Positions 1-64,000 of a stretch of 64,000 nucleotides of DNA are shown in pieces (positions within the stretch are counted from its first letter, which is position 1; the number at the start of each line of letters is the position of its first letter). The stretch spans positions 124,001 to 188,000 of the forward strand of contig JAKFWO010000008.1 of assembly GCA_021731815.1 (NCBI GenBank), in the 5' to 3' direction. Position numbers and translations under genes: made by a program. The notes beneath the pieces were generated by a model. The model was not told where the DNA came from, made no database searches, and saw only the letters and a list, made by a program, of their open reading frames with translations. The DNA comes from Hyphomonadaceae bacterium (GTDB taxonomy: Bacteria > Pseudomonadota > Alphaproteobacteria > Caulobacterales > Aquidulcibacteraceae).

Positions 1-43
1 CCATTGAAATCTCGGAAGAGACCTCGGTCTCGCTGCGGGCCAA
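1..43 (-). CDS. Possible 5' end of a gene leaving the window (partial)
   Basis: On the minus strand a TTG at 43-41 follows a GGAGGA Shine-Dalgarno at a good distance, and an open frame (M-A-R-S-E-T-E-V-S-S-E-I-S-M) runs off the left edge of the window. Only 14 codons are visible, so no family can be assigned. If real, it is divergent from the phosphohexomutase at 389, and the 345 bp between them is a shared promoter region. The call rests only on the ribosome binding site and open frame. Confidence 0.25.
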   Translation of the reverse strand, partial: MARSETEVSSEISM

Positions 44-105
44 GAAGATTCCTCCACGCGCGTTACAATTCTGTTCCGGACTTGTGTCCCAAACACATGA
101 ACACC

Positions 106-165
106 GGTTACACGGGCACCAATTACACGGGTACCGGTTACACGGGCACCAATTACACGGGTACG
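106..165. repeat. Tandem repeat, 4 x 15 bp
   Basis: Four adjacent 15-bp units alternate between GGTTACACGGGCACC and AATTACACGGGTACC, so the array can also be read as two 30-bp units. It lies in the 345-bp gap upstream of the phosphohexomutase. Read on the plus strand it would encode repeated (N/G)YTGT pentapeptides, but that frame runs into the phosphohexomutase gene and is not credible as a gene. The rest of the 44-388 gap shows nothing recognisable. Confidence 0.9.
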
Positions 166-388
166 ACAGCCCCTGACCTGCGCGTCAGAAGCCCGCGCCA
201 CACATTTGCGTCTGCCCTTTCATCGCGACCAGGGCTATTCCAGCGAACTTGCGGCGCTTGTCTCGCAAGAGTCAAAACAACCTCCGCTGAATATGGCGAT
301 CGGGGCTGCAATTTGCACGGCCAAATTCTGGCACATTTGCATGACGTTTTGCTAGAGCAGCAGCCGAACCGCACCCTTCGAGGCCATC

Positions 389-1915
389 ATGATCCCGCGC
401 TCCGACATTGCCGAAAACTCCTTTGCCTTCGAAACCGAGTCATTGGTGAAGCCGACCGGCTTTCGCGAATATGATGCCCGCTGGGTGCTGATGCGCCATG
501 AAACCAAGGGCAAGACCCATCTCGCGGAGATCAATCTGCTCGGCGTGCAGGCGCTGGGGCGCGGGCTCGGCGCGCTGATCCGCGAAAAAAACGTGCCGCC
601 GCAGATCGTGGTCGCCCATGATTTCCGCGCATATTCCATGGCCGTAAAACAGGCGCTGGTGCTGGGGCTGATGGAAGCCGGGCTCGGGGTCACCGATATC
701 GGCCTTGGCCTGTCGCCGATGGCCTATTTTGCGCAATTTGCGCTTGATATCCCGGCGGTGGCGATGGTGACCGCCAGCCATAATGACAATGGCTGGACCG
801 GGGTCAAAATGGGAATCGACCGGCCCTTGACCTTTGGGCCGGAGGAAATGTCCCGGCTGCGCGACATCGTGCTTTCCGATGCTGCCCCCGCACCGGGCGG
901 TGGCAGCTACCGCAGGATTTCGGGCTTTCGCGAGGATTATCTCGCCGAAATCACCCGGAATGTGAAACTCTCCCGCCCGATCCGGGTGGTGTGCGCCTGC
1001 GGCAATGGCGCGGCGGGGGCCTTTGCCCCCCAGGCCCTGCGCGCCATGGGTGCCGATGTCGTGGAGCTCGATACTGCACTCGACTGGAATTTCCCGCGAT
1101 ATAATCCCAATCCCGAAGATTCCGGAATGCTGCATGCCATGGCGGCAGCGGTCAGGGAATCGGGCGCGGAACTGGCGCTCGGATTCGATGGCGACGGCGA
1201 TCGCTGTGGTGTGGTCGATGACGAAGGCGAGGAGATTTTTGCCGACAAGATGGGCCTGTTGCTGGCCCGCGATCTCGCTCCGGTTCATCCGGGTGCGCTG
1301 TTTCTGGCCGATGTCAAATCCACCGGCCTTTATGCGACCGACCCGGTGCTGGCCGCCCATGGCTGCCGGGTGGAATATTGGAAGACCGGCCATTCTTATA
1401 TGAAGCGGCGTGCGCATGAGACCGGGGCGCTGGCCGCATTCGAAAAATCGGGCCATTATTTTCTCAACGCGCCCTTGGGAAGGGGCTATGACGACGCGCT
1501 GGTGGCAGCGGGTGCGATCCTCCGGATGCTCGACCGGGCGGGCGGGAAAAAGCTCTCCGAATTGCGCAAGGCGCTCGCGCCGGCCTTTACCTCGCTCACC
1601 ATGTCGCCCTTTTGCGCCGATGAGGTCAAATACGAGGTTCTTTCCCGTATTGAAGAGGAATATCAACAGCTTGCTGATGCAGGCGGCGAGATCCTCGGCC
1701 GGCGGATCGTGGCTGTCAACCGGGTCAATGGCGTGCGGCTCGGCCTGTCGGATGGCTCCTTCGTGCTGGTCCGGGCCTCGTCCAACAAGCCGGAACTCGT
1801 GGTGGTGGTCGAGAGCATGCAAAGCGCGGAGGACATGCGTGCATTGTTTCATGGCGAGGTGAAGCCGCGACTTGCCCGATATCCGGAGATCGGGTCCTAT
1901 AATCAGGAAATTTGA
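389..1915 (+). CDS. Phosphomannomutase/phosphoglucomutase (alpha-D-phosphohexomutase)
   Basis: This 508-residue cytoplasmic enzyme interconverts hexose 1- and 6-phosphates, feeding nucleotide-sugar synthesis. The catalytic phosphoserine loop TASHNDNGWTG carries Ser130. The magnesium loop GFDGDGDR has Asp267, Asp269 and Asp271. The sugar-binding loop is EKSGHYF (family usual GEMSGHYF), and a C-terminal RASSNKPEL phosphate-binding segment is present. Length and domain order match the bacterial AlgC/PMM-PGM family. The ATG at 389 gives the family's usual N-terminus, although the ribosome site is weak. It stands alone, with a tandem repeat upstream and a lipoprotein gene downstream. Whether mannose or glucose phosphate is preferred cannot be told from sequence, so no symbol is given. 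Confidence 0.93.
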   Translation: MIPRSDIAENSFAFETESLVKPTGFREYDARWVLMRHETKGKTHLAEINLLGVQALGRGLGALIREKNVPPQIVVAHDFRAYSMAVKQALVLGLMEAGLGVTDIGLGLSPMAYFAQFALDIPAVAMVTASHNDNGWTGVKMGIDRPLTFGPEEMSRLRDIVLSDAAPAPGGGSYRRISGFREDYLAEITRNVKLSRPIRVVCACGNGAAGAFAPQALRAMGADVVELDTALDWNFPRYNPNPEDSGMLHAMAAAVRESGAELALGFDGDGDRCGVVDDEGEEIFADKMGLLLARDLAPVHPGALFLADVKSTGLYATDPVLAAHGCRVEYWKTGHSYMKRRAHETGALAAFEKSGHYFLNAPLGRGYDDALVAAGAILRMLDRAGGKKLSELRKALAPAFTSLTMSPFCADEVKYEVLSRIEEEYQQLADAGGEILGRRIVAVNRVNGVRLGLSDGSFVLVRASSNKPELVVVVESMQSAEDMRALFHGEVKPRLARYPEIGSYNQEI

Positions 1916-1960
1916 TCGAATTCGATTGCATATATCGAACATTTGTCGAACATAGCATGT

Positions 1961-1991
1961 CCGAATCAGCTTTACACTGTTCCTGATTCGG
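1961..1991. promoter_or_regulatory. Inverted repeat between phosphohexomutase and lipoprotein genes
   Basis: Perfect 9-bp arms CCGAATCAG and CTGATTCGG (1961-1969 and 1983-1991) flank a 13-nt spacer. No T-run follows, so it is a poor intrinsic terminator. The spacer contains a TTTACA sequence that could be a -35 element for the lipoprotein gene starting at 2034. An operator role is possible but not shown. Confidence 0.35.
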
Positions 1992-2033
1992 TCCAAATTC
2001 GTGCAATGGTCGCACGAGGCCAGGCGAGATCGC

Positions 2034-2519
2034 ATGATGGACAACAGAGTATGGTTCTGCGTGCTGGCGATCGCAGCAATTTTGCCGGTGACCGGATGTC
2101 GAAAGGCTGAAACCGTGACCAATCCCCCGGTGCCTTCAGAATCTCCGGCATCTCCGGACGCCCCGGCCGCGCCAGAGCCCCTCTCCCCGGCCCGGTTCGA
2201 GGGAAAATGGAACATCCTGACCCTCGACGGGGCTTCCTTGCGCCGCTTCTCCGAGGCCGATCCCGCGCCCGGAATCGTTTTCGACCAGGGCCGGGTCAGC
2301 ACCTATACGGGCTGCAATTCGGGCGGCAATGACATTGAATGGTCGGCGCGCGGCTTCAAGGCAACAGGCCTCCTTGTGAGTACCCAGATTGGATGCGGCG
2401 AACTGACAGAACAAGAGGGTGTAATCTATGCGATCCTGCAAGGGGCGACAATCGAGCTTGCGAACAATGTCCTCACCTTGCGCTCGACCGACCATGTCAT
2501 GACACTGACCCGCCCTTGA
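2034..2519 (+). CDS. META-domain (HslJ-like) lipoprotein
   Basis: The product is predicted to be exported and lipid-anchored. A hydrophobic stretch (VWFCVLAIAAILPVTGC) ends in a lipobox with Cys near residue 21. A Pro/Ala-rich linker of about 35 residues follows, then a META domain starting at FEGKWNILTLDG. The conserved YTGCNSGGN turn and a late Cys (QIGCG) fit HslJ/META proteins, whose role is poorly known and often linked to stress or envelope homeostasis. The start is one of two adjacent ATGs (2034 or 2037) preceded by AGGCGAG. An upstream in-frame start near 2001 would spoil the signal peptide. It ends 33 bp from the convergent alpha-galactosidase gene. Confidence 0.8.
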   Translation: MMDNRVWFCVLAIAAILPVTGCRKAETVTNPPVPSESPASPDAPAAPEPLSPARFEGKWNILTLDGASLRRFSEADPAPGIVFDQGRVSTYTGCNSGGNDIEWSARGFKATGLLVSTQIGCGELTEQEGVIYAILQGATIELANNVLTLRSTDHVMTLTRP

Positions 2520-2552
2520 AGGACGGGCCCGGGGCGGGCACCAGGCTCGGTG

Positions 2553-4703
2553 TCAGCGCGTGGTGGCAGCTTGTCGCTCCAGATGGGCGATGAACCCCGA
2601 TTGCGGCGCAAGACGTGGCAATTGCAGGCCGATATGCATGAGCGACGCGCCATCTGCCAGAATTCCGGACCGGAATGCTGCGAGGGCCGGCCCTGCGGCT
2701 TGGCCACCCGACCCCGGCCAGACGAGAGAAAGGCAATAGTGCGCCTCGGGATCAAGCCCTTCCAGCCGCAGGCGCCCCGGCAGGCCCGCCACCTGTTCGC
2801 GCAGCAGAAAATGGAAAACCAGGGCCTCCGCGCCATCTCCCGCCCACATCATGAAGCTGTGCTCATGGTCGGGCGATGGCAGATCATGACGCCGGCCGTG
2901 ATGCAGCAGGACACGAAAGCGCTTGTGCAGGGCAATGCCGGCAGCCAGTTCGCGGGTCTCGTCGGGCCCAAGGGCGCGCAGATCGGCCTCCACCCCGAAA
3001 TGCCCGCCAAGCGCGCTCGCCACCCGAAGTCCCATGGACAGCGTCCGGCCGGTGATATGGCAGGAAGCGGGGCCGACATGCGCACCCATCAGCTCGGGCG
3101 GAAAGAACAGCGAGAATCCGCGCTGGATCTCAAGGCGGTCGAGCGCGTCATTGCTGTCCGAGGTCCAGACCCGGTCGGTAAGCGCGAGAATGCCGAAATC
3201 GGCCCGTCCCCCGCCCGAGGCGCAGGTTTCAATTTCGACCGTCGGGAAGGCCGCGCGCAGGCGCGCCAGCAATTCATAAAGGCCCAGCACATGGGCACGC
3301 GCGCCGGGGCGTCCATCGGAATTACCGGGATGGCTGAGCTCGCGATTCATGTCCCATTTGAGATAATCGATCGCATGGGCGTCCAGCAAAGCGGAAATCT
3401 GCGCAAAGATGTGGTCCCGGATTTCGGCGCGGCCAAAATCCAGCACCAATTGATGGCGAAATTCGAGCTGCGGATTGGGCGGTGCGGCCAGCACCCAATC
3501 GGGATGAGCGCGATATAGATCGCTGTCGGGATTGACCATTTCGGGTTCGACCCACAGGCCGAATTCCATGCCGAGCGCCTTGACATGGGCGATCAGGGGG
3601 CCGAGCCCTTCGGGGAAGATCGAAGGGTCCACCTGCCAGTCCCCGAGCCCGGCGCGATCGGAGCGGCGGTTGAGAAACCAGCCGTCATCGAGCACGAAAC
3701 GCTCGATTCCGAGGGCGGCCGCGCGTTTGGCAAGATCCATCAGCATCGCACGATCATGCCGGAAATAAACCGCCTCCCAGGTGTTGTAATGCACGGGACG
3801 GGGTTTTGCCCGCAATCGGGAATGAACGGGACGGGCGCGGAGATGGCCATGAAAACAGGCGCGAATCCCGTTCTGCCCGCGATCGCTCCAGGCGGCAAAC
3901 AGGGTGGGCGTGCGGTAATGGGCCCCGGGTGCCAGTTTCATCTCGCCCGGGAACCATAATTCGCCCATTTGCAAGCTCGCGCGGCCATCGGCGAGGGTCT
4001 CGATTGCGAGCCGATGATTGCCACTCCAGCCCAGATGCAGGCCGATGACTTCCCGCCCGTCGGCGCTTTCGAGCAGGAAGCCGGGAAACGCATCATGGGA
4101 AGTCCGGCCCCGCCGGTTCTCGCGCGACCAGATACCGGGCGGGCGCGCAAAGCGCGATCGCTGGAATTCCAGAGCCCAGCGCCCCTCAAAAGCGACGATA
4201 AAGTCGAGCCAGGGCGGAATCGGCAGAACGGGAGCCGCACACCATTCCAGCGCAAGGGATGTGGTGCCGTGATTGATGATTTCGGTGGCGGCCTCCAGCA
4301 CGTCGCCGACGGGGTCGAGCCGCAAATGATGCACGAGCCCGATGCCACTATGGGGATCATTGCTCCCGAGCCGCACGCCGCCGGGGCCGGAGCGCTGCAC
4401 GGATTCGAGCCGTGCCGCACTCGCCCAATCCCGCCCGTCGCGATGGACCCAAAGCCCCGGCCGCCCGGGAAAGCCCTGTCCAGGCTGCGGCGTGAGCGTC
4501 AGGGGAGCCTCGATGGCCGGCGCGCCGGGGGCTTCTTCCCGGGCCGTCAATTGCGCGAGCATGGCGGGATCCGTCGCTTCCGGCAGGCGCGCCCCCCAAT
4601 GCAGCACGCGTGGCCCGCTCGCCTCGAGCCCCAGCACGAGCGTGGTCCGCGCCCCGTCCAGACGCAGAAAACCGGGAACGGGAATGGGTGAATCGTGGAC
4701 CAT
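2553..4703 (-). CDS. Alpha-galactosidase, GH36
   Basis: The 716-residue enzyme would release terminal alpha-galactose from melibiose, raffinose or similar oligosaccharides. An N-terminal beta-sandwich region of about 300 residues precedes the TIM barrel. The barrel holds FVLDDGWF (near 337-343), GLWVEPEMVNPDSD (near 382), the nucleophile Asp451 in YLKWDMNR, CASGGGR (near 494) and the acid/base Asp516 in WTSDSNDA. These are the classic GH36 motifs and all key residues are present. No signal peptide is seen, so it probably acts in the cytoplasm on imported sugar. It is divergent from the GH42 gene across a 182-bp region, which suggests joint control. Confidence 0.95.
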   Translation of the reverse strand: MVHDSPIPVPGFLRLDGARTTLVLGLEASGPRVLHWGARLPEATDPAMLAQLTAREEAPGAPAIEAPLTLTPQPGQGFPGRPGLWVHRDGRDWASAARLESVQRSGPGGVRLGSNDPHSGIGLVHHLRLDPVGDVLEAATEIINHGTTSLALEWCAAPVLPIPPWLDFIVAFEGRWALEFQRSRFARPPGIWSRENRRGRTSHDAFPGFLLESADGREVIGLHLGWSGNHRLAIETLADGRASLQMGELWFPGEMKLAPGAHYRTPTLFAAWSDRGQNGIRACFHGHLRARPVHSRLRAKPRPVHYNTWEAVYFRHDRAMLMDLAKRAAALGIERFVLDDGWFLNRRSDRAGLGDWQVDPSIFPEGLGPLIAHVKALGMEFGLWVEPEMVNPDSDLYRAHPDWVLAAPPNPQLEFRHQLVLDFGRAEIRDHIFAQISALLDAHAIDYLKWDMNRELSHPGNSDGRPGARAHVLGLYELLARLRAAFPTVEIETCASGGGRADFGILALTDRVWTSDSNDALDRLEIQRGFSLFFPPELMGAHVGPASCHITGRTLSMGLRVASALGGHFGVEADLRALGPDETRELAAGIALHKRFRVLLHHGRRHDLPSPDHEHSFMMWAGDGAEALVFHFLLREQVAGLPGRLRLEGLDPEAHYCLSLVWPGSGGQAAGPALAAFRSGILADGASLMHIGLQLPRLAPQSGFIAHLERQAATTR

Positions 4704-4707
4704 TGGT

Positions 4708-4735
4708 TTGACGGAGCCTGTCTATCCGATACATG
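4708..4735 (+). promoter_or_regulatory. Candidate promoter for the beta-galactosidase operon
   Basis: TTGACG (4708-4713) is followed after 16 bp by TACATG (4730-4735), a plausible sigma-70-type promoter pointing to the GH42 gene. It lies in the divergent region shared with the GH36 gene. The match in the -10 box is only partial. Confidence 0.35.
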
Positions 4736-4778
4736 ATGCGCAAAGAAGGGTGTGGCTGTCGAGCCTGCGCCCGGTAGA

Positions 4779-4794
4779 AGCACCATCCGGTGCT
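4779..4794. promoter_or_regulatory. Candidate operator, inverted repeat
   Basis: AGCACC and GGTGCT arms (6 bp each, perfect) are separated by 4 bp. The repeat sits downstream of the candidate promoter, between the two divergent glycosidase genes. Size and place fit a repressor site, but no regulator gene is encoded in this cluster. Confidence 0.35.
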
Positions 4795-4885
4795 CTCGCT
4801 CTTTGAACAACGCACAAGGGTCTCGCCCCGTCCGAACCAATCCGGTTGGCGGGGGAGAAAGGCCCGGGACCGGGGGAGGGATGCG

Positions 4886-6853
4886 GTGCTCGGTGTCTGC
4901 TATTACCCCGAACATTGGCCGCAGGAATGGTGGGCGAGCGATGCGCAGCGCATGCGCGCGCTCGGGCTCACTTATGTCCGGATCGGTGAATTCGCCTGGA
5001 GCCGGCTCGAACCCGAACCGGGGCTCTATGCATTTGAATGGTTCGATCAGGCGATCGAGACCCTCGCGGCTGCCGGCCTGAAAATTGTGATCGGCACGCC
5101 GACCGCCACGCCGCCGAAATGGCTGGTCGATCTCTTTCCTGAAATCCTGCCGGTGGATCCCGTGACCGGGCGGGTGCGGGGCTTTGGGTCCCGCCGGCAT
5201 TATGATTTCTCAAGCGCGGATTTTCGCCGTGAAGCCCTGCGCATCACCACCGCACTTGCCGATCGCTATGGCAGGCATCCGGGAATTGTCGGCTGGCAGA
5301 CCGACAACGAATTATGCTGCCATGACACGGCGCTGAGCGCCTCCCCCGCCGCCCGCACCGGCTTCCAGGCGTGGTGCCGCGCGCGATATGGCACGATCGG
5401 GGCCCTGAACGCGGCCTGGGGCAACGTCTTCTGGTCGATGGAATATCGCAGTTTCGACGAGATCGAATTGCCGGTCGGGGCGGTGACCGAAACCTCGCCC
5501 TCCCATCGCCTCGCCTTTCGGCGTTATGCGTCCTCAGCGGTGACCGGCTTTCACGATGCCATGGTGGCAGCCATCCGCGCGCGCGCGCCGGGCCATTTCG
5601 TCACCCATAATTTCATCCCCATGCACGAAACCGGGGTCGACAATCACGCGCTCGCCGCGCCGCTGGATTTCGCGAGCTATGACAATTATCCGCTCGGGCG
5701 CACCGATCTGCTGATGGCCGACCGCCCGGCCGCCGAGTTTCTGCCTGTCATGCGGACCGGTCATCCCGATATGGGGGCGTTTTTTTTCGACCAGACCCGC
5801 GGCCTGTCGCGGCAGCCGTTCTGGGTCATGGAACAACAGCCCGGACCGGTGAACTGGGCCAATCACAATCCGCGTCCGGCACCGGGGATGGTGCGGCTGT
5901 GGTCGCTTGAAGCCTTCGCCCATGGGGCAGGCTGCGTCAGTTTTTTCCGCTGGCGGCAGGCCCCTTTCGGGCAGGAACAAATGCATGCCGGCCTGCTGCG
6001 GCCCGACAACAGCGAAGCCGAGGCCTGGCCCGAGATCGTGGCCCTGGCGCGCGAGATCGCCACGCTCGACCCCGCCACCCTGCCCGTCCGCCCGGCCCGC
6101 ATCGCCATCATGGTCGATGTCGAGGGTCAATGGCTCGGCGAGATCGAGCGTCAGGCCCGCAGCTATGATTATACCAGCGTGATTTTCGCCTATTATCAGG
6201 CGGCGCGCGCTCTGGGGCTCGATGTGGATTTCATCGGACCATCCGACGATTACATCGGCCATGACATCATCCTTGCCCCCGGCTGGGTATCGCCGCGCCC
6301 GGCGGATGTCGAGCGCCTCGCCGCCAGCGGGGCGCTTGTGGTGCTCGGCCCGCGCGCCGGGGCCAAGACCCCGGAATTCACCTTGCCCGATGGCCTTGCA
6401 CCGGGACCCTTGCGGGCGCTGATTCCCCTGCGCATCACCAGCGTGGAAACCCTGCGGCCCGATTGCCCGGGAATTCTGCACTGGAACAATGCGCAATTTC
6501 CCGCGACCATCTGGCGCGAATATCCCGAACCCCCGGGGCCCGATATCGCTGTCATCGGCCGCTATGAGGATGGCGCGCCCGCCATATTGCGCCATGGCGA
6601 TGTCATCTATGTCGGCACCTTGTCGGATCCGCATTTTCTGCGCAGCCAGCTCGAAAGCCTGTGCGCGGAGCGGGGGATAGTGACCCGCCACCTGCCCGAG
6701 GGGCTGCGGCTGCGCCGCCGCGGCGCATTGTGCTGGGCGTTCAATTATTCGGCAGCGATTCAGACCGCCCCGGCCCCTGCCGGTACGGAATTCGTGCTCG
6801 GCGGCCCGGAAATTCCGGCGCGCGGCGTGGCCATCTGGCGGGAGGAAACATGA
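4886..6853 (+). CDS. Beta-galactosidase, GH42
   Basis: This 655-residue enzyme hydrolyses terminal beta-galactosides. The GTG at 4886 is chosen because GGGAGGG lies just upstream and the protein then begins (M)LGVCYYPEHWP, the usual GH42 N-terminus; the frame stays open upstream to an ATG at 4790 but with no family similarity. The catalytic acid/base is Glu142 in TDNELCC and the nucleophile is Glu316 in WVMEQQPG. After the barrel (to about residue 390) come the Rossmann-like trimerisation domain (about 400-600) and a small C-terminal domain. No signal peptide is present. The stop overlaps the start of the next gene by 4 bp (ATGA), so the two are translationally coupled. Confidence 0.94.
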   Translation: MLGVCYYPEHWPQEWWASDAQRMRALGLTYVRIGEFAWSRLEPEPGLYAFEWFDQAIETLAAAGLKIVIGTPTATPPKWLVDLFPEILPVDPVTGRVRGFGSRRHYDFSSADFRREALRITTALADRYGRHPGIVGWQTDNELCCHDTALSASPAARTGFQAWCRARYGTIGALNAAWGNVFWSMEYRSFDEIELPVGAVTETSPSHRLAFRRYASSAVTGFHDAMVAAIRARAPGHFVTHNFIPMHETGVDNHALAAPLDFASYDNYPLGRTDLLMADRPAAEFLPVMRTGHPDMGAFFFDQTRGLSRQPFWVMEQQPGPVNWANHNPRPAPGMVRLWSLEAFAHGAGCVSFFRWRQAPFGQEQMHAGLLRPDNSEAEAWPEIVALAREIATLDPATLPVRPARIAIMVDVEGQWLGEIERQARSYDYTSVIFAYYQAARALGLDVDFIGPSDDYIGHDIILAPGWVSPRPADVERLAASGALVVLGPRAGAKTPEFTLPDGLAPGPLRALIPLRITSVETLRPDCPGILHWNNAQFPATIWREYPEPPGPDIAVIGRYEDGAPAILRHGDVIYVGTLSDPHFLRSQLESLCAERGIVTRHLPEGLRLRRRGALCWAFNYSAAIQTAPAPAGTEFVLGGPEIPARGVAIWREET

Positions 6854-8178
6854 AACGCTTCTGGCAAGCCCTGGGCCTGGTGCTGATCGCCCTGTTCGCC
6901 GGTCCGGGAACCGGATTCGCCGCGCCCGTCGATGTTCCGGCTTTGGGAGCGGCGGGGCCACATGCCGTCGGCCTGCGCCGCGTGGAACTGACCGAGCCCG
7001 ACCGTTTCGCGCTCTCCGAGTGGGCGGGTGCCGGACCGATCCCGCGCGGGCCCCGCCGCCTGCCGCTCGAGATCTGGTACCCGGCCGCGCCCGGCCAGAG
7101 CGCAAAATCGCCCGCGGCCGTCTATGTCTTTCCCGCGCTGTCTCCCGGCGACAGTCCCGCCCGCTATTCCGGCCGCGCCACGCGCGAGGCGACGCCCGTC
7201 AGGGGCATGAAATTTCCGCTGGTCGTCCTGTCGCATGGCTATCGGAACTGGCCGAGCCTGTTCAGCCATCTGGCCGAACATCTCGCCTCTCATGGCTATG
7301 TCGTGGCGGTAATCGAGCACGGGGATCCCCCGGAACAGGGGGAGCGTTCGCCGCTTCTGAGCTTTGCCGCGGTGGTCGCTTCGCGTTCGGCCGATCAGCG
7401 ATTTGTTCTGGACGAACTCGCCCGCCGCCCGCCGGCGGGGCTGGAAGCGCTCTATGACGGCGGCAATGCCGCCTTGCTGGGCTATTCCATGGGTGGTTTC
7501 GGGGCGCTCGCGACACTCGGTGCGGGCTATGATCCGGCCAGCGCGCTTGCGAAAGCCATGCCGGCCGATCTGATTGGCCCGTTCCTCGAAGGCGGGATCG
7601 CCCAGAGCAAGGGACCGCCGGCCAATGTCCGGGCGCTGGTTGCCTTTGCCCCATGGGGCGGTGCGCCGCCTCTGCGCGCCTGGCGGCCGGAGGCGCTGGC
7701 GCGGATTACGGTGCCTGCATTGCTGGTGGCCGGCGATCAGGACGATGTGTCGGGCTATGCCGAGGGCGTGCGCTGGATTTTCGACAGCATGACCGGCTCG
7801 GGACGCCATTTACTGGTCTATCAAAGCGCGCGCCACAATCTGCCGGTCGATCCGGTGCCCGATCCCCTTGCGCAGCGTTTCGACTATATCGAGCGTTTCG
7901 GCGAACCCGTGTGGCGGCGCGACCGCATGCTGGCGATCAATGCCCATTTCGTCACGGCCTTTCTCAATGCCGGGCTCAAGGGCGACGGAAGTGCCGCGGC
8001 GTTCATGGCCGTACCGGTTCCGGTCGCCGCCCAGGGGTCGTGGTCGCTCGCGGCAGGTGTCAATGCCGGTGCAATTCTCGCCACGCCCACCGATCCCGCC
8101 AGCGCCGGATATTGGCCGGGCTTTCAACGGCGCTGGGCGATCGGCCTCGAACTGCATCACCGCAAGCCCCCCGGGTAA
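6850..8178 (+). CDS. Exported alpha/beta hydrolase (dienelactone hydrolase-like)
   Basis: The 442-residue protein starts with a Sec signal peptide (hydrophobic core ALGLVLIALFAG, cleavage near AAP at 24-26). An alpha/beta hydrolase fold follows with VVLSHGY (near 125-131, oxyanion region), the nucleophile elbow GYSMGG with Ser213, a likely acid in VAGDQDD, and a likely catalytic His in QSARHNLP. The family includes esterases, lipases and PAF-acetylhydrolase-like enzymes, and the substrate is not readable from sequence. Its 4-bp overlap with the GH42 gene and the transporter gene 57 bp downstream suggest it removes acyl groups from a glycoside before or during uptake. That role is inferred from context. 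Confidence 0.8.
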   Translation: MKRFWQALGLVLIALFAGPGTGFAAPVDVPALGAAGPHAVGLRRVELTEPDRFALSEWAGAGPIPRGPRRLPLEIWYPAAPGQSAKSPAAVYVFPALSPGDSPARYSGRATREATPVRGMKFPLVVLSHGYRNWPSLFSHLAEHLASHGYVVAVIEHGDPPEQGERSPLLSFAAVVASRSADQRFVLDELARRPPAGLEALYDGGNAALLGYSMGGFGALATLGAGYDPASALAKAMPADLIGPFLEGGIAQSKGPPANVRALVAFAPWGGAPPLRAWRPEALARITVPALLVAGDQDDVSGYAEGVRWIFDSMTGSGRHLLVYQSARHNLPVDPVPDPLAQRFDYIERFGEPVWRRDRMLAINAHFVTAFLNAGLKGDGSAAAFMAVPVPVAAQGSWSLAAGVNAGAILATPTDPASAGYWPGFQRRWAIGLELHHRKPPG

Positions 8179-8235
8179 ATACTTCCCCGGAAAATTTCAG
8201 CATTTCCCTGAATCCCATCGGCGACCGAGGCATCA

Positions 8236-9690
8236 ATGGAACTTCAACTCACCCAGATCGGCGTCTGTATCGGGATCACCGCGCTCATTGCCGGGTTCAC
8301 CATCTGGAAATGCATGCAGGCCAAACCGGCCAATTCCGATTCGACCAATGATTATTTTCTCGCCGGAAAGACCCTGTCCTGGGTGTTCATTGCCGGGTCG
8401 ATCACCCTCACCAATCTCAGCACGGACCAATTGGTCGGCATGAATGGCAATCAACTGGCCAATATCGTGCTGTGGGAACTGGCGGCGGTGGGGGGGCTGA
8501 TGATCCTCGCTTTCGTATTCCTGCCAATCTATTATCGCCATGATTGCACGACGACGACGGAATTACTCGAGAAACGGTTCAAGAACAAGGACATTCGGGC
8601 GGTTATTGCCGTTTTGTTCCTGCTCGGCAACATCTTCATCTATCTGCCGATCCTGCTTTATACCGGATCTTTGTTCATGAAATCCATGTTCGGTCTCGAC
8701 ACCGACATCCTCGTATTGTCGGTGATCTTTGCGGTGGTCGGAGCGGCCTACGCCATTTTTGGCGGGCTGAGGGCGGTGGCGGTGTCCGACACCTATAGCG
8801 GGGTGCTGCTGCTGGGGCTCAGCCTCGTCGTGGTCTGGCTGGCGCTGTCAGCGGTCGGCTTTGACCTGTCGGGGATCCCGGCCGAGCGACTGACGCTGAT
8901 CGGCGGCGATGAGGCGCCGGTGCCCTGGCACACCTTGCTGACCGGGATGATCTTCATCCAGACCTTTTACTGGAGCACCAATCAAACGATCACCCAGCGT
9001 GCCATGGCCGCGCCCACCCTGCGGGAAGCGCAAAAGGGCGTGTTCGCGGCGGCCGCCATCCGCCTGCTCATCGTACCGCCCATTGTCGTGCTGCCTGGGA
9101 TCGTCTCCTACAAGCTCTATGGCGATATCGGCGATCAGGCCTATGGACGGATCGTGGGCGATGTGCTGCCGGCCTGGCTGTCGGGTGCGTTTGCCGCCGC
9201 CATCGCTGCTGCGGTGCTGACGAGCTATAACAGCGTCCTCAATTCCTCGGCGGCGCTCTATGTCTGCGATATTCACGAAAAATATATCGACGCAAAGCCG
9301 CGGGTGAAAAGGCTGAGCAGCTGGATCTCGATCGGTCTTGTCGTGGTCTCGGTGTTTCTGGTACCGATCTATCAGGGCGCCGACAGCATCATCAATCTGG
9401 TGCAGCAACTCAACGGCCTGTTGAGCATGCCCATCCTGTCGGTCTTCATCGTCGGCCTGCTGTTTCGCAATGTCGATGCCCGCGCCGCGATATTGGGGCT
9501 GATTTTTGGTGTCGGACTCTATTCCTTCTTCATCTTCCAATGGACGCCCTTGCATTACATCCATCTGATGTTCATCACCTTGTGGGCGACGGTCGGCTTT
9601 GCGCTGGCCGTGAACCGGCTGGTGTTCGGACGCACCGCAATTCCCTTCTGGGTGCGCGGGAAGGAATTGGGTGACGCCCCGGCCGAGTGA
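8236..9690 (+). CDS. Sodium:solute symporter, SSS (SLC5) family
   Basis: The 484-residue inner-membrane protein has about 13 to 14 hydrophobic segments. It carries SSS-family features: an N-terminal NDYFLAGKTL motif near residue 38, ITLTNLSTDQ in TM1, and VLTSYNSVLNSSAAL near 330, which matches the Na2-site helix. The overall pattern is of the SGLT-like sugar branch rather than the proline (PutP) or pantothenate branches. As last gene of the beta-galactosidase, hydrolase and symporter group it most likely imports the galactoside or free galactose with Na+. The gene has no overlap with its neighbours and converges on a sugar-dehydrogenase-like SDR gene 28 bp away. Confidence 0.87.
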   Translation: MELQLTQIGVCIGITALIAGFTIWKCMQAKPANSDSTNDYFLAGKTLSWVFIAGSITLTNLSTDQLVGMNGNQLANIVLWELAAVGGLMILAFVFLPIYYRHDCTTTTELLEKRFKNKDIRAVIAVLFLLGNIFIYLPILLYTGSLFMKSMFGLDTDILVLSVIFAVVGAAYAIFGGLRAVAVSDTYSGVLLLGLSLVVVWLALSAVGFDLSGIPAERLTLIGGDEAPVPWHTLLTGMIFIQTFYWSTNQTITQRAMAAPTLREAQKGVFAAAAIRLLIVPPIVVLPGIVSYKLYGDIGDQAYGRIVGDVLPAWLSGAFAAAIAAAVLTSYNSVLNSSAALYVCDIHEKYIDAKPRVKRLSSWISIGLVVVSVFLVPIYQGADSIINLVQQLNGLLSMPILSVFIVGLLFRNVDARAAILGLIFGVGLYSFFIFQWTPLHYIHLMFITLWATVGFALAVNRLVFGRTAIPFWVRGKELGDAPAE

Positions 9691-9718
9691 GGCGGAAGAC
9701 GACCAGCCACGCACAAAG

Positions 9719-10549
9719 TCACGGCATGGCGCGACCGCCATCGACCAGCAGGGTCTGGCCGGTGATCATCGCCGCATTGTCCGACGCCAGAAACAAGGCC
9801 GGCCCGGCGACATCCTCACCGGTGATGGTGCGTTTGAGGCTCTGTTGGGCAAGGCATTCGGCAAGGTCTTCGGGATTGACCCATAAGTCGATCTGGCGCT
9901 TGGTCATCACCCAGCCCGGGACCAGCGCATTGACCCGGATTCCGTCGGGCCCCAATTCGCGGGCCAGCGCCCTGGTCAGCCCGAGGATCGCGGCCTTGGC
10001 GGTGACATAGGCCGGATAGCCCGAAAGACCCAAAGTCGCGGAATTGCTGCCCAGATTGATGATCGCGCCCCCGCCCAGACTGCGCATATCCGGGGCGATG
10101 GCCTGGGCCGTGAAAAAATATGGCCGGAGATTGGTCGCAATGGAATCGTCCCAGCCCTCCGGCGACAGGGAAGCGAGGCTGTGGCGGTCGTCGCGCGCGG
10201 CATTGTTGATGAGCACGCCGACCGGCCCGTAATGGGCGCGCGCGCCCTCAATCGCGCCGCGCAGGGCCTCGGGGTCGCGAATGTCGCAGGGCCGGAACCA
10301 TGGCCGCTTGAGACCCTGATCGGCAATGGCCTGCGCCAGCTTTTCGCCCTCCGGAGCCGAGAGCGACACGAAGGAGGTGCTCGCCCCCTGTTGCGCAAAG
10401 GCATGGACGAGAAAAGCCCCGATCCCCGATCCCCCACCCGTGATGAACACATGCGCGCCGCCGAGTTCGGGAAAGCGCGGATAGGATCTTTGCGAAACAC
10501 CCTCGGGTGTGCCGGTGCCCGGAGATGATGGATCCTGCTGCTGGGTCAT
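9719..10549 (-). CDS. SDR oxidoreductase, XylB-like sugar 1-dehydrogenase
   Basis: This 276-residue classical SDR has the cofactor motif TGGGSGIG, the NNAA motif, and an active site with Ser in NLGSNSA and YVTAK. The NNAARDDRH and VMTKRQ segments and the N-terminal YPRFPELGGAHVF strongly recall Caulobacter D-xylose dehydrogenase (XylB), as recalled from memory rather than by search. With alpha- and beta-galactosidases next door, oxidation of galactose at C1 (the De Ley-Doudoroff route) is the likeliest role, but xylose or arabinose remain possible. ATG 10549 is preferred because GGGGAG lies 8 bp upstream; an ATG at 10582 is the alternative. Confidence 0.7.
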   Translation of the reverse strand: MTQQQDPSSPGTGTPEGVSQRSYPRFPELGGAHVFITGGGSGIGAFLVHAFAQQGASTSFVSLSAPEGEKLAQAIADQGLKRPWFRPCDIRDPEALRGAIEGARAHYGPVGVLINNAARDDRHSLASLSPEGWDDSIATNLRPYFFTAQAIAPDMRSLGGGAIINLGSNSATLGLSGYPAYVTAKAAILGLTRALARELGPDGIRVNALVPGWVMTKRQIDLWVNPEDLAECLAQQSLKRTITGEDVAGPALFLASDNAAMITGQTLLVDGGRAMP

Positions 10550-10877
10550 GGAGGGCGCTCCCCGCCGGCTGCGGGCCTTCATGCCCGGTAATGCGTGCAG
10601 CGTGAGCGTCTTTGTCCGATGAAATCAAGAGCAGCCGGCACCCGTACATGAAATGGCCGCCGCGGGATATCGGGGCGCGGTCCCTGGAGCGCGTTCAGGC
10701 GAAAAACCGGAACCGGCAGGATCCACTGATTGAGGTCATTGGCGAAGCGGGCACAGGTTTTCAGGCGGCGCAATTGCGGTTTCTGCTGCTGGTGGTACGG
10801 CTCGCCCCGATCGGAGTGCTGTTCCTGTTATTGGGCGAGATGCGGCGGCGCGGCGCGCAAGCAGCCAAGGCGACTGG
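10550..10877. other. Gap with a partial double-hairpin element
   Basis: No credible gene is seen. Positions 10684-10710 match the left half of the second hairpin of the repeats at 35.7-36.0 kb (CTGGAGCGCGTTCAGGCGAA), but the right arm is missing. The remainder shows nothing recognisable. Confidence 0.5.
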
Positions 10878-11216
10878 TCAGCTTCCGGCGGGATGAGAGG
10901 CAGATTCGCCCCCTGCCACGGTCCCCGGCGCTTCGGGCAGCGCGTAGAATTCGTAACGGGCGGGGGTACGAAACAGGCCCTCGAGCCATTTGGCGGGGCG
11001 TGTGTCCTCGACGATCACCGCATCGGGCGACAGGCCGCGGGCCAGCAGATCGAGCCGTACCTGGCGCACGATCTCGCGCTGGGCGAGTTCGGCGCTGCCG
11101 GCCGGGACGAAAGCGGTGACATAGGCACCACCCGGATGATCCTCGCCCACCCGCGCGCCATGGGGCGATCCCGGCCGCAAGCCCCGGGCATGAACGAATA
11201 ATCGCCAGCGCGCCAT
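10878..11216 (-). CDS. Hypothetical protein, 112 aa
   Basis: This short cytoplasmic-looking protein has no signal peptide or membrane segment. A central stretch is VTAFVPAGSAELAQREIV, and near residues 75-92 lies RPAKWLEGLFRTPARYEFY, which reads as a folded domain rather than random frame. A GGGGG ribosome site lies 7 bp before the ATG. It lies 19 bp after the MaoC gene on the same strand, so it is probably the last gene of the acyl-CoA ligase and hydratase group. Family not recognised. Codon use in this frame resembles its neighbours. Confidence 0.6.
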   Translation of the reverse strand: MARWRLFVHARGLRPGSPHGARVGEDHPGGAYVTAFVPAGSAELAQREIVRQVRLDLLARGLSPDAVIVEDTRPAKWLEGLFRTPARYEFYALPEAPGTVAGGESASHPAGS

Positions 11217-11235
11217 GGTCAGCCCCCGTTTCGCA

Positions 11236-11685
11236 TCATCGGTCGAAGATCAGCGAGATCGTTTCCGCCACACATGCGGGGCGATCCATGCCCTCGATCT
11301 CGATCGTGCATTCATTGATGATTTGCAGCCCGCCCATTTTCGCTTCGGCGGCAATCAGCTTCTGGCGCAGCCGCACCCTCGAACCCGCCGGCGTCATATT
11401 GGTGAAGCGCACTTTGTTGGTGCCATAATTGATCCCGCGGACCACGCCTTCGACCGTGAGGATCTGCGCCGCCAGCATGGGAATGAGCGCAAGCGTCAGA
11501 TAGCCATGGGCGATGGTGCTGCCCAGCTCGCGCGTCGCGCGTTCCACATCGATATGGATCCATTGGTGATCGCCGGTGGTCTCGGCAAACCGGTTGATCC
11601 GGTCCTGATCGATAAGAACCCAATCTGAAACGCCGATTTCCTCGCCCACCAGACCCGGCAAATCGGCGAAAGCAATATTACGCAT
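11236..11685 (-). CDS. MaoC-family (NodN-like) enoyl-CoA hydratase
   Basis: The 149-residue hot-dog protein has the MaoC signature FAETTGDHQWIH, with the catalytic Asp and His of (R)-specific enoyl-CoA hydratases, followed by STIAHGYLTL. Such enzymes hydrate trans-2-enoyl-CoA in fatty-acid breakdown or polyester supply. ATG 11685 with GGAG 5 bp upstream is preferred over the upstream in-frame ATG at 11709. The acyl-CoA ligase gene lies 94 bp upstream on the same strand, which supports a shared acyl-CoA pathway. Confidence 0.85.
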   Translation of the reverse strand: MRNIAFADLPGLVGEEIGVSDWVLIDQDRINRFAETTGDHQWIHIDVERATRELGSTIAHGYLTLALIPMLAAQILTVEGVVRGINYGTNKVRFTNMTPAGSRVRLRQKLIAAEAKMGGLQIINECTIEIEGMDRPACVAETISLIFDR

Positions 11686-11779
11686 CAGAGCTCCAATCCC
11701 GTTTTCCACATTCCTGTCTTTTGGTTGAACGCGCCCGCAACGGACCTGTCAAGCGCGCGAATGGTCCATGTGAATTTTC

Positions 11780-13360
11780 TCAGCTTGTGGGCCAGTATTT
11801 TGCCCGCAAGGCGCGTTTCATGAGCTTGCCGGTCGGCTCACGCGGCAGCGTTTCCACGAAATCCACGCTGCGCGGGCATTTGACCGGCGATAATTGGCTG
11901 CGACAAAAGGCGATGAGCTCTGCTTCGAAAGCGGGGCCGATTTCGGTTCCGGCCAGCGGCTCGACCACGGCCTTGACCGCCTCGCCAAATTCCTCGTCCG
12001 GGATCCCGATCACCGCGGCATCGGCGACCTTCGGATGGGTGAGCAGCACATTTTCCGCTTCCTGGGGATAGATATTCACGCCCCCCGAAATGATCATGAA
12101 CGCCTTGCGGTCGGTGAGATAGAGATAGCCGTCACCATCGACATGGCCGATATCGCCAAGCGTCGTCCAGCCCTCGCGGCTATGGGCCGCCGCGGTCTTT
12201 TCGGGATCATTGTGATATTCGAAGCTGCGGCCATCCGAAAAATAAATGGTCCCGATTTCCCCCGGACCGAGTTCGGCCCCGTCCTCGCCAAGCACGCGCA
12301 GCTTTCCCAGAATGGCGCGCCCGACCGAGCCCTTGCGTGCCAGCCATTCCTCGGGCCCGATCGAGCAATAGCCATTGCCTTCGGTGCCGGCATAATATTC
12401 GTACACGACCTTGCCCCACCAGGCGATCATCTGCTCCTTGACCGGGACCGGGCAGGGGGCCGCCGCATGAATGGCCATTTTGAGGCTCGACATGTCGTAA
12501 CGGGCGCGAATGGTCTCTGGCAGTTTCAGCAATTTCACAAACATGGTTGGCACGGTCTGGGTGTGCGTGACTCCATAAGCGGCGATGAGCTGCAGGAAGC
12601 CCTCGGGCTCGAACCGTTCCATGACGATCGCGGTTGCCCCATGGCGGATCATGGTCATGGTCCAGCGCAGGGGAGCCGCGTGGTACAATGGCGCGGTCGA
12701 GAGATAGATCGAATCCTTCGAAGCCCCGTATAGCGCGCGGGTCATCGCCATCAGCGGATTCTCCGCATCGATGGCCGGATCGGTCATGGGGGTGCGTATC
12801 CCCTTGGGTCGCCCCGTGGTGCCGGAGGAATAGAGCATGTCGGTGCCGGCCGAGGCATCGGCGATCAGTTCCATGGGGCGCATTGCGCGGTCAGCAAGAA
12901 AGTCGCGCCATGCGCCGGACGGTGCGGTGACTGGCCCGCTCATTGGCCCGGTGACTGGCCCGGTCGCTGGCCCGACCACCCATGAAACCGGCCGCATGGC
13001 ATCCGCCGGCAGCAGCGCCAGCGCCTCCTCGACCTTGTCCAAATGATCGGGCGAGACAAAAACCGCCTTTGCCCCGCTATCGGCGAGGATATAGGCGATC
13101 TCGGCGGGCAGCAGCCGCGTCGACAGACAGGCATAATAGAGCCCCGATCGCTGGGCGGCGAAAGCGATTTCGAGAAAGCGCGGGCCATTGTCCATGACCA
13201 GCGCGATGACATCCCCACGCTGCAAACCATGGGCGCGAAAGCTGTGGGCCCCCTGATCGGCCGCCTGGTCGAGTTCGAGGAAGCTCACGCTTTCGCCCGA
13301 AAAACCCATGATGATGGCCGGTTTGTGGGGATCGGTGCGCGCGTGATGGGTGGGATGCAT
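11780..13360 (-). CDS. AMP-forming acyl-CoA synthetase
   Basis: The 526-residue enzyme activates a carboxylic acid to its acyl-CoA through an acyl-AMP. Motifs in order are the nucleotide loop LYSSGTTGRPKG (near 194), the A5 motif YEYYAGTEG (near 342), GWTTLGDIG (near 417), the hinge TDRKAFMIISGG (near 433) and the C-terminal lysine in PREPTGKLMKR. Chain length of the substrate cannot be told. Odd feature: before the nucleotide loop, around residues 129-147, the chain carries a run of TGP/SGP repeats made by a 4 x 12-bp DNA repeat, which lengthens a surface loop. A GCGAGGA site precedes the ATG at 13360. Confidence 0.9.
   Translation of the reverse strand: MHPTHHARTDPHKPAIIMGFSGESVSFLELDQAADQGAHSFRAHGLQRGDVIALVMDNGPRFLEIAFAAQRSGLYYACLSTRLLPAEIAYILADSGAKAVFVSPDHLDKVEEALALLPADAMRPVSWVVGPATGPVTGPMSGPVTAPSGAWRDFLADRAMRPMELIADASAGTDMLYSSGTTGRPKGIRTPMTDPAIDAENPLMAMTRALYGASKDSIYLSTAPLYHAAPLRWTMTMIRHGATAIVMERFEPEGFLQLIAAYGVTHTQTVPTMFVKLLKLPETIRARYDMSSLKMAIHAAAPCPVPVKEQMIAWWGKVVYEYYAGTEGNGYCSIGPEEWLARKGSVGRAILGKLRVLGEDGAELGPGEIGTIYFSDGRSFEYHNDPEKTAAAHSREGWTTLGDIGHVDGDGYLYLTDRKAFMIISGGVNIYPQEAENVLLTHPKVADAAVIGIPDEEFGEAVKAVVEPLAGTEIGPAFEAELIAFCRSQLSPVKCPRSVDFVETLPREPTGKLMKRALRAKYWPTS
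12927..12974. repeat. In-frame tandem repeat, 4 x 12 bp, in the acyl-CoA synthetase gene
   Basis: Units are variants of GTGACTGGCCCG. On the minus strand they encode (A/V/M)(T/S)GP tetrapeptides. The unit is a multiple of three, so the reading frame is kept. Confidence 0.9.
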
Positions 13361-13450
13361 GTGTCCTCGCCTGATGCCGTTTCCCGGTCAGCCCGCGCCA
13401 GCCGGGATCTGCCGGATTTGCGGCGCATCCATGCAAGTTTTCTTCCACTG

Positions 13451-13492
13451 TTCAAGTGCCGGGGTTCAAGTGCCGGGGTTCAAGTGCCGGGG
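13451..13492. repeat. Intergenic tandem repeat, 3 x 14 bp
   Basis: Three identical copies of TTCAAGTGCCGGGG lie between the Smr-domain gene stop and the acyl-CoA synthetase start. They may overlap the promoter of the synthetase gene. Confidence 0.93.
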
Positions 13493-13525
13493 TCCGGCGT
13501 CGGGGCGACAAGGCGGCATTGCGGA

Positions 13526-14158
13526 TCACGATATCGGGGCCGACAGGCGCAGGAAAACATACAGCGCGCCCTCCCCGCCATGACGGCGATGGGCCAGTGC
13601 ATAGCCCGCGACCAGCCGCGCCAGCAGGGGTGCCTCCAGCCAGAGCGGCACCTCGCGCCGCAACGCGCCGCCTTTTCCGGTGATGACCAAAACGCAGCCG
13701 CGCTGTCGTCCGGCGCTGGTGGAGAGGAAATTGACGAGCGCTGCATGGGCTTCGGCGAGACTGTGCCCATGGAGATCGATCCGGGCCGCTGGCGTGATGG
13801 CCCCCTGCTGCACCCGGCGTTCACCCGAGCGGTCGCGGGGAATATGCGCGCCCGAAGGCCGGGTCGGTAATTTGCGGCCTGGTGCAGTGTCAGGCAGCGG
13901 CGTCCCGGAAGGAGATCGCGGGGGCCCCGGCTCATTTCGTGCTTCCGGTCGTGCTTCCGGTCGTGCTTCCGGCCGTGCCTCCCGCCGTGCCTCCGGTCGT
14001 GCTTCCGGCCGTGCCTCCGGATTCGTTTCAGATTCGGAAGGAACGGCCTCGACCGGCCGGGATCGCGACGCCAATGGCCGAGCGGTCGCTGCGACCAGCT
14101 TCCACAATGTCGCCTCGCTCTTGCTCAGCCGACGTTCGCGATTTCCGGATTTCGTCAT
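13526..14158 (-). CDS. Smr-domain protein (MutS2 C-terminal-like)
   Basis: The 210-residue protein has a C-terminal Smr domain: IDLHGHSLAEAH (near 127-138), the central LVITGKGG (near 158-165) and a closing LAHRRHGGEGALYVFL. Smr domains are nucleases or nucleic-acid binders; the stand-alone alphaproteobacterial form is of unknown role. The N-terminal half is a charged low-complexity linker with about seven ARPE repeats (residues about 46-73), made by a 12-bp DNA tandem repeat. The linker is likely disordered. The ATG at 14158 gives MTKSGNRERRLSKSE, the usual start of this family. It stands alone on the minus strand. Confidence 0.85.
   Translation of the reverse strand: MTKSGNRERRLSKSEATLWKLVAATARPLASRSRPVEAVPSESETNPEARPEARPEARREARPEARPEARPEARNEPGPPRSPSGTPLPDTAPGRKLPTRPSGAHIPRDRSGERRVQQGAITPAARIDLHGHSLAEAHAALVNFLSTSAGRQRGCVLVITGKGGALRREVPLWLEAPLLARLVAGYALAHRRHGGEGALYVFLRLSAPIS
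13938..14021. repeat. In-frame tandem repeat, 7 x 12 bp, in the Smr gene
   Basis: Seven units of CGTGCTTCCGGT and close variants encode (EARP)n on the minus strand. Small differences between units are mostly synonymous or give Arg-Arg once. Confidence 0.93.
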
Positions 14159-14208
14159 GGCCCGTCGGCATCATGGTCTGTCAGCATTGGTCCCCAAACA
14201 CCCGCCCC

Positions 14209-15033
14209 TCAATGCCTGCCGGGTTTGCGCTGCAATCCCCCCAACGCCGACAGAAGCAACCCGCGCGGCGCGAGGCCGGCGGAGCGCGCCATCATTGCAT
14301 TGGTCCAGCCGGCAAGACAGACCGGCTGCCGGTTGCGGAAAGCTGTGTAGCCGATCCGCGCGGTCCGCGCCGCACTCATCATGGGTGCGAGTTTCATCAG
14401 CGCCAATCCGCCCATATCGGCGCGTTCCTGAAAATTGGTGGCGACCGGCCCCGGGCACAGGGCACTGGCATGGAGCGCTCCGGCCTTGCTTTCCGCCCCG
14501 CCTGTCTTCCATTCGGCGTTGAGTGCCTCGGTCAGCGACAGGACAAAGGCCTTGCTCGCATAATAGGCCGCCATATTGGGCCCCGGCATGAAGGCCGCAA
14601 CCGAGGCCACATTGAGCACGCCGCCTTTGCCGCGCGCGCGCATGGCACGTCCGAAACGGTGCGCCAGTTCCGTGAGCGCCCGGACATTGAGATCAATGAG
14701 GCCAAGATTGTCCTCGAGCGTCTGGTCGAGAAACCCGCCGGTCAAACCGAAACCGGCATTGTTGACGATCGCGGTCGCTTCGATGCCCTGGCCCTCGGTC
14801 TGCTCGAATAATTCGCGCGGGCCTTCCGGTTTTTGCAGATCGACCGCAACGACCCGGGTGCGGGCACCCAGTGCCTGCAGGGCTTCGGCGACGGAAGCGA
14901 GCTTGTCGGCCGAGCGCGCCGCCAGCACGACGTCATAACCATCGGCCGCAAATTCCCGGGCGAGCGCCTCGCCAATGCCGCCCGAAGCGCCGGTCACTAT
15001 CGCCCAGCCGCGCGGGATGCGTTCATTCGTCAT
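14209..15033 (-). CDS. SDR family NAD(P)-dependent oxidoreductase
   Basis: This 274-residue SDR of the YqjQ/DltE-like group has the cofactor site VTGASGGIG (near 13-21), NNAGFG, and an active site with Ser in NVASVAAF and YYASK. The ending (SALGGLQRKPGRH) resembles a C-terminal membrane-associated tail seen in this group. The natural substrate is unknown. ATG 15033 is preceded by GGGAGGG and starts the protein just before the Rossmann fold. The frame is open to 15198 but without any similarity upstream. It is divergent from another SDR gene across 260 bp. Confidence 0.88.
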   Translation of the reverse strand: MTNERIPRGWAIVTGASGGIGEALAREFAADGYDVVLAARSADKLASVAEALQALGARTRVVAVDLQKPEGPRELFEQTEGQGIEATAIVNNAGFGLTGGFLDQTLEDNLGLIDLNVRALTELAHRFGRAMRARGKGGVLNVASVAAFMPGPNMAAYYASKAFVLSLTEALNAEWKTGGAESKAGALHASALCPGPVATNFQERADMGGLALMKLAPMMSAARTARIGYTAFRNRQPVCLAGWTNAMMARSAGLAPRGLLLSALGGLQRKPGRH

Positions 15034-15119
15034 CTTGCCCTCCCAGGCCTGATTTTTCGGTCTTCCCCAATCATAGCCGAACGCGCCGGGAATGAAATGG
15101 CGCGCGGCATCGGCACTCT

Positions 15120-15141
15120 TGCAGGACCGATGCAGGACCGT
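15120..15141. repeat. Tandem duplication, 2 x 11 bp
   Basis: TGCAGGACCGA is followed by TGCAGGACCGT and a further partial TGCAGG. It lies in the divergent gap between two SDR genes. Confidence 0.8.
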
Positions 15142-15256
15142 TGCAGGCATTGGCGATTGACCAGCCCCTCGCAGACGACGACACTGACGATCGCGCACGC
15201 TATTCCCGAAAATCCCGGGATGAGCCCGCGCAATGCGTCACCACGCCAGAGATCTC

Positions 15257-15290
15257 GAAATGACAGGGATCACGAAATGACAGGGATCAC
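15257..15290. repeat. Tandem duplication, 2 x 17 bp, across a start codon
   Basis: Two identical copies of GAAATGACAGGGATCAC are followed by GAAATGA, so three ATG codons appear 17 bp apart in different frames (15260, 15277, 15294). Only the last is in frame with the SDR gene. AGGGAT inside each unit can act as ribosome site for the next ATG. Confidence 0.93.
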
Positions 15291-15293
15291 GAA

Positions 15294-16064
15294 ATGAAAC
15301 GGGTCGAAGGCAAAAAGGCACTGGTGACAGGGGCGGCCCAGGGACTGGGCGAGGCGATCGCAAAAATGCTGGCCCGCCATGGCGCGCGCGTGGCGCTGAC
15401 CGATATCAATTTCGACGGGGCCGCAGCGGTTGCCGCTGCCATCAACGCCGAAAATCCGGGCTCGGCCTTTGCCTGTCGCCATGACGTGACAAGCGCGGCC
15501 GAATGGGCCGCAACCCTTGCGCGCGCCAATGGCGATCTCGGGGGGCTGAACATCCTTGTCAACAATGCCGGTATCGGCTCGATCGGCACGATCGAGACCG
15601 AGACACTGGAAGCCTTCCGCCGCGTGCAGACCATCGATGTGGAATCCATCTTTATCGGCACGCAATTGGCGCTGCCTTATATGGAGCCCTGCGGCGCGGG
15701 CTCGATCATCAATATTTCCTCGATCGCGGGGCTGATCGCGGCGCATAATCATGTGGCCTACAACACCGCCAAAGCGGCAGTGTGGATGATGACGAAATCG
15801 ATCGCCCTGCATTGCGCGCGCAAAGGCGGCGCGATACGATGCAATTCGATACATCCTGCATTCATCGAGACTCCGATATTGGATGGCATCATTGCGGTGT
15901 TTGGTCGCGAGGAAGGGTATGCCAAGCTCGCCCGGCAGGTTCCGCTCGGCCGGCTGGGCGAACCCGATGATGTGGCTTTCATGGCCCTCTTCCTCGCCAG
16001 CGATGAATCGAAATTCGTTACCGGTGCCGAATTCAAGGTCGATGGCGGCATTTCCGCCCCCTGA
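15294..16064 (+). CDS. SDR family oxidoreductase
   Basis: This 256-residue classical SDR has the NAD(P) site VTGAAQGLG (near 11-19), NNAGIG (near 91), the catalytic Ser in NISSIAG and YNTAK (near 159), and an ending TGAEFKVDGG typical of FabG- and hydroxysteroid-dehydrogenase-like enzymes. An Asp at the end of beta-2 (TDIN) suggests NAD preference. Substrate not readable. The start is the third of three ATGs produced by a 17-bp duplication. The gene ends 32 bp before eipA on the same strand. Confidence 0.88.
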   Translation: MKRVEGKKALVTGAAQGLGEAIAKMLARHGARVALTDINFDGAAAVAAAINAENPGSAFACRHDVTSAAEWAATLARANGDLGGLNILVNNAGIGSIGTIETETLEAFRRVQTIDVESIFIGTQLALPYMEPCGAGSIINISSIAGLIAAHNHVAYNTAKAAVWMMTKSIALHCARKGGAIRCNSIHPAFIETPILDGIIAVFGREEGYAKLARQVPLGRLGEPDDVAFMALFLASDESKFVTGAEFKVDGGISAP

Positions 16065-16096
16065 CAGGGTTTCCAGTCAACCGAACAGGACAGCTC

Positions 16097-16759
16097 ATGC
16101 GCATTCTCGTCTTTGGTGCCGCCCTTGTGGCGGCGTCCCTCCTCGCTCCGGTCGCCAATGTGCCGGTCCAGCCGGCCTTTGCCCAGGCACCTGCAGGCCA
16201 AGGAACGGCAGGCCAAGGAACGGCAGGCCAAGGAACGGCAGGCCAAGGAACGGCAGGCCAGACGGCGCGGGAGGAAGAAACCTTCAGCCAGAATGAAATC
16301 GTGGACATTGCGTCCGATTTCTTCGGCCTGACCTCCTCGGCCGTGGGTGGCGCGGTGGAACGCGTTTTCTCCGAACTGGGACGTCCGGTCGGCTATGTCC
16401 GGGGCGGCGAGGTTTCGGGCGCGGTCGGCGTGGGCCTGCGTTATGGCGAGGGCGAGCTGGTGCTCAAGAATGGCTCCTCGCGCAAGGTCTATTGGCAAGG
16501 CCCCTCGATCGGCTTTGATGTGGGCGGCAATGCCTCGAAAACCTTCACCCTCGTCTATGGCATGACCAATCCGGAAAGTATTTACAAGCGTTACCCGGGC
16601 GTTGATGGCTCCTTCTATTTCGTGGCCGGGATCAGCGTGAATTATCAGCGCCTCGGGTCGGTGACCCTTGTGCCGATGCGCACGGGAGTCGGACTGCGTG
16701 CCGGGGCCAATGCCGGCTATCTCAAATATAGCCGCAAGAAGCGGATTCTGCCCCTGTGA
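16097..16759 (+). CDS. eipA: EipA-like DUF1134 envelope protein
   Basis: The 220-residue protein has a signal peptide (core VFGAALVAASLLAPVA, cleavage after AFA near residue 29). The DUF1134 domain runs from about residue 62 to the end: FSQNEIVDIASDFFG, RPVGYVRGGE, VLKNGSSRKVYWQGPSIG and DVGGNASKTFTLVYG. In Brucella the family member EipA is a periplasmic protein needed for envelope integrity, and this is the basis of the name. Right after the signal peptide lies a linker of (AGQGT) repeats made by a 15-bp DNA repeat, so linker length may vary. A 13-bp tandem repeat starts at its stop codon and leads into the peptidase gene. Confidence 0.88.
   Translation: MRILVFGAALVAASLLAPVANVPVQPAFAQAPAGQGTAGQGTAGQGTAGQGTAGQTAREEETFSQNEIVDIASDFFGLTSSAVGGAVERVFSELGRPVGYVRGGEVSGAVGVGLRYGEGELVLKNGSSRKVYWQGPSIGFDVGGNASKTFTLVYGMTNPESIYKRYPGVDGSFYFVAGISVNYQRLGSVTLVPMRTGVGLRAGANAGYLKYSRKKRILPL
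16196..16255. repeat. In-frame tandem repeat, 4 x 15 bp plus partial, in eipA
   Basis: Four perfect copies of GGCCAAGGAACGGCA encode the AGQGT pentapeptide linker between signal peptide and DUF1134 domain. Perfect identity suggests recent expansion. Confidence 0.95.
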
Positions 16760-16794
16760 GCCATTCCCGTGAGCCATTCCCGTGAGCCATTCCC
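16756..16794. repeat. Tandem repeat, 3 x 13 bp plus partial, across the eipA stop codon
   Basis: Units of GTGAGCCATTCCC begin at the eipA stop (TGA at 16757) and repeat into the next gene's leader. Every unit carries a GTG and a TGA, each in a different frame because 13 is not a multiple of three. Confidence 0.93.
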
Positions 16795-16814
16795 GTGAGC
16801 CAGCGGGGATTTCT

Positions 16815-17870
16815 GTGAGCGGTCCGGGATTATTGAACGGTCTTTGCGACGTGGCGGGTCTGTCGCTCGGCTGCGCGGGCGACGATGCGGCGCGGACCGG
16901 GGTGAGCGTGGTCCTCGCCGACCGCCAGATCCCGGCGGGCGTATTTGTTGGCGGCGGCGGACCCGGCGCGCGCGAGACCCATGTGCTCGACCCCAAAAAC
17001 CTTGTGGGCAGGCTCGACGCCGTGGTGCTGTCGGGTGGCTCGGTCTATGGGCTTGCTGCCGCTGATGGGGTGACGGCCGCACTCGGCGCACGCCAGCGTG
17101 GATTCCGCCTGCCCGGCGCGTCCGGGGTCCCCACCGCACCAATCGTTGCGGGGGCCATTCTCTATGACCTCGCCAATGGCGGCGACAAAAGCTGGGGCGA
17201 AGCGCCACCCTATGCGCGTCTGGGCCGTGCGGCACTTGAAGCCGCCCAACCGGGGGTCGGACCGTTCCTCGGCAATATCGGTGCCGGGCTCGGGGCGCGG
17301 GCGGGTGCGCTCAAGGGCGGCCAGGGCGAGGCGAGCTTTTGCACGCGGGACGACTATGTGGTCGCGGCACTCGCGGCCGTCAATTCCTTCGGTTCGGTCA
17401 TCGCACCCGCGCATGGCGGCGAACCGGGGAATCGCTTCTGGGCCGGGGCTTGTGAAATCGGCGCGGAATTTGGTGGCCTCGGTCCACCCATGGGCCCGCA
17501 GGATCCCGAGGATTGGGGCGCAGCGAAATTCAATCCGCGCACGGCGGCCGAGGCTGTGCCCGGTCGGGAAAACACGACGCTTGCCGTCGTGGCGGTGGAT
17601 GCCGAACTGACCACCGCCGAATGCGAGCATCTGGCCTTCATGGCCCAGGCCGGGTTTGCGCGCGCCATCCGCCCGGTCTTTGCGCCGTTTGACGGGGATA
17701 TCGTGTTTGCGCTGGCGACCGGCGCGCGCGCCGTGGAAGGCGATCGCGCCATTTTGCTGGCGCGGCTCGGGGCGATTGCGGCTGAATGCCTCGCGCGGGC
17801 CATTGCACGCGGCGTGTACAATGCCGAAAGCCTCGGCCAATGGCCGGGCTGGCGGGATCTTCCGGGGTAA
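16815..17870 (+). CDS. P1 family (S58, DmpA-like) peptidase
   Basis: Members of this family are N-terminal nucleophile hydrolases that cut themselves and act as D- or beta-aminopeptidases or amidases. The protein opens with LLNGLCDVAGLSLG, has VVLSGGSVYGLAAADGV (near 70-86) and the self-cleavage site GRENTTLAVV, where Asn253 precedes the likely nucleophile Thr254. A GTG at 16815 with a GGGGA site 5 bp upstream gives 351 residues; a GTG at 16782 inside the 13-bp repeat is the alternative. Substrate unknown. It follows eipA by 55 bp on the same strand. Its stop codon is the first three bases of a 16-bp tandem repeat. Confidence 0.87.
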   Translation: MSGPGLLNGLCDVAGLSLGCAGDDAARTGVSVVLADRQIPAGVFVGGGGPGARETHVLDPKNLVGRLDAVVLSGGSVYGLAAADGVTAALGARQRGFRLPGASGVPTAPIVAGAILYDLANGGDKSWGEAPPYARLGRAALEAAQPGVGPFLGNIGAGLGARAGALKGGQGEASFCTRDDYVVAALAAVNSFGSVIAPAHGGEPGNRFWAGACEIGAEFGGLGPPMGPQDPEDWGAAKFNPRTAAEAVPGRENTTLAVVAVDAELTTAECEHLAFMAQAGFARAIRPVFAPFDGDIVFALATGARAVEGDRAILLARLGAIAAECLARAIARGVYNAESLGQWPGWRDLPG

Positions 17871-17947
17871 CAGGCTTCCGGAATGACAGGCTTCCGGGGT
17901 AACAGGCTTCCGGTGTAACAGGCTTCCGGTGTAACAGGCTTCCGGGA
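17868..17947. repeat. Tandem repeat, 5 x 16 bp, starting at a stop codon
   Basis: Units are TAACAGGCTTCCGGTG and variants, and each opens with TAA or TGA. The first TAA is the stop of the P1 peptidase gene. A decayed sixth unit follows. The convergent gph gene ends 57 bp further on. Confidence 0.95.
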
Positions 17948-18004
17948 TGACGGGCCTGTCGCGTCCGGTTCCCGCGAGCGGTTGTCGCGCCTGGATCCGG
18001 CCAC

Positions 18005-18703
18005 CTACATCCGCCGGATGCGCAGCCAGAACTCATAGGTGAGCGCAGGGATTTCAGAAAAATGGCGCACAATGGCATCGGGACCGAGCGCCTGAACATC
18101 ACCGCCATAGCCGAAATTGACCAGCGCGACGGGGGCCTTCGCCGCACGCGCCGATCTCAGATCGGGCTCGCTGTCGCCAAACATCACCGCTGACTGCGGA
18201 TGGCCACCGGCCTCCTCGACTGCCGCGATAAAATGGAGCGGGCTTGGCTTGCGCTCGCGGGTATGGTCGGGACCGATGACGGAATCGAACAGCTCGCGTA
18301 TGCCGAGCGCCCCGAGCAATTCCAGTGCAAGAAATGTCCGCTTGTTGGTGCAGATGGAAATTCGTGCGCCGGCAGCCCGCAGCGAATGCAGGGTTTCAAG
18401 CGCGCCGGGAAACAGGCGGCTTTCGCCGGCAATGTCCTGCCGGTAATGGGCAATGAAATTTTCGGTCAGGCTGTCCAGCCTGGAATCGGTCAGGCTCACC
18501 CCACAATTGGCGATCCCCTTTTGCAGCAAAGCGCGCGCGCCATGGCCGACCAGATGATGCACTTTTCCGCGGCTGATTTCGGGAAGCCCCTCACCCGCCA
18601 AAGTCGCATTGAGCGCCCGAATGAGGTCGGGAGCGGTGTCAACCAGCGTGCCGTCAAGGTCGAACACGACAGTGAGACCGGTCAGTGAATCGGCGTGCAG
18701 CAT
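18005..18703 (-). CDS. gph: HAD-family phosphoglycolate phosphatase-like hydrolase
   Basis: The 232-residue cytoplasmic enzyme has the HAD motifs in order: VVFDLDGTLVDT (motif I with both Asp residues), ICTNKR (motif II region), Lys in ERKPSPLHF (motif III) and VMFGDSEPDL (motif IV). A cap with HHLVGHGARALL sits between I and II, as in Gph, which clears 2-phosphoglycolate formed during DNA repair. ATG 18703 with GAGG 5 bp upstream gives the usual length; an upstream in-frame start at 18796 would add 31 unlikely residues. Gph is the best fit, but PGP-like HAD enzymes can differ in substrate. It is divergent from glmU. Confidence 0.83.
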   Translation of the reverse strand: MLHADSLTGLTVVFDLDGTLVDTAPDLIRALNATLAGEGLPEISRGKVHHLVGHGARALLQKGIANCGVSLTDSRLDSLTENFIAHYRQDIAGESRLFPGALETLHSLRAAGARISICTNKRTFLALELLGALGIRELFDSVIGPDHTRERKPSPLHFIAAVEEAGGHPQSAVMFGDSEPDLRSARAAKAPVALVNFGYGGDVQALGPDAIVRHFSEIPALTYEFWLRIRRM

Positions 18704-19049
18704 CGCGACCTCGCGCGGGACTGATACCCGGAACGGCCAGATTCGCTTGTCTGCTTTGGCGGAATTGGCAGTCAATGGAGGCTCCTCATCACGCATTTCC
18801 TCTCGTCACGCATTTCAATGGGGCGGTTCAGGAGACATCCCATCCGGCAGGAATCGTGGGAGCTTGCCCGAAACGGGCCAAACCCAGCATGAAGGCAAAA
18901 GGCTAAGGCGATTTGTCGATCTTCGCAACGACTGGAAATCCGGCCGCGCGCTTTATTTTCGCGGGGACGCGAGTAATCCCTTGCGCCGGAGATTCGCCCG
19001 ACACACATTCCCGCTGTGACTTCACCCACCCAAGCCTCAGGGGATATTC

Positions 19050-20435
19050 TTGACCGAAACTCCAATAATCCCGGTGCCATCAGAGTCGGACCGCACACCG
19101 CGCGCCGCGATCATCCTCGCCGCCGGCCATGGCACCCGCATGCGATCGGCGCTGCCCAAGGTGCTGCACCCGGTCGGTGGCCGTCCCATGCTGCATTGGG
19201 CACTGGCGCTGGCCAGGGCGGCGGGGGCGGAGCGCATCATCCTCGTGGCGGGGGCGCATTCCGGTGAAGTGCATGCGGAGGCCGCAAAATTCCTGCCCGC
19301 GCAGGATATCGTCATTCAGGACCCGCCCATGGGAACCGGGCACGCGGTGTCCTGCGCCCGCGCGGCGCTCGCGGAATTTGAGGGGGACGCGCTCGTCATC
19401 TTTGCCGATACGCCACTCATTCCACCCGAAACGGCCGAACGATTGTTCGCAGCGGTGGCGGGCGACGCATCGGTCGCCGTGCTCGGCTTCCGCCCTGCCG
19501 ATCCGGGCGAATATGGCCGCCTCGTGACCGGGGCGAATGGCGCGCTTGAACGTATTGTAGAAGCCCGCGACGCCAACGCGGCGGAGAAGCTGATCCCCCT
19601 GTGCAATTCGGGCGTGATGGCGGCACCCGCAAAGCTCTTGTTTTCGCTGCTCGCGCGGGTCACAAACCATAATGCCAAGGGCGAATATTATCTCACCGAC
19701 ATTGTCGGACTTGCGGTCGGTGACGGCTTGCAGGCCCGGGTGATCGAAACCGCCGCCGAAGATGTGCTGGGCGTCAATTCCCGCGCCGATCTCGCGGCGG
19801 CCGAGGCCGTGTTCCAGTCCCGCAAGCGGGCGGAAATGCTGGCGCATGGAATCAGCTTGCAAGCCCCGGATAGTGTACATTTTTCCTGGGATACCGAGAT
19901 TGCCCCGGATGTCCTGGTCGAACCCTTTGTCGTGTTCGGCCCGGGGGTGACGATCGCCACCGGCGCGGAAATCCGGGCCTTTTCGCATCTCGAGGGTGCC
20001 AATGTGCGCGAGGGCGCACGGATCGGGCCTTTTGCACGGCTGCGAAAAGGGGCCGATATCGGCGGCCATGCCCATATCGGCAATTTTGTCGAGGTCAAGA
20101 ATGTGCGGATCGGGGAGGGAGCCAAGGCCAATCATCTGGCCTATCTCGGCGACGGCACTGTGGGAGCGGGGGCCAATATCGGGGCGGGCGTCGTGTTCTG
20201 CAATTATGACGGCTATGACAAATACCAGACCCATGTCGGTGCCGGAGCCTTTATCGGCTCCGATTGCGCATTGGTCGCGCCGGTGACGATCGGGGCGGGA
20301 GCCTATACCGGGTCCGGATCGGTGATCACCGACGATGTTCCCGAGGATGCGCTCGCGCTCGCGCGTGGCCGGCAAATCCTGCGCGAGGGATGGGCGGCCC
20401 ATTTTCGGGCAGAAAAACGCCGGGCCAAGGACTGA
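19050..20435 (+). CDS. glmU: Bifunctional UDP-GlcNAc pyrophosphorylase / GlcN-1-P acetyltransferase
   Basis: GlmU makes UDP-N-acetylglucosamine, the precursor of peptidoglycan and lipid A. The N-terminal domain shows ILAAGHGTRMRSALPKVLHP (near 22-41) and GTGHAVSC, and the C-terminal half is a left-handed beta-helix of hexapeptide repeats (from about residue 270) with KAKANHLAYLGD-like residues (GAKANHLAYLGD near 350) and NYDGYDK, both acetyltransferase signatures. Length (461) is typical. The start is TTG at 19050, preceded by AGGGGA. A rarer start codon may limit expression. It is followed by rpiA 120 bp downstream. Confidence 0.95.
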   Translation: MTETPIIPVPSESDRTPRAAIILAAGHGTRMRSALPKVLHPVGGRPMLHWALALARAAGAERIILVAGAHSGEVHAEAAKFLPAQDIVIQDPPMGTGHAVSCARAALAEFEGDALVIFADTPLIPPETAERLFAAVAGDASVAVLGFRPADPGEYGRLVTGANGALERIVEARDANAAEKLIPLCNSGVMAAPAKLLFSLLARVTNHNAKGEYYLTDIVGLAVGDGLQARVIETAAEDVLGVNSRADLAAAEAVFQSRKRAEMLAHGISLQAPDSVHFSWDTEIAPDVLVEPFVVFGPGVTIATGAEIRAFSHLEGANVREGARIGPFARLRKGADIGGHAHIGNFVEVKNVRIGEGAKANHLAYLGDGTVGAGANIGAGVVFCNYDGYDKYQTHVGAGAFIGSDCALVAPVTIGAGAYTGSGSVITDDVPEDALALARGRQILREGWAAHFRAEKRRAKD

Positions 20436-20459
20436 GCCCGGTAAAATTGAACCTGCATT

Positions 20460-20483
20460 CCCGGATTTGTGCCCGGATTTGTG
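20460..20483. repeat. Tandem duplication, 2 x 12 bp
   Basis: Two identical CCCGGATTTGTG units lie in the 120-bp leader between glmU and rpiA. Confidence 0.85.
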
Positions 20484-20555
20484 CAGAGTTGCGCTTGTCG
20501 GCCAGCCGGGCACAGGGCAGGTGAAGTGGCGAATTCACCGGGTCGGAGCATCCCC

Positions 20556-21266
20556 ATGTCCAACGCGCTTTCCAAGGCCGCTGCCGCCCGCAAGGCGCTT
20601 GATTTCATCCGGCCCGGCATGGTAGTCGGCCTCGGCACAGGTTCGACCGCTGCCTTTTTCATCCGGGCCCTGGGCGAAAAAGTGAAGGCGGGGCTCGAAA
20701 TCGAGGGGGTTCCAACCTCGGAAGCCACAGCGGCCCTCGCCCGCGAGGTCGGCATAAAGCTCGCCGATATCAATCGGCTGGATGCCATCGATGTCACCGT
20801 CGATGGTGCCGACGAGATCGACCATGATTTGCAGATGATCAAGGGCGGAGGCGGGGCATTGCTGCGCGAGCGCATCGTCGCCAGCGCCAGCCATCGGGTC
20901 ATCATCATCGCCGATGACAGCAAGCTCGTCGATGCGATCGGCAAATTCCCGCTGCCGGTCGAGGTGACCCTGTTCGGGGCCGGACTGACCGCGCGGCGGT
21001 TGGCTGAAGTTTTCTCCCATTACGGGATCAAGGGCGAGGTTCGCATGCGGCCCGGCACTCCCGGTCCCGGACCATTTCTGACCGATAATCGCAATGTCAT
21101 CGTGGATTGCGCGCTGGAAAGCCTGCCTGAACCCGGGCGCGTCGCCCATCAGATCGAGCATATTCCCGGCGTTGTCACCCATGGCCTGTTTCTGGGCATG
21201 GCGGATATCGCGATCATCGGTTCGGAATCGGGCACCCGCATCATCGGGGGCCAGGCGCAGGCATGA
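20556..21266 (+). CDS. rpiA: Ribose-5-phosphate isomerase A
   Basis: RpiA interconverts ribulose 5-phosphate and ribose 5-phosphate in the pentose phosphate pathway. The 236-residue protein has GLGTGSTAAFFI (phosphate loop), DGADEID (the catalytic Asp region), MIKGGGGALLREKI-type sequence (KGGGGALLRERIV) and SKLVDAIGKFPLPVEV. ATG 20556 has GGAG 7 bp upstream; a longer frame opens at 20469 without family similarity. Its stop overlaps the gor start (ATGA), so the pair is coupled: the pentose phosphate pathway supplies NADPH, which Gor uses. Confidence 0.95.
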   Translation: MSNALSKAAAARKALDFIRPGMVVGLGTGSTAAFFIRALGEKVKAGLEIEGVPTSEATAALAREVGIKLADINRLDAIDVTVDGADEIDHDLQMIKGGGGALLRERIVASASHRVIIIADDSKLVDAIGKFPLPVEVTLFGAGLTARRLAEVFSHYGIKGEVRMRPGTPGPGPFLTDNRNVIVDCALESLPEPGRVAHQIEHIPGVVTHGLFLGMADIAIIGSESGTRIIGGQAQA

Positions 21267-22630
21267 CCGACAGTTTCGATTTTGACCTCTTCGTGATCGG
21301 TGCAGGCTCGGGCGGTGTGCGCGCGGCTCGGCTCGCTGCCGCCGAAGGCGCGCGGGTGGCCATCGCCGAGGAATACCGGATCGGTGGGACCTGTGTGATC
21401 CGCGGCTGTGTGCCGAAAAAATTCCTTGTCTATGCCGCCGATTACGGGCGCGCTCTGGCCGAAGCCGAGGGCTATGGCTGGCACATGGAAAACCGGCGCT
21501 TCGACTGGCCGACCCTTTTGCGCGGTGTGCATGGGGAGGTCGATCGGCTGTCGGCGATCTATGAGCGCAATCTCGCCAATTCCGGTGTGACGATTTTCCG
21601 GGAGCGCGCCGAACTCGCCGGGGCGCAGGAATTACGGCTGACAACCAGCGGGCGCGAAATCCGGGCCCAGAAGATCCTCATCGCGTCCGGCGGAAAGCCG
21701 TGGCGACCGCTGGATCTGCCGGGCCAGGAACTGGCGATCACCTCGGACGATGTCTTTCACCTCAAGACCCTGCCGCGATCGATCGTCATTGCGGGCGGAG
21801 GCTATATCGCACTCGAATTTGCCTGCATCTTCAATGGGCTGGGGGTGGATACGACCCTGCTCTATCGCGGCGAAAAAATCCTGCGCGGCTTTGATGCGGA
21901 TATTCGCGATTTCATCACGGCCGAATTGCAGCGCCTTGGAATCAAACTGATTCCTGGCGACGTGTTTGCCCGCATCGAAAAAACTGCGGATGGCCTTGCC
22001 AGTACGCTGGTTCATGGCGGTCGCATCGGGTCGGACCAGGTGATGCTGGCGATCGGGAGGGTGCCGCAAACGCAAAATCTCGGCCTCGAGCGCGCGGGCG
22101 TGCAGATCGACCCGGCCGGCGCGATCATCGTCGATGAATGGTCCAAAACCACGGGCGCGCATTGCTGGGCGGTGGGCGATGTCACCAACCGGCTCAATCT
22201 GACGCCGGTGGCGATCCGCGAGGGACAGTGTTTTGCCGAAACCGAATTTCGGAATCATCCGGTCTTTTTCGACCACAGGGATGTCGCGACCGCCGTGTTC
22301 ACCCGCCCGCCGATCGGGGTGGTGGGGCTTGCCGGGAACGAGGCCCGCGCCCAATTTGGCGCGGTGGACATTTACCGCACCCGTTTCAAGCCGATGAAAT
22401 TCGCGCTGGCCGGAAATGGCGAACAGATGCTGATGAAACTCGTGGTGCGACAGGCCGATCAAAGGGTGGTCGGCTGCCATATTGCGGGGATCGATGCGCC
22501 CGAAATGATCCAGCTCGCCGCGGTGGCAATCAAGGCCGGGCTGACCAAGGCGCAATTCGACGCGACCTGCGCGGTGCATCCGACCGTCGCCGAAGAATTG
22601 GTGACGATGCGCGATAAAGTGGGCGATTGA
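21263..22630 (+). CDS. gor: Glutathione-disulfide reductase
   Basis: The 455-residue flavoprotein reduces oxidised glutathione with NADPH in the cytoplasm. It has the FAD site VIGAGSGGVRAARLA, the redox disulfide in GGTCVIRGCVPKK, the NAD(P) site VIAGGGYIALEFA, the second FAD motif CWAVGDVTNRLNLTPVA and the C-terminal interface VHPTVAEELVTMR with the catalytic His-Glu pair. The RGCVPKK form of the redox motif is typical of glutathione reductase rather than lipoamide dehydrogenase or mercuric reductase. The start overlaps the rpiA stop by 4 bp. Confidence 0.93.
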   Translation: MTDSFDFDLFVIGAGSGGVRAARLAAAEGARVAIAEEYRIGGTCVIRGCVPKKFLVYAADYGRALAEAEGYGWHMENRRFDWPTLLRGVHGEVDRLSAIYERNLANSGVTIFRERAELAGAQELRLTTSGREIRAQKILIASGGKPWRPLDLPGQELAITSDDVFHLKTLPRSIVIAGGGYIALEFACIFNGLGVDTTLLYRGEKILRGFDADIRDFITAELQRLGIKLIPGDVFARIEKTADGLASTLVHGGRIGSDQVMLAIGRVPQTQNLGLERAGVQIDPAGAIIVDEWSKTTGAHCWAVGDVTNRLNLTPVAIREGQCFAETEFRNHPVFFDHRDVATAVFTRPPIGVVGLAGNEARAQFGAVDIYRTRFKPMKFALAGNGEQMLMKLVVRQADQRVVGCHIAGIDAPEMIQLAAVAIKAGLTKAQFDATCAVHPTVAEELVTMRDKVGD

Positions 22631-22775
22631 TCCGGTTGGGGATCCTGTCGGGTCCGGGGATGCTTGTCAGCGGTCAAAACTGGCGGAAACCGGGGCGCAT
22701 CGGGCACTTGCAAAAACCCGATTTGCACTTAGGGTTCGCGAGACCCTTCCCTGCCCCGAAACCCGGAATATTTCC

Positions 22776-24650
22776 ATGACCTTTTTTGCCCCCGATCGCC
22801 GTCATTTTTCGCTGCTGCTGGCTGGCGTTGGCGCGTCCGCAGTGCTGACCGGGCTCTCTGCGTGCAGCCCAAAGCCGAAGGCGGCTGCGCCCGAAATTGC
22901 GGCGGATCCGGCTTTTGAGGCTTTGCTCGCCGAAATCGCGGTGGATGCCGTGCGCGATGTGCCTGAAGCGGCGACCTCGCTCGGGCTCAGCGAGGAACAG
23001 GCCGGCGGCCGGTACAAGGACCGGCTGGGCGACCGCAGCCAGGGCCAATATGAGCGCGACCGCCTGCGCCTCATGTCGTGGCGCGAAAAGATCGCCGCTT
23101 TCGACCGGGCGAAGCTGTCGCCCGCCCAGGCCGTGTCGCATGATGTGATGAGCTACCAGTTCGGGGCAGTGGCGGATGGCGCGGGCTATGGGCATGGCAA
23201 TCTCAGCCCCATCGGCTGGTTTGCGCCTTATGTGATGACGCAGCTCAACGGTGCCTATCTGGAAATCCCGGATTTCCTCGACAGCCAGCACAAGATCGAG
23301 ACGCTCGATGACGGCAAGGATTATCTCGCCCGGCTCGGCCAGATTGCGTCGGTGATGGATGGCGAGCTCGGTCGCGCGCGGCTGGATGTCGAAATGGGGA
23401 TCGTCCCGCCCGCCTTTGTGTTCGAGCGGATGACCATTATCATCGACCGGTTTCTGAGTGTCTCACCGACGGATAATGTATTGGCGTCCTCGCTGGCGCG
23501 CCGGATCGCAGCGCTGCCGGGGGCCGATCCCGCGGTGGTCAAGACCCAGAAGGACGAAGCGATCCGCATCGTGACCCGCGACATCTATCCGGCCTATCAG
23601 CGCTTGCGCGCCTGGACAGCCGAAATGGCACCCAAAGGCTCGAAAGATGCCGGCATCTGGCAATTGAAGGCCGGGGCGGATTATTACAAGACGGCGCTGA
23701 AACTGTTCACCACGACGGAAATGACCCCGGAAGAAGTCCATGAATCCGGTCAGAAGATCATCGAAACCCTGTCGGCCGAAGCCGACCAGATCCTGCGCGC
23801 CCAGGGCCTTGTGGAAGGCAGTGTCGGCCAGCGCCTCAAGATCCTCGCAAAGGATCCCAAATATCTCTATTCCAACGACGATGCCGGCCGCGAGAAATTG
23901 CTGGCCGATCTCAATGGCCAGATCACCCGGCTCAAGGCACGCCTGCCGGAAATGTTCGGCATTCTGCCCAAGGCCGATGTCGAGGTGCGCCGCGTCCCGG
24001 TCTTCACCGAGGCCGGTGCGCCCGGCGGCTATTACCAATCCCCGAGCCTCAACGGTTCCCGCCCCGGTGCCTATTACATCAATCTGCGCGATACCGCCGA
24101 ATGGCCGTCCTGGACCCTGCCGACCCTGACCTATCACGAGGCCTCGCCCGGCCATCATTTGCAGGGCACCATTGCGCTGGAACGCCAGGATTTGCCGCTG
24201 ATCCGCCGCATGTTGTGGAACTCGGCCTATGGCGAGGGCTGGGCACTCTATGCCGAGCAGGTGGCCGATGAATTGGGTCTCTATGACGGCGACCCGGTCG
24301 GCCGGCTCGGTTATCTGCAATCCATGCTGTTCCGCGCAGCGCGCCTCGTGGTCGATACCGGCCTCCATTCGCTGAAATGGACGCGCGAGGAAGCCATCAC
24401 CCGAATGGCCGCCATCACCGGCGACGATGAAAGCGCGGTGGCAACCGAGGTCGAGCGCTATTGCGTGTGGCCGGGTCAGGCCTGTTCCTATATGACCGGC
24501 CGGGTGAAGATCAACGCGCTGCGCGATGGTGCCAAGCGCGAAATGAAGCACCGCTTCGACATCAAGGCCTTCCATGACGTCGTGCTCGGCGAAGGTGCGC
24601 TTCCGCTCGACGTGCTGGCCGAGCGGGTGAATGCCTGGGCGAAGGCATAG
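22776..24650 (+). CDS. DUF885 peptidase-like lipoprotein
   Basis: The 624-residue protein opens with RRHFSLLLAGVG and a lipobox LSAC (Cys at 30), so it is likely exported and lipid-anchored. The DUF885 domain fills the rest, with a zincin-like site YHEASPGHHLQ (His454, Glu455) and a downstream EGWALYAE that would give the third ligand. DUF885 proteins are thought to be metallocarboxypeptidases, but the substrate here is unknown. It follows gor by 145 bp on the same strand. Length is typical for the family and all motif residues are intact. Confidence 0.85.
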   Translation: MTFFAPDRRHFSLLLAGVGASAVLTGLSACSPKPKAAAPEIAADPAFEALLAEIAVDAVRDVPEAATSLGLSEEQAGGRYKDRLGDRSQGQYERDRLRLMSWREKIAAFDRAKLSPAQAVSHDVMSYQFGAVADGAGYGHGNLSPIGWFAPYVMTQLNGAYLEIPDFLDSQHKIETLDDGKDYLARLGQIASVMDGELGRARLDVEMGIVPPAFVFERMTIIIDRFLSVSPTDNVLASSLARRIAALPGADPAVVKTQKDEAIRIVTRDIYPAYQRLRAWTAEMAPKGSKDAGIWQLKAGADYYKTALKLFTTTEMTPEEVHESGQKIIETLSAEADQILRAQGLVEGSVGQRLKILAKDPKYLYSNDDAGREKLLADLNGQITRLKARLPEMFGILPKADVEVRRVPVFTEAGAPGGYYQSPSLNGSRPGAYYINLRDTAEWPSWTLPTLTYHEASPGHHLQGTIALERQDLPLIRRMLWNSAYGEGWALYAEQVADELGLYDGDPVGRLGYLQSMLFRAARLVVDTGLHSLKWTREEAITRMAAITGDDESAVATEVERYCVWPGQACSYMTGRVKINALRDGAKREMKHRFDIKAFHDVVLGEGALPLDVLAERVNAWAKA

Positions 24651-24927
24651 GCTTATGGCCCCGATCGCAGTGGTGCCGGTTCGCCGGCCCGATGCGGTCG
24701 CCAAGCCTTCTGCGCGCAAGGCGGTCAATTCAAACGGCGTCAATGCAAAACGGCGTTGCCTTCTATTGCCAGCCCCGCCATAAGGCGCGCTTCCGCCAGT
24801 CCGGCTGGTCGGTGGTGACTGGCGGTGCCTTGTGATTGAGGGCTCCTGATCACGCCAAAGAGTCGGAATGAGGTCCCGCCGGACCGGACGGGGCTGGTGT
24901 GATCAGGGTTCGATGAACCAAGTCTGT

Positions 24928-25017
24928 GGGCAGGTGGCCGAGTGGTCGAAGGCGCACGCCTGGAACGCGTGTAGACGGGCAACCGTCTCGAGGGTTCGAA
25001 TCCCTCTCTGTCCGCCA
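24928..25017 (+). tRNA. tRNA-Ser (anticodon GGA)
   Basis: The acceptor arms GGGCAGG and TCTGTCC pair with two G-U pairs, followed by G73 and an encoded CCA. The D-arm contains GGCCGAGTGGTCGAAGGC. The anticodon stem CACGC/GCGTG holds the loop CTGGAAC with GGA. The long variable arm (AGACGGGCAACCGTCT) marks a class II serine tRNA. The T-arm is GAGGG-TTCGAAT-CCCTC. A recombinase-like remnant lies directly downstream. Confidence 0.97.
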
Positions 25018-25188
25018 TTCTGGAACACAAATGCGAACGCCGTCCGCCGGTTCCGCGCCCTTCGCTGCAGCCGGCACTCTCAGGAGCTCTTCTTGCGAGC
25101 CAATGATCCGCACCTCGCGCCCCGCGATCTCGACCCGTTGGGCCACAGCCCCGGGGGTGATTCCGCGGCACTCCGCCACCCATCCCAC
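25018..25188 (-). pseudogene. Probable remnant of a serine recombinase C-terminus at tRNA-Ser
   Basis: On the minus strand the frame reads RVEIAGREVRIIGSQEELL and then [12 protein letters not shown], after which it runs into the reverse of the tRNA. This pattern (a beta-rich stretch, IxGSxxxL, then VPxWRT at the very end) is typical of the C-terminus of large serine recombinases that sit beside the tRNA they target; the match is from memory, not a search. Upstream the frame soon loses similarity, and no catalytic serine domain is present, so it is a decayed fragment. It suggests past integration of a mobile element here. Confidence 0.45.
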
Positions 25189-26208
25189 GCATGCGACGGC
25201 GGGCGACGGCCGCGAACCATGCGGCCTGATCGCGCGTCGCCTTTAATTCTTCCCTGCACAGGGCGGAACGCATTGTACGGGATCGCCGGCTGTCGTTCCA
25301 CCGTTCAACGTCGTCGAACTGACACCCGGCCAGCGATCCTGGCCGAGGAAGTCATTTGACCGCTTGTTTGACCGGAGCAGGAGACGCAGACGCCCGTGTC
25401 CGGCCTGGAGGTTGCAGGGTTGATCGCCGGATTTCAGCTTTTCCTTGATGCCGCGGCAAAAGGGCGCTGGCTGCACATCAATCTGGCTGAACATCCATCA
25501 AGCAGGAAACAATCCGGTGATGCTGACCACGGTGACCGCGCCGAGCGCGGAACTCCGGACCGCGAGTCTGTCCGTGGTCAGATGTCGTGACAGCTTCCCG
25601 CCCCGCCAGCGAGAGGACCTGGCGCATCTGATATTGGTTCGCTGCTTCGGTCTTCCGTCGCTGTCACACCTGCTTTCGGCTCCCTCACATCAGTGATGAT
25701 CTGTCCCTGCCCGAGCCTGCTTCGCTTCATGTCGGCCCGATTCTTTTGCGACGGACCCTGCCAATGAGCGCTCACATTTCCGGAAAACACACTCGGCCGC
25801 ATTGACATTCGATAAAGTCTGTATTCACTCTATCACATTCCGCTGGGTCGTGCGTGGCGTTTGACCCGGGAAGAATCATCAAGCGTAAATTACCAATATT
25901 TGTTTCTGCAATGAATAATTGACAGCTTTGGGCGCGGCTCATGCTCAGCCTGCATCCTGCCGTAGTGGAGCAATAGTCCGGCTGATGAAATCGGAAAATG
26001 TCAACCTTCCACGCGAAAACAGTCAACTTGATTGCTCTCTTCAGTCGATTGGCCTGAGACCGGGAATTTGAAATTTCGGCGTCGAAGATTTGGAAAAGGA
26101 AGATTGTGTCTCTTTGAAGGATCCAACGGCGGCGCAACAGGGTAAATCGGATATTTGTGACGGGGGCGTAGATGCGCCCTCCCTAAGGATCGGAAAGGAT
26201 ACCCACGC
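25189..26208. other. Gene-poor stretch, about 1 kb
   Basis: No open frame here has a good ribosome site, family motif or neighbour-like codon use. Base composition becomes visibly more AT-rich from about 25.8 kb. It lies between the recombinase-like remnant and the paralogue array and reads as decayed mobile DNA plus the promoter region of the array. A small hairpin (GGGCG/CGCCC, 26164-26179) lies just before the first paralogue. Confidence 0.5.
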
Positions 26209-26652
26209 ATGAACAAGCTCGTTATTTGTGCTTTCATCGCCATCATTTTCCCGGCCAATGCCAGTGCCAAAACCGCGCCTTATTATGAAGGTCGCTGGCA
26301 GACAAGTTCCGAGACGACGGTATCCGTCACCGCCAAAGTTAATGGTGCAGAACCGCAAAACTCGAAGACAAGTTCGAACAAATTGAATGTTCGAATCTGT
26401 CCCGATTCCAAACGGACGGGGTGGAATTTTGCCTTGGTCCTGCCCATTGGGCTGGCGGTTGGTCACAGTCCGGTGAAGGTCAATGCCGATGGCTCGATCA
26501 CCGCAACGCTGGGCGAGAGGCCGGACGCTGTTCGCTATATGTTGCGGGGGGATCAGAAGCAATTGACCGGAACATTACAAAAGCTGCCAGATGAGAAGAA
26601 CCCGAACCCGCCATCAATCCCCATTTCCTTCGTCCGAACGGGGAAGTGTTGA
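26209..26652 (+). CDS. Small secreted protein of unknown family, paralogue 1
   Basis: The 147-residue product has a Sec signal peptide (residues 1-20, ending NASA) and a mature form beginning KTAPYYEGRW. Shared motifs with the next three genes are ICPDSKRTGWN, LPIGLAVG, VNADGSITAT and a C-terminal RTGKC. The mature chain has exactly two cysteines, Cys64 and the last residue Cys147, which could form a disulfide. The alternating polar/hydrophobic pattern suggests a beta-rich fold, perhaps lipocalin-like. The family is not recognised. AAAGGA lies upstream of the ATG. It is the first of four tandem copies placed before a MacAB-like exporter, so it may be a cargo of that pump (inference). Confidence 0.8.
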   Translation: MNKLVICAFIAIIFPANASAKTAPYYEGRWQTSSETTVSVTAKVNGAEPQNSKTSSNKLNVRICPDSKRTGWNFALVLPIGLAVGHSPVKVNADGSITATLGERPDAVRYMLRGDQKQLTGTLQKLPDEKNPNPPSIPISFVRTGKC

Positions 26653-26748
26653 CAGCCCGATTATGTATCCGAAGTAATGTGGCAAGCCCCTTCGTCATTC
26701 TCAATCACCATGATAAATGTGGATAGGAATTACATGACCTCCCTTGTG

Positions 26749-26772
26749 GCACATGAAGTCGCACATGAAGTC
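26749..26772. repeat. Tandem duplication, 2 x 12 bp
   Basis: Two identical GCACATGAAGTC units lie in the leader of paralogue 2. Confidence 0.85.
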
Positions 26773-26806
26773 GATACGCCTTCATTTTGTTCGGAAACGT
26801 GTAGTT

Positions 26807-27256
26807 ATGAATAGAATTGGTTTTCTTGCACTCATCGCAGCCTTGTGCTCAACCCACGCCAGCGCCAAAACGGCACCCGATTATGAAGGAATCTGGCGAA
26901 CACAGCCTGTCGCGCCGCTCAGCACCTCAAATACCAAAGACAGCGTTACGACCAGGCTGCAGATGAAATTCTCGCCGACGGACATATTGTTACAGATCTG
27001 CCCCGATTCTGGACGCAAGGGGTGGAATTTTGCCGGGCTCCGGCCCGACGGGCAGGTCGTCGGCAGCGCCCGCGCAACGGTCAACACCGATGGCTCGATC
27101 ACGGCGACGATGCGTCAAGATCCCAATTCTGTTCGCTTCCTGTTGCGGGCGAAGCAGAACACATTGTCGGGGACCATGCAGATTCTACCGAGTGAAAGTC
27201 TTCCGGGCGAAATACCGCCAATCCCCATTTCTCTGATTAAAAACGGTAAATGTTGA
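26807..27256 (+). CDS. Small secreted protein of unknown family, paralogue 2
   Basis: The 149-residue product has the same plan: signal peptide to residue 20 (THASA), mature KTAPDYEGIW, ICPDSGRKGWN, VNTDGSITAT, SGTMQILPSES and the C-terminal KNGKC. Cys65 and the terminal Cys149 are kept. It is the most divergent copy in the LPIGLAVG segment (here LRPDGQVVG). ATG 26807 is chosen because it places the signal peptide as in the other copies; an in-frame ATG at 26744 would add 21 residues containing the 12-bp duplication. The ribosome site is weak. It is 154 bp downstream of paralogue 1. Confidence 0.78.
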   Translation: MNRIGFLALIAALCSTHASAKTAPDYEGIWRTQPVAPLSTSNTKDSVTTRLQMKFSPTDILLQICPDSGRKGWNFAGLRPDGQVVGSARATVNTDGSITATMRQDPNSVRFLLRAKQNTLSGTMQILPSESLPGEIPPIPISLIKNGKC

Positions 27257-27309
27257 TGGATCGCAATGGCGCGCAAGATTTCGCTGCCCGTCAAAAGAGG
27301 GCACAGAGA
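27245..27309 (+). repeat. Long direct repeat, copy 1 (65 bp)
   Basis: Sixty-five bases spanning the last codons of paralogue 2 and the leader of paralogue 3 are identical to 27787-27851, the same place one gene further on. The flanking coding sequences have diverged much more. Confidence 0.93.
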
Positions 27310-27342
27310 CGCGCCCTGGTTGCCTTCAAGAAGGATGCGCTC

Positions 27343-27798
27343 ATGAATAAGCTGGCTTTCGTTCTGTCCATCGCCATCCTGCTCTCAACCAGCGCCAGTG
27401 CCAAAACCGCGCCTTATTATGAAGGCCGCTGGCGTGCAGCGCACGCTGCTGCGATCACGAGCTCGGAGACCAAAGGTAACACAACGATAACGAGAACAAC
27501 GAAGACCTCATCGAAACTGGCCATACAGATCTGCCCCAATTCCAAAAAGACGGGCTCCAATCTCGCTTTGATTCTGCCGATCGGCCTGGCCGTTGGCGGC
27601 ACGCCGGTGAAGGTCAATCCCGATGGCTCGATTACCGCAACGATAGATGACGGATCTCAAGGGGTGCGGTTCGCATTGCGCCAAAACCCGCAGCAGAACC
27701 AGCCGCAATTATCCGGCACGATGGGGTCGAGCCCGACCGAGAGCGATCCGAATCCGCCCCGGATCCCCGTCACCTTCATTCGAACTGGTAAATGTTGA
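27343..27798 (+). CDS. Small secreted protein of unknown family, paralogue 3
   Basis: The 151-residue product has a signal peptide to residue 20 (TSASA), mature KTAPYYEGRW, ICPNSKKTGSN, LPIGLAVG, VNPDGSITAT and the C-terminal RTGKC. Cysteines are Cys64 and Cys151. A Gln/Asn-rich insert (NPQQNQPQ, near 115-122) is unique to this copy. The ATG at 27343 has AAGGA 7 bp upstream. It lies 86 bp after paralogue 2 and 85 bp before paralogue 4, inside a perfect 65-bp flanking repeat, which points to a tandem duplication. Confidence 0.8.
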   Translation: MNKLAFVLSIAILLSTSASAKTAPYYEGRWRAAHAAAITSSETKGNTTITRTTKTSSKLAIQICPNSKKTGSNLALILPIGLAVGGTPVKVNPDGSITATIDDGSQGVRFALRQNPQQNQPQLSGTMGSSPTESDPNPPRIPVTFIRTGKC

Positions 27799-27851
27799 TG
27801 GATCGCAATGGCGCGCAAGATTTCGCTGCCCGTCAAAAGAGGGCACAGAGA
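27787..27851 (+). repeat. Long direct repeat, copy 2 (65 bp)
   Basis: Identical to 27245-27309. It covers the end of paralogue 3 and the leader of paralogue 4. Spacing between the two copies is 542 bp, one gene unit. Confidence 0.93.
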
Positions 27852-27883
27852 AGCGCGCGGGTTTCCCTTACGAAGGATGCCCC

Positions 27884-28327
27884 GTGAGCAAGCCTGTTGT
27901 CGTTATTTTCATGGCGATCCTGTTCTCGAACAGTGCCAGTGCTGGAGGCGCCCCGCATTATGAAGGCCGCTGGCATGTGGCTTCCTCAGAGCCAATCGTA
28001 ACCTCGCAGAAGAAAGGTAATGTAACGCGAACAACAACGACGAGGCTCTCCTCGGACCTGAAAATAAAAATCTGCCCTAATTCCAAGAAGACAGGTTGGA
28101 ACCTTGCTTTGTTATTGCCGATTGGCCTGGCTGTAGGCAGCACCCCGATTATCGTCAATAAGGATGGCTCGATCACCGCAGTGCAAAAGGACGGATCGAA
28201 GCGTTTACATTATCATTTGCTGAGGAACCAGAACCATTTGTCGGGGACCATACGGTTCAACCCCAATGAGAGCAATCCAAACCCTGTCGTTACCCCGGTC
28301 AGCTTCGTTCGTACCGGAGGATGTTAA
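27884..28327 (+). CDS. Small secreted protein of unknown family, paralogue 4
   Basis: The 147-residue product has a signal peptide to residue 20 (SNSASA), mature GGAPHYEGRW, ICPNSKKTGWN, LPIGLAVG, VNKDGSITAV and the C-terminal RTGGC. Cysteines are Cys64 and Cys147. The start is GTG at 27884, preceded by GAAGGA. This copy differs from the others in losing the KTAP mature start (here GGAP) and in its basic middle part. It lies about 150 bp upstream of the membrane-fusion protein gene on the same strand and may be co-transcribed with the exporter. Confidence 0.78.
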   Translation: MSKPVVVIFMAILFSNSASAGGAPHYEGRWHVASSEPIVTSQKKGNVTRTTTTRLSSDLKIKICPNSKKTGWNLALLLPIGLAVGSTPIIVNKDGSITAVQKDGSKRLHYHLLRNQNHLSGTIRFNPNESNPNPVVTPVSFVRTGGC

Positions 28328-28481
28328 GGGTCGGATTCTGCGCAGTTGATTTGGGGTATTGGCGGAGCGTTTCAGGCATGGCGGATGGACTCATTCAACG
28401 ATGCGAGGCACGCGCCCGGTGATTGAAGACCCCAAAGAGCATAATCCTTCGGGCTTCGGCCGCTCTTTCCTCGGGGCGGGC

Positions 28482-29741
28482 ATGGACGCGCCACTGGATC
28501 CACGCATCAAGCGGCTGCGACGCTTGCGCCTTTGGGGTGGCTTTGGCATGGCCGGGCTTCTGGGCGTGGCCGCGATCGCTGTGCTGCTGGGCCAGCGCGG
28601 CGGCGAACTGGTGGTGTCCGCCAAGGATATCACCATCGCCACGGCCATGCGCGGGGTTATCCAGGAAGAAACCAGCCTGCTCGCCCGGGTCGAGCCCTTG
28701 GACGCGGTGCTGATCTCGGCCACTGAAAGCGGTCAAATCCAGGAGATATTTGTGCGCGACGGGGCGCGGGTCGCTGCGGGCACGCCTTTGTTACGCCTCA
28801 GCAATCCTGAACGCGAGCTGGCCATCAATCAGGAAATCGGCCGCGAGAAAGCCGGGATCGCCGCGCTGTTCGCGCAAGAGGGCCAATTGCAGGAACGCGC
28901 CATCGATGAAGGCGAAGCGCTGCTCGAAGCGGAGTTCGCACTCGCTGAGCTGAAAACCCGCCTGTCCCAGCGCGAGGAGCTGCTCAAACGCGGCTTCGCG
29001 CCGCTCCAGCAGGTGGAATCGTTGCGGGCGGAACTGGCGTTGAAGGAAAAATTGCTGGCCCGCCGCCAGGAATTGGCCAAACAGCAGGCGCAACTGCGCC
29101 GCGAGCAAGCCTCGAGCCTTGCGGGCCAACGCCGCGACGCGGAAGCGAATCTGGCAAGGCTTCGCCAGCGTCTGGGGAGTTTCATGGTGCGCGCCCCGCG
29201 CGAGGGCGTGGTGCTCGGTCTGCCGGGGGAATTGGGACAGGTCATCGCGCAAGGCAGCGTGCTCTCACGAATTCGGGGCGGGCGGGGCGTTGAGCTCCGT
29301 GGTGGCATCGATGAGCGCAGCGTGGGCAAGTTGAAATTGGGCCAGGCAGCACGGCTCGATCTCGGCGGGCAGGCCATCGAGCTCAAAGTCACCGGCATTG
29401 CGAGCCAGATCGTGAACGGCACCGCCGAGATACGCTTGCGCTTCTTGTCAGAAGTGCCACCCGATGGTTTGGAAGTCGGGCGAGCCCTGCAGGTCCGCAT
29501 GCCGCTGGGCGAGCCCCTGGAGGGAATCATCGTTTCAAATTCTCCCTTTCTGGAAACCAGCGGTGGTTATTGGGCCTTCGTGTTCGACAAGACAGGCGCG
29601 ACGGCCAGGCGCCGACCCATTCGGGTTGCGCAGCGTTCGTCCAGTTCGGCGCTGATCGCCGAGGGGGTGGCTGCGGGCGAGCGCCTCATCGTGTCGAGCT
29701 ATGAGGGATATGAACGGGTCAAACGGATACGGGTGCAATGA
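28482..29741 (+). CDS. HlyD/MacA-like periplasmic adaptor
   Basis: The 419-residue membrane-fusion protein has a short cytoplasmic start (MDAPLDPRIKRLRRLRLW), one TM helix (about 19-37), a first lipoyl half (SGQIQEIFVRDGARV), a long coiled coil (about 95-230, rich in Glu, Arg, Leu and Gln), a second lipoyl half (RAPREGVVLGLPGELGQVI) and a beta-barrel region. This is the plan of MacA-type adaptors for ABC pumps. ATG 28482 is preferred because it puts a short charged start before the TM helix; ATG 28401 would add 27 residues. The stop overlaps the ATPase start (ATGA). Confidence 0.87.
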   Translation: MDAPLDPRIKRLRRLRLWGGFGMAGLLGVAAIAVLLGQRGGELVVSAKDITIATAMRGVIQEETSLLARVEPLDAVLISATESGQIQEIFVRDGARVAAGTPLLRLSNPERELAINQEIGREKAGIAALFAQEGQLQERAIDEGEALLEAEFALAELKTRLSQREELLKRGFAPLQQVESLRAELALKEKLLARRQELAKQQAQLRREQASSLAGQRRDAEANLARLRQRLGSFMVRAPREGVVLGLPGELGQVIAQGSVLSRIRGGRGVELRGGIDERSVGKLKLGQAARLDLGGQAIELKVTGIASQIVNGTAEIRLRFLSEVPPDGLEVGRALQVRMPLGEPLEGIIVSNSPFLETSGGYWAFVFDKTGATARRRPIRVAQRSSSSALIAEGVAAGERLIVSSYEGYERVKRIRVQ

Positions 29742-30427
29742 ACGCCATCGCCATCGAATTAACCGAAATTTCCAAGACATTTCTGGCCGACGATGTGCAG
29801 ACCTCGGCGGTCGATGGCGTCAGCCTGACCGTCCAGACTGGCGAGTTTCTGGCGATTACGGGGCCTTCGGGCTGCGGAAAATCGACCTTGCTCAGCATTC
29901 TGGGCCTGTTGGAAACGCCCGACCGGGGCAATGTGCGCATTCTGGGTGAGGATTGCACCGCCAAAAACGAGAACGAATTGGCGCTTTTCCGCCGTGGGCG
30001 CGTCAGCTTCGTGTTTCAGAGTTTCAACCTGATCGACGACATGTCCATTGTCGAAAATACGGAAATCGGCCTGAAATATCGCGGCGTGAAGCCCGCTTTG
30101 CGGCGCAAAATCGCGCTCGACATGCTCGATTGGGTGGGACTGGCGCACCGCGCCAAACACCGGCCCGGCCAGCTCTCGGGTGGCCAGCAACAACGCGCCG
30201 CCTTGGCCAGAGCTCTCGCCAGCGACGCCCGGCTCATTCTGGCCGACGAGCCCACGGGAAATCTCGACAGCAAATCGGGCGAAGCGGTGATGGATCTGCT
30301 CGGCTCGCTGCCTGCTCGCGGCAAAACGCTGATCGTGGTGACCCATTCGCTTGAGCTCGCTTCGCGCGCTACTCGCCGCATCGCCATGCTGGATGGACGG
30401 CTCGAGGTCGGCAATGATTCGGTTTGA
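29738..30427 (+). CDS. ABC transporter ATPase, MacB/LolD type
   Basis: The 229-residue cytoplasmic ATPase has Walker A GPSGCGKST (near 42-50), a Q-loop FQSFNLI, the signature LSGGQQQR, Walker B LILADEPTG and the switch His in VVTHSLE. The ADEPTGNLDS sequence is typical of the MacB/LolD/FtsE group that powers mechanotransmission pumps. It overlaps the adaptor gene by 4 bp and the permease gene by 14 bp, so the three are translated as a unit. Confidence 0.93.
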   Translation: MNAIAIELTEISKTFLADDVQTSAVDGVSLTVQTGEFLAITGPSGCGKSTLLSILGLLETPDRGNVRILGEDCTAKNENELALFRRGRVSFVFQSFNLIDDMSIVENTEIGLKYRGVKPALRRKIALDMLDWVGLAHRAKHRPGQLSGGQQQRAALARALASDARLILADEPTGNLDSKSGEAVMDLLGSLPARGKTLIVVTHSLELASRATRRIAMLDGRLEVGNDSV

Positions 30428-32867
30428 TCGCTTACGGTGGAGCGCCGGCGCGGCGTTTTTCAATGCCGTCCTGGCCATCGCCGTCGCTTTGCTGGTGGGC
30501 AGTCTTATCCTCTACGAAGCGTCGTTCAATCAGACAATCGCGCCAGATGGTGACGTCTATCTGGTGGGGATGAAGTCGGAATTGCCGGGCATCCCCGCCA
30601 GCGTGATGGGCGGATCGAACGACGCCGTCGCCGTAGAGGTGCGCAATAAGCGGCCCGACTGGATCGTGGCGCGCATCAGCAAGGGGGAATATCGGGAAGT
30701 TGGGGCCGAAGGGCGAAAAAGTACGGCTGAGGTGTTCAGCGCTGACGAAGAATTGCCCAAGGTGCTGAAGATCAGGGCGATCGCAGGCGACCCGGGCACG
30801 GCCCTTGGCCTCGCAGACGGCATCGTGCTGACGCGAGGCGAGGCGATCAGGCTGTTCGGCCGTGTGGATGTTTTGGGCTCCGCGCTCCGGCTGGACGAAA
30901 CTGAAGTCACCGTGCGCGCGATCATCGAAGATTGGCCGCGCAACAGCCAATATGCCCAACACCGCATCCTGCTCTCTGCGCGCAATGGCTCGAGCGCGTT
31001 TGCAGCGCTGGATCGGCCAGATGTCGAAGGGGTTGCCGAGCAATTCGGTGAGCCCGCCGGTGCCAAGGTGGTCACCCTCAGCGTCATGACATTCGGCGAT
31101 GTGGAAGTGCTGGTACGTGCCAAGGGCCCGCGAGCACAGGTCGAGGCCGATATTGCGGCAATTGCTGCAAAAGCATCGACCTTCACCGATGGCTTCGAAA
31201 TCCTCAAGCGTAGCCCATATCCGCTCAACATCGTCCGTTTGAATTTGCGGACCGAACCCGGGCTTGTGCTGCGAAAGTTCCACACGGATCTGGGCGCGCT
31301 CCTGACCCTGGCGCTCCTGGCGCTTCTGGGCATTCTGAGCGCGGCACTGGGCATTGTCAGCCTCGGCGTCGCGCAAGCGGCGCGACGGGCGCGCGAAGTC
31401 GCCGTGCTGCGCGCTTACGGTGCGAGGGCGGCGGAGCTGACCAGCGCTGAATTGGCACGCTATTCGTTGGCCGGCGCCCTCTCGGGCTTGTGCGCCGTTG
31501 CGCTTGGTGCAGCGCTCGCGCCGAGTTTTGGTGCCGTGCTCGACCGGACGCTCCCTTCTTTATTGTCGTTGCCCAATCTGGCCATCGCCATGCTGACAGG
31601 TGCCCTGGGCGGCTCGATCTGTGCCATCGCGCCGTGCTCGGTTCTGGCGAGCGGCAAGCCGCTGGACGCCCTGCGGGGGCGTGAGGGGAGCCATTCTCGC
31701 CTTGGCCTGGTGCGCGCCTCACTGATCGTTGTCCAGATTGCCCTGGCGACGGTGTCCGCGACTTTCGCCCTGGCGCTTGGCGCGCAATATGCACATAATG
31801 TGGATCCCGACCGGCTGGGTTTCACAGCCCCAGGCCTGGCAACGGCCACGCAAAACCCGTTGCCCGGCGCCACCGACGCGATGGGTTGGCCGCAATTGGA
31901 AGCGCTGCGGGCGCGCGCCGCAACTGATCCCAGGATCGTCGCCTTCGCAAGCGCGGCTGCGGGGCCCCGCAGCAATACGAGTTCCCAGGCCAGCTTGTTG
32001 CCCGGCGGGCGCACTGACGCTCTCGAGCTCAATGCGGTTGGAATTTCAACTGACTTTTTTCGCACCCTTGGCACCCCGCTTCTGGTTGGACGGGAATGCC
32101 AGGCGAGTGAGCTTGGCAACGAATTTCCGACCGGCGGCGAGCAATATGCCGTGCTGAATCGGAAGGCGGCGCTGCTTTTGGGCTTTGCTTCCCCAGCGAA
32201 TGCCGTGGGCGCCTTGATTCCTTCTGCGGATTTGCCCGCTCCCACAAGGATCATCGGCGTGGTGGGCGATCTTCGGTTGTTCGATCTGCGACAGAGCGAA
32301 AATGTTGCGCGAATTTTTTATTGTCAGAAGGGGCGGCATAGCAGTCTCTTTGCCCGCGTCGCGCCCGGCGTGGATCCGGCGGTTGCCATGTCAGACTTGT
32401 TGACGCCATTTTCTGCAAATGCGGCGCGGGACGCCGAGAGTGTCACGACCATCCTCAATCGGACATTTCGCGATGTCTCGCGCCTGCTCGCCATAGTGGG
32501 GGTTGCTGCGGTGCTGAACCTGCTGACGGCCGCTTCGGGCCTGATCGGGCTCGCCATGCGGCTGACGATGGGTCTGGGCTTCGAAGCCAGTGTGCGGAAG
32601 GCCTTTGGTGCCTCGAATGCGCAGGTGCTGTCGCTGCTCGCCCAAAAACTGGGGCCATGGGTCGGGCTTGGCGCGATTGTCGGAATTGGTGGCGCTGTGG
32701 GGGGTGCCAGGGAATATCTGGCGCGCTTCCCCGATCCGGTCGGGTTTAACGCGCTGGGGCCGCTGGCCGTTGCGGCCCTGATTACGCTGATCTTTGCGGC
32801 CGTTGTGTTGTTCAACGGGGCCATGCTGGCGCGCCTGAAACCAAATGCCATCCTGCGCGTGACATGA
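30414..32867 (+). CDS. FtsX-like ABC permease (MacB-type, duplicated)
   Basis: The 817-residue inner-membrane protein has an N-terminal TM helix (about 12-35), a periplasmic MacB-like domain (about 40-280), three TM helices (about 290-415), a further TM near 440-460, a second periplasmic domain and three final TM helices (about 690-815) with an FtsX-type SVRKAFGASNAQVL. The first cluster has the matching VAVLRAYGARAAEL segment. The two-half build is as in large MacB/YknZ-like permeases. It has no ATPase domain, which is encoded by the preceding gene. No outer-membrane channel gene is nearby, so a TolC-like partner would come from elsewhere. Confidence 0.85.
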   Translation: MIRFDRLRWSAGAAFFNAVLAIAVALLVGSLILYEASFNQTIAPDGDVYLVGMKSELPGIPASVMGGSNDAVAVEVRNKRPDWIVARISKGEYREVGAEGRKSTAEVFSADEELPKVLKIRAIAGDPGTALGLADGIVLTRGEAIRLFGRVDVLGSALRLDETEVTVRAIIEDWPRNSQYAQHRILLSARNGSSAFAALDRPDVEGVAEQFGEPAGAKVVTLSVMTFGDVEVLVRAKGPRAQVEADIAAIAAKASTFTDGFEILKRSPYPLNIVRLNLRTEPGLVLRKFHTDLGALLTLALLALLGILSAALGIVSLGVAQAARRAREVAVLRAYGARAAELTSAELARYSLAGALSGLCAVALGAALAPSFGAVLDRTLPSLLSLPNLAIAMLTGALGGSICAIAPCSVLASGKPLDALRGREGSHSRLGLVRASLIVVQIALATVSATFALALGAQYAHNVDPDRLGFTAPGLATATQNPLPGATDAMGWPQLEALRARAATDPRIVAFASAAAGPRSNTSSQASLLPGGRTDALELNAVGISTDFFRTLGTPLLVGRECQASELGNEFPTGGEQYAVLNRKAALLLGFASPANAVGALIPSADLPAPTRIIGVVGDLRLFDLRQSENVARIFYCQKGRHSSLFARVAPGVDPAVAMSDLLTPFSANAARDAESVTTILNRTFRDVSRLLAIVGVAAVLNLLTAASGLIGLAMRLTMGLGFEASVRKAFGASNAQVLSLLAQKLGPWVGLGAIVGIGGAVGGAREYLARFPDPVGFNALGPLAVAALITLIFAAVVLFNGAMLARLKPNAILRVT

Positions 32868-33201
32868 AGTGAACTTTCCCCCGAACAGGCGGCTGCGCCC
32901 GGCGGTGCTATTGGCGAATGGGTCCCGCGCAACAGCCTGCAAGAAGAGATGCAGAAAATCGCCTGACGCAGGATTTTCTTGTCACCCTGCATAAGGAGCA
33001 CAGGCTCATCTTCTGCTCCCCCTCCCCGGGCTTGCGCGGCAAGAGTGGAATTGGGAAGCGAAACCCTGGTCGAAATCGTGCCACCAATTGCGCGTTGGGG
33101 GCTTTGACTTTTGCAGCGGCTCCACATAGCCACATGCCAATTGCGCGTCATGACTGCACCGTCCGGTGCCCTGTCGTGCCGGCTGGACCCGGGAGACCAT
33201 C
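32868..33201 (+). promoter_or_regulatory. Leader region of glmS with candidate promoter and direct repeat
   Basis: A TTGACT (33104-33109) could be a -35 box for glmS, with a weak -10 (ATAGCC) about 16 bp later. A 12-bp direct repeat, CCAATTGCGCGT, flanks this site at 33084-33095 and 33137-33148. A G/C-rich stem (GGAGCA...TGCTCC near 32995-33020) is present but lacks a T-run. No gene is seen. Confidence 0.35.
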
Positions 33202-35025
33202 ATGTGCGGCATTGTGGGGATTTTGGGGCAGGCTCCGGCCGCGACGCGGATCATCGAGGCCCTCAGGCGGCTCGAATATCGCGGCTATGATTCCGCAGGG
33301 ATTGCGACCCTGGGTGCGGACGGAATCGAGCGCCGGCGCGCCGCGGGCAAGATCGCCAATCTGGCCGGGATCCTCGCATCCGAACCGCTGCCCGGAAATA
33401 CCGGCATCGGCCACACACGCTGGGCCACCCATGGCAAGCCAACCACCGATAATGCGCATCCGCACGCGACCGAAAAGGTGGCGATTGTCCATAACGGAAT
33501 TATCGAAAATTACCGGGAATTGCGCGCGCGCCTCATCGCCCGCGGCCGGAACTTCGCCTCCGATACCGACAGCGAGGTGATCGCGCATCTCATCACGGCT
33601 CATATGGAGGACGGTGCCGCCCCGATCGCCGCTGCGGAAGCCGCTATTGCCGGGCTCGAAGGAGCCTTCGCCATCGCCTGCATCTTTGCGGGGAGCGATG
33701 ATCTGATGTTTGGTGCGCGCCGCGGCAGCCCGCTGGTGGTCGGTGTCGGACAATCGGAGATGTTTCTTGGCTCGGATGCCATCGCCCTGTTCCCCTTCAC
33801 CGATCGGGTGATCTATCTCGAAGAGGGCGACAGCGTGGCGCTTGGCCGGGACAAAGTCGTCATCAAGGACAAGGCGGGACGTGAAGCTGCGCGCGCCACG
33901 GTGACCGTTCAGGGTGCGGCCGCCGCAGAAAAGGGCAATTACCGGCATTTCATGCTGAAGGAGATTCACGAACAGCCTGAAACCATCGGCCGGACCGTTG
34001 CAGCGCTGCTCGACACCGTAAACGAAAAGGTTCGCGCTCCCGAATTTCCGGATGTCCATCTTGACCGGATCGGGCAACTTGCGCTGGTGGCCTGTGGCAC
34101 GGCCCATTATGCCTGCCGGATAGCGGAATATTGGCTGGAGCAGATTGCCCGAATTCCGGTGGAATGTGATATCGCGTCTGAATTCCGCTATCGATCCCCG
34201 GTGCCGGGAACGGATTCGGCGGCGCTGTTTGTCTCGCAATCCGGCGAAACTGCCGACACACTCGCGGCATTGCGCTTTGTGCGCGAGTCCGGAATCAAGG
34301 CGATTTCGGTGCTCAATGTCCCGCAATCCTCCATGTGGCGGGAAACCGACGCAATATTACCCACCCATGCCGGGCCAGAAATCGGTGTCGCATCCACCAA
34401 GGCCTTCACCGCCCAGCTCACCGCCCTGGCCGCCTTTACGGTGGCGCTTGGCCGGGCCCATGGAACTGTCTCGCCCGAAACCGAGCGCGCGCTGTGCCAC
34501 GCTTTGATCGCGCTGCCGCGGGCGGTGGCCGAAGCGTTACGCGAGGAGCGGCATATCGCGGATCTCGCGGCCGAGCTCTCGCGCGCCAAAAGCGCCCTGT
34601 TTCTCGGGCGGGGGGCGTATTATCCGCTGGCGCTCGAGGGTGCGCTGAAGCTCAAGGAAATCACCTATATCCATGCCGAAGGCTGTGCAGCGGGCGAACT
34701 CAAGCACGGGCCAATTGCGCTTGTCGACGAGAAAATCCCCGTCATCGTTCTCGCGCCAAAGGACCATTTGTTCGAAAAGACCATGTCCAATGTCGAGGAA
34801 GTCGCCGCACGCGGGGGCCGGATCATCCTCATCTCGGATGAAGCCGGTCACGCGGCCTCGGCCGGACTGACTGCGCGGCGGATCACGATCCCCACCTGCC
34901 ATCCGCTGATCGGGCCGATCGTTGCAGCGATTCCGGTACAGCTCATCGCCTATTACACAGCCGTGCATCTGGGGACAGATGTTGACCAGCCGCGCAATCT
35001 GGCGAAATCGGTCACGGTGGAATGA
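33202..35025 (+). CDS. glmS: Glutamine-fructose-6-phosphate aminotransferase (isomerising)
   Basis: GlmS makes glucosamine 6-phosphate from fructose 6-phosphate and glutamine, the first step to UDP-GlcNAc. The ATG at 33202 places the catalytic Cys2 (MCGIVGILG) right after the initiator Met, which fixes the start; GGGAGA lies upstream. The glutaminase domain has LEYRGYDSAGIA and GHTRWATHGKPT. The two SIS domains (from about 280) have ACGTAHYA, SQSGETADTLAAL and a final LAKSVTVE ending, the conserved GlmS C-terminus. Length 607 is typical. Its last six codons and stop are duplicated directly downstream as an 18-bp repeat. Confidence 0.96.
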   Translation: MCGIVGILGQAPAATRIIEALRRLEYRGYDSAGIATLGADGIERRRAAGKIANLAGILASEPLPGNTGIGHTRWATHGKPTTDNAHPHATEKVAIVHNGIIENYRELRARLIARGRNFASDTDSEVIAHLITAHMEDGAAPIAAAEAAIAGLEGAFAIACIFAGSDDLMFGARRGSPLVVGVGQSEMFLGSDAIALFPFTDRVIYLEEGDSVALGRDKVVIKDKAGREAARATVTVQGAAAAEKGNYRHFMLKEIHEQPETIGRTVAALLDTVNEKVRAPEFPDVHLDRIGQLALVACGTAHYACRIAEYWLEQIARIPVECDIASEFRYRSPVPGTDSAALFVSQSGETADTLAALRFVRESGIKAISVLNVPQSSMWRETDAILPTHAGPEIGVASTKAFTAQLTALAAFTVALGRAHGTVSPETERALCHALIALPRAVAEALREERHIADLAAELSRAKSALFLGRGAYYPLALEGALKLKEITYIHAEGCAAGELKHGPIALVDEKIPVIVLAPKDHLFEKTMSNVEEVAARGGRIILISDEAGHAASAGLTARRITIPTCHPLIGPIVAAIPVQLIAYYTAVHLGTDVDQPRNLAKSVTVE

Positions 35026-35043
35026 TCGGTCACGGTGGAATGA
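35008..35043. repeat. Tandem duplication, 2 x 18 bp, of the end of glmS
   Basis: TCGGTCACGGTGGAATGA occurs twice without a gap. The first copy encodes the glmS C-terminus and its TGA, and the second repeats both after the stop. Confidence 0.95.
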
Positions 35044-35076
35044 AGGAAATTGTCCGGGCAGCCGGGCGCTCCAGAC

Positions 35077-35220
35077 ATCGCCCGGAGTATTTTCAACGAA
35101 ATTCGCGCCGGATTTCCCGGCCGGATTTCCTGATTGTACAGGCCCGGATCCAATAATCCGGAGCGCGCCCGGACGAAAACCGGATTGCGCTTTTCCTCAA
35201 CGCATCTTCGGCGAGCCGGA
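35077..35220. repeat. Decayed double-hairpin element downstream of glmS
   Basis: The stretch matches the 35.7-36.0 kb elements in order (GGAGTATTTTCAACGAAAT, then GGAGCGCGCCCGGACGAAAA, then TTTTCCTCAACGC) with many changes. It may still end glmS transcription. No gene is present. Confidence 0.55.
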
Positions 35221-35246
35221 CAGCTCACCGACGGGTCGGAAAAAGA

Positions 35247-35323
35247 TGGTACCGCCTCCCGGGTTTGAACCGGAGACCTCTAGATCCACAATCTAGCGCT
35301 CTAACCAGCTGAGCTAAGGCGGC
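35247..35323 (-). tRNA. tRNA-His (anticodon GTG)
   Basis: On the minus strand the acceptor arms GCCGCCT and AGGCGGT pair (one G-U), followed by A73 and an encoded CCA. The D-arm has TAGCTCAGCTGGTTAGAGC, the anticodon loop TTGTGGA carries GTG, and the T-arm is CCGG-TTCAAAC-CCGG. A73 instead of C73 is a known trait of many alphaproteobacterial His tRNAs. Confidence 0.96.
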
Positions 35324-35709
35324 CAACGCCAACGGGCCAATTCGCCATCAAAACCGGACCTGATCTGCATCCCGTGGCAAACGCGGTCTGCCCGCCAGAA
35401 TGATGTTCCGCCGATCGATTGCGGGATATGTCCATCCGGGTCCGCCGCCGTTCTCGCGCGATCAGCCGTGACGGTCAACCCCGCTGCGCACGCAATTCGC
35501 CGTTGCTACCCCTGACGGGAGAGCGCCGACCGCCCACCGGGCCCGGAATCGGCCGCATGCGATCCAATGCGACGAGCAATGCCACGATGCGCCATGTTTT
35601 CGGGCACGCCATGTCATCCTGGAGCAGTTTCAAAGAAATTCGGGCCGGATCTCCAAATTGAACAGCCGCGGATTCTGTCATTCGGCCCGGATTCTGTTGA
35701 CGATGCCCT
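35324..35709. other. Gap with a further decayed repeat copy
   Basis: No gene is seen. Positions 35620-35709 carry a decayed copy of the following element (CTGGAGCAGTTTCAAAGAAA with a poor right arm). The rest shows nothing recognisable. Confidence 0.5.
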
Positions 35710-36047
35710 GGAGCATTTTCAAGGAAATCCGCGCCGAAAGTCTGAATTGAAAATGCTCGAATTCAATGATCTGGAGCGCGTTCAGGCGAAAAATCGGATT
35801 CCACTTTTTCTGAACGCGCTCCGGAGCATTTTCAAGGAAATCCGCGCCGAAAGTCTGAATTGAAAATGCCCGGATTCAATGATTCAGAGCGCGTTCAGGC
35901 GAAAAATCGGATTCCACTTTTTCTGAACGCGCTCCGGAGCATTTTCAAGGAAGACCGAGCCGAATGTCTGAATTGAAAATGCCCGGATTCAATGATTCAG
36001 AGCGCGTTCAGGCGAAAAACCGGATTCCACTTTTTCTGAACGCGCCC
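35710..36047. repeat. Three tandem double-hairpin elements (about 113 bp each, RIME-like)
   Basis: Three copies lie head to tail at 35710-35822, 35823-35935 and 35936-36047. Each holds hairpin A (GAGCATTTTCAA...TTGAAAATGCTC) and hairpin B (GAGCGCGTTCAG...CTGAACGCGCTC). Copy 1 has perfect arms; in copies 2 and 3 hairpin A ends in GCCC. This two-palindrome plan recalls the RIME intergenic mosaic elements of rhizobia. The third copy touches the stop codon of the convergent SDR gene, so it may act as its terminator. Confidence 0.9.
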
Positions 36048-36754
36048 TAGCCCCGGCCGGTGACGGGAATGGAAGCCCCCGTCACCGCGCCGCCGGCTTC
36101 CGACAAAAGAAAGGCGATCACGGCCGCGATCTCGCCCGGCTTCACCCAGGTCGTAAAATCGGCATCCGCATTGGCGCTGCGATTTTGCGGCGTATCGATG
36201 GTGCCGGGCATGACGGTATTGCAGGTAATACCGGCCGCCTTGTTTTCCTCGGACACCGCCTCGGCAATCCGCATGACGGCGGCCTTGGAGGCCGAATAGA
36301 CGCTGGCGCTGGCGAAAGCGCGTTTGCCGGCCCCCGCCGCGACATGCACGATACGCCCATAGCCGGCCTTGCGCATCACGGGCAGAGCGGCCTCACTCAG
36401 CCGCAAGGCGGACAAGGCGTTGAGGTCCATGAGAAAGGCCCAGTCATCAGAGGCCAGCTCGGTGGCGTGCTTCACCCTGAACGTGCCGACGGTGTTGGCG
36501 AGGCCATCAATGCGTCCGAAGCGTTCCATGGCCTCAGCCATGATCCGCTCGCAGCCTTCGCGGGTGCGGACATCGGCCCCGGCGATTTGCAGATTGGTAA
36601 CGCCGAGCGCGGTGCCCAGCTCCTCAAGCGCCGGGGCCCGCGTATCGGCCAGCACGAGATTGGCACCGAGCTTTGCCAGATGCGCGCTGATGGCCGCGCC
36701 GAGATTGCCCGCGGCTCCGGTCACGATAATGGTTCGCTTCTTGAAATCACGCAC
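36047..36754 (-). CDS. SDR family oxidoreductase
   Basis: This 235-residue SDR has the cofactor site VTGAAGNLGAAI, an altered NNAG motif (here ANTVGTF), and an active site with AAGAGKR in place of the usual Ser region and YSASK with Tyr and Lys. The end (GGAVTGASIPVTGRG) is typical. The missing catalytic Ser equivalent may be filled by a shifted residue, so activity is uncertain. The start is GTG 36754 with GGAG 7 bp upstream; a longer in-frame start at 36829 would overlap the next gene. The stop codon lies against the hairpin repeats. It may be the last gene of the Rieske operon, 22 bp away. Confidence 0.8.
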   Translation of the reverse strand: MRDFKKRTIIVTGAAGNLGAAISAHLAKLGANLVLADTRAPALEELGTALGVTNLQIAGADVRTREGCERIMAEAMERFGRIDGLANTVGTFRVKHATELASDDWAFLMDLNALSALRLSEAALPVMRKAGYGRIVHVAAGAGKRAFASASVYSASKAAVMRIAEAVSEENKAAGITCNTVMPGTIDTPQNRSANADADFTTWVKPGEIAAVIAFLLSEAGGAVTGASIPVTGRG

Positions 36755-36776
36755 GATACTGCTCCGGAAAACCTGC

Positions 36777-37529
36777 TCAGACACGATGAATATCCGGCCG
36801 CGCCACCCGGAATTGCACGACATCGCCAACCCGGACCATCCGGCCTTTGGCCATCACCCGGTCGGCAATGAAGGGCAGGATGTCGCGGCCATGCCGGCGG
36901 CCATCGGCGTCCAGAAAAAGTGGCGCGTCCACGCCCGATCCGCAGGAACCGGTCTGGCAAAAGGCCAGTGGCAGGCCGCCTTTGGCGCAGAGCGTGGCAC
37001 AGGCCTTGTGCGTCTTGCCATAGCCCGGGCGCATGGCCCCAAACCAGCATTTGGCGTCGAGGATTTCACCGACGAGATGGGCGGCGCCCAGATCCTCCTC
37101 CGGCCAGTCGCGCAGGCCCGGGGGCTCGATGCCTTCCGACGCGCCAAGCCAGTGCCCGTCATCCACCGCAATCATCCGGTTTTCACCACGGGAAATGAGA
37201 CTGCCGCGCACCTTGACCCAGCCCCGGGCATTGGCGGCCAGCCGAACTGCCAGCTTGCCGGTCGTGGCGAGAAAGGCGGTTTGCGGGGCACCATCGTCGC
37301 CGATCATGCGCAGCATTGGCCATGGTGTTTGCACGAGCAGGCCGGAATGCCCGGCAATGGCCGACTGGTCCCAGATGCCCGGTCCCGGGGGCTGGCCCTG
37401 CCGGCCCAGAAAAGCCGCCACGCCGCCGCCGCCGGCCATGAGGCCAAAAGTCGCGAGCAGCAGAAAGCGCCGGTCGATTTTGTGAAGATCGGGGCTCCAG
37501 CCGATGAAAAACGGGTCGTCAGACATCAC
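36777..37529 (-). CDS. Cysteine-containing membrane-anchored protein of unknown function
   Basis: The 250-residue protein has one TM helix near 20-42 (RRFLLLATFGLMAGGGGVAA) and a large, probably periplasmic, domain. The domain has five cysteines at 161, 177, 181, 191 and 196 in GEILDAKCWFGAMRPG, KACATLCAKGG and AFCQTGSCGSG. The spacing suggests metal or cofactor binding, or disulfides, but the family is not known to me. It overlaps the Rieske gene by 11 bp, so it probably works with that membrane redox protein. The start is ATG 37529 with a second ATG following. Confidence 0.7.
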   Translation of the reverse strand: MMSDDPFFIGWSPDLHKIDRRFLLLATFGLMAGGGGVAAFLGRQGQPPGPGIWDQSAIAGHSGLLVQTPWPMLRMIGDDGAPQTAFLATTGKLAVRLAANARGWVKVRGSLISRGENRMIAVDDGHWLGASEGIEPPGLRDWPEEDLGAAHLVGEILDAKCWFGAMRPGYGKTHKACATLCAKGGLPLAFCQTGSCGSGVDAPLFLDADGRRHGRDILPFIADRVMAKGRMVRVGDVVQFRVARPDIHRV

Positions 37530-38613
37530 GGACCTCCCCGGAGCAGTCAGATGGCGCGGGCGAAGCGCCCCCGATCAGCGTCGGTCCAGGCCCGGTGCCG
37601 AGCGGCAGCGCCTCGGGATGAACGAACACGATGCCATTCTGGATCCGCGTCCGGTAGGTGGCCACGCGCTCGCTATAAGGCGGCGGGGAACAGCCATCCT
37701 CTGGCCGATATTGAAATCCGTGCCAGGGACAGGTGATGCTGCCATCCACGATGCGCCCCTCGCCGAGCGGGCCGCCCTGATGGCGACAGACATTCGAAAT
37801 GGCATGGATGCGGTCCCCGTCCCGGAACACGGCGATCCGTTCACCTTTGGGCGGAGAAACCACGCGGGCGCGCGTGTCGGGGATATCCAGCGCCGCGCCC
37901 ACCCGGAGCCAGCCTTCGGCGACGATCCGCCGCATCAGCGCGCCGCGGCGCGCCTCCAGCACCCCCGCGCCCAGATGCAGGCCCATGACCAGCGCCGCGC
38001 TGATTCCCACGGCCAGCGCCCAGGCGAATCCTTCATCGCCTTGCGCAGCACCGAGCATCACATGGCCGACGATCAGCACATAGGCCCCATAGACCGACAT
38101 ATGGATGGCCTTCCACAGGCCGGGGCCGAGATTGGCGTTCCAGAAATCATGGCTGGTCGCCGCCATCACGAACAGGATGAGCAGCGCCCCGACCCCCAGG
38201 GTCTCGAAGGGAAAGCCCCGCGCCGAGTGGAATTCGGAATTCGACACCAGCACCGAGACGAGCGGGTTCATGCCTGAAAAGCCGTGATACCAGAATACCA
38301 CCAGCCCCCCATGCAGGAGGGCGATCAGGAAGCACACCACGCCCATATGACGCCGGTTATAGAGCAAAGGCAGAAACCGCGGGGACAGGCGCGCGGCCGG
38401 CCCGATCGCGAGGATCAGCGACAACAGGGCAAAGGCGCAGGAACCCGAAGCACGCAACGCCAATTGCACTTCGCTGGCATGCTGGTCCGGCGGAAAGGCA
38501 AAAACAGCGCTCGCCACATGAGCCGCCAAAAACACAATAATTCCGGAACCCAGCCAGAGATCGAAGGTCTTTTTGAACGGGGTCCATTGCACGACGCGAT
38601 AATCATGGGACAT
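37519..38613 (-). CDS. Ferric-reductase-like membrane domain fused to a Rieske [2Fe-2S] domain
   Basis: The 364-residue inner-membrane protein has about six TM helices (residues 20-215) of ferric-reductase-like type with candidate haem His residues at 101, 171 and 184. A Rieske domain follows from about 235, with the cluster ligands Cys276, His278, Cys295 and His298 (CRH, CPWH). The order membrane b-type haem then Rieske suggests electron transfer between a quinol pool or haem and a soluble or periplasmic partner. The exact role is unknown. ATG 38613 has AAAGGGG upstream. It sits in a chain of overlaps with two small membrane proteins before it and a Cys-containing protein after. Confidence 0.8.
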   Translation of the reverse strand: MSHDYRVVQWTPFKKTFDLWLGSGIIVFLAAHVASAVFAFPPDQHASEVQLALRASGSCAFALLSLILAIGPAARLSPRFLPLLYNRRHMGVVCFLIALLHGGLVVFWYHGFSGMNPLVSVLVSNSEFHSARGFPFETLGVGALLILFVMAATSHDFWNANLGPGLWKAIHMSVYGAYVLIVGHVMLGAAQGDEGFAWALAVGISAALVMGLHLGAGVLEARRGALMRRIVAEGWLRVGAALDIPDTRARVVSPPKGERIAVFRDGDRIHAISNVCRHQGGPLGEGRIVDGSITCPWHGFQYRPEDGCSPPPYSERVATYRTRIQNGIVFVHPEALPLGTGPGPTLIGGASPAPSDCSGEVRDV

Positions 38614-38800
38614 GACGTGCCCCTTTCTGCGGCCGGATGGCATTTGTGTCCGAGGAAACCGGATCGCCGGGCGAGAACGCTGCCCGGTCAATTTCGTCCA
38701 ATCGACGGCGTTCCCACAGGCCAAGCCCGATAATGGCGATCACCACCACCGGAATCAGCGACCAGAGGAGCAGATGGACAGATCGCTGGCGGCGATTCAT
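38603..38800 (-). CDS. Small single-pass membrane protein, 65 aa
   Basis: The 65-residue protein has a basic start (MNRRQRSV), one TM helix (LLLWSLIPVVVIAIIGLGLW, about 10-29) and a polar tail. It overlaps the Rieske gene by 11 bp and the preceding small gene by 4 bp. Position and topology point to an accessory subunit or assembly partner of the Rieske membrane protein. Family not recognised. Confidence 0.65.
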   Translation of the reverse strand: MNRRQRSVHLLLWSLIPVVVIAIIGLGLWERRRLDEIDRAAFSPGDPVSSDTNAIRPQKGARHVP

Positions 38801-39024
38801 TGACGGTCCTCCGGTGGACGCAGCCCGAAGGACCGGAAGAGCAATACCGGCCACAGCGCAATGATCCCGGGGGTGATCAGCAATTTCACCCGCCACGGGG
38901 CGGAGGCCGCCAATGGATCGAGCACCCGCAAGCCGCCCGACACGAATATCACAGCCGCACACAGACCGATCCCGGAATAAATTGCGAATGCCGCCACGAT
39001 CCGGCCTGCGATTTCTTCGGGCAC
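38797..39024 (-). CDS. Small two-pass membrane protein, 75 aa
   Basis: The 75-residue protein has two hydrophobic segments (AGRIVAAFAIYSGIGLCAAVIF and LLITPGIIALWPVLLF) and a short Pro/Arg-rich tail. It is the first gene of the overlapped minus-strand operon that includes the Rieske fusion. The 4-bp overlap with the next gene (ATGA) supports translation. Family not recognised. Upstream 39025-39231 holds no gene and probably the operon promoter. Confidence 0.65.
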   Translation of the reverse strand: MPEEIAGRIVAAFAIYSGIGLCAAVIFVSGGLRVLDPLAASAPWRVKLLITPGIIALWPVLLFRSFGLRPPEDRQ

Positions 39025-39231
39025 CGCATTCTCCTGACCTGCGCCGGTGACCGGTATTGATTCGATCTCCGGGCATTCGATCCATTCAGATGTCCATGAA
39101 CCGGATCACTCGCCGAAAGGCCAATCAAATCTTGCCTGTCCGGTGTTTTGTGCCCTGCTGTTCCGCATCTGCCCCAACCGGCTCCCCAATCTGGCCGGCC
39201 TGATCGTGGCAATTTCCTTCGGCCCCGCGCA

Positions 39232-40464
39232 TCAATCGGTTTGCGCTGCTTCCTTCCGGTCCTTCAGGCGACGCGATCCTTTTTGCCCGTCCAGGGCCTC
39301 GTTCGCCAGCCTTTCCTTTTCCGCGGCAATGGCCTGTTGTTCCAGAATGGCCTGCTCCGCGAGCTCGGTCTGGTAACAGGCCGGCCGCGACAGGCGATCG
39401 CCATCCAGCGGATCTTCCTCGCCTTGAAAGATCTCGCGGATATTCAAGGAGGAGCGCTTGCCCAGATCATCGAAATGGACCTGAAGCCAGTTCGACGCCG
39501 CCTCGCGGCCGCGATCGAACAACAGGCGGAAAAACGCCCCTTCCGCATTGAGCTTGGACGAGGCACCGAGCGGGCGCAGGGAGTTCTCGTCACCGATCAT
39601 GTGAACATTGACCTTCCGGTATCCCGTGCCCTCCAGACGGCCTTCACGGAGCAGGCGCGACACGAATTCGATCGCCCGCAATTCGCGCATCAGCGAGGCA
39701 TTGAAGGTAATTTCATTGATCCGGTTGTTGATTTCCGCCGCGCGCCGCGGGACGCCCGCCCGCGTGAACGGATTGATCTGCACGATCATCACATCGTCGG
39801 AATCGCAATGGTCGAACAGCGGCCATAGCGGCGGATTGCCCATATAGCCGCCATCCCAAAAAGCGCGCCCCTCGATCTCGACCGCCTGATAGACCTGCGG
39901 CAGACAGGCCGACGCCATCACATGGTCGGGGGTCAATTCATGGCGATGGAACACCCGCGCGCGCCCGGTCTCGACATTTGTGGCCGACACGAACACCTTG
40001 AGCGAATCCGCGGCGCGCACACGATTGAAATCAACCAATTTTTCGAGCAGGTCCCGCAAGGGATTGAGCTTCAGGGGATTGGTTTCATAGGGGCTGGCGA
40101 GGCGCGACATCAGATCGAACCAGACATAGCCCGGCGAATCGTCGAGGCTCCAGTTCCCGCGCCACACATCGACCGGATTGCGCTTGAAGGGGCTCGACAA
40201 CGCCGCCCGCGCGACGCCATTCCAGAAATTCCGGAGCGCATCCCGCGCCTCTTGCTTGCAGCAATTGGCCAGTCCGTCGGCGAGCACCACGGCGTTCATC
40301 GCCCCCGCCGAGGCACCGGTGACCGCCTCGATCACGATGCGGTCGTCTTCGAGCAGGCGATCGAGCACCCCCCAGGTGAAGGCCCCATGCGACCCTCCGC
40401 CCTGCAAGGCGAGATTGATGGCGCGCGTTCCTTCGCGACCTTCGGAAACGGGCTGCGGTTTCAT
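39232..40464 (-). CDS. Patatin-like phospholipase
   Basis: The 410-residue protein has the patatin oxyanion motif LQGGGSHGAF (near 19-28), the nucleophile GASAG (Ser near 52) and the catalytic Asp in DGGYMGN (near 208). This is the Ser-Asp dyad of bacterial patatins, which cleave acyl groups from phospholipids or other lipids. The tail (about 350-410) is charged and alpha-helical (AILEQQAIAAEKERLA). GAGGGATC precedes the ATG. It stands alone; 40465-40699 upstream is AT-rich and holds no gene. Confidence 0.9.
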   Translation of the reverse strand: MKPQPVSEGREGTRAINLALQGGGSHGAFTWGVLDRLLEDDRIVIEAVTGASAGAMNAVVLADGLANCCKQEARDALRNFWNGVARAALSSPFKRNPVDVWRGNWSLDDSPGYVWFDLMSRLASPYETNPLKLNPLRDLLEKLVDFNRVRAADSLKVFVSATNVETGRARVFHRHELTPDHVMASACLPQVYQAVEIEGRAFWDGGYMGNPPLWPLFDHCDSDDVMIVQINPFTRAGVPRRAAEINNRINEITFNASLMRELRAIEFVSRLLREGRLEGTGYRKVNVHMIGDENSLRPLGASSKLNAEGAFFRLLFDRGREAASNWLQVHFDDLGKRSSLNIREIFQGEEDPLDGDRLSRPACYQTELAEQAILEQQAIAAEKERLANEALDGQKGSRRLKDRKEAAQTD

Positions 40465-40699
40465 GATCCCTCACACTCCATTTACAGACAGTCACCCGCC
40501 CCTGATCGCCGAATTCGCTCCAACCAGCATGAAGGACCGCCCCGACACAATTCTATTGGCAAATTCTGTGTCTTTACGAAAATCACTTTTCACTTCGCAG
40601 ACTTAACCAATTACCCGGAACCCGATCGATCAATAATCAAATCGGATGCGTGGGGATTGCTACTCCCGATAGCCTCAACAAAAGCACCCCATTATACCG

Positions 40700-41941
40700 T
40701 CAATTATTTGCATCGTCGGGATTTTGTTTCGGGATATTGCGCGTCGCTTCGCGTGGAATACGCGCAGCGAGGATCATGGCGAGCCCCAGGGACGCGCCAA
40801 CGCCCCACAAGGTGGCGTGCCAGCCGACCCGGTCGAAGGCGAAGCCCAGCACCGCTCCGCCAACCAGCCCCCCGGTGAAATAACAAGCGAGATAGAGACC
40901 GCTCGCCGCACCGCGATCAGCCTCGGCCGATCGGCTGACAAAGCCGGTTGCCACCGCCTGGGCAAAAAAGGTTCCCGACGCGACCAGCACCATGCCGGCC
41001 AGCACCGCCACCAGATGACCAAAAGCCAGCAAGGGCAAGCCGGCGATCGCCACCGCAAGTCCAAGCCACAGGCCGTTTTTTGCGCCGACCTGCGCGACGA
41101 TGCTGCCCGCAAGCGGCGTGGTAATGATGGAGGGAGCAAAAATGAAATAAACAAACGCAATACTGGCCATGCCAAGCGACAAGGGCGGTGCGACCAGCAC
41201 GAAATTCACATAGGTGAAAACCCCGATAAAGGCGAACAGGATGCAAAAGCCGATGCCAAAGCCCAGCCTGAGCCGCGCATTGGACAGATGGGCCCTGAGC
41301 GTCGCAAAAGCCGATTCTGAAAAGGATTCATGACCCGGCAAGGGCTTCGAATTGGACAGGGTCGCAAACACCAGCACTCCGCCCAGAACATTCAGGCCGG
41401 CAAAGAGATAGAAATTCCCTTCCAGCCCGAATTGGCCGACACTGGTTGCCGAAATGATCCGGCCGAACAGATTGCTCGCCACATTGCCCGTGACATAGGC
41501 CGCAAAGGCACTGGCTGAGGCTGCCGCCGTGCAACGCTCACCGAGATATGCCAGCGTCAGCGTGAACGCCGTGGACATCAGCAATCCCTGGACCACACGG
41601 AGTGCCGAAAATGTCCCGAGATCAGGTGCATGGGCGAGCAAAGCTGTCGGGATGGCCAGCAGGACCAGGCTCAGCATCACCCCGTAGCGGCGGTTGATCC
41701 GGCTGGAAAACAAGGCGGCCAGCACGCCGGCAATCGCCATTCCGAGCGTGCTGGCATTGGCTGCCACCCCCATCTGGGCCGGGCTGACCTGATAATGGGC
41801 CGCCAGCGCCGGCAGGATCGCCTGGGTGGCGAAGAGATCGACCACCGTCAGAAACGCCGTGAGCCCGATGACGAACAGGTTGAACAGCGGCCCGATCCCC
41901 GACGGCGCGCGATGAGCGGCTCCGGTCGCGGAAGAATGCAT
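40700..41941 (-). CDS. MFS transporter
   Basis: The 413-residue inner-membrane protein has 12 predicted TM helices. The first loop GVLAALFSSRINRRYG (near 70-85) matches the MFS motif A region. A mid-protein break near 185-205 (SNSKPLPGHESFSESA) joins the two halves. The pattern is that of YnfM/arabinose-efflux-like exporters, but the substrate is not readable. ATG 41941 with GGAGGCG 7 bp upstream is preferred; the longer in-frame start at 42064 would add a glycine-rich stretch with no similarity. Confidence 0.88.
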   Translation of the reverse strand: MHSSATGAAHRAPSGIGPLFNLFVIGLTAFLTVVDLFATQAILPALAAHYQVSPAQMGVAANASTLGMAIAGVLAALFSSRINRRYGVMLSLVLLAIPTALLAHAPDLGTFSALRVVQGLLMSTAFTLTLAYLGERCTAAASASAFAAYVTGNVASNLFGRIISATSVGQFGLEGNFYLFAGLNVLGGVLVFATLSNSKPLPGHESFSESAFATLRAHLSNARLRLGFGIGFCILFAFIGVFTYVNFVLVAPPLSLGMASIAFVYFIFAPSIITTPLAGSIVAQVGAKNGLWLGLAVAIAGLPLLAFGHLVAVLAGMVLVASGTFFAQAVATGFVSRSAEADRGAASGLYLACYFTGGLVGGAVLGFAFDRVGWHATLWGVGASLGLAMILAARIPREATRNIPKQNPDDANN

Positions 41942-42107
41942 GGGAACGCCTCCGGTTACGGGGGAAATGCTGCGGAAGCCGGGCTGCACAATCCCGCCCC
42001 CCCAGCCACCAGCCATCCGGACGGGCCCCATGGCTATAGCGTCACCAAAGCGCCGGTCAAGCAACGCTTTGGTGACGCAATGCCCGTCAAACGTGGTCCC
42101 CGAGGGG

Positions 42108-43166
42108 TTATGCCGCGGTGGGAAGCGCCCCCTTGCGGGTCTTCCACAGCGACCACGCGATCCCGCCCCCGATCAGGCCCATGGTGATCCCGAGCGACCA
42201 GCCGGCCGGGAATTTCCCGCCCGGAAACAAATCGCCAAGAAAGATCTTCGAGCCGATAAACACGAGCGTCATGGCCAGCGCGAATTTGAGATATTGGAAG
42301 CGGTGCACCATCGCCGCCAATGCGAAGAACAATGCCCTAAGCCCCAGAATTGCAAAGATGTTCGATGTGTAGACGATATAGGGATCGCTCGTGATCGCAA
42401 AAATCGCCGGCACACTGTCGATCGCAAAAATGAGGTCGACGATCTCGACAAACATCAGCGCCAGCAGAAGCGGTGTGGAATAGTTTCGCAGCTTGCCGGT
42501 CGCGGGATCGGGCAATTGGACCCGGAACCGGTGACCATGAAGTTCGGGCGTGACATTCATCCGCCGCTTCAGCCAGTTGAGCACCCTGTTCTTGCTCATA
42601 TCGGGCGCATGGTCGCCCTTGCGCAGCATCAGGAGGCCCGTCCCTATCAGGAAGATCGCAAAGATATAGAGCACAGCCGAAAACTGGCTGACCAATGCCG
42701 CACCCAGCCCGATCATCAAACCGCGCAGCACGATCACCCCGATAATGCCCCAGAACAGCACCCGGTGCTGACAGGCCCGCGGAATCGCAAGAAAGGTGAA
42801 GACCAGCGAGATGATGAAGACGTTATCGAGGGCCAGCGTCTTCTCGACCGCAAAGCCGGTGAGATAAAGCTGGACCGCCGCCCAGGCCCGTTCCTCACCC
42901 GCCAAAGCGAGGATTTGTGGATCGATCGATCCGGCGGATGAATCAGTATTATAGAGATACCAGATGACTGCAGAAAAACTGATCCCGATGACGATATAAA
43001 AGGCCGAAAGCTTGAGCGACGCCCCAATATCGATCTCATGACCCTTGCGGTTCAATATCCCGAGGTCGAAGGCCAGCAGCGCCATCACCGCGCCGATGAA
43101 GGACATCCAGATCCAGACCGCCTTGCCGAGGAACTCGTGAAGGAGGAGATTTTGTAAGATATCCAT
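42108..43166 (-). CDS. TerC/Alx-family membrane protein
   Basis: The 352-residue protein has about nine TM helices with the TerC hallmarks: EKTLALDNVFIIS in one helix and VEIVDLIFAIDSVPAIFAIT in another, both with the conserved acidic residues that bind metal. The family includes manganese exporters (Alx, MeeY) acting in metallation of exported proteins. The leader upstream was read for the yybP-ykoY manganese riboswitch and no convincing match was found. The ribosome site is weak (GGCAGGC). Convergent with nothing close; the MFS gene lies 166 bp downstream. Confidence 0.92.
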   Translation of the reverse strand: MDILQNLLLHEFLGKAVWIWMSFIGAVMALLAFDLGILNRKGHEIDIGASLKLSAFYIVIGISFSAVIWYLYNTDSSAGSIDPQILALAGEERAWAAVQLYLTGFAVEKTLALDNVFIISLVFTFLAIPRACQHRVLFWGIIGVIVLRGLMIGLGAALVSQFSAVLYIFAIFLIGTGLLMLRKGDHAPDMSKNRVLNWLKRRMNVTPELHGHRFRVQLPDPATGKLRNYSTPLLLALMFVEIVDLIFAIDSVPAIFAITSDPYIVYTSNIFAILGLRALFFALAAMVHRFQYLKFALAMTLVFIGSKIFLGDLFPGGKFPAGWSLGITMGLIGGGIAWSLWKTRKGALPTAA

Positions 43167-43291
43167 ATCAGCCTGCCAAATTTCAGATGCGCGGAAAATC
43201 GCGCCAGGAATCCGGCCGCGCGCGCGCGGCCCGCGTGAAGGCGGCTGAAGCGCGAAATCCGGTGGATCGAAGGGGAATTGAAATCAGGAAA

Positions 43292-43323
43292 GCCCGCGCC
43301 GGCAAAAGACAGCCGGCGCGGGC
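43292..43323 (-). terminator. Intrinsic terminator of the zinc-ribbon-like gene
   Basis: A perfect 12-bp stem (GCCCGCGCCGGC/GCCGGCGCGGGC) with an 8-nt loop lies 12 bp past the stop codon of the minus-strand gene at 43336. On that strand it is followed by TTTCCTGATTTC, a weak T-tract. Confidence 0.8.
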
Positions 43324-43335
43324 ACCCGAATTGCC

Positions 43336-43653
43336 TCAGAAATCAAACAGGTCCGACAGGCGCGATTTGCGCTTTCCGTGCCCGCGATATTTGTCGTCAT
43401 CATCATCATCGTCGCGGTAGCGAGGCCGTTCCCGGCCCAAATCCGGGCCGAAATCCCTGCCCGGATTTGGGCCGGGATTCCGCGCCGGCGGCGCTTCGGC
43501 CGCCACTTCCTCGCGGACAAGCGCGATGAGTTTTTCAAGCTCACCCTTGTCGAGCCAGATGCCGCCCGTCGTCGGACAGACATCGAATTCGATGCCGTAA
43601 CGCGTGATCTGGCGCATCGGCGAACCGTCAATGGGGGAAGAAATCAGAGGCAT
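43336..43653 (-). CDS. zf-TFIIB-like small protein with degenerate zinc ribbon
   Basis: The 105-residue protein starts MPLISSPIDGSPM and has RYGIEFDVCPTTGG then IWLDKGELEKLI, the outline of zf-TFIIB domains. Only one of the four usual zinc cysteines remains (Cys33); SPID and TTG replace the others. This Cys-poor form is recalled in other bacteria and is not a sequence error in itself. The tail is disordered, with Pro/Gly/Arg repeats, a run of seven Asp, then a basic patch and SDLFDF. ATG 43653 has AAGGAG 5 bp upstream; an upstream start at 43731 is less likely. Function unknown. Confidence 0.8.
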   Translation of the reverse strand: MPLISSPIDGSPMRQITRYGIEFDVCPTTGGIWLDKGELEKLIALVREEVAAEAPPARNPGPNPGRDFGPDLGRERPRYRDDDDDDDKYRGHGKRKSRLSDLFDF

Positions 43654-44214
43654 GGAGACTCCTTGGACCGGACCGGGTCGGGATTGACAACAGGTGATTG
43701 CGGGCAAACACGGCGCGGAGGCCTGGATCACGACAACGGCCCAACCTCAACGACATGTCTCTCCGCGTTTCATAAAACCGGAGGCAGCGCGATTGGCACA
43801 GTGCAGATAAACGTCCGAGCCAAACGGGTTACTCCCGTTGCGGTCCGACATCACGGCGGCGTTGGAAAACGCCTGCTGTCAGAGGGGCCCGGCCCGCGTG
43901 ATCCGCAGATCGGGGGCGCAATCGCGGTTTTCAAGGGTGGGGATTGTATGAAACAGCAGAAATTCCGATCGCGCGGGGCCATGAAACGCCGCTTCTGGCG
44001 CGCGGTGCCGTTATTCCGGGTGATGGCATGCGTGGTCGTCAATACCTGCCTGCGGCGATTGGAACAGGCTGGCAGATCCGGCACCAATGCGTTGAATGAC
44101 CGCCATCGGCCCGCGATTCTGGTCTTTCAATGATTTCACTGGAGCCCATGAATTTTTTCGGGCAGAGCTTCGACCGGCTTTGCCTGACCACCCCATTTCA
44201 CGGGACCACGCTTC
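43654..44214. other. Gap of about 560 bp
   Basis: No gene with family motifs is seen. A short plus-strand frame at 43948-44133 (61 codons, basic, start MKQQKFRSRGAMKRRF, preceded by GGTGGGG) could be a small protein but has no further support. The rest shows nothing recognisable. Confidence 0.4.
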
Positions 44215-44835
44215 ATGCACCGCTTTGCCCCGATCCTGCTCACCGGCCTTGCAGCCATTGGCCTTGCAGCCATTGGCCTTACCGCCAGTGTCCCGGCCTC
44301 CGCCCGCCCTGCCCCAGCCGAAATCGCCCCAGCCGAAATCGCCCCCGTCGATATCGCCGCCGCGCGCGCGTCGCTGGCCGGAACATGGGAGGGCAAACTG
44401 GAATATCTGGATTACAGCGCCAATAAATGGTTCGGGATTCCGGTGAAAACCCGAATCGAGGATCAGGGCGATGGCGTCACCACGATCCGCAAATCCGATT
44501 TCGACGATGGCCCAAGCGTCGGGAATGTCCGGATCACCTCGGTCGAGCTTTACGACCCCGCCGCCGGGACAATCACCACCGGATCATTTCGCAAGGGGCG
44601 CATGGTCGAGATCTATACCTGGAAACTCCGCCTGAAAGGTCAGCCAGCCGATATTACGCATTGGACGATGATCGAGGATTCACCCGGCAAGGACGATAAC
44701 CGCCCCGCGATTCTGCGCCTGACCACGCGGCGCGATGGCGACAGCATCGAAACGGTCAAGGAGGTCGATTTTCAGGACGATGACAAGACCGAATGGATCA
44801 CCCGCAACCGCACGCGTCTCGCACGCGCCAAATAA
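44215..44835 (+). CDS. Secreted hypothetical protein with duplicated signal-peptide segment
   Basis: The 206-residue protein has a signal peptide with core LLTGLAAIGLAAIGLTA (duplicated LAAIG) and cleavage near SARA. A linker with APAEI repeated twice follows, then a beta-rich domain starting at LAGTWEGKLEYLDY and ending near the C-terminus (TEWITRNRTR). The LAGTWEGxL start is common in exported lipocalin-like proteins, but the family is unknown to me. Both duplications stem from 15-bp tandem DNA repeats (44245-44274 and 44312-44341). It is convergent with the histidine kinase gene 23 bp away. Confidence 0.75.
   Translation: MHRFAPILLTGLAAIGLAAIGLTASVPASARPAPAEIAPAEIAPVDIAAARASLAGTWEGKLEYLDYSANKWFGIPVKTRIEDQGDGVTTIRKSDFDDGPSVGNVRITSVELYDPAAGTITTGSFRKGRMVEIYTWKLRLKGQPADITHWTMIEDSPGKDDNRPAILRLTTRRDGDSIETVKEVDFQDDDKTEWITRNRTRLARAK
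44245..44274. repeat. In-frame tandem duplication, 2 x 15 bp, in the signal peptide
   Basis: Two identical GGCCTTGCAGCCATT units plus a partial third lengthen the hydrophobic core of the signal peptide by five residues. Confidence 0.93.
44312..44341. repeat. In-frame tandem duplication, 2 x 15 bp, after the signal peptide
   Basis: Two identical CCCCAGCCGAAATCG units encode the repeated APAEI linker. Confidence 0.93.
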
Positions 44836-44858
44836 CGACCAGCGGCATGATGGCACTT

Positions 44859-46496
44859 TCAGGCCGCTTCATTCCCGATGGCCTGGTCATTCGATGACAC
44901 CAGACCCTGACCGGAATCGGGTCCGGCAAGACCCGCCAGCATGGCCACCAGAACCGTTTCCGGACGCAATGGCTTTTCCAGATGGTCACTCATCCCGGCC
45001 GTAATGCAATTGCGGCGCTCCTCCTCGCCGGATTGGGCGGTGAGCGCGATGATCGGCGTGCGGCGATTATGGGCAGATTGATGACGGATCTGCTGTGTCG
45101 CACGGATGCCATCAAGGATCGGCATCTGCACATCCATCAGGATGAGGTCGAAACTCTCCTCATTGGCCATACGCACGGCTTCCGCGCCGTTCTCGACCAG
45201 CACATATTCACATCCGAACGCATCCAGCATCGCCGTGAGAAACAGGCGGTTGGAGCGATTATCTTCCGCTGCCAGTACCCTCGCCCCTTTCAAGGGCAGC
45301 AGGTTCTGACGCTGGGGTACCGCCGGTCGAACCGGTGCCGACGCCGCAGCCAGGGGAATGTCGAACCAGACGCGCGCGCCGCCCTCCGCCGGGCATTCGA
45401 AATCGAGCCGGCCCGCCATACGCTTCACAATCGTCTGCGACAAGGCAAGCCCGAGACCAACGCCGTGATCCCCGTCTTCATGGCCAGCCAGAGCATCCGG
45501 CAGATGACCCGACAGGCTGGATTTTGCCCCGTCACATAATCCCGGCCCGGAATCTGTAATATGTGTGATGAAACGATAATCGGGTGTGGCGTCGAATTTC
45601 ACGCGCACTTCGCCCTGATCCGTATGGCTGACCGAATAGCCGAGCAGATTGGAGATCACCTGACGGATGCGCACCACATCCCCGCGCAAGCGCGCCGACG
45701 CGTTACTCCCCATGTCGATGGAAAATCCGATTCCCCTGCGCTCGGCCTGCGGGCGCCACATGATTTCGATGTCGGAAGCAAGGCTTGCGAGGCCGAAATC
45801 CACTTCCTCAAGCGCAAACATCCCCGCGCCAAGCTTTGCGCTGTCCATTAAATCATTGAGCACACGAAATAATTGCTCGGCTGCATCACGGACGGAAGAA
45901 ACCATCCCCATTTGTCGGGCGCCGAGCTCCATTCGGGTCAAGGCTTCCGAAAGCCCGAGAATGCCATTGAGCGGTGTGCGGATCTCGTGACTGATCTGGG
46001 CGGCGAAATTGACACGCGTGGCCTTTGCCACCCGTAATTCATTGTCGAGCCGCGCGCCGGTTTCGCGGGAAAGCGCCAGCGCATCCCGCAATTCGCCATT
46101 GCCCCGGGTCAGCGCGAGCAGCAGATTGCGCGCCTCGCCGACGCCGACATAGGAAAAATCCTCATCGACCGCGACAAAGCCCTCGGCAAGCGCCGCCGGG
46201 CGTTCATCGAGAATCACCCGTACCAATTGTGCAAGATCGATCCCGGAATCTACCGTCAGCGGGCCGCGCACCATGAGATTGGTGATCGCGCGATCTCCGA
46301 ACAGGTCGCGGGTCTGGTGGTCATTCATGCGGGCAAGAAAGGCCTGGCGCTCGACCAGACCGATCGGCCGCTCGTCCTGGGCGACCGCCAATATGCTCAG
46401 CCGGGGATCATTCTCGAACATCGAGAGAATGGCTTTTGCATGCACGAGCGGGTGCACCGCCTCGCGTTTCTCGATAATATCCAGTGCTCGCAACAT
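44859..46496 (-). CDS. Hybrid histidine kinase with N-terminal CBS-like region and receiver
   Basis: The 545-residue protein has no TM helix, so it should sense inside the cell. Residues 15-125 look like a pair of CBS modules (LSILAVAQDERPIGLV, then ITNLMVRGPLTVD). The dimerisation domain has the phosphor-acceptor His170 in AAQISHEIRTPLNGI. The ATPase domain has G1 DSGPGL (near 315) and G2 GVGLGLAL (near 345), but the N box is ISNLLGYSVSHT: the key Asn is Tyr287. The receiver (403-520) has Glu411, Asp412, phospho-Asp455 in LILMDVQMP and Lys508. The altered N box may weaken ATP binding, so it may act mainly as phosphatase or relay. It stands alone. Confidence 0.88.
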   Translation of the reverse strand: MLRALDIIEKREAVHPLVHAKAILSMFENDPRLSILAVAQDERPIGLVERQAFLARMNDHQTRDLFGDRAITNLMVRGPLTVDSGIDLAQLVRVILDERPAALAEGFVAVDEDFSYVGVGEARNLLLALTRGNGELRDALALSRETGARLDNELRVAKATRVNFAAQISHEIRTPLNGILGLSEALTRMELGARQMGMVSSVRDAAEQLFRVLNDLMDSAKLGAGMFALEEVDFGLASLASDIEIMWRPQAERRGIGFSIDMGSNASARLRGDVVRIRQVISNLLGYSVSHTDQGEVRVKFDATPDYRFITHITDSGPGLCDGAKSSLSGHLPDALAGHEDGDHGVGLGLALSQTIVKRMAGRLDFECPAEGGARVWFDIPLAAASAPVRPAVPQRQNLLPLKGARVLAAEDNRSNRLFLTAMLDAFGCEYVLVENGAEAVRMANEESFDLILMDVQMPILDGIRATQQIRHQSAHNRRTPIIALTAQSGEEERRNCITAGMSDHLEKPLRPETVLVAMLAGLAGPDSGQGLVSSNDQAIGNEAA

Positions 46497-46994
46497 GGCT
46501 CATCTTTCAGCTTGTTAACGCGCACTATTGCCGCCCATGGTTTCCACCCTCTTAACGGTCATCGCCTGCACTCGGCTGAATACAGCTCCCGCACATCACA
46601 TTTGAAGTATCAATCGCGCACGCAAATGTTTATCCGGGCGTCGCTGGCTTCATATTCAGGGTTTTTGAAAGAACTGGCGACCGGATGCAATCACAGATTT
46701 TGCAAATTTGCGGAATCGATACCTGAATGGATTCCCCCGGGGCCGGGAGATTCCTTCGCGTTCACGCTCAATTTACAGGCAACGGAACCGCCGCCAGGGG
46801 ACCGCATTGCGTGGGGGAAAACAAAACCAGTTCAATTATTTACCGTGAAATACGGAAAATCCGCTGCATTGCCCGGCCGGGTTTCCGACACCACGAAATC
46901 ACCCGAACAGCTTCTCATTTGCCAAAAGGACGCGCGATTCCGGTGCTGTATAGTTACACCAACGCAACTTTTAATTGAAAGCGTGGCGTTTTAA
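46497..46994. other. Gap of about 500 bp
   Basis: No gene is seen on either strand. The stretch is AT-richer than its surroundings and shows no repeat or clear hairpin. It holds the promoter region of the histidine kinase gene, and the 3' end of sdhB abuts its right side. Confidence 0.45.
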
Positions 46995-47774
46995 CTATAT
47001 TTGCCGCTCCACCATCATCTTCTTGATCTCGGCAATGGCCTTGGCCGGGTTGAGCCCCTTGGGACACACCTGGGCGCAATTCATGATGGTGTGGCAGCGA
47101 TAGAGCCGGAAGGGATCCTCGAGATGGTCCAGCCTTTGGCCGGTCGCTTCGTCGCGGCTGTCGGTCAGCCAGCGATAGGCCTGCAACAACACTGCCGGGC
47201 CGAGATATTTGTCGCCATTCCACCAATAGCTGGGGCAGGAGGTCGAACAACACGCGCAGAGGATGCACTCATAAAGCCCGTCGAGCTTTTCCCGATCGGC
47301 CGGACTTTGCGCCCATTCACCCGGCGGGGCCGGACTATCGGTGTGAAGCCAGGGCTCGATCGACTGATATTGCGCATAAAAATTCGAAAGATCAGGCACC
47401 AGATCCTTCACTACCGGCATATGGGGCAGCGGCGAAATCGTGATGACATCGCCAAATTCCCGCCATCCTTTGGTGCAGGCAAGCGTGTTGCGCCCGCCAA
47501 TATTCATGGCGCAGGAGCCGCAAACTCCTTCCCGACATGAACGGCGAAAGGTCAGGCCGGGGTCGATATTGTCCTTGATCCAGATCAGCGCGTCGAGCAC
47601 CATCGGCCGCACGGCGCTGACATCGACATGATAAATATCCCAGCGGGGATTGGCACCCGTATCCGGGTCGAAGCGATAGATGCGGAAGGTCCGGGTCTTT
47701 TTCACGCCGGCAGGCTTTGGCCAGGTCTTGCCCTTTTTGACCTGCGATTCACGCGGCAAGGAAAGTTCGACCAT
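46995..47774 (-). CDS. sdhB: Succinate dehydrogenase iron-sulfur subunit
   Basis: SdhB carries electrons from SdhA-bound FAD to the quinone site in complex II at the inner membrane. The 259-residue protein has the [2Fe-2S] ligands in [13 protein letters not shown] and TLAC, the [4Fe-4S] set in [12 protein letters not shown], and the [3Fe-4S] set in [17 protein letters not shown]. All are intact, so it is functional by sequence. AGGA lies 8 bp upstream of ATG 47774. Odd: the other subunits (sdhC, sdhD, sdhA) are absent from both sides. The upstream neighbour is the divergent recO. Confidence 0.96.
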
Positions 47775-47999
47775 GGTTGCAATCCTGTCAGACGGTTACG
47801 CGTGTTCTGTGACCGGGAAAGAAGGCGCGCCGCCCCGGCAGGCCCTTCATAGCGTGTTTTTCGGCGGACGGAAATCCGGCTTGGAGCCAGACGGCTGCGA
47901 CCGTGAACTTTCTCCCGCACACTCCCCCGCTGCGCCTGCGGCTTGCACGATTTCCAACCGCGGGGCTTGTCGTCCCGAACCCGCATAATGGATTTACCG

Positions 48000-48725
48000 A
48001 TGGAATGGAGCGACGATGCCCTGGTGCTCGGAAGCCGGCGTTTAGGCGAGAGCGGCCTCGTCTTCGATGTGCTGAGCCGTGAGCATGGCCGCCAATCGGC
48101 GCTGGTCTATGGGGCGGGCTCGGCCAGCCGCAAGATCCGCCCTCAGGCTGGCGACGGGGTGAGTGTCGTCTGGCGGGGGCGGCTGGCGCAATCGCTCGGG
48201 CATTTCTCGCTGTTCGAGCTGGTCCGCCCACGGGCCGCGCTTGCCATGCAAAGCGGGCTGGGGCTGACCGGGCTCAATGCCCTGCTCGACATGGCGCGCG
48301 AAGCCGTTCCCGAGGGACCGTCCCTGCCTGGCGTGCATGACGGTGCGAATGTGGTTCTCGACGCGCTGGGCGATCCGGATCTGTGGCCTGCGCTCTATAT
48401 ACGCTGGGAGGCCGGCCTGTTGGAGGCCCTGGGTTACGGGCTTGATCTCGGCCAATGCGCGCTGACGGGCAGTTCCGAAGATCTGGCTTTTGTCAGTCCG
48501 AAATCCGGGCGGGCAGCCTCCCGGAGCGCAGCTGCACCCTTTGCCGACAAATTGCTGGCCTTGCCGGGCTTTCTGCTCGATTCAGGCGCGCCCATGGAAG
48601 TCAATGACCTTGCCGACGGCTTTGCCCTGACCGGCTATTTTCTCGAACGCCGGGTATTCGACCCGCTGGGCAAGAGCCTGCCCGAAAGCCGGACGCGCGC
48701 CATCGTGAAGCTGTGTCTGCGATGA
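48000..48725 (+). CDS. recO: DNA repair protein RecO
   Basis: RecO helps RecR load RecA in recombination repair. The protein (241 residues from ATG 48000) starts MEWSDDALVLGSRRLGESG, the usual RecO opening, has an OB-fold N-terminal part (EHGRQSALVYGAGSASRK) and a helical C-terminal part (FLLDSGAPMEVNDLADGFALTGYFLE). An in-frame ATG at 47988 is an alternative start; neither has a clear ribosome site. It leads ruvC by about 140 bp on the same strand. In most alphaproteobacteria recO follows era, so here it has moved in front of ruvCAB. Confidence 0.9.
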   Translation: MEWSDDALVLGSRRLGESGLVFDVLSREHGRQSALVYGAGSASRKIRPQAGDGVSVVWRGRLAQSLGHFSLFELVRPRAALAMQSGLGLTGLNALLDMAREAVPEGPSLPGVHDGANVVLDALGDPDLWPALYIRWEAGLLEALGYGLDLGQCALTGSSEDLAFVSPKSGRAASRSAAAPFADKLLALPGFLLDSGAPMEVNDLADGFALTGYFLERRVFDPLGKSLPESRTRAIVKLCLR

Positions 48726-48867
48726 TCCATTTCGCACCTCACATGATTCCTGCGTTTCAATGATACAAGGGCTTTTTCCGTTCGTTGGGCCAGATATCAA
48801 AGATGCCGCATCCGGTCATTTCGTTCGATCTTTGTGCCCGGTTAACCTTTGTCGCTACACTGGAGGA

Positions 48868-49395
48868 ATGGGACAGGGATTGATTCGCATTTTGGGCCTC
48901 GACCCCGGCCTGCGCAGCATGGGCTGGGGCTTGATCGCCCTTCAGGGCTCGCGGCTCGTGCACATTGCGCATGGCCATGTGCGGCCCGACCCCAATGCCG
49001 GCCTTGCCGCGCGGCTGGCGCGCCTCCATCACGAATGTTCGGCGCTCATTGCCACCCACACCCCGGATGAGGGCGCGATCGAGGAAACTTTTGTCAATGA
49101 CAATGCCCGCTCGGCACTGTTTCTCGGCCAGGCGCGGGGGGCCGTTCTCGCGGCTCTGGGCGCGGCGCGGCTGATGGTGCAGGAATTTGCACCCGCCACC
49201 ATCAAAAAATCCGTCACCGGAACGGGCCGGGCGGAAAAGGATCAGGTCGCCTTCATGGTCGCCCGGCTTCTGCCCGGAGCCGAAGGGGTCAAGGCGGACG
49301 CCGCCGATGCGCTGGCCGTGGCGATCACCGCGGCGCTCCATCGCCCGCTGGTCCGGCGGGATCCCGACCTTGCGATTGCGGAGCGGCGGGCATGA
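48868..49395 (+). CDS. ruvC: Crossover junction endonuclease RuvC
   Basis: RuvC cuts Holliday junctions as a dimer. The acidic active-site residues are Asp12 in ILGLDPGLRSMGWG, a Glu in AIEETFVN, and the Asp pair in ADAADALAVA. The FVNDNARSALFLGQARG segment and SVTGTGRAEKDQV are standard. Length is 175 residues from ATG 48868, where GGAGG is only a base or two away; a TTG at 48880 giving MIRILGLDPG is an alternative with better family fit. The stop overlaps ruvA (ATGA). Confidence 0.94.
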   Translation: MGQGLIRILGLDPGLRSMGWGLIALQGSRLVHIAHGHVRPDPNAGLAARLARLHHECSALIATHTPDEGAIEETFVNDNARSALFLGQARGAVLAALGAARLMVQEFAPATIKKSVTGTGRAEKDQVAFMVARLLPGAEGVKADAADALAVAITAALHRPLVRRDPDLAIAERRA

Positions 49396-50033
49396 TCGGT
49401 TTTCTGTCGGGTCGTGTGGTGGCGATTGCCGGGGACCGGCTCGTTCTCGATGTCCAGGGCGTCGGCTATGTCATCGAGGCCTCCGGCCGCACCCTCGCCC
49501 GGCTCGAAACCGGGGCAAAGTCCGAAATGTGGATCGAGACCCGGGTCGCCCAGGATTCGATCCGGCTGTTTGGCTTTCCGACCGACGATGAACGCGCCTG
49601 GTTCGAGCAATTGCAGACCATTCCCGGCGTCGGACCGCGCGCGGCACTCAGCGTGCTCGACGTATTGACACCTTCCGCTTTGATGGACGCTGTGGCGCTC
49701 GAGGACAAGGCGGCCATCGCGCGCGCCAATGGCGTGGGCCCCAAGCTCGCCGCGCGCATCGCCCAGGAATTGAAAGGCAAGGCCCCGCCCAAAGGTTATT
49801 TCGGGCATTTTGCACCCATTGCGCCCATTGCTGGCGCAAAGGATCCCGGCACATCCGTCGCGAACCCCGCTGCCATCATGCGGGCGGATGCAGTCTCCGC
49901 GCTGGTCAATCTCGGCTATGCCGGGCCCGACGCCCAGCGTGCAGTCGCGGCAGCCATCCGCACGGCCGGCGAGGATGACGTGAATGTCGGCGCGCTGGTC
50001 AAACGCGCCTTGCAGGAGCTCGCAGCCCCATGA
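49392..50033 (+). CDS. ruvA: Holliday junction helicase subunit RuvA
   Basis: RuvA binds four-way junctions and recruits RuvB. The 213-residue protein has the OB-fold start [12 protein letters not shown], two helix-hairpin-helix motifs ([18 protein letters not shown] and [19 protein letters not shown]) and the flexible acidic domain III at the C-terminus (from about 155, [19 protein letters not shown]), which contacts RuvB. A small duplicated APIAPI lies in the linker. It overlaps both ruvC and ruvB by 4 bp. Confidence 0.96.
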
Positions 50034-51118
50034 GCCCCGCGGGATTTGATGACGATGACCGGATGCTCGCCCCCCATTCCCAGCCGGGCGAGAGCCTCGA
50101 CCGTGCCTTGCGTCCACAGGGCTTTGACGAATTTGTCGGGCAGGAAGCAGTCAAGGCCAATCTCAGGATCTTCGTCGACGCTGCGCGCGGCCGCGGGGAC
50201 AGCCTCGACCATGTGCTGATTTCCGGCCCCCCGGGGCTTGGCAAAACGACGCTCGCCCAGATCCTCGCGCGCGAAATGGGGGCCGGCCTGCGCGCCACAT
50301 CGGGGCCGGTCATCGCCAAAGCCGGCGATCTTGCGGCGCTCCTGACCAATCTCCAGCGCGGAGACGTATTGTTCATCGACGAGATCCACCGTCTTCCGGC
50401 AGCGGTCGAGGAAATCCTCTATCCCGCAATGGAGGATTTCGCGCTTGACCTTATCATCGGCGAGGGCCCTTCGGCGCGCTCGATCCGCATTGACCTCGCC
50501 CCCTTCACGCTGGTCGGGGCAACCACCCGGGCCGGGTTGTTGTCCACGCCCCTGCGCGACCGATTCGGGATTCCACTGCGGCTCGATTTCTACGGGCCCG
50601 AGGATCTCGCGGCCATTCTGATGCGGGCGGCGGCCAAGCTCGACGCCCCGCTCGGGCCGGACGGCGCGCGCGAAATTGCCACCCGCGCCCGGGGCACGCC
50701 GCGGATCGCGGTGCGCCTGCTGCGCCGGGTGCGCGATTTTGCCGAAGCCGAAGCAAGAGCCGCCGGGCGCATGATCGATGCGAAAGCCGCCGATGCCGCC
50801 TTGCGCCGGCTCGATGTCGATTCCGAGGGGCTCGACCATTTCGACCGGCGTTATCTCGAAGTCCTCGTCAAGACCTTCAATGGCGGCCCGGTGGGGGCCG
50901 AAAGCCTTGCCGCCTCGCTCGCCGAAAGCCGCGACGCGGTGGAAGATGTGATCGAGCCGTTTCTCATCCTGCAAGGCTATGTCCAGCGCACGCCGCGCGG
51001 GCGCATGGCCGGGCCGAAGGCGTTCGAACGCCTCGGCATTCCCGGACCATTGATGCGACCGGATGCAGGGCCTGTGCAGGGGGACCTGCTGGCGGGCGAT
51101 TCCGGGGGGAGTGACTGA
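50030..51118 (+). CDS. ruvB: Holliday junction helicase ATPase RuvB
   Basis: RuvB is the AAA+ motor of branch migration. The 362-residue protein has Walker [10 protein letters not shown] (near 65-73), Walker [11 protein letters not shown], sensor 1 GATTRAG, the arginine-finger region STPLRDRFG and a winged-helix C-terminal domain ([12 protein letters not shown]). Length is slightly above the usual 345 owing to a polar tail ([16 protein letters not shown]). It overlaps ruvA by 4 bp. The next gene, pyrE, begins 200 bp later and is separately expressed or read through. Confidence 0.96.
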
Positions 51119-51318
51119 TACTGCCCTTTCATCGACCAACAGGGTGGCCCGACGAAAATATATCGTCGCCAATGTGCCAGCGCGTCAGCGCTTGCGCGCG
51201 GGGAGGAGTTGCACGATACCATCCGGCGGATTCCTGATCCGTCGCGGCAGGGATGGGCCTGCCGCAATCAGGCGTGCGACCCTTCGTTCCATCAGCACAT
51301 ATTCTGAAAGCTCTTCCG

Positions 51319-51900
51319 GTGAATTCCGACGAAATCCTTGCCCTGTTCAAATCTGCCGGCGCGCTGCTGGAAGGGCATTTCATCCTGTCATCGGGCCGGC
51401 GCAGCGCGCATTTTCTGCAAAAGGCGCTGGTATTTCAGGATCCGGTTCTGACGGAAAAACTGTGCGCGGCGCTGGCCGGGCGCATCCGCGCCGAACTGGG
51501 CGCGCCCGATGTCATCGCCTCGCCTGCGACGGGCGGGATCATTCCGGGCTATGAGACGGCGCGCGCTTTGGGGTGTCGGGCCATCTATCTCGAACGCGAG
51601 GACGGGATTTTCCGCCTGCGCCGCGGCTTTTCCATCGCCGCGCATGAAACCGTGGTCATGGTCGAGGACATCATCACCACCGGGCTTTCCTCGCGCGAAT
51701 GCCTCGCCGCCCTTGCCGGAGTGCCGGGCCGATTGCTGGGGGCAGCCTGCCTGATCGACCGCTCGGACGGGCGGGCGGAAATCGGGACACGGCTGGTGGC
51801 GCTCGCCCGGATCGGCTTTCCCGATTATGCGCCCGATGAGTTGCCGCCGGAACTCGCAGCGCTGCCGGCCATAAAGCCCGGATCGCGGGGCATGCAATGA
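51319..51900 (+). CDS. pyrE: Orotate phosphoribosyltransferase
   Basis: PyrE joins orotate and PRPP in pyrimidine synthesis. The 193-residue protein has [15 protein letters not shown] near the start and the PRPP loop [14 protein letters not shown] (near 113-126). GTG 51319 is chosen because it gives the family's usual N-terminus ([21 protein letters not shown]); an in-frame ATG at 51253 would add 22 unlike residues. The stop overlaps pdxJ (ATGA), beginning the block pyrE-pdxJ-acpS-rnc-era. Confidence 0.93.
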
Positions 51901-52706
51901 GCGGAACCCTGCCGCGTCAACCGATCCGGCTCGGGCTCAATGTCGACCACGCCGCGACCCTTCGCAATGCCCGCGGCGGGACCCATCCAGATCCCGTGGC
52001 CTTTGCGGAGGCGACCCTCGCGGCCGGTGCCGATGGCATCACCGCCCATTTGCGCGAGGACCGCCGCCATATCCGCGACGCCGACATGGAAGCCCTGGCC
52101 GAATTATGCGCGCGGGCCAATGCGCCGCTCAATTTCGAAATGGCCGCGACCGCCGAAATGATCGCCTTGGCCAGGCACTTGCGCCCGCATGCCGTGTGCC
52201 TCGTGCCGGAAAAGCGCGAGGAACGAACCACTGAAGGCGGGCTCGATGTCGCCAATGCGACCGGGACGATCGCCGCCGCCATCGCGGCGCTCACGCCTTG
52301 TGGCGCGCGGATCTCGCTGTTCATCGAACCCGAGGACCATCAGATCCTCGCCGCGCACGCGGCCGGTGCGGCCGCGGTGGAGTTCCATACCGGGATATTT
52401 TGCGATGCATTGCGGGCCGGGCACACCACCATCGTCGCCCGCGAATTCGACCGTCACCGCCGCGCATTTTCCCGTGCAGCCGCGCTCGGGCTTGAAATCC
52501 ATGCCGGACACGGCCTCGATTATGCGAGCGCAAAGCAATTGGCGCGATTGCCGGAAGTCGTCGAGTTCAATATCGGCCATTTCCTGCTTGGCGAGGCCCT
52601 GTTCATCGGCATCGGGGCGTCCATCGGACAGATGCGCGCGGCCATGGACGAGGGCCGCCGCCTTGCATCCGATGGGCGATTCTCCAATGCGGGGAGCGCA
52701 GAGTGA
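51897..52706 (+). CDS. pdxJ: Pyridoxine 5'-phosphate synthase
   Basis: PdxJ condenses 3-amino-2-oxopropyl phosphate with deoxyxylulose 5-phosphate to make vitamin B6. The 269-residue TIM-barrel protein has [49 protein letters not shown] and AGHGLDY, all of which are signature segments. The C-terminal [16 protein letters not shown] is also standard. It overlaps pyrE by 4 bp and is 4 bp from acpS, in the usual alphaproteobacterial order. Confidence 0.96.
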
Positions 52707-52710
52707 ACCC

Positions 52711-53112
52711 ATGATCCTCGGCATCGGCATCGACCTCATTGACATTCGCCGGATCGAGCGCACGCTGGAACGCTTCGGCGACCGGTTTACCCGGCGGGTC
52801 TTCACCACTGCCGAACGCGAGCGATCGGACCGCCGGCGCTGGCGGGCGGCGAGCTATGCCAAACGCTATGCAGCCAAGGAGGCCTGCGCCAAGGCGCTCG
52901 GCACCGGGCTGGCGCAGGGCGTTTTGTGGAGTGAAATCGGCGTGGTCAATGCGCCATCGGGGCGCCCCATTCTGGTGCTCACCGGCGGGGCATTGCGTCG
53001 ACTTGAACGGCTTGTTCCCGAGGGAAAGCGTGCGCGCATCGACCTCACCATCACCGACGAACCGCCAATTGCCCAGGCCATGGTCGTCATCTCGCTGGAG
53101 CCCGGCTCATGA
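52711..53112 (+). CDS. acpS: Holo-[acyl-carrier-protein] synthase
   Basis: AcpS transfers 4'-phosphopantetheine from CoA to the acyl carrier protein. The 133-residue protein has [15 protein letters not shown] with the metal-binding Asp, and [17 protein letters not shown], the family's active-site helix. ATG 52711 follows the pdxJ stop by 4 bp. The stop overlaps rnc by 4 bp. In many alphaproteobacteria lepB lies between acpS and rnc; here it is missing and the genes overlap directly. Confidence 0.94.
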
Positions 53113-53822
53113 TTTCCGGTTCGGTTTCCGATAAATCCGGCCTCGCCGCCCTCGAGCAAAATCTGGATTACCGCTTCCGCGATCGCGATCTGCTCACGGA
53201 AGCGCTCACCCATTCCTCTGCGCTTGAAGGCAAAAAGCGCGGCAAATCGCTGGAGCGGCTCGAATTTTTCGGCGACCGGGTGCTCGGCCTCGTGATTGCC
53301 GAGGCCCTGTTTCTCGCTTATCGCCATATGGAGGCAAGCGCGCTCGCCCCGCAATTGTCGGGGCTGGTGCGCCGCGCTGCCTGCGCCCGGGCAGCGCGCG
53401 AACTGGGGCTCGGGGCATTCCTGCTGCTGGGCAAGACCGAGGAAAAAGGCGGCGGGCGGGAGAAGGAATCGATCCTCGCCGATGCGATGGAGGCCGTGAT
53501 CGCCGCCATCTATCTCGATGGCGGGCTCGAGGCCGCGCGCGGCCTGATCCTCCGGGCCTGGGCCGAACCGCTGCGCAGCCGCCCGCGCGAGGCCCGCGAC
53601 CCCAAGACGATCCTCCAGGAATGGGCAGAGGGTCAGGGCAGCGGCGCGCCTGTCTATCGGGTCATCGGCCGCACCGGACCCGACCACGCGCCGCGCTTCG
53701 AGATCGAGGTCAGGCTTGGCACCGACCGGGTGGCGAGCGGCACGGGCGGCAACAAGCAGGAAGCCGAACAGGGGGCCGCACGGGCTTTGCTCGCAACACA
53801 TGGAATGCGATTCGATGACTGA
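53109..53822 (+). CDS. rnc: Ribonuclease III
   Basis: RNase III cuts double-stranded RNA in rRNA and mRNA processing. The 237-residue protein has the family signature [18 protein letters not shown] (near 48-65) with catalytic acidic residues, a second acidic patch [17 protein letters not shown], and a C-terminal dsRNA-binding domain ([13 protein letters not shown]... to [16 protein letters not shown]). It overlaps acpS by 4 bp and era by 8 bp. Confidence 0.96.
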
Positions 53823-54798
53823 CGCTGCAAGCGAGCCCGTTATTTCCGCAGAAGAGGCACCGGCCATGCGCCATTGCGGCTCGGCCTGTATTTTCGGCGC
53901 GCCCAATGCCGGGAAATCGACGCTGGTCAACCGCCTCGTCGGGCAGAAAGTGGCAATCGTCACCAACAAGGTGCAGACGACCCGGTTTCAGGTGCGTGGC
54001 ATCGCGATCAGCGGCGCGACCCAGATCATTCTCATCGATACGCCCGGCATTTTCAGCCCCCGCCGGCGGCTCGACAGGGCCATGGTGCGCGCCGCCTGGG
54101 AGGGCGCGCGCGAAGCCGATGCGCGGGTGCATCTGGTGGATGCGGGCGCCTATGTTTCGGATGGCAGTGCCGCGCCGGGTGCCGCCGCCCGCCGCATGGC
54201 CGAGGATGACGATCGCATCCTGATCCGCCTCAGGCAGGAAATGCGGCCGACCTTTCTCGCGCTCAACAAGATTGATCTCGTGCCCCGCGAATCATTGTTG
54301 CCGCTGACCGCTTCCTTCATGGCGCGCTATGCCTATGAGGGCGTGTTCATGATTTCCGGCGGCAAGGGGGCAGGGGTCGCGAAGCTCAAGCAGGCCCTCG
54401 CTGCACTGATGCCGGAAGGGCCATGGGCCTATCCTGAAGACCAGACCATGGATGCGCCCATGCGCCTGCTGGCCGCCGAGATCACCCGCGAAAAGCTGAT
54501 GCTGCGCCTGCATGAGGAATTGCCGTATGCCGCCAGCGTTGAAACCGATGAATGGCGCGAGCACAAGGATGGCTCGGTCCGGATTCAGCAGACGATCTAT
54601 GTGGCGCGCGAGGGCCACCGCAAGATCGCTTTGGGCCGCGAGGGCCGCGCGATCCGCGATATCGGCCTCGCCGCGCGCAAGGAAATGCAGACTGCTTTCG
54701 ATCGGCCGGTCCATCTGTTTCTCCACGTCAAGGTGGAAGAAAACTGGGAGGAACAGCGCCGCTTTTACGAACCCTTCGGCTTGCACTTCGATGCATAG
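53815..54798 (+). CDS. era: GTPase Era
   Basis: Era binds 16S rRNA during small-subunit assembly. The 327-residue protein has G1 GAPNAGKST (near 27-35), switch I KVQTTRFQVRGI, G3 DTPGIF, G4 NKIDLV and G5 ISGGKGAG. The C-terminal KH domain starts near 215 and has GREGRAIRDIG, the RNA-binding loop. ATG 53815 overlaps the rnc stop by 8 bp, a tight coupling typical of rnc-era. A polar N-terminal extension of about 18 residues is longer than usual. Confidence 0.96.
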   Translation: MTDAASEPVISAEEAPAMRHCGSACIFGAPNAGKSTLVNRLVGQKVAIVTNKVQTTRFQVRGIAISGATQIILIDTPGIFSPRRRLDRAMVRAAWEGAREADARVHLVDAGAYVSDGSAAPGAAARRMAEDDDRILIRLRQEMRPTFLALNKIDLVPRESLLPLTASFMARYAYEGVFMISGGKGAGVAKLKQALAALMPEGPWAYPEDQTMDAPMRLLAAEITREKLMLRLHEELPYAASVETDEWREHKDGSVRIQQTIYVAREGHRKIALGREGRAIRDIGLAARKEMQTAFDRPVHLFLHVKVEENWEEQRRFYEPFGLHFDA

Positions 54799-54854
54799 GA
54801 ACGCTGAAGGCGTTTTCCTCCATCCCTCTTTTGTCGCCAGAACCTCAATCCGCA

Positions 54855-55841
54855 ATGACCCAGGAATTCGAACTCATTGCCCGATATTTTGCCCCGCTGG
54901 CGGCGTCGGCCCCCGATGCGCTGGGCCTGCGGGATGATGTGGCGCGCCTGCGTCCGCCGGCCGGCGAAAACTGGATCGTTACCAAGGACGCCCTGACCGA
55001 GGGCGTGCATTTTCTGGCCAGTGACCCGCCCGATCTGGTGGCGCGCAAGCTGTTCCGGGTCAATCTGTCGGATATCGCGGCCAAGGGCGCAGTGGCGCGC
55101 CATTATCTCCTGGCCCTGTTCTGGCCACGCGGTCGCGCGGTTGCGGGGATTGGCAGCTTCGCTGCGGGCCTTGCGATGGATCAGGCGGAATTTGGCGCGA
55201 CATTGCTGGGCGGCGACAGCGTCGCCATTCGTGGCCCCTTTTCGGCCAGCCTGACCCTGTTTGGCGCATGCCTGCGACCTGAGGGGCCCGTGACGCGCGC
55301 CGGCGCACGGGTTGGCGATCTGCTTTATGTCACGGGAACGATCGGCGATGCGTTTCTCGGCCTGCAAATTGCCCGGGGCGAGGCCGACGGCTTTTCGCGG
55401 GACGACGCCGATTATCTTCTTGCCCGCTACCAATTGCCTTTGCCACGCGCCGCTTTTGCGTCGGCGATCGCGCGCTGGGCAAAGGCCAGCCTCGATATCT
55501 CCGACGGGCTGTTGCAGGATTGCGGCCATCTGGCGCGGGAATCCGGTCTTGGGGCAGAAATCCACGCCGAATGGCTACCGCTTTCGGCCGCAGCCGCGTC
55601 CTTTGTGGCGCGCGCACCCGACCGTTCGGCGGCGCTCGCGGCGCTCGCTTCCGGCGGCGATGATTACGAAATCGCCTTCGCCGCCCCGCGGGAGGCCGAG
55701 CCCTCCCTGATCGAAGCCGCGCGCGCCGCCGGCATCACCATCACGCGGATCGGGCGCTGCGTATTGGGCGCGGGCCTGCGCTTCATCGATCGCGACGGTA
55801 AGGAAATTACCTCCCTGAATCCGGGATTCCAGCATTTTTGA
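54855..55841 (+). CDS. thiL: Thiamine-monophosphate kinase
   Basis: ThiL phosphorylates thiamine monophosphate to the active diphosphate. The 328-residue protein has GLRDDVARL, TKDALTEGVHFLASD, RKLFRVNLSDIAAKGA and LLGGDSV in the N-terminal AIRS domain, and SLDISDGLLQD and SGGDDYEIAF in the C-terminal part. All the metal- and ATP-binding acidic residues are intact. ATG 54855 gives the usual start. It lies 56 bp after era; thiL more often sits beside nusB in alphaproteobacteria. Confidence 0.95.
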   Translation: MTQEFELIARYFAPLAASAPDALGLRDDVARLRPPAGENWIVTKDALTEGVHFLASDPPDLVARKLFRVNLSDIAAKGAVARHYLLALFWPRGRAVAGIGSFAAGLAMDQAEFGATLLGGDSVAIRGPFSASLTLFGACLRPEGPVTRAGARVGDLLYVTGTIGDAFLGLQIARGEADGFSRDDADYLLARYQLPLPRAAFASAIARWAKASLDISDGLLQDCGHLARESGLGAEIHAEWLPLSAAAASFVARAPDRSAALAALASGGDDYEIAFAAPREAEPSLIEAARAAGITITRIGRCVLGAGLRFIDRDGKEITSLNPGFQHF

Positions 55842-55969
55842 GCCCGGCACTTACCCGACGGCAATCTTTCCGACCGATAAGGGTATCCAACCGCGATGCG
55901 CATGATTCCGAAACCGGATTCCGGTGCCGGACCATGCCTTTCGACCTGTCAAACAATCCCCGGTGCCCC

Positions 55970-56401
55970 ATGATCCGCGTGCTGTGTGTTTCCCTGCTTG
56001 CCTTTGCGTCTTTTCAGGCGGTTGCGCCCTTGCCGGCCCGGGCCTCGGGAGCTCCGGAAAAGAAGGAAGAAGCCAGGGACGCCACATTCGATATGCCGGG
56101 CGTGGTGGCACCGATCACCCGGAACGGAAAGCTGGTCAATTATATTTTTCTGAATATCCGGCTCGAATTCTTTCCCAATGCACCGGTCATCAAATTGCGC
56201 GAGCGCGCGCATTTCATGCGCGATGCGCTCATCCTCGCACTTTATAAAACGGATATTTCGCAGCCCGATCACCCCGGAAAGATCGACGAGCCCCGCGCGA
56301 GCGCGCTGATCCTCGGCATAATCGAGGCCCAGGAAGGCAAGGGGCTGATCAAATCCGTGACCTTCAACAGCGCCGACAGCCGGTCGAGTTTCCGGAAATA
56401 G
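55970..56401 (+). CDS. Small exported protein of unknown function
   Basis: The 143-residue protein has a signal peptide (MIRVLCVSLLAFASFQAVA, cleavage near ARA) and a mature part of mixed alpha/beta sequence, with LVNYIFLNIRLEF and IKLRERAHFMRDALILALY. The mature part resembles a conserved alphaproteobacterial exported protein with a distant likeness to FliL-type domains; I cannot name the family firmly. ATG 55970 gives a clean signal peptide; an in-frame ATG at 55934 is an alternative. It is 128 bp after thiL and convergent with the TonB receptor. Confidence 0.75.
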   Translation: MIRVLCVSLLAFASFQAVAPLPARASGAPEKKEEARDATFDMPGVVAPITRNGKLVNYIFLNIRLEFFPNAPVIKLRERAHFMRDALILALYKTDISQPDHPGKIDEPRASALILGIIEAQEGKGLIKSVTFNSADSRSSFRK

Positions 56402-56553
56402 CCCGCGCGGCTTTGCCAATTCGCGGTTTTGCCAATCTGTGGGACCAAAACGGGCGCGGGGGCACCGCACCGGTTTTCCGGAATGTAGCCAGAATTATCA
56501 GATCGGGCGGGCCAGATCAGGCAGGTCTCTGCCCGATCCGGCCCGACACTTCC

Positions 56554-59145
56554 TCAATATTTGAACTTCGCGCTCACGCCCGCGATCCGTTGCGGGCCGA
56601 GAAAGCTGAAATAGCTGATCGTGTCGAGATTGGGATTATAGATTCCGGCATTGGGTCCTGTATTGGTCACGCCAGAGCCGCCCTGGAAGGGGCCGTTGAA
56701 GCCAACCTGGATATAATCCTTGTTGAACAGATTATTGGCAAAGAACTCCACCGTGAAGCGTTCGTCGGGTGACGAAAAGCCCACCCGTCCGTTGAACAGC
56801 GTAAAGGCCGGCTGATCCTTGGCCCGCAACAGATCAGAGGCGGTGGAATAGGCGCTGGTATAGCGCCCGTTGAGGCTCAGGCGGAACAAAAGCTTCTGGA
56901 ACAGATTGCGCTCATAGGAAAAGCCGAAAGACGAGGAAATCAGCGGCGCAAAAGACAGCTTCTCCCCCGGCAGCAAGGCAAGTCCCGAGGGAATCGGCGT
57001 GGTCGAGCCCGCAAAGACCAGCGTTCGCACGCCGTTGATCGTCACGAATTCCCCGAAATCTCCATATTTGGTGTTGGCGATGGTTGTCCCGCCCTGCAGG
57101 GTCAGGCCCTCGAACGGCGTCGCCCACAGGAAATCGAAGTCAAAGCCGCGGCTGGTGACCTCGGGGATCGACTGGACGACAAACGTCGTCCCGAGGAAGG
57201 TGTTGAGCTGGAACCCCTCAAAATTATTGAAGAACCCGGTCAGGTTGAGCAACAGATTGCCATTCAGCCATGTCGTCTTGGTTCCGACTTCATAGGCATT
57301 GACGGTTTCCTCCGCAAAAGAGAGATCCGGGTCCACGGCGAAGGTCGGTGTTTGTTCGCGGTCGAGATTAAACCCGCCCGCCTTGAAGCCGCGCGAATAG
57401 CCGCCGAAGAACAGGATATTGTCGATCGGCTTCCAGGCGAGTTTGGCGGTGCCCGTCACCTGATTGTCCGAACGCGTATCGGTCAGGGTCTGGCCGTTGA
57501 ACCGCGGATTGTTGAAGGGCAGACAGATCAGACCGACCGCCGCCGCCGGCAAGGGCACGCCTGCCCCGACCCGCCCGAGCACCGCACCGCAGGCCGCACC
57601 GCCATCGGTATTGGTGAAAGCGACGTCAAGATCCTTGTTGTCCGAGGTATAACGCACACCACCGGTGAATTCGAGGCTCTCGAAAATCTTCCACGAGACC
57701 TGTGAGAAACCGGCAAAGGAATTGGTAGTCTGGTTATACACATCGCGCAGACCAAAGCCCGTCCGGAAGCTCTGGCCGGGTGCAAGGCCCGTGATCCCGG
57801 CGATCTGATTGGGATTTAGTCCGCCGGAAAGCAGCAGGGAGAAATAGGTTTCATTGGCCGTGCCATAAAGGAAGGTGTCACGCCGCTGGAGATCCTCATT
57901 GGCGTAGAAGCCGCCGACCACCCAATTGAAACGGCCAGAAAACGCCTCGCCCTGCGCACGAAGTTCGGCGGAGAAGGTTTTGAACTCGTTACCGAAATCT
58001 CCGTTGAACGGGCGGAAGAAAATATCGGCGGCGGTAAAATCCGAATCCTGACCGTTATTCACTTCCCAATTGCGCCAGGACAGCAGGCCGATCAGCTTGG
58101 CAAAGCCGACATCAAGGGTCGATTCGCCCGACAGCCCCCATTCGCGGATGGCCTGTTCGGTCCCGCGATTGGAGAACGCCACCCGGTCGAATGTCCCGAA
58201 ACCGGGATCGAGCGTCCTTGTGCCCGCGCGATGCCCGGTGCCCTGCCCGCCTGCCAGCGCATCGATGAACACGGCGGAGGCATTGGCACCCGCCGTTGGG
58301 TTGATCGATTCCACCGCCGTCGCGACGCAGCAATTCTCATTACGGCTGGTGTAATCGCCGATCAGGCGAAAATCGAAGCGGTCGACCGGCGTCCACAGGA
58401 GCTGCCCGCGGAACGAGGCGAAGCTCTGATCCGTATCCTGATCCTGGGCGCGGGGGCCTGGCCCGCGCACCACATCGGTCAGGCCATTGCGCGAGCGCAC
58501 TGCGCCATAGATGCGAACGGCAAGCTTGTCCTCGATCAACGGGCCGGTGATCGCGCCAGAGCCGCCAAAGGTCCCCTCCTCGCCCACCGTGAATTCGGCA
58601 TTGGTCCCCCAGTCGAATTTTGGCTTGGCGGTGAAAATCTGGATGAGCCCCGACGAGGTATTCTTGCCGAACAGGGTCCCCTGCGGGCCCTTCAGGACCT
58701 CGATGCGCTCAAGCTCGCCCAGATCATTGAAGCCCACCCCGTTGCGGGGACGGAACACGCCATCGATGATGACACCCACCGAGGATTCAAGGCCGGGATT
58801 ATCGCCGACCGTACCCACGCCGCGCACGCGTGCGGTTGTGACCGTCTCGCTGGTCGTCGACGTCACGAGCAATCCCGGCGTGAGAACGGTGAGGTCCTTG
58901 ATATCCTTGACGCCGGCATCATTGAGGATCGTGGATCCGAAGGCCGAGACCTGAATCGGGACGTCCTGGAGCCGCTGCTCGCGTTTCTGGGCAAACACCG
59001 TGATCTCGATCGGCGAATCATCCTCGGCTTCCTGCGCCTGGTCGGCGGGGGCCGCCTGGGCGAAGGCCTGACCTTGGGAAAGCAGAAGCGGTGCCGCACA
59101 GGCCGCAGCGAACAGGCTGAATCTCAACGGATTTTTGGTCGTCAT
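56554..59145 (-). CDS. TonB-dependent outer-membrane receptor
   Basis: The 863-residue protein has a signal peptide (LFAAACAAPLLLSQGQAFA), a TonB-box-like IEITVFAQKRE, a plug domain (VPIQVSAFGSTILNDAG, then GPQGTLFGKNTSSG) and a long C-terminal beta-barrel ending in GVSAKFKY with terminal aromatic residue. The outline is that of the large Sphingomonadales/Caulobacter-type receptors for unknown organic ligands. ATG 59145 has GGGAG 10 bp upstream; a longer frame to 59298 would spoil the signal peptide. No transport or regulator gene lies next to it, so its ligand is unknown. Confidence 0.92.
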   Translation of the reverse strand: MTTKNPLRFSLFAAACAAPLLLSQGQAFAQAAPADQAQEAEDDSPIEITVFAQKREQRLQDVPIQVSAFGSTILNDAGVKDIKDLTVLTPGLLVTSTTSETVTTARVRGVGTVGDNPGLESSVGVIIDGVFRPRNGVGFNDLGELERIEVLKGPQGTLFGKNTSSGLIQIFTAKPKFDWGTNAEFTVGEEGTFGGSGAITGPLIEDKLAVRIYGAVRSRNGLTDVVRGPGPRAQDQDTDQSFASFRGQLLWTPVDRFDFRLIGDYTSRNENCCVATAVESINPTAGANASAVFIDALAGGQGTGHRAGTRTLDPGFGTFDRVAFSNRGTEQAIREWGLSGESTLDVGFAKLIGLLSWRNWEVNNGQDSDFTAADIFFRPFNGDFGNEFKTFSAELRAQGEAFSGRFNWVVGGFYANEDLQRRDTFLYGTANETYFSLLLSGGLNPNQIAGITGLAPGQSFRTGFGLRDVYNQTTNSFAGFSQVSWKIFESLEFTGGVRYTSDNKDLDVAFTNTDGGAACGAVLGRVGAGVPLPAAAVGLICLPFNNPRFNGQTLTDTRSDNQVTGTAKLAWKPIDNILFFGGYSRGFKAGGFNLDREQTPTFAVDPDLSFAEETVNAYEVGTKTTWLNGNLLLNLTGFFNNFEGFQLNTFLGTTFVVQSIPEVTSRGFDFDFLWATPFEGLTLQGGTTIANTKYGDFGEFVTINGVRTLVFAGSTTPIPSGLALLPGEKLSFAPLISSSFGFSYERNLFQKLLFRLSLNGRYTSAYSTASDLLRAKDQPAFTLFNGRVGFSSPDERFTVEFFANNLFNKDYIQVGFNGPFQGGSGVTNTGPNAGIYNPNLDTISYFSFLGPQRIAGVSAKFKY

Positions 59146-59337
59146 CACAATTTTCTCCCTGTATAGGCCGCCGGTGTGGTCCGCGATCCTGCCGGTATCG
59201 TCCCCGGTCTCGCGCGCACAATGTTGCGGATTTGTGAAAGCGTAAAGTGGTAAAGGGCGCGAATTCCGCGGCCAATACGAAATGTGCTCTTTGGGCAACA
59301 GTGAGAGAGAGGCAGGTGATACTCGTCCTGCAGACCA

Positions 59338-60276
59338 TCAAACAAATGTGCCCGCTTTCGAATCCAGCAGCGAATCAATTGCAAGTGCAAGTTGTAACGC
59401 CGCCAAACCGTCGTCAAGGCTTACCAGTGGCGCGCGCGATTCGCCCAGCACCGCGCGCACGAAATTGGTGACATTGACGCCGATCGGGTCGGTCAATTCC
59501 GGACAGGCAAAATTGGCTTCGGGCAGGCTGATATTTCCGGCCGCACGAATCCTGCGCGCCAGAAAATCCACCTCGACCTCGCCATCGGGGTAACCGAGAA
59601 TCATCGACCGATGCCGCTCGCTGGCCATGCGGCTGGCCGCAAGGCTGACGCGCACACCACCAGCATCGAATTGGGCGCTCACATGATCCCATACCCCGCT
59701 CGGCCCGATTTCGCCCCTGGCGTCCAGCAGCAAATGCGGCTCGGGCAGCAATGCGTGGACGAGGTCGAGATCATGGGTCATGAGGTCGAGCGTTACCGAA
59801 ACATCGGCCCCACGCCCGCCCCATGGCCCGGCGCGGACGCAGGTCACATCTGATGGCGGGCCTTTCGCGGCGACAAGTTCGAACAGACCGAGCGCACGCG
59901 CCGCAACCCGCTCCTGATGGCCCATGGCGGTCACCAGATCGGGCTTGTTCTGCGCCGCAGCAATGAGGGTCCGGCCATTCGACAGCCGGGCAGCCACCGG
60001 TTTTTCCAGCAGAAAATGCTTACCCGCGGCAAGGGTGGCGCAGGCCCGGTCGAAATGATGAACCGCGGGTGCCGCAATGGTTACGATATCGACCGAGGCC
60101 CAGAAAGCGGCGGTTTCCGAACAGGGCTGTGCATTGAAAGCGTCGGCGAGCGCCGCGGCGCGTTCAGCATCGGGGTCGAATATCGCCGTCAACAGGACTT
60201 CCGGGAGTGCAGCATATTTTTGCGCATGGAGCCGACCGAACGCCCCGGCCCCGATCACGCCCGCCCGCACGCGCAT
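59338..60276 (-). CDS. Gfo/Idh/MocA family oxidoreductase
   Basis: The 312-residue cytoplasmic enzyme has the Rossmann motif AGVIGAGAFGRLHA, the substrate-pocket motif LLEKPVA with the conserved Lys, and a C-terminal beta-sheet domain with THDLDLVHALL. The His pair in MTHDLD is catalytic in this family. Substrates in the family are sugars, inositols or biliverdin-like compounds and cannot be fixed here. Start at ATG 60276 (a TTG at 60282 is close). It follows trpS on the same strand by 52 bp and may be expressed with it. Confidence 0.87.
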   Translation of the reverse strand: MRVRAGVIGAGAFGRLHAQKYAALPEVLLTAIFDPDAERAAALADAFNAQPCSETAAFWASVDIVTIAAPAVHHFDRACATLAAGKHFLLEKPVAARLSNGRTLIAAAQNKPDLVTAMGHQERVAARALGLFELVAAKGPPSDVTCVRAGPWGGRGADVSVTLDLMTHDLDLVHALLPEPHLLLDARGEIGPSGVWDHVSAQFDAGGVRVSLAASRMASERHRSMILGYPDGEVEVDFLARRIRAAGNISLPEANFACPELTDPIGVNVTNFVRAVLGESRAPLVSLDDGLAALQLALAIDSLLDSKAGTFV

Positions 60277-60328
60277 GCTCAAATCACCCGGACCGGAGGC
60301 GAGATCAAAGGCGAGGCCACTCGCGCCC

Positions 60329-61399
60329 TCATGTCAGAAATCCGACGATTTTCCGGACGTCTGCCATGATGGGGGCGGCGATCGCATCGGCGCGCTCCGC
60401 GCCCGCCGCCAGCACCTGATCCACAGCGTCGGGCTCGCGCAGATAACGCGCCATTTCCGAGGCGATGGGCGCGAGTTCGGCCACTGCCAGTTCCGCCAGT
60501 ACCGGCTTGAATTGCGAAAAACCCTGGCCGGCAAAGCGGGCGAGTACGTCCTCGCGCGGGCAATTGGCGAGTGCTGCATAGATCCCGACCAGATTTTCCA
60601 CTTCCGGCCGATTGGCGAGACCCTCAACCGAATCAGGGATGGGCAGGGCATCGGTGGTGGCGCGCCGGATCTTGTTGGCGATCGAATCGGCATCATCGGT
60701 CATGTTGATACGTGACATGTCGGACGGGTCGGATTTCGACATTTTCTTCGTGCCGTCACGCAGGCTCATCACCCGTGTGGCCGGCCCCTCGATCAGCGGC
60801 TCGGGCAAGGGAAAGAAATCCGGACAGCCGAAATCATTGTTGAATTTCTGGGCGATGTCGCGGGCGAGCTCGAGATGCTGCTTCTGGTCCTCGCCGACCG
60901 GCACATGGGTGGCACGATAGGCCAGAATATCGGCAGCCATCAGCGCCGGATAGACAAATAATCCAACCGAGGCGCGCTCCTTGTCCTTGCCGGCCTTTTC
61001 CTTGAACTGGGTCATGCGGTTGAGCCAGCCCATCCGCGCCACGCAATTGAAGATCCAGGCGAGTTCCGCATGGGCGGGAACCCGGCTCTGGGCGAAGATG
61101 ATCGCTTTGGCGGGATCGATCCCGGCGGCGAGATATGCCGCGGCGATTTCGCGCGTCTGGTGGCGCAAGGCGACCGGATCCTGCCAGACCGTGATGGCAT
61201 GCAGATCGACCACGCAAAACACCGATTCCATCTGATGCTGGAGATCGGCGAAGCGGCGAATGGCCCCGAGATAATTTCCGAGATGGATATTGGCCGTGGG
61301 CTGCACACCCGAAAATACGCGCGGCGAGCCCGGCCATGGCTGCGCTGAAGCGGCCGGAATTTCGGTGGACCGTTGGGCGTCGTCAGAAGGATTTGTCAT
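60329..61399 (-). CDS. trpS: Tryptophanyl-tRNA synthetase
   Basis: TrpRS charges tRNA-Trp. The 356-residue class I enzyme has the HIGH-like [12 protein letters not shown] (near 35-46), the KMSKS loop at [11 protein letters not shown] (near 210-220), and the family segments [25 protein letters not shown] 61399 gives a short polar N-terminal extension of about 25 residues before [11 protein letters not shown]. The ribosome site is weak. It is followed by the Gfo/Idh/MocA gene and preceded by the metallopeptidase gene by 181 bp. Confidence 0.95.
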
Positions 61400-61580
61400 G
61401 CGGGAACTTTCAGCACCCAATGGAATTTTTCGGAAGGGCGAGTGCAGGCCGTCGGGGACTAATCGAATGCCGCACAAAATCAAGCCGTCGCGCGCAAGCC
61501 TCGCGCATATCCACCGCAATTTCGGCCCCGCGCCACCTGTTTTCCCGAAATCCATCGCTGGTCCCCGGGGCCAGGCCGGT

Positions 61581-62015
61581 CTATTCGTCGCCTTCGAGCA
61601 GCGCATCAATGTCGTCATCCGACAGACCGAAATGGTGGCCGATCTCGTGGATCAGCACATGGGCGATCAGATCGCCCAATGTGACCTCGCCATTATCGGC
61701 CCATTCATCGAGAATAGCCCGACGAAACAGGTGGATGCGCGCAGGCTCGCCCATCATGGCCGCGCTTTCCCGGCCCATGGGGTCGGGGCCTTCGAACAGG
61801 CCGGTCAGTTCGAAGGGGTCTTCGATCCCCAATTCCTCGATCAGCTTTTCCTCAGGAAAATCGGCGATGACGAACAATATATGCCCGGCTTGCGCGCGAA
61901 AACGGTCCGGCAATTGGCTGTAGACCGAGCGTGCGATGCGCTCAAAGGCCACCAGATCGGGCGCGACCCATTCCGCGCTCGCAGGCAATGCGCCCACCGA
62001 GAATTCAGAGGCCAT
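61581..62015 (-). CDS. Metallopeptidase family protein (zincin, PF06262/DUF1025)
   Basis: The 144-residue cytoplasmic protein has the zincin motif [18 protein letters not shown] near residues 119-136, with two His ligands and the catalytic Glu, and the preceding [11 protein letters not shown]. This is the pattern of small zincins of the DUF1025 family; no substrate is known. ATG 62015 overlaps the maeB stop by 11 bp, so it is likely co-translated with maeB. The tail ends in [11 protein letters not shown]. Confidence 0.88.
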
Positions 62016-64000
62016 GATCGCGCGCCCTGCCCTGTCCAGCGCCCCGGTCGAGATCATAGGCCGCAATCGCTGCCATATTGACGATTTCCGACACCGTCGC
62101 GCCGAGATTGCAGATCTGCACCGGAATGGACAGGCCATTGAGGATCGGACCCGTTACGGTTCCCCAGCCAAGCGTCGCGAGCATTTTGGTCGAGATCGAG
62201 GCCGAATGCGCCCCGGGCATGATCAGCACATTGGCGGCCTCGGTCAGCCGGCAGAACGGGTAAAGCTGCCGCGCATCGGGATTGAGGGCGACATCGACAT
62301 TCATCTCGCCCTCATATTCGAAATCGACATCCCCGCGTTCCTCGCGCCGGCGGTCGAGCAGCGCCACCGCCTCGCGCACTTTTTCCACCCGCTCGCCCGG
62401 CGGATTACCGAAATTGGAAAAGGACAGAAACGCCACCCGGGGCACATGCCCGAAGCGCCGCGCCGTTGCTGCCGCCTGCATCGCAATGCGCGCGAGATCG
62501 ATCTCATCGGGCAATTCAGCAACATTGGTATCGGCGACGAAAATCGTCCGCCCGCGGGCGATGACCACCGAGATTCCCATGGGTTTCTCGCCCGGTACCG
62601 GATCGGCGATGCGCGAGAGATCCTGCAACACGGCGTCGTAATTGCGGGTGATCCCGGTCACGATGCCATCGGCATGGCCATGGGCCACCATGCAGGCGGA
62701 AAAGATGTTGCGGTCCTGATTGACGAAACGTTGCGCATCGCGGTGCAGAAAGCCTTTTCTCTGCAACCTCTTATAGACATATTCCGTATATTCCGGCGTG
62801 TGATCGGACAGACGCGCATTGCAGATTTCGATATTGTTGATCTCGTCTTCATCAATGCCGACAAGGGCGAAATTACGCCGGATCTGTTCGTCGCGGCCGA
62901 TCAGGATGGCCTTGCCCAGCCCCTGGGCGTGGAAAGCATAGGCCGCGCGGATGACCGCCGGCTCCTCACCCTCGGCGAAGACGATCCGCTTCGGGCTTTC
63001 GCGCACCGCACCATGGATACGTTGCAGGAACCCGGCGGCCGGGTCGAGCCTCTGGGCGAGGGACTCGCGATAGGCCTGCATATTGGTGATGGGCTTGCGC
63101 GCCACCCCTGTATCCATGGCGGCCTGGGCAACGAAAGGCGGGATATAGGAAATCAGCCGCGGATCGAAAGGCACCGGAATGATGTAATCGGGTCCGAAGA
63201 CCGGGCGCGCGCCATAGGCCAACGCCACTTCATCGGGCACATCCTCGCGCGCGAGTTCCGCCAGCGCATGAGCGGCCGCGAGCTTCATCTCCTCATTGAT
63301 GGTGCGCGCCCTTACATCGAGCGCCCCGCGGAAAATATAGGGGAATCCGAGGACATTATTGACCTGGTTGGGATAATCCGACCGCCCGGTGGCGATGATC
63401 GCATCGCCCCGCACCGCGCGGATCTCTTCGGGCGTGATCTCGGGATCGGGATTGGCCATGGCAAAAATGATCGGATCCTTCGCCATTCCCGCGACCATCT
63501 CCCGGCTGACCACGCCCTTGGCCGACAGGCCGAGCAGGACATCCGCGCCCACCAGCGCATCAGCAAGGCTGCGGCGGTCGGTCTCGACAGCGTAAGCGGC
63601 CTTGAACTGGTCCATGCCGGTCGGGCGCCCGCGATAGACCACGCCCTCACGGTCGGTGACGAGGATATTGTCCCGGGGGACACCGAGGGTCTTGAGCAAG
63701 GCAGCGCAAGACAATCCGGCCGCCCCCGCCCCCGCCACCACGACCTTGATGTCCTCGATCCTGCGGCCGGTGATCAGGCAGGCATTGATGACACCGGCGG
63801 CGGCGATGATCGCCGTGCCATGCTGGTCGTCATGAAACACCGGAATGTCCAGTTCATCGCGCAGCCGGCTTTCGATGATGAAGCATTCCGGGCTCTTGAT
63901 ATCCTCGAGATTGATGCCGCCAAAGGTCGGGCCGATATTGCGTACCGTAGTGATGAATTCCTCGACATCCTGGGTCGTGACCTCGATATCGATGGAATCC
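62005..64000 (-). CDS. maeB: NADP-dependent malic enzyme, MaeB type (5' end outside window)
   Basis: MaeB converts malate to pyruvate, CO2 and NADPH. The visible 664 codons begin inside the malic domain (TFGGINLEDIKSPECFIIE, FHDDQHGTA), continue through the Rossmann domain (VVVAGAGAAGLSCAALLKTLG), and from about 300 codons in form a phosphotransacetylase-like domain (KRIVFAEGEEPAVIRAA, GITRNYDAVL) typical of alphaproteobacterial MaeB, which is allosteric rather than catalytic there. The frame runs off the right edge; a Met at 63840 is internal. The C-terminus overlaps the zincin gene by 11 bp. Confidence 0.95.
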   Translation of the reverse strand, partial: DSIDIEVTTQDVEEFITTVRNIGPTFGGINLEDIKSPECFIIESRLRDELDIPVFHDDQHGTAIIAAAGVINACLITGRRIEDIKVVVAGAGAAGLSCAALLKTLGVPRDNILVTDREGVVYRGRPTGMDQFKAAYAVETDRRSLADALVGADVLLGLSAKGVVSREMVAGMAKDPIIFAMANPDPEITPEEIRAVRGDAIIATGRSDYPNQVNNVLGFPYIFRGALDVRARTINEEMKLAAAHALAELAREDVPDEVALAYGARPVFGPDYIIPVPFDPRLISYIPPFVAQAAMDTGVARKPITNMQAYRESLAQRLDPAAGFLQRIHGAVRESPKRIVFAEGEEPAVIRAAYAFHAQGLGKAILIGRDEQIRRNFALVGIDEDEINNIEICNARLSDHTPEYTEYVYKRLQRKGFLHRDAQRFVNQDRNIFSACMVAHGHADGIVTGITRNYDAVLQDLSRIADPVPGEKPMGISVVIARGRTIFVADTNVAELPDEIDLARIAMQAAATARRFGHVPRVAFLSFSNFGNPPGERVEKVREAVALLDRRREERGDVDFEYEGEMNVDVALNPDARQLYPFCRLTEAANVLIMPGAHSASISTKMLATLGWGTVTGPILNGLSIPVQICNLGATVSEIVNMAAIAAYDLDRGAGQGRARDHGL

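Follow-up and report, generated by a model that had tools for sequence, protein, structure and literature searches.

MacAB-TolC combines an adaptor with a MacB-class ATPase and an FtsX permease, and MacB itself is one fused chain that dimerises. A MacB-like ABC unit is also encoded beside lactococcin 972, a bacteriocin exported through Sec. Pumps of the MacB class act on Sec-delivered, disulfide-bonded periplasmic substrates such as the enterotoxin STII; the peptides named as substrates of MacB-type pumps are short (SDP, 42 aa; AS-48, 70 aa), and YknXYZ and the AS-48 pump protect the producing cells (PMC5985334). YbbAP, a type VII system with a duplicated permease, works with a dedicated Sec-exported periplasmic partner, TesA (PMC12646458). 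The darobactin exporter DarBCD is made up of a permease of about 800 aa, an adaptor and an ATPase, encoded by three separate genes.

The locus described here lies in a window of 64,000 nucleotides, the whole stretch of DNA that was analysed, from a Hyphomonadaceae bacterium (assembly GCA_021731815.1, contig JAKFWO010000008.1, positions 124,001–188,000). Four tandem genes for secreted paralogues, p1–p4, occupy positions 26209–28327 on the + strand, and all four reading frames are intact. Three of them start at ATG, namely p1 (26209–26652, 147 aa), p2 (26807–27256, 149 aa) and p3 (27343–27798, 151 aa), and p4 (27884–28327, 147 aa) starts at GTG. In full-length alignment the products are 39–59% identical to one another. 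A whole-genome search with p1 returned the other three at E values of 1e-33 to 5e-45, which excludes chance similarity, and it found no fifth copy. The motifs YEG[RI]W, ICPxS and DGSITA and a terminal Cys are common to all four. Each N-terminus consists of a short positive and hydrophobic segment closing in ASA, and the A-x-A rule places the predicted cleavage site between ASA and either KTAP or GGAP (after residue 20 in p1). There is neither a Cys at the cleavage site nor a lipobox, so the paralogues are not lipoproteins. The mature chains, of 127–131 aa and 13.7–14.0 kDa (about 13.8 kDa), are basic, with pI values of 9.6–10.2, and contain exactly two Cys, at position 64 or 65 and at the last residue; an additional Cys lies within the signal peptide of p1 and of p2.

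Downstream and on the same strand are the genes for a periplasmic adaptor of the HlyD/RND_mfp superfamily, which is DarC-like (28401–29741, with an alternative ATG start at 28482), an ABC ATPase of the DarD/MacB/YbbA/LolD group (29738–30427) and a permease of 817 aa (30414–32867, ATG at 30414). The permease contains two FtsX modules and about eight hydrophobic segments, and is a distant relative of ADOP, DarB and MacB. The Pfam scores of all three products pass their cut-offs (HlyD_3, 50.8 against 22.2; ABC_tran, 115.3 against 25; FtsX, 29.7 against 25.5), and an adjacent adaptor, ATPase and permease above these cut-offs identify a type VII tripartite ABC exporter. Among the NCBIfam models the adaptor matched RND_mfp best, above its cut-off, and DarC next; the ATPase matched DarD best and MacB next, and the permease ADOP best, with marginal matches to MacB and LolE. 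Apart from RND_mfp, these matches fall below the curated cut-offs. No outer-membrane channel is encoded in the operon; one OEP (TolC) family protein, whose two matching halves share one open frame, is present elsewhere in the genome. Judged from these profile matches, the exporter belongs to the known MacB/FtsX (type VII) class as a divergent representative with a two-module permease. The preliminary description of this DNA had proposed four tandem Sec-signal paralogues of 147–151 aa with the above motifs, two cysteines and a terminal Cys, followed in the same direction by an adaptor, an ATPase and an FtsX permease forming a MacAB-like exporter. These proposals agree with our analysis, the count of two cysteines holding for the mature proteins, the limits of the exporter genes being refined to those given here and the unit being one of the tripartite exporters known to act on substrates in the periplasm.

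Comparison with the described systems reveals likeness to several of them and identity with none. As in DarBCD, the three components are separate genes and the permease is of similar length. Nevertheless, tested with the darobactin exporter models NF038007, NF038008 and NF038010, the adaptor scores 75.3 with DarC (cut-off 450) and the ATPase 219.5 with DarD (cut-off 375), the permease has no DarB match and the segment has no radical SAM enzyme; secreted proteins adjoin the exporter instead. The composition of adaptor, MacB-class ATPase and FtsX permease is that of MacAB-TolC, and the first FtsX module matches MacB in the PDB at an E value of 0.006; here, however, the ATPase is separate and the permease tandemly duplicated, whereas the MacB family proper is defined by a fused ATPase-permease with one FtsX module. 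YbbAP-TesA shares with this locus a separate ATPase, a duplicated-permease chain and a gene for a Sec-exported periplasmic partner (PMC12646458). It differs in that YbbP has 10 TM helices, against about eight hydrophobic segments here, in that its partner is a hydrolase rather than a predicted barrel and in having no adaptor; the ATPase scores 188 bits with YbbA, for which the cut-off is 336. Permeases of the ADOP family (TIGR03434) also have two FtsX modules per chain, but the score of 116.8 bits over residues 241–797 is far below the family cut-off of 622.3. The ATPase similarly falls short of TIGR03608, the NCBI lactococcin 972-group exporter, with 198.1 bits against 254.85. No literature specific to ADOP permeases or calycin barrels beside ABC exporters was found.

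The paralogues matched no family in Pfam, NCBIfam, PADLOC or the PDB sequences: an aRib match at an E value of 0.02 was below cut-off, PADLOC gave generic ATPase matches only, and the PHROGs matches to the paralogues were fragmentary, with E values of 0.005 or worse. The earlier statement that no family name could be assigned is upheld, and no known housekeeping periplasmic family came to light. DUF2147 (PF09917) is a common small family with a signal peptide and a similar G-x-W start. As an assignment for p1–p4 it was rejected: no Pfam profile match was obtained at E values up to 10, and hhalign gave a probability of 26%, confident only over the signal peptide and GRW motif (32 columns). The host genome's own DUF2147 matches sit elsewhere.

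No credible homologue of p1–p4 was found in the other genomes of the family (60 including its own), in 398 genomes of the order, in 385 of the class or among the plasmids and phages searched. Genome matches at E values of 0.001–0.05 proved on inspection to be apparently out of frame or of low complexity, and one at 1.1e-4, in one of the 385 class genomes, was set aside for its unlikely frame. The GTDB contig collection and viral contigs contained no relative when searched with a strict pattern prefilter, by which distant ones could be missed. On the evidence of these searches p1–p4 are an orphan family, with no homologue found in the collections searched.

The gaps from p1 to the adaptor gene measure 154, 86, 85 and 73 nt and are followed by overlaps of 4 and 14 nt. 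No terminator-like site was found on the + strand in the gaps between p1 and the permease; those found on this strand in the region lie within coding sequence only, and their number is not above that in shuffled sequences. The next gene downstream is glmS, at 33202. It is likely, from this arrangement, that p1–p4 and the exporter form one operon and are co-transcribed. The two halves are unlike in base composition: GC3 is 0.60–0.67 in p1–p4 and 0.71–0.75 in the exporter (0.71–0.77 when glmS and an upstream gene are taken with it), and the stretch at 25.5–28.5 kb has a G+C content of 51–58%, compared with 59–67% around it, the exporter included. The paralogue and exporter halves may therefore differ in origin.

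Upstream of the module, the C-terminal remnant of a serine recombinase (24850–25026, limits approximate, − strand; 58% identical to the C-terminal end of a recombinase from Brevundimonas) overlaps tRNA-Ser(gga) at 24928–25017, and is possibly the scar of a mobile element. Taken with the low G+C of the paralogues, the remnant at tRNA-Ser makes it plausible that the region was acquired via a now decayed element. The stretch upstream of p1 is gene-poor. No att-like second copy of the tRNA-Ser 3′ end lies elsewhere in the window, and synteny upstream of glmS in relatives is too little conserved to define an insertion.

The permease had no match at an E value of 1e-15 in 60 relatives. Since the paralogues are likewise absent from the family's other genomes, both would be local acquisitions or inventions. 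The GTDB contig collection, searched with the strict prefilter that could miss distant relatives, gave none for the permease. Permease matches, only 26–32% identical, occur in 8 of the 398 genomes of the order, and in every one of these the adaptor, ATPase and permease genes are adjacent and p1–p4 absent. In most of the eight cassettes a response regulator and a kinase are transcribed divergently, neighbour genes being named here from their sequences and, for L046 only, by profile search. No similarity to the paralogues was detectable in a small secreted GRW-bearing protein near the closest exporter homologue (L046:4707–5084). Two further cassettes lie on plasmids, each accompanied by a two-component system and TolC; the one in Sphingomonas has a DUF2807 protein as well, and the one in Acetobacter a small ORF and a radical SAM protein resembling RiPP maturases; identity to the Acetobacter proteins is 25% for the permease, 28% for the adaptor and 52% for the ATPase. 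The homologous permeases on the two plasmids match DarB with 62–67 bits (cut-off 700). No protein resembling p1–p4 is present in any of the ten homologous cassettes examined, so exporters of this class can do without them. It appears in varied contexts, and its pairing with the paralogues seems peculiar to this locus.

The reading we tentatively prefer, with a probability of roughly 0.35, is that of an operon specific to the lineage, whose four Sec-exported basic barrel proteins are moved out by a divergent MacB/DarBCD-type exporter. Sec would take p1–p4 into the periplasm, where the signal peptide would be removed after ASA and the two cysteines would pair. The ATPase-permease-adaptor unit would dock on the TolC-family channel encoded elsewhere in the genome and move the proteins across the outer membrane by mechanotransmission. 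The cargo role, put at the same odds, is argued from the operon layout and the analogy with MacAB. It is favoured by the common strand and the short gaps (73–154 nt) and overlaps with no terminator-like site in the gaps, by the ASA sites, absence of a lipobox, basic pI and two cysteines of the paralogues, by the HlyD_3, ABC_tran and FtsX domains with DarC, DarD and ADOP among the NCBIfam matches, by the MacB-class precedent of Sec-delivered, disulfide-bonded STII (PMC5985334), by the single TolC-family (OEP) protein elsewhere in the genome and by the absence of both parts from the relatives searched. Against it are its restriction to a single locus, the ten homologous cassettes without such proteins, the differing base composition of the two halves and the size of p1–p4, 127–131 aa compared with 42–70 aa for the peptide substrates (PMC5985334).

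The difference in base composition also fits a coincidence of neighbours. The paralogues would then be an orphan secreted family deposited by a mobile element at tRNA-Ser, upstream of an exporter for an unrelated substrate, and the recombinase remnant and gene-poor stretch upstream fit this, as do the two-component system, TolC, DUF2807 protein and radical SAM protein beside homologous exporters. The shared direction, the 73-nt gap devoid of a terminator-like site and the absence of both halves from relatives speak for a connection, and we regard coincidence as a serious contender on the unlikely side.

AlphaFold2 was run twice on the four-sequence alignment, with p1 and with p3 as the target. 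Both runs produced the same order of ten strands, forming a small antiparallel barrel, with pLDDT values of 71.8 and 71.3; in each run one of the five models exceeded 70. Among solved structures the closest are avidin and streptavidin, along with designed ligand-binding barrels, the PvdP barrel and a bacterial lipocalin, with Z values of 9–10, reaching 10.1 with an rmsd of 3.5 Å over 103 residues; Foldseek gave E values no better than 0.018 and a TM score of about 0.45. Overall, a calycin-like barrel is the best reading of the fold, at moderate confidence, and a disulfide probably links Cys64 to the C-terminal Cys. The predicted barrel is of the kind found in avidin and lipocalin, from which the paralogues are set apart by a sequence identity of 5–16% in structural alignment and by a variable segment around residues 33–58.

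Such a barrel could instead bind a small hydrophobic or peptidic compound in the periplasm and hand it to the exporter in a manner like that of TesA-YbbAP, the proteins staying in the cell and the ligand leaving. The likeness to lipocalin and avidin is meant here in shape and not by descent. The agreement of the two predictions on a barrel nearest to these structures points this way, and YbbAP-TesA is a precedent for a periplasmic partner of duplicated-permease type VII systems (PMC12646458); four divergent copies could correspond to four ligands. We nevertheless consider ligand binding unlikely, for the fold is of moderate confidence, barrel shape alone is no proof of ligand binding and the homologous exporters have no such partner.

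With p1–p4 as cargo, the more specific proposal of a two-step module, in which a duplicated-permease type VII exporter releases folded, disulfide-closed barrels of about 14 kDa and the cargo has expanded to four copies, is decidedly doubtful. Folded barrels may exceed the width of the adaptor channel, a further point against the cargo role as such.

Expansion to four divergent copies had previously been called typical of arms-race or variable surface factors; the substitution pattern lends no support to an arms race. In all six pairs of p1–p4 dN (0.33–0.60) is lower than dS (0.86–1.59), and the overall dN/dS is about 0.35–0.46, a rough ratio because dS is near or above 1 and close to saturation, and a pairwise average over four sequences that is not site-specific. 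Identity is lowest at third codon positions. When p1 is compared with the other paralogues, the most variable stretch is alignment columns 24–58. The pattern points to four functional proteins that arose by old duplications and evolve, on average, under purifying selection. The p2–p3 spacer (27257–27342, + strand) is 92% identical to the p3–p4 spacer (27799–27883, + strand) over 85 bp, with an identical run of 65 nt that begins within the last 12 coding bases, and the flanking genes are only 60–67% identical in DNA. No further copy occurs elsewhere in the genome. This identity could stem from recent gene conversion or from a control element under constraint; an RNA element in the repeated spacer was considered and rejected, its folding being no better than that of shuffles.

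It is improbable that p1–p4 are antibacterial, bacteriocin-like proteins with the ABC unit serving export, self-protection or both. In favour are their small size, basic charge, two cysteines and secretion signals, the good score of the ATPase with TIGR03608 (198 bits, below the cut-off of 254.85), the small ORF and the maturase-like radical SAM protein next to the Acetobacter homologue, and the producer protection known for YknXYZ and the AS-48 pump (PMC5985334). Against this reading, no sequence link to any bacteriocin family was found in Pfam or NCBIfam, no separate immunity gene was recognised and the four copies are under average purifying selection.

The 'new secretion module' of the preliminary description is one possibility, resting on a single locus. 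What would be new is the combination of an orphan family with a divergent exporter of a known kind, a pairing found once in the sequences searched. In either role, as cargo or as ligand-binding partners, p1–p4 constitute an orphan family: a barrel fold is predicted for them, and no homologue turned up in the collections searched. Little is known of what type VII ABC exporters transport, and a candidate substrate family physically linked to one offers a useful lead. Were p1–p4 cargo, the size limit of what such pumps release would extend beyond peptides to folded proteins; as ligand-binding partners, p1–p4 would be a periplasmic partner of a kind other than TesA.

Comparison of the spacers among the four tandem genes encoding small secreted paralogues (p1–p4) revealed that the one between p2 and p3 (window 27245–27342) and the one between p3 and p4 (27787–27883) are 92% identical, with a 65-nt run of full identity, whereas identity between the genes adjoining them is only 60–67%. 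Gene conversion and a constrained element are candidate causes of this likeness. Upstream of p1, the C-terminal remnant of a serine recombinase (24850–25026, minus strand), 58% identical to a Brevundimonas protein by sequence comparison, overlaps tRNA-Ser (24928–25017) and is followed by a gene-poor stretch reaching 26.2 kb. A second copy of the tRNA-Ser end was looked for within the window, and none was found.

Most of the homologous adaptor–ATPase–permease cassettes at loci L047–L053, from genomes of the same order, have as partners a divergent regulator, which carries the terminal motif RRMEKHGL, and a membrane kinase-like protein. The window exporter lacks such a pair. Two proteins without a Pfam match adjoin its closest permease homologue (L046:4707–6201): one is secreted, 125 aa long and has a GRW start, and the other carries a HELGH motif. 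This arrangement resembles that of the window in style, but the sequences are unrelated. A homologous exporter cassette with TolC is present on the Acetobacter tropicalis plasmid pAtBDGP1A (L114:3854–11296), where an ORF of 78 aa and a radical SAM protein with similarity to RiPP maturases lie next to it; this plasmid locus is possibly a RiPP cluster.

Follow-up and report, generated by a model that had tools for sequence, protein, structure and literature searches.

The window, the 64-kb stretch of Hyphomonadaceae DNA analyzed here, carries a head-to-tail array of three repeats between two genes. On its left lie a convergent neighbor, a GlmS-like gene with GATase and SIS domains (33166–35025, + strand), and tRNA-His(GTG) (35247–35323, − strand), which is a neighbor only. 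On its right, an SDR-family (FabG-like) gene (36047–36784, − strand) ends exactly at the array, and its C-terminus reaches the end of the family models. TRF reports a period of 113 with 3.0 copies and 95% matches (35710–36045); the units occupy 35711–35821, 35824–35934, and 35937–36047, all on the + strand. Copy 1, recognized by TRF, folding, and a covariance model, has a core running GAGC...GCTC with hairpin A on the left and hairpin B on the right. Copy 2 is 95.5% identical to copy 1 and scores 134.8 bits with the covariance model, and copy 3 shares 90.1% identity with copy 1 and 94.6% with copy 2. The right end of copy 3 runs into a CTAG (36047–36050), which provides the SDR gene with its TAG stop; the whole window holds just four CTAG tetranucleotides.

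Two decayed copies lie upstream on the + strand, at 35083–35209 (covariance model 36.9 bits, E = 3.1e-8) and 35620–35689 (27 bits, E = 1.4e-5). TRF and the folds bear out the three head-to-tail 113-bp double-hairpin units of the initial annotation; the covariance model supports both of its decayed copies, the first of which it had drawn slightly too wide (35077–35220). An Rfam scan of the window gave the element no family match above gathering score and found only two tRNAs and a terC RNA (RF03067; 43836–43900, − strand, 52 bits). As a separate observation, an exact 18-bp tandem duplication (35007–35043) covers the end of the GlmS-like gene, from its last codons through the stop.

Each array core is 111 bp long, begins with GAGCATTTTC, and closes with GCGCTC or a variant; a CG dinucleotide serves as spacer between neighboring cores, giving the 113-bp period. 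All three copies follow one plan: hairpin A, a linker, and hairpin B. RNA and DNA folds of copy 1 place hairpin A at 35711–35758 (GAGCATTTTCAA ... TTGAAAATGCTC) and hairpin B at 35773–35822, the latter with a 3-nt 5′ bulge, a 2x2 internal loop, and a triloop, both on the + strand. The apex motif of hairpin B stands at 35790–35808 in copy 1 (AAAATCGGATTCCACTTTT, one mismatch), 35903–35921 in copy 2 (one mismatch), and 36016–36034 in copy 3, where it is an exact AAAACCGG-ATT-CCACTTTT and the loop, GATTC, is a GANTC site (all + strand). Against dinucleotide shuffles, RNA folds of the three units gave z-scores of −3.74, −2.71, and −3.63 on the + strand and −5.35, −3.42, and −5.04 on the − strand, with 0 to 3 per 200 shuffles folding as well as the units; DNA folds of copy 1 gave z = −4.54 and −4.71.

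The same element recurs across the 2.53-Mb genome. A covariance model built from 20 copies, two window units among them, returned at least 55 matches (113–115 nt) at ≥100 bits and at least 79 at ≥60 bits, both lower bounds from the 150 of 2260 candidates scored; BLAST against the same genome gave at least 49 near-full-length matches (40 of 91 candidates scored). The initial annotation had held that an absence of further copies would make the array a local duplication only. Because at least 55 strong matches lie across the genome, the array is more than that, and the genome-wide copies and folds bear out a RIME-like element that is dispersed and has two hairpins. Tandem arrays, thought less usual than single copies, are not exceptional here: they occur at seven or eight sites, with three copies each on contigs C1 (the window array), C29, and C30 and two each on C25, C10, C19, and C12; on C6 a single copy precedes a decayed one. 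The reported clustering around tRNA-His is true in the window and is no family trait: a tRNA lies within 600 nt at 3 of 45 element sites, two of which flank the window tRNA-His, and that neighborhood of the array is incidental.

Mean identity is 0.950 within arrays (12 pairs) vs. 0.911 among other copies (1164 pairs), and this greater average likeness suggests that arrays grew by tandem duplication. Seven of the 12 array pairs are closer to each other than to the best copy elsewhere, one (C19) is a tie, and four (window copies 1 and 3, two C30 pairs, and C10) are not closer. Of 60 relatives, only G001, from one other genus of this bacterial family, is rich in full-length copies (15 matches, up to 77% identity); five further relatives show short element matches only.

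Placement was scored at 45 sites (arrays merged) and then at 25 held-out sites found by the covariance model only, 70 in total; gene calls come from a home-made codon-score finder, whose starts are unreliable and whose stops are ORF ends. Overlap with a called gene exceeds 40 nt at none of the sites (0/70). Neighboring genes are convergent at 29 sites, tandem at 33, divergent at 4, and unclassified at 4 (18, 23, 3, and 1 in the first set; 11, 10, 1, and 3 in the held-out set).

The junction with the neighboring gene is often exact to the base. Docking directly on a stop codon, a pattern noticed in the first 45 sites and then tested on the 25 others, was found at 15/45 and 7/25 sites, respectively (22/70 in total). 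All 22 docked stop codons are TAG, their TA lying in the flank and their G opening the core. Over every gene at the 70 loci, docked genes included, the stop-codon tally is TGA 280, TAG 100, and TAA 59 (Fisher 4e-14; first 45 loci, TGA 198, TAG 76, TAA 37; held-out 25, TGA 82, TAG 24, TAA 22). Docked ends comprise 12 A and 10 B ends, with strands read by eye, so the elements have no orientation preference. At three further sites a TAG stop stands at offsets −5 to −7, in a variant end TAGATGT. Three copies (L060, L081, and L086) have in common a variant B end, CTAGATGTGAGC, with the TAG stop displaced 3–5 nt outward, and possibly form a subfamily.

The element ends have CTAG as their consensus. 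At 34 single-copy sites, left ends include CCAG 9, CTAG 8, and CTGG 7 and right ends CTGG 9, CTAG 7, and CCAG 7; TA is found at 12/34 left and 10/34 right termini, the others being mostly CA or TG. At the 48 of 70 sites where docking on a stop codon is not exact, CCAG and CTGG make up most of the ends; each is one transition from CTAG and would be a decayed form of it. Outside elements, 443 kb contain 43 CTAG: 14 at stop codons, 20 intergenic, and 9 coding. The stop-codon share predicted by target is 6.8% for noncoding TA, 15.5% for YTAR, and 41% for CTAG. Tested against these values, the observed 22/70 gave P = 7e-10 for TA and P = 6e-4 for YTAR and was compatible with CTAG (upper tail 0.96, lower tail 0.06). 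The held-out 25 alone gave 0.001, 0.08, and 0.94 in the same tests, and by their 0.08 vs. 0.94 cannot by themselves separate YTAR from CTAG. From these sequence patterns we infer both movement and target: the family apparently targets CTAG, a rare sequence. The outer dinucleotides of the two ends show no target-site duplication, being alike in 8/34 copies, which is at chance level (shuffle mean 7.8), and no pair of close strains with one occupied and one empty site was found.

The reading we prefer, at a probability of roughly 0.7, is a CTAG-targeted nonautonomous mobile element of the CIR/RIME kind that can enter stop codons harmlessly. In outline, two hairpins between CTAG-type ends would form a unit that is mobilized in trans and whose new copies would insert into CTAG sites. 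Because CTAG is very rare and a large share of noncoding CTAG are TAG stops, insertions would often land on stop codons; the element end supplies the G of TAG, so the protein would be unchanged and such insertions would survive. The window array would probably go back to a single insertion on the SDR gene's TAG, which tandem duplication then expanded to three copies. Exact TAG docking would thereby allow dozens of copies without gene damage.

Docked genes are full length where this can be tested. A C-terminus scan covered the 15 docked proteins of the first set, and seven reach the family-model end: TldD 481/481, Zwf 485/486, MucR/Ros 123/123, SDR 229/231, LoiP 246/247, DUF2147 112/112, and YGGT 69/70. 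TipF reaches 407/421 of its model, and the models are silent on the last residues of the LapA-like, TetR, FtsA-like, HAD, Patatin, S41 peptidase, and VirB4-like proteins. For tldD, all 37 of 37 genomes searched aligned to residue 484–486 of 486; the stop lies at residue 486 here and at 484–487 in 29 relatives (30 loci read), whose tldD stops are without an element of the 113-bp family in a search with its own-family model only. In three of those 29 relatives, tldD ends in CTAG. Gene truncation by the element was considered and is unsupported where testable, since seven proteins reach their model ends and the tldD stop is as in relatives.

An inserted array would place a strong hairpin directly behind a stop codon, where it may act on the mRNA 3′ end. 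REPs ≤15 nt from a stop codon stall ribosomes in Escherichia coli, according to work cited in PMC5082802. By analogy, such hairpins may affect the docked gene, since their base begins right at its stop codon; at zero distance, the hairpins could affect termination and mRNA decay of zwf, tldD, the ftsA-like gene, and mucR. This raises the alternative that the elements are kept as 3′-end devices, as terminators or mRNA stabilizers, with selection rather than insertion specificity setting their position. Most of the strong hairpins do lie at the 3′ ends of genes (convergent sites 29, tandem 33, divergent 4), hairpin B keeps its pairing while its stems change, and at two loci (L106 and L126) a single element meets the TAG of one convergent gene at each of its ends. 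Selection for nearby hairpins, however, leaves a base-exact junction that is always TAG unexplained, and 48/70 sites are off stop codons. A terminator pattern scan for a G+C-rich hairpin followed by a T run found none within the array and one outside it, with 2.2 expected in the region. Without a terminator-like site in the array and with no preferred orientation (12 A, 10 B), intrinsic termination, which the chain of hairpins had earlier been proposed to bring about, is not supported, and we consider a 3′-end device improbable as the explanation of element position. Insertion into CTAG remains the preferred account of the exact TAG junctions.

Hairpin B is the conserved part of the element. 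Across 37 elements, a set chosen by apex, it has 16 pairs, 10 of them with two-sided changes, and 92.1% of cells are paired; slid controls for the same elements also show 7–8 two-sided changes, at 50–55% of cells paired, which makes the paired-cell percentage the telling measure. A joint fold of 60 copies from this genome and G001 gave hairpin B 11 pairs, 6 of them two-sided (93.8% vs. 34–45%); hairpin A was not recovered in that joint consensus fold. The apex AAAACCGG-N3-CCACTTTT occurs in 14 of 289 genomes of the class, with 55 sites in this genome and 62 in the 13 others together, and its reversed-pattern control has 1 site across the 289. When four inner positions are each allowed two letters (16 combinations), the relaxed apex has 86 sites in 22 other genomes, vs. 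10 for the reversed control. Although it accounts for 2 of the 16 combinations (strands merged), the mismatch form makes up 62/86 relaxed sites, so the C.C/C.A apex mismatch is kept and not repaired to pairing; among the matches listed, five relaxed sites are fully Watson–Crick paired and one more is paired via G.T. A search of the open literature with the apex letters returned nothing but unrelated matches.

The apex frequently encloses a methylation-type site. GANTC lies in the hairpin B loop of 40/49 copies in this genome and in the linker of 45/49, and the window array has seven GANTC (CcrM-type) sites between 35797 and 36027 (starts 35797, 35873, 35881, 35910, 35986, 35994, and 36023) vs. 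0.8 expected. On these counts the array might be read as a mere cluster of CcrM-methylation sites kept for cell-cycle regulation. That reading is very improbable: in six other genomes (G069, G112, G175, G247, G260, and G340), the loop has GANTC in 0/32 apices among the matches listed. Since the apex persists there without it, GANTC is not the shared core. In G182 and G285, GANTC is present in 13/21 apices among the matches listed. The GANTC-independent apex suggests recognition by some factor besides CcrM, and it offers a bait for finding the protein involved.

The 23-base form of the apex, GAAAAACCGGATTCCACTTTTTC, also occurs in other lineages. Named records among the matches listed are from Methylobacterium, Methylocystis, Methylocapsa, Martelella, Rhizobium, Allorhizobium, Agrobacterium, Parvularculaceae, and a Novosphingobium MAG, and 10 plasmid records match a Rhizobium lemnae element query. 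By eye, hairpin A stands upstream of the apex at many printed loci (e.g., L104, L106, L120, L128, L157, and L168), and none was seen within 75 nt at L110, L132, L140, L141, L153, and L163. Some Rhizobiaceae loci with the common apex (L117, L157, L168, and L181) show two hairpins by eye. The stems of hairpin B vary by lineage; the bulge, the 2x2 mismatch, and the apex shape recur across lineages.

Docking was read in these lineages at loci with the exact 23-base motif (77/80 used, leaving out L132, L151, and L176), with A ends assigned by eye and counts that are not phylogenetically independent. Among the matches listed, a Methylobacterium MAG (M007) has 18/45 docked sites (17 TAG, 1 TAA) on a stop-codon background of TGA 177, TAG 49, and TAA 32. 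None of its 45 sites overlaps a gene, the layout is 15 convergent, 19 tandem, 3 divergent, and 8 unclassified, and 31/45 B ends carry CTAG. The other counts, also among the matches listed, are 5/12 in a Parvularculaceae-type group, 7/12 in a Methylocystis/Methylocapsa-type group—both including MAGs titled only Alphaproteobacteria—and 4/9 in Rhizobiaceae, where a fifth site, one base off a TAA, is excluded; two further MAG groups gave 0/6 among the matches listed. Exact TAG docking recurs in several lineages, which suggests a defined rule for the target: CTAG.

Two routes of mobilization have to be weighed. In the first, an IS630- or IS5-type transposase would mobilize the element as its MITE, with TA or CTAG as the insertion site and duplication on insertion. 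The ends fit this route in that IS630, by the 1991 work of Tenzen and Ohtsubo, is said to prefer the TA in CTAG. They also fit MITEPsy1 of Pseudomonas syringae, a 100-bp nonautonomous element that inserts after CTAG or YTAA and is suggested to be of IS5 type (PMC3189936), and Brucella IS711, which duplicates the TA of YTAR (PMC2267715, PMC2266754). MITEPsy1 differs from the 113-bp family in its 18-bp terminal inverted repeats resembling ISPsy2 and its gammaproteobacterial host, and the parts of PMC3189936 drawn on here describe no two-hairpin plan. DDE_3/IS630 transposase, however, has 0 matches in this genome and is found in 3/14 apex-bearing genomes (79/289 overall), and the outer dinucleotides do not show the duplication that this route entails (8/34 vs. 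7.8). We regard the MITE route as possible, with the odds leaning against it.

The second route is that of a single-stranded DNA-type element: a RAYT-like Y1/HUH transposase would recognize the apex of the hairpin and carry out joining beside CTAG. Hairpins near both ends, the recurring bulge, 2x2 mismatch, and apex of hairpin B, the tetranucleotide-like ends with no detectable duplication, and the one Y1_Tnp gene in the genome all speak for it. Yet that single gene, RAYT-like and located near 10834–11049 of contig C36 (locus L091, ~9800–11400), sits amid GC-rich palindromes of a different family (GGAGCGGCGGCGCC...GGCGCCGCCGCTCC), with which it has the look of an independent REPtron. A search of 20,000 of the 21,074 bases of its contig gave no 113-bp element, and Y1_Tnp occurs in just 5/14 apex-bearing genomes vs. 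59/289 overall. The likeness to REP/REPIN systems with RAYT, in dispersed extragenic hairpins near gene 3′ ends, is likewise offset by an element longer than 100 bp, by CTAG-type ends, and by a RAYT-like gene amid another repeat family. The HUH route is rather unlikely, less favored than the MITE route. As a resident mobilizer, Y1_Tnp and DDE_3 were both rejected, neither family tracking the apex motif.

Our preferred reading, a CTAG-targeted nonautonomous element, places the repeats within an already known type of element rather than making them a local oddity; TAG docking and the GANTC-independent apex are the less expected parts. Two described families come closest: RIME, the Rhizobium-specific intergenic mosaic elements reportedly described by Osteras in 1995, and CIR, the CcrM-associated intergenic repeats said to go back to Chen and Shapiro in 2003. 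Compared with RIME by description rather than by sequence, the 113-bp family is likewise intergenic, repeated, and alphaproteobacterial; no element copy was found in bases 1–50000 of S. meliloti pSymB. CIR, as characterized in part of a 2007 review, are ~110 bp long, with two inverted-repeat arms and a linker, GANTC in the terminal loop, and TA termini; they are alphaproteobacterial and absent from gene interiors, and their mobility and target duplication were left open (Delihas 2007, PMC2229807). The 113-bp family shares with that description the 111-bp core, two hairpins with a linker, loop GANTC (40/49), intergenic placement (0/70), and an alphaproteobacterial host; TA termini are shared as well, with consensus CTAG here, yet in a minority of copies (12/34 and 10/34). 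It differs from what is described there in its head-to-tail arrays, in CTAG ends on TAG stops, and in an apex that is longer than GANTC and outlives it. By anatomy, the family is of the CIR kind, the most specific match among the sources as excerpted, and one made by description, not by sequence. It also resembles, again by description, Bru-RS of Brucella, 103- to 105-bp palindromic intergenic repeats in an alphaproteobacterium that are possible IS711 insertion hot spots (PMC2267715, PMC2266754).

Searches of the open-access literature turned up no mention of docking on stop codons, a scope beyond which the 2003 CIR and 1995 RIME papers lie; the former may already note TAG docking. If the preferred reading is true, the family embodies a stop-codon-neutral insertion strategy, one absent from the excerpts of literature descriptions examined. 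More tentatively, at a little short of even odds, RIME, CIR, and the 113-bp repeats would be lineage forms of one ancient alphaproteobacterial mobile-element superfamily. Its constrained parts would be the apex AAAACCGG-N3-CCACTTTT with its C.C/C.A mismatch, read by a putative protein, and CTAG ends that make TAG stops a safe harbor.

Other repeats lie in the same genome. The apex is present at C1:61163 (locus L093), C1:66692, and, with one base changed, C1:20785, apparently outside the 113-bp family; at L093 it is flanked by GCATCGC/GCGATGC arms, and such sites suggest further element families in the genome. A flank common to L068, L084, L085, and L088 was considered as a gene family and rejected; it looks like a second repeat of ~330 bp with inverted ends (TTTCAACAGGTTGT / ACAACCTGTTGAA) and CTAG-like bounds, which adjoins the 113-bp element. 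Copies of this repeat lie at L084:5181–5520, L085:5124–5456, and L068:4745–5017, and its end motif occurs nine times in the genome with at most one mismatch.
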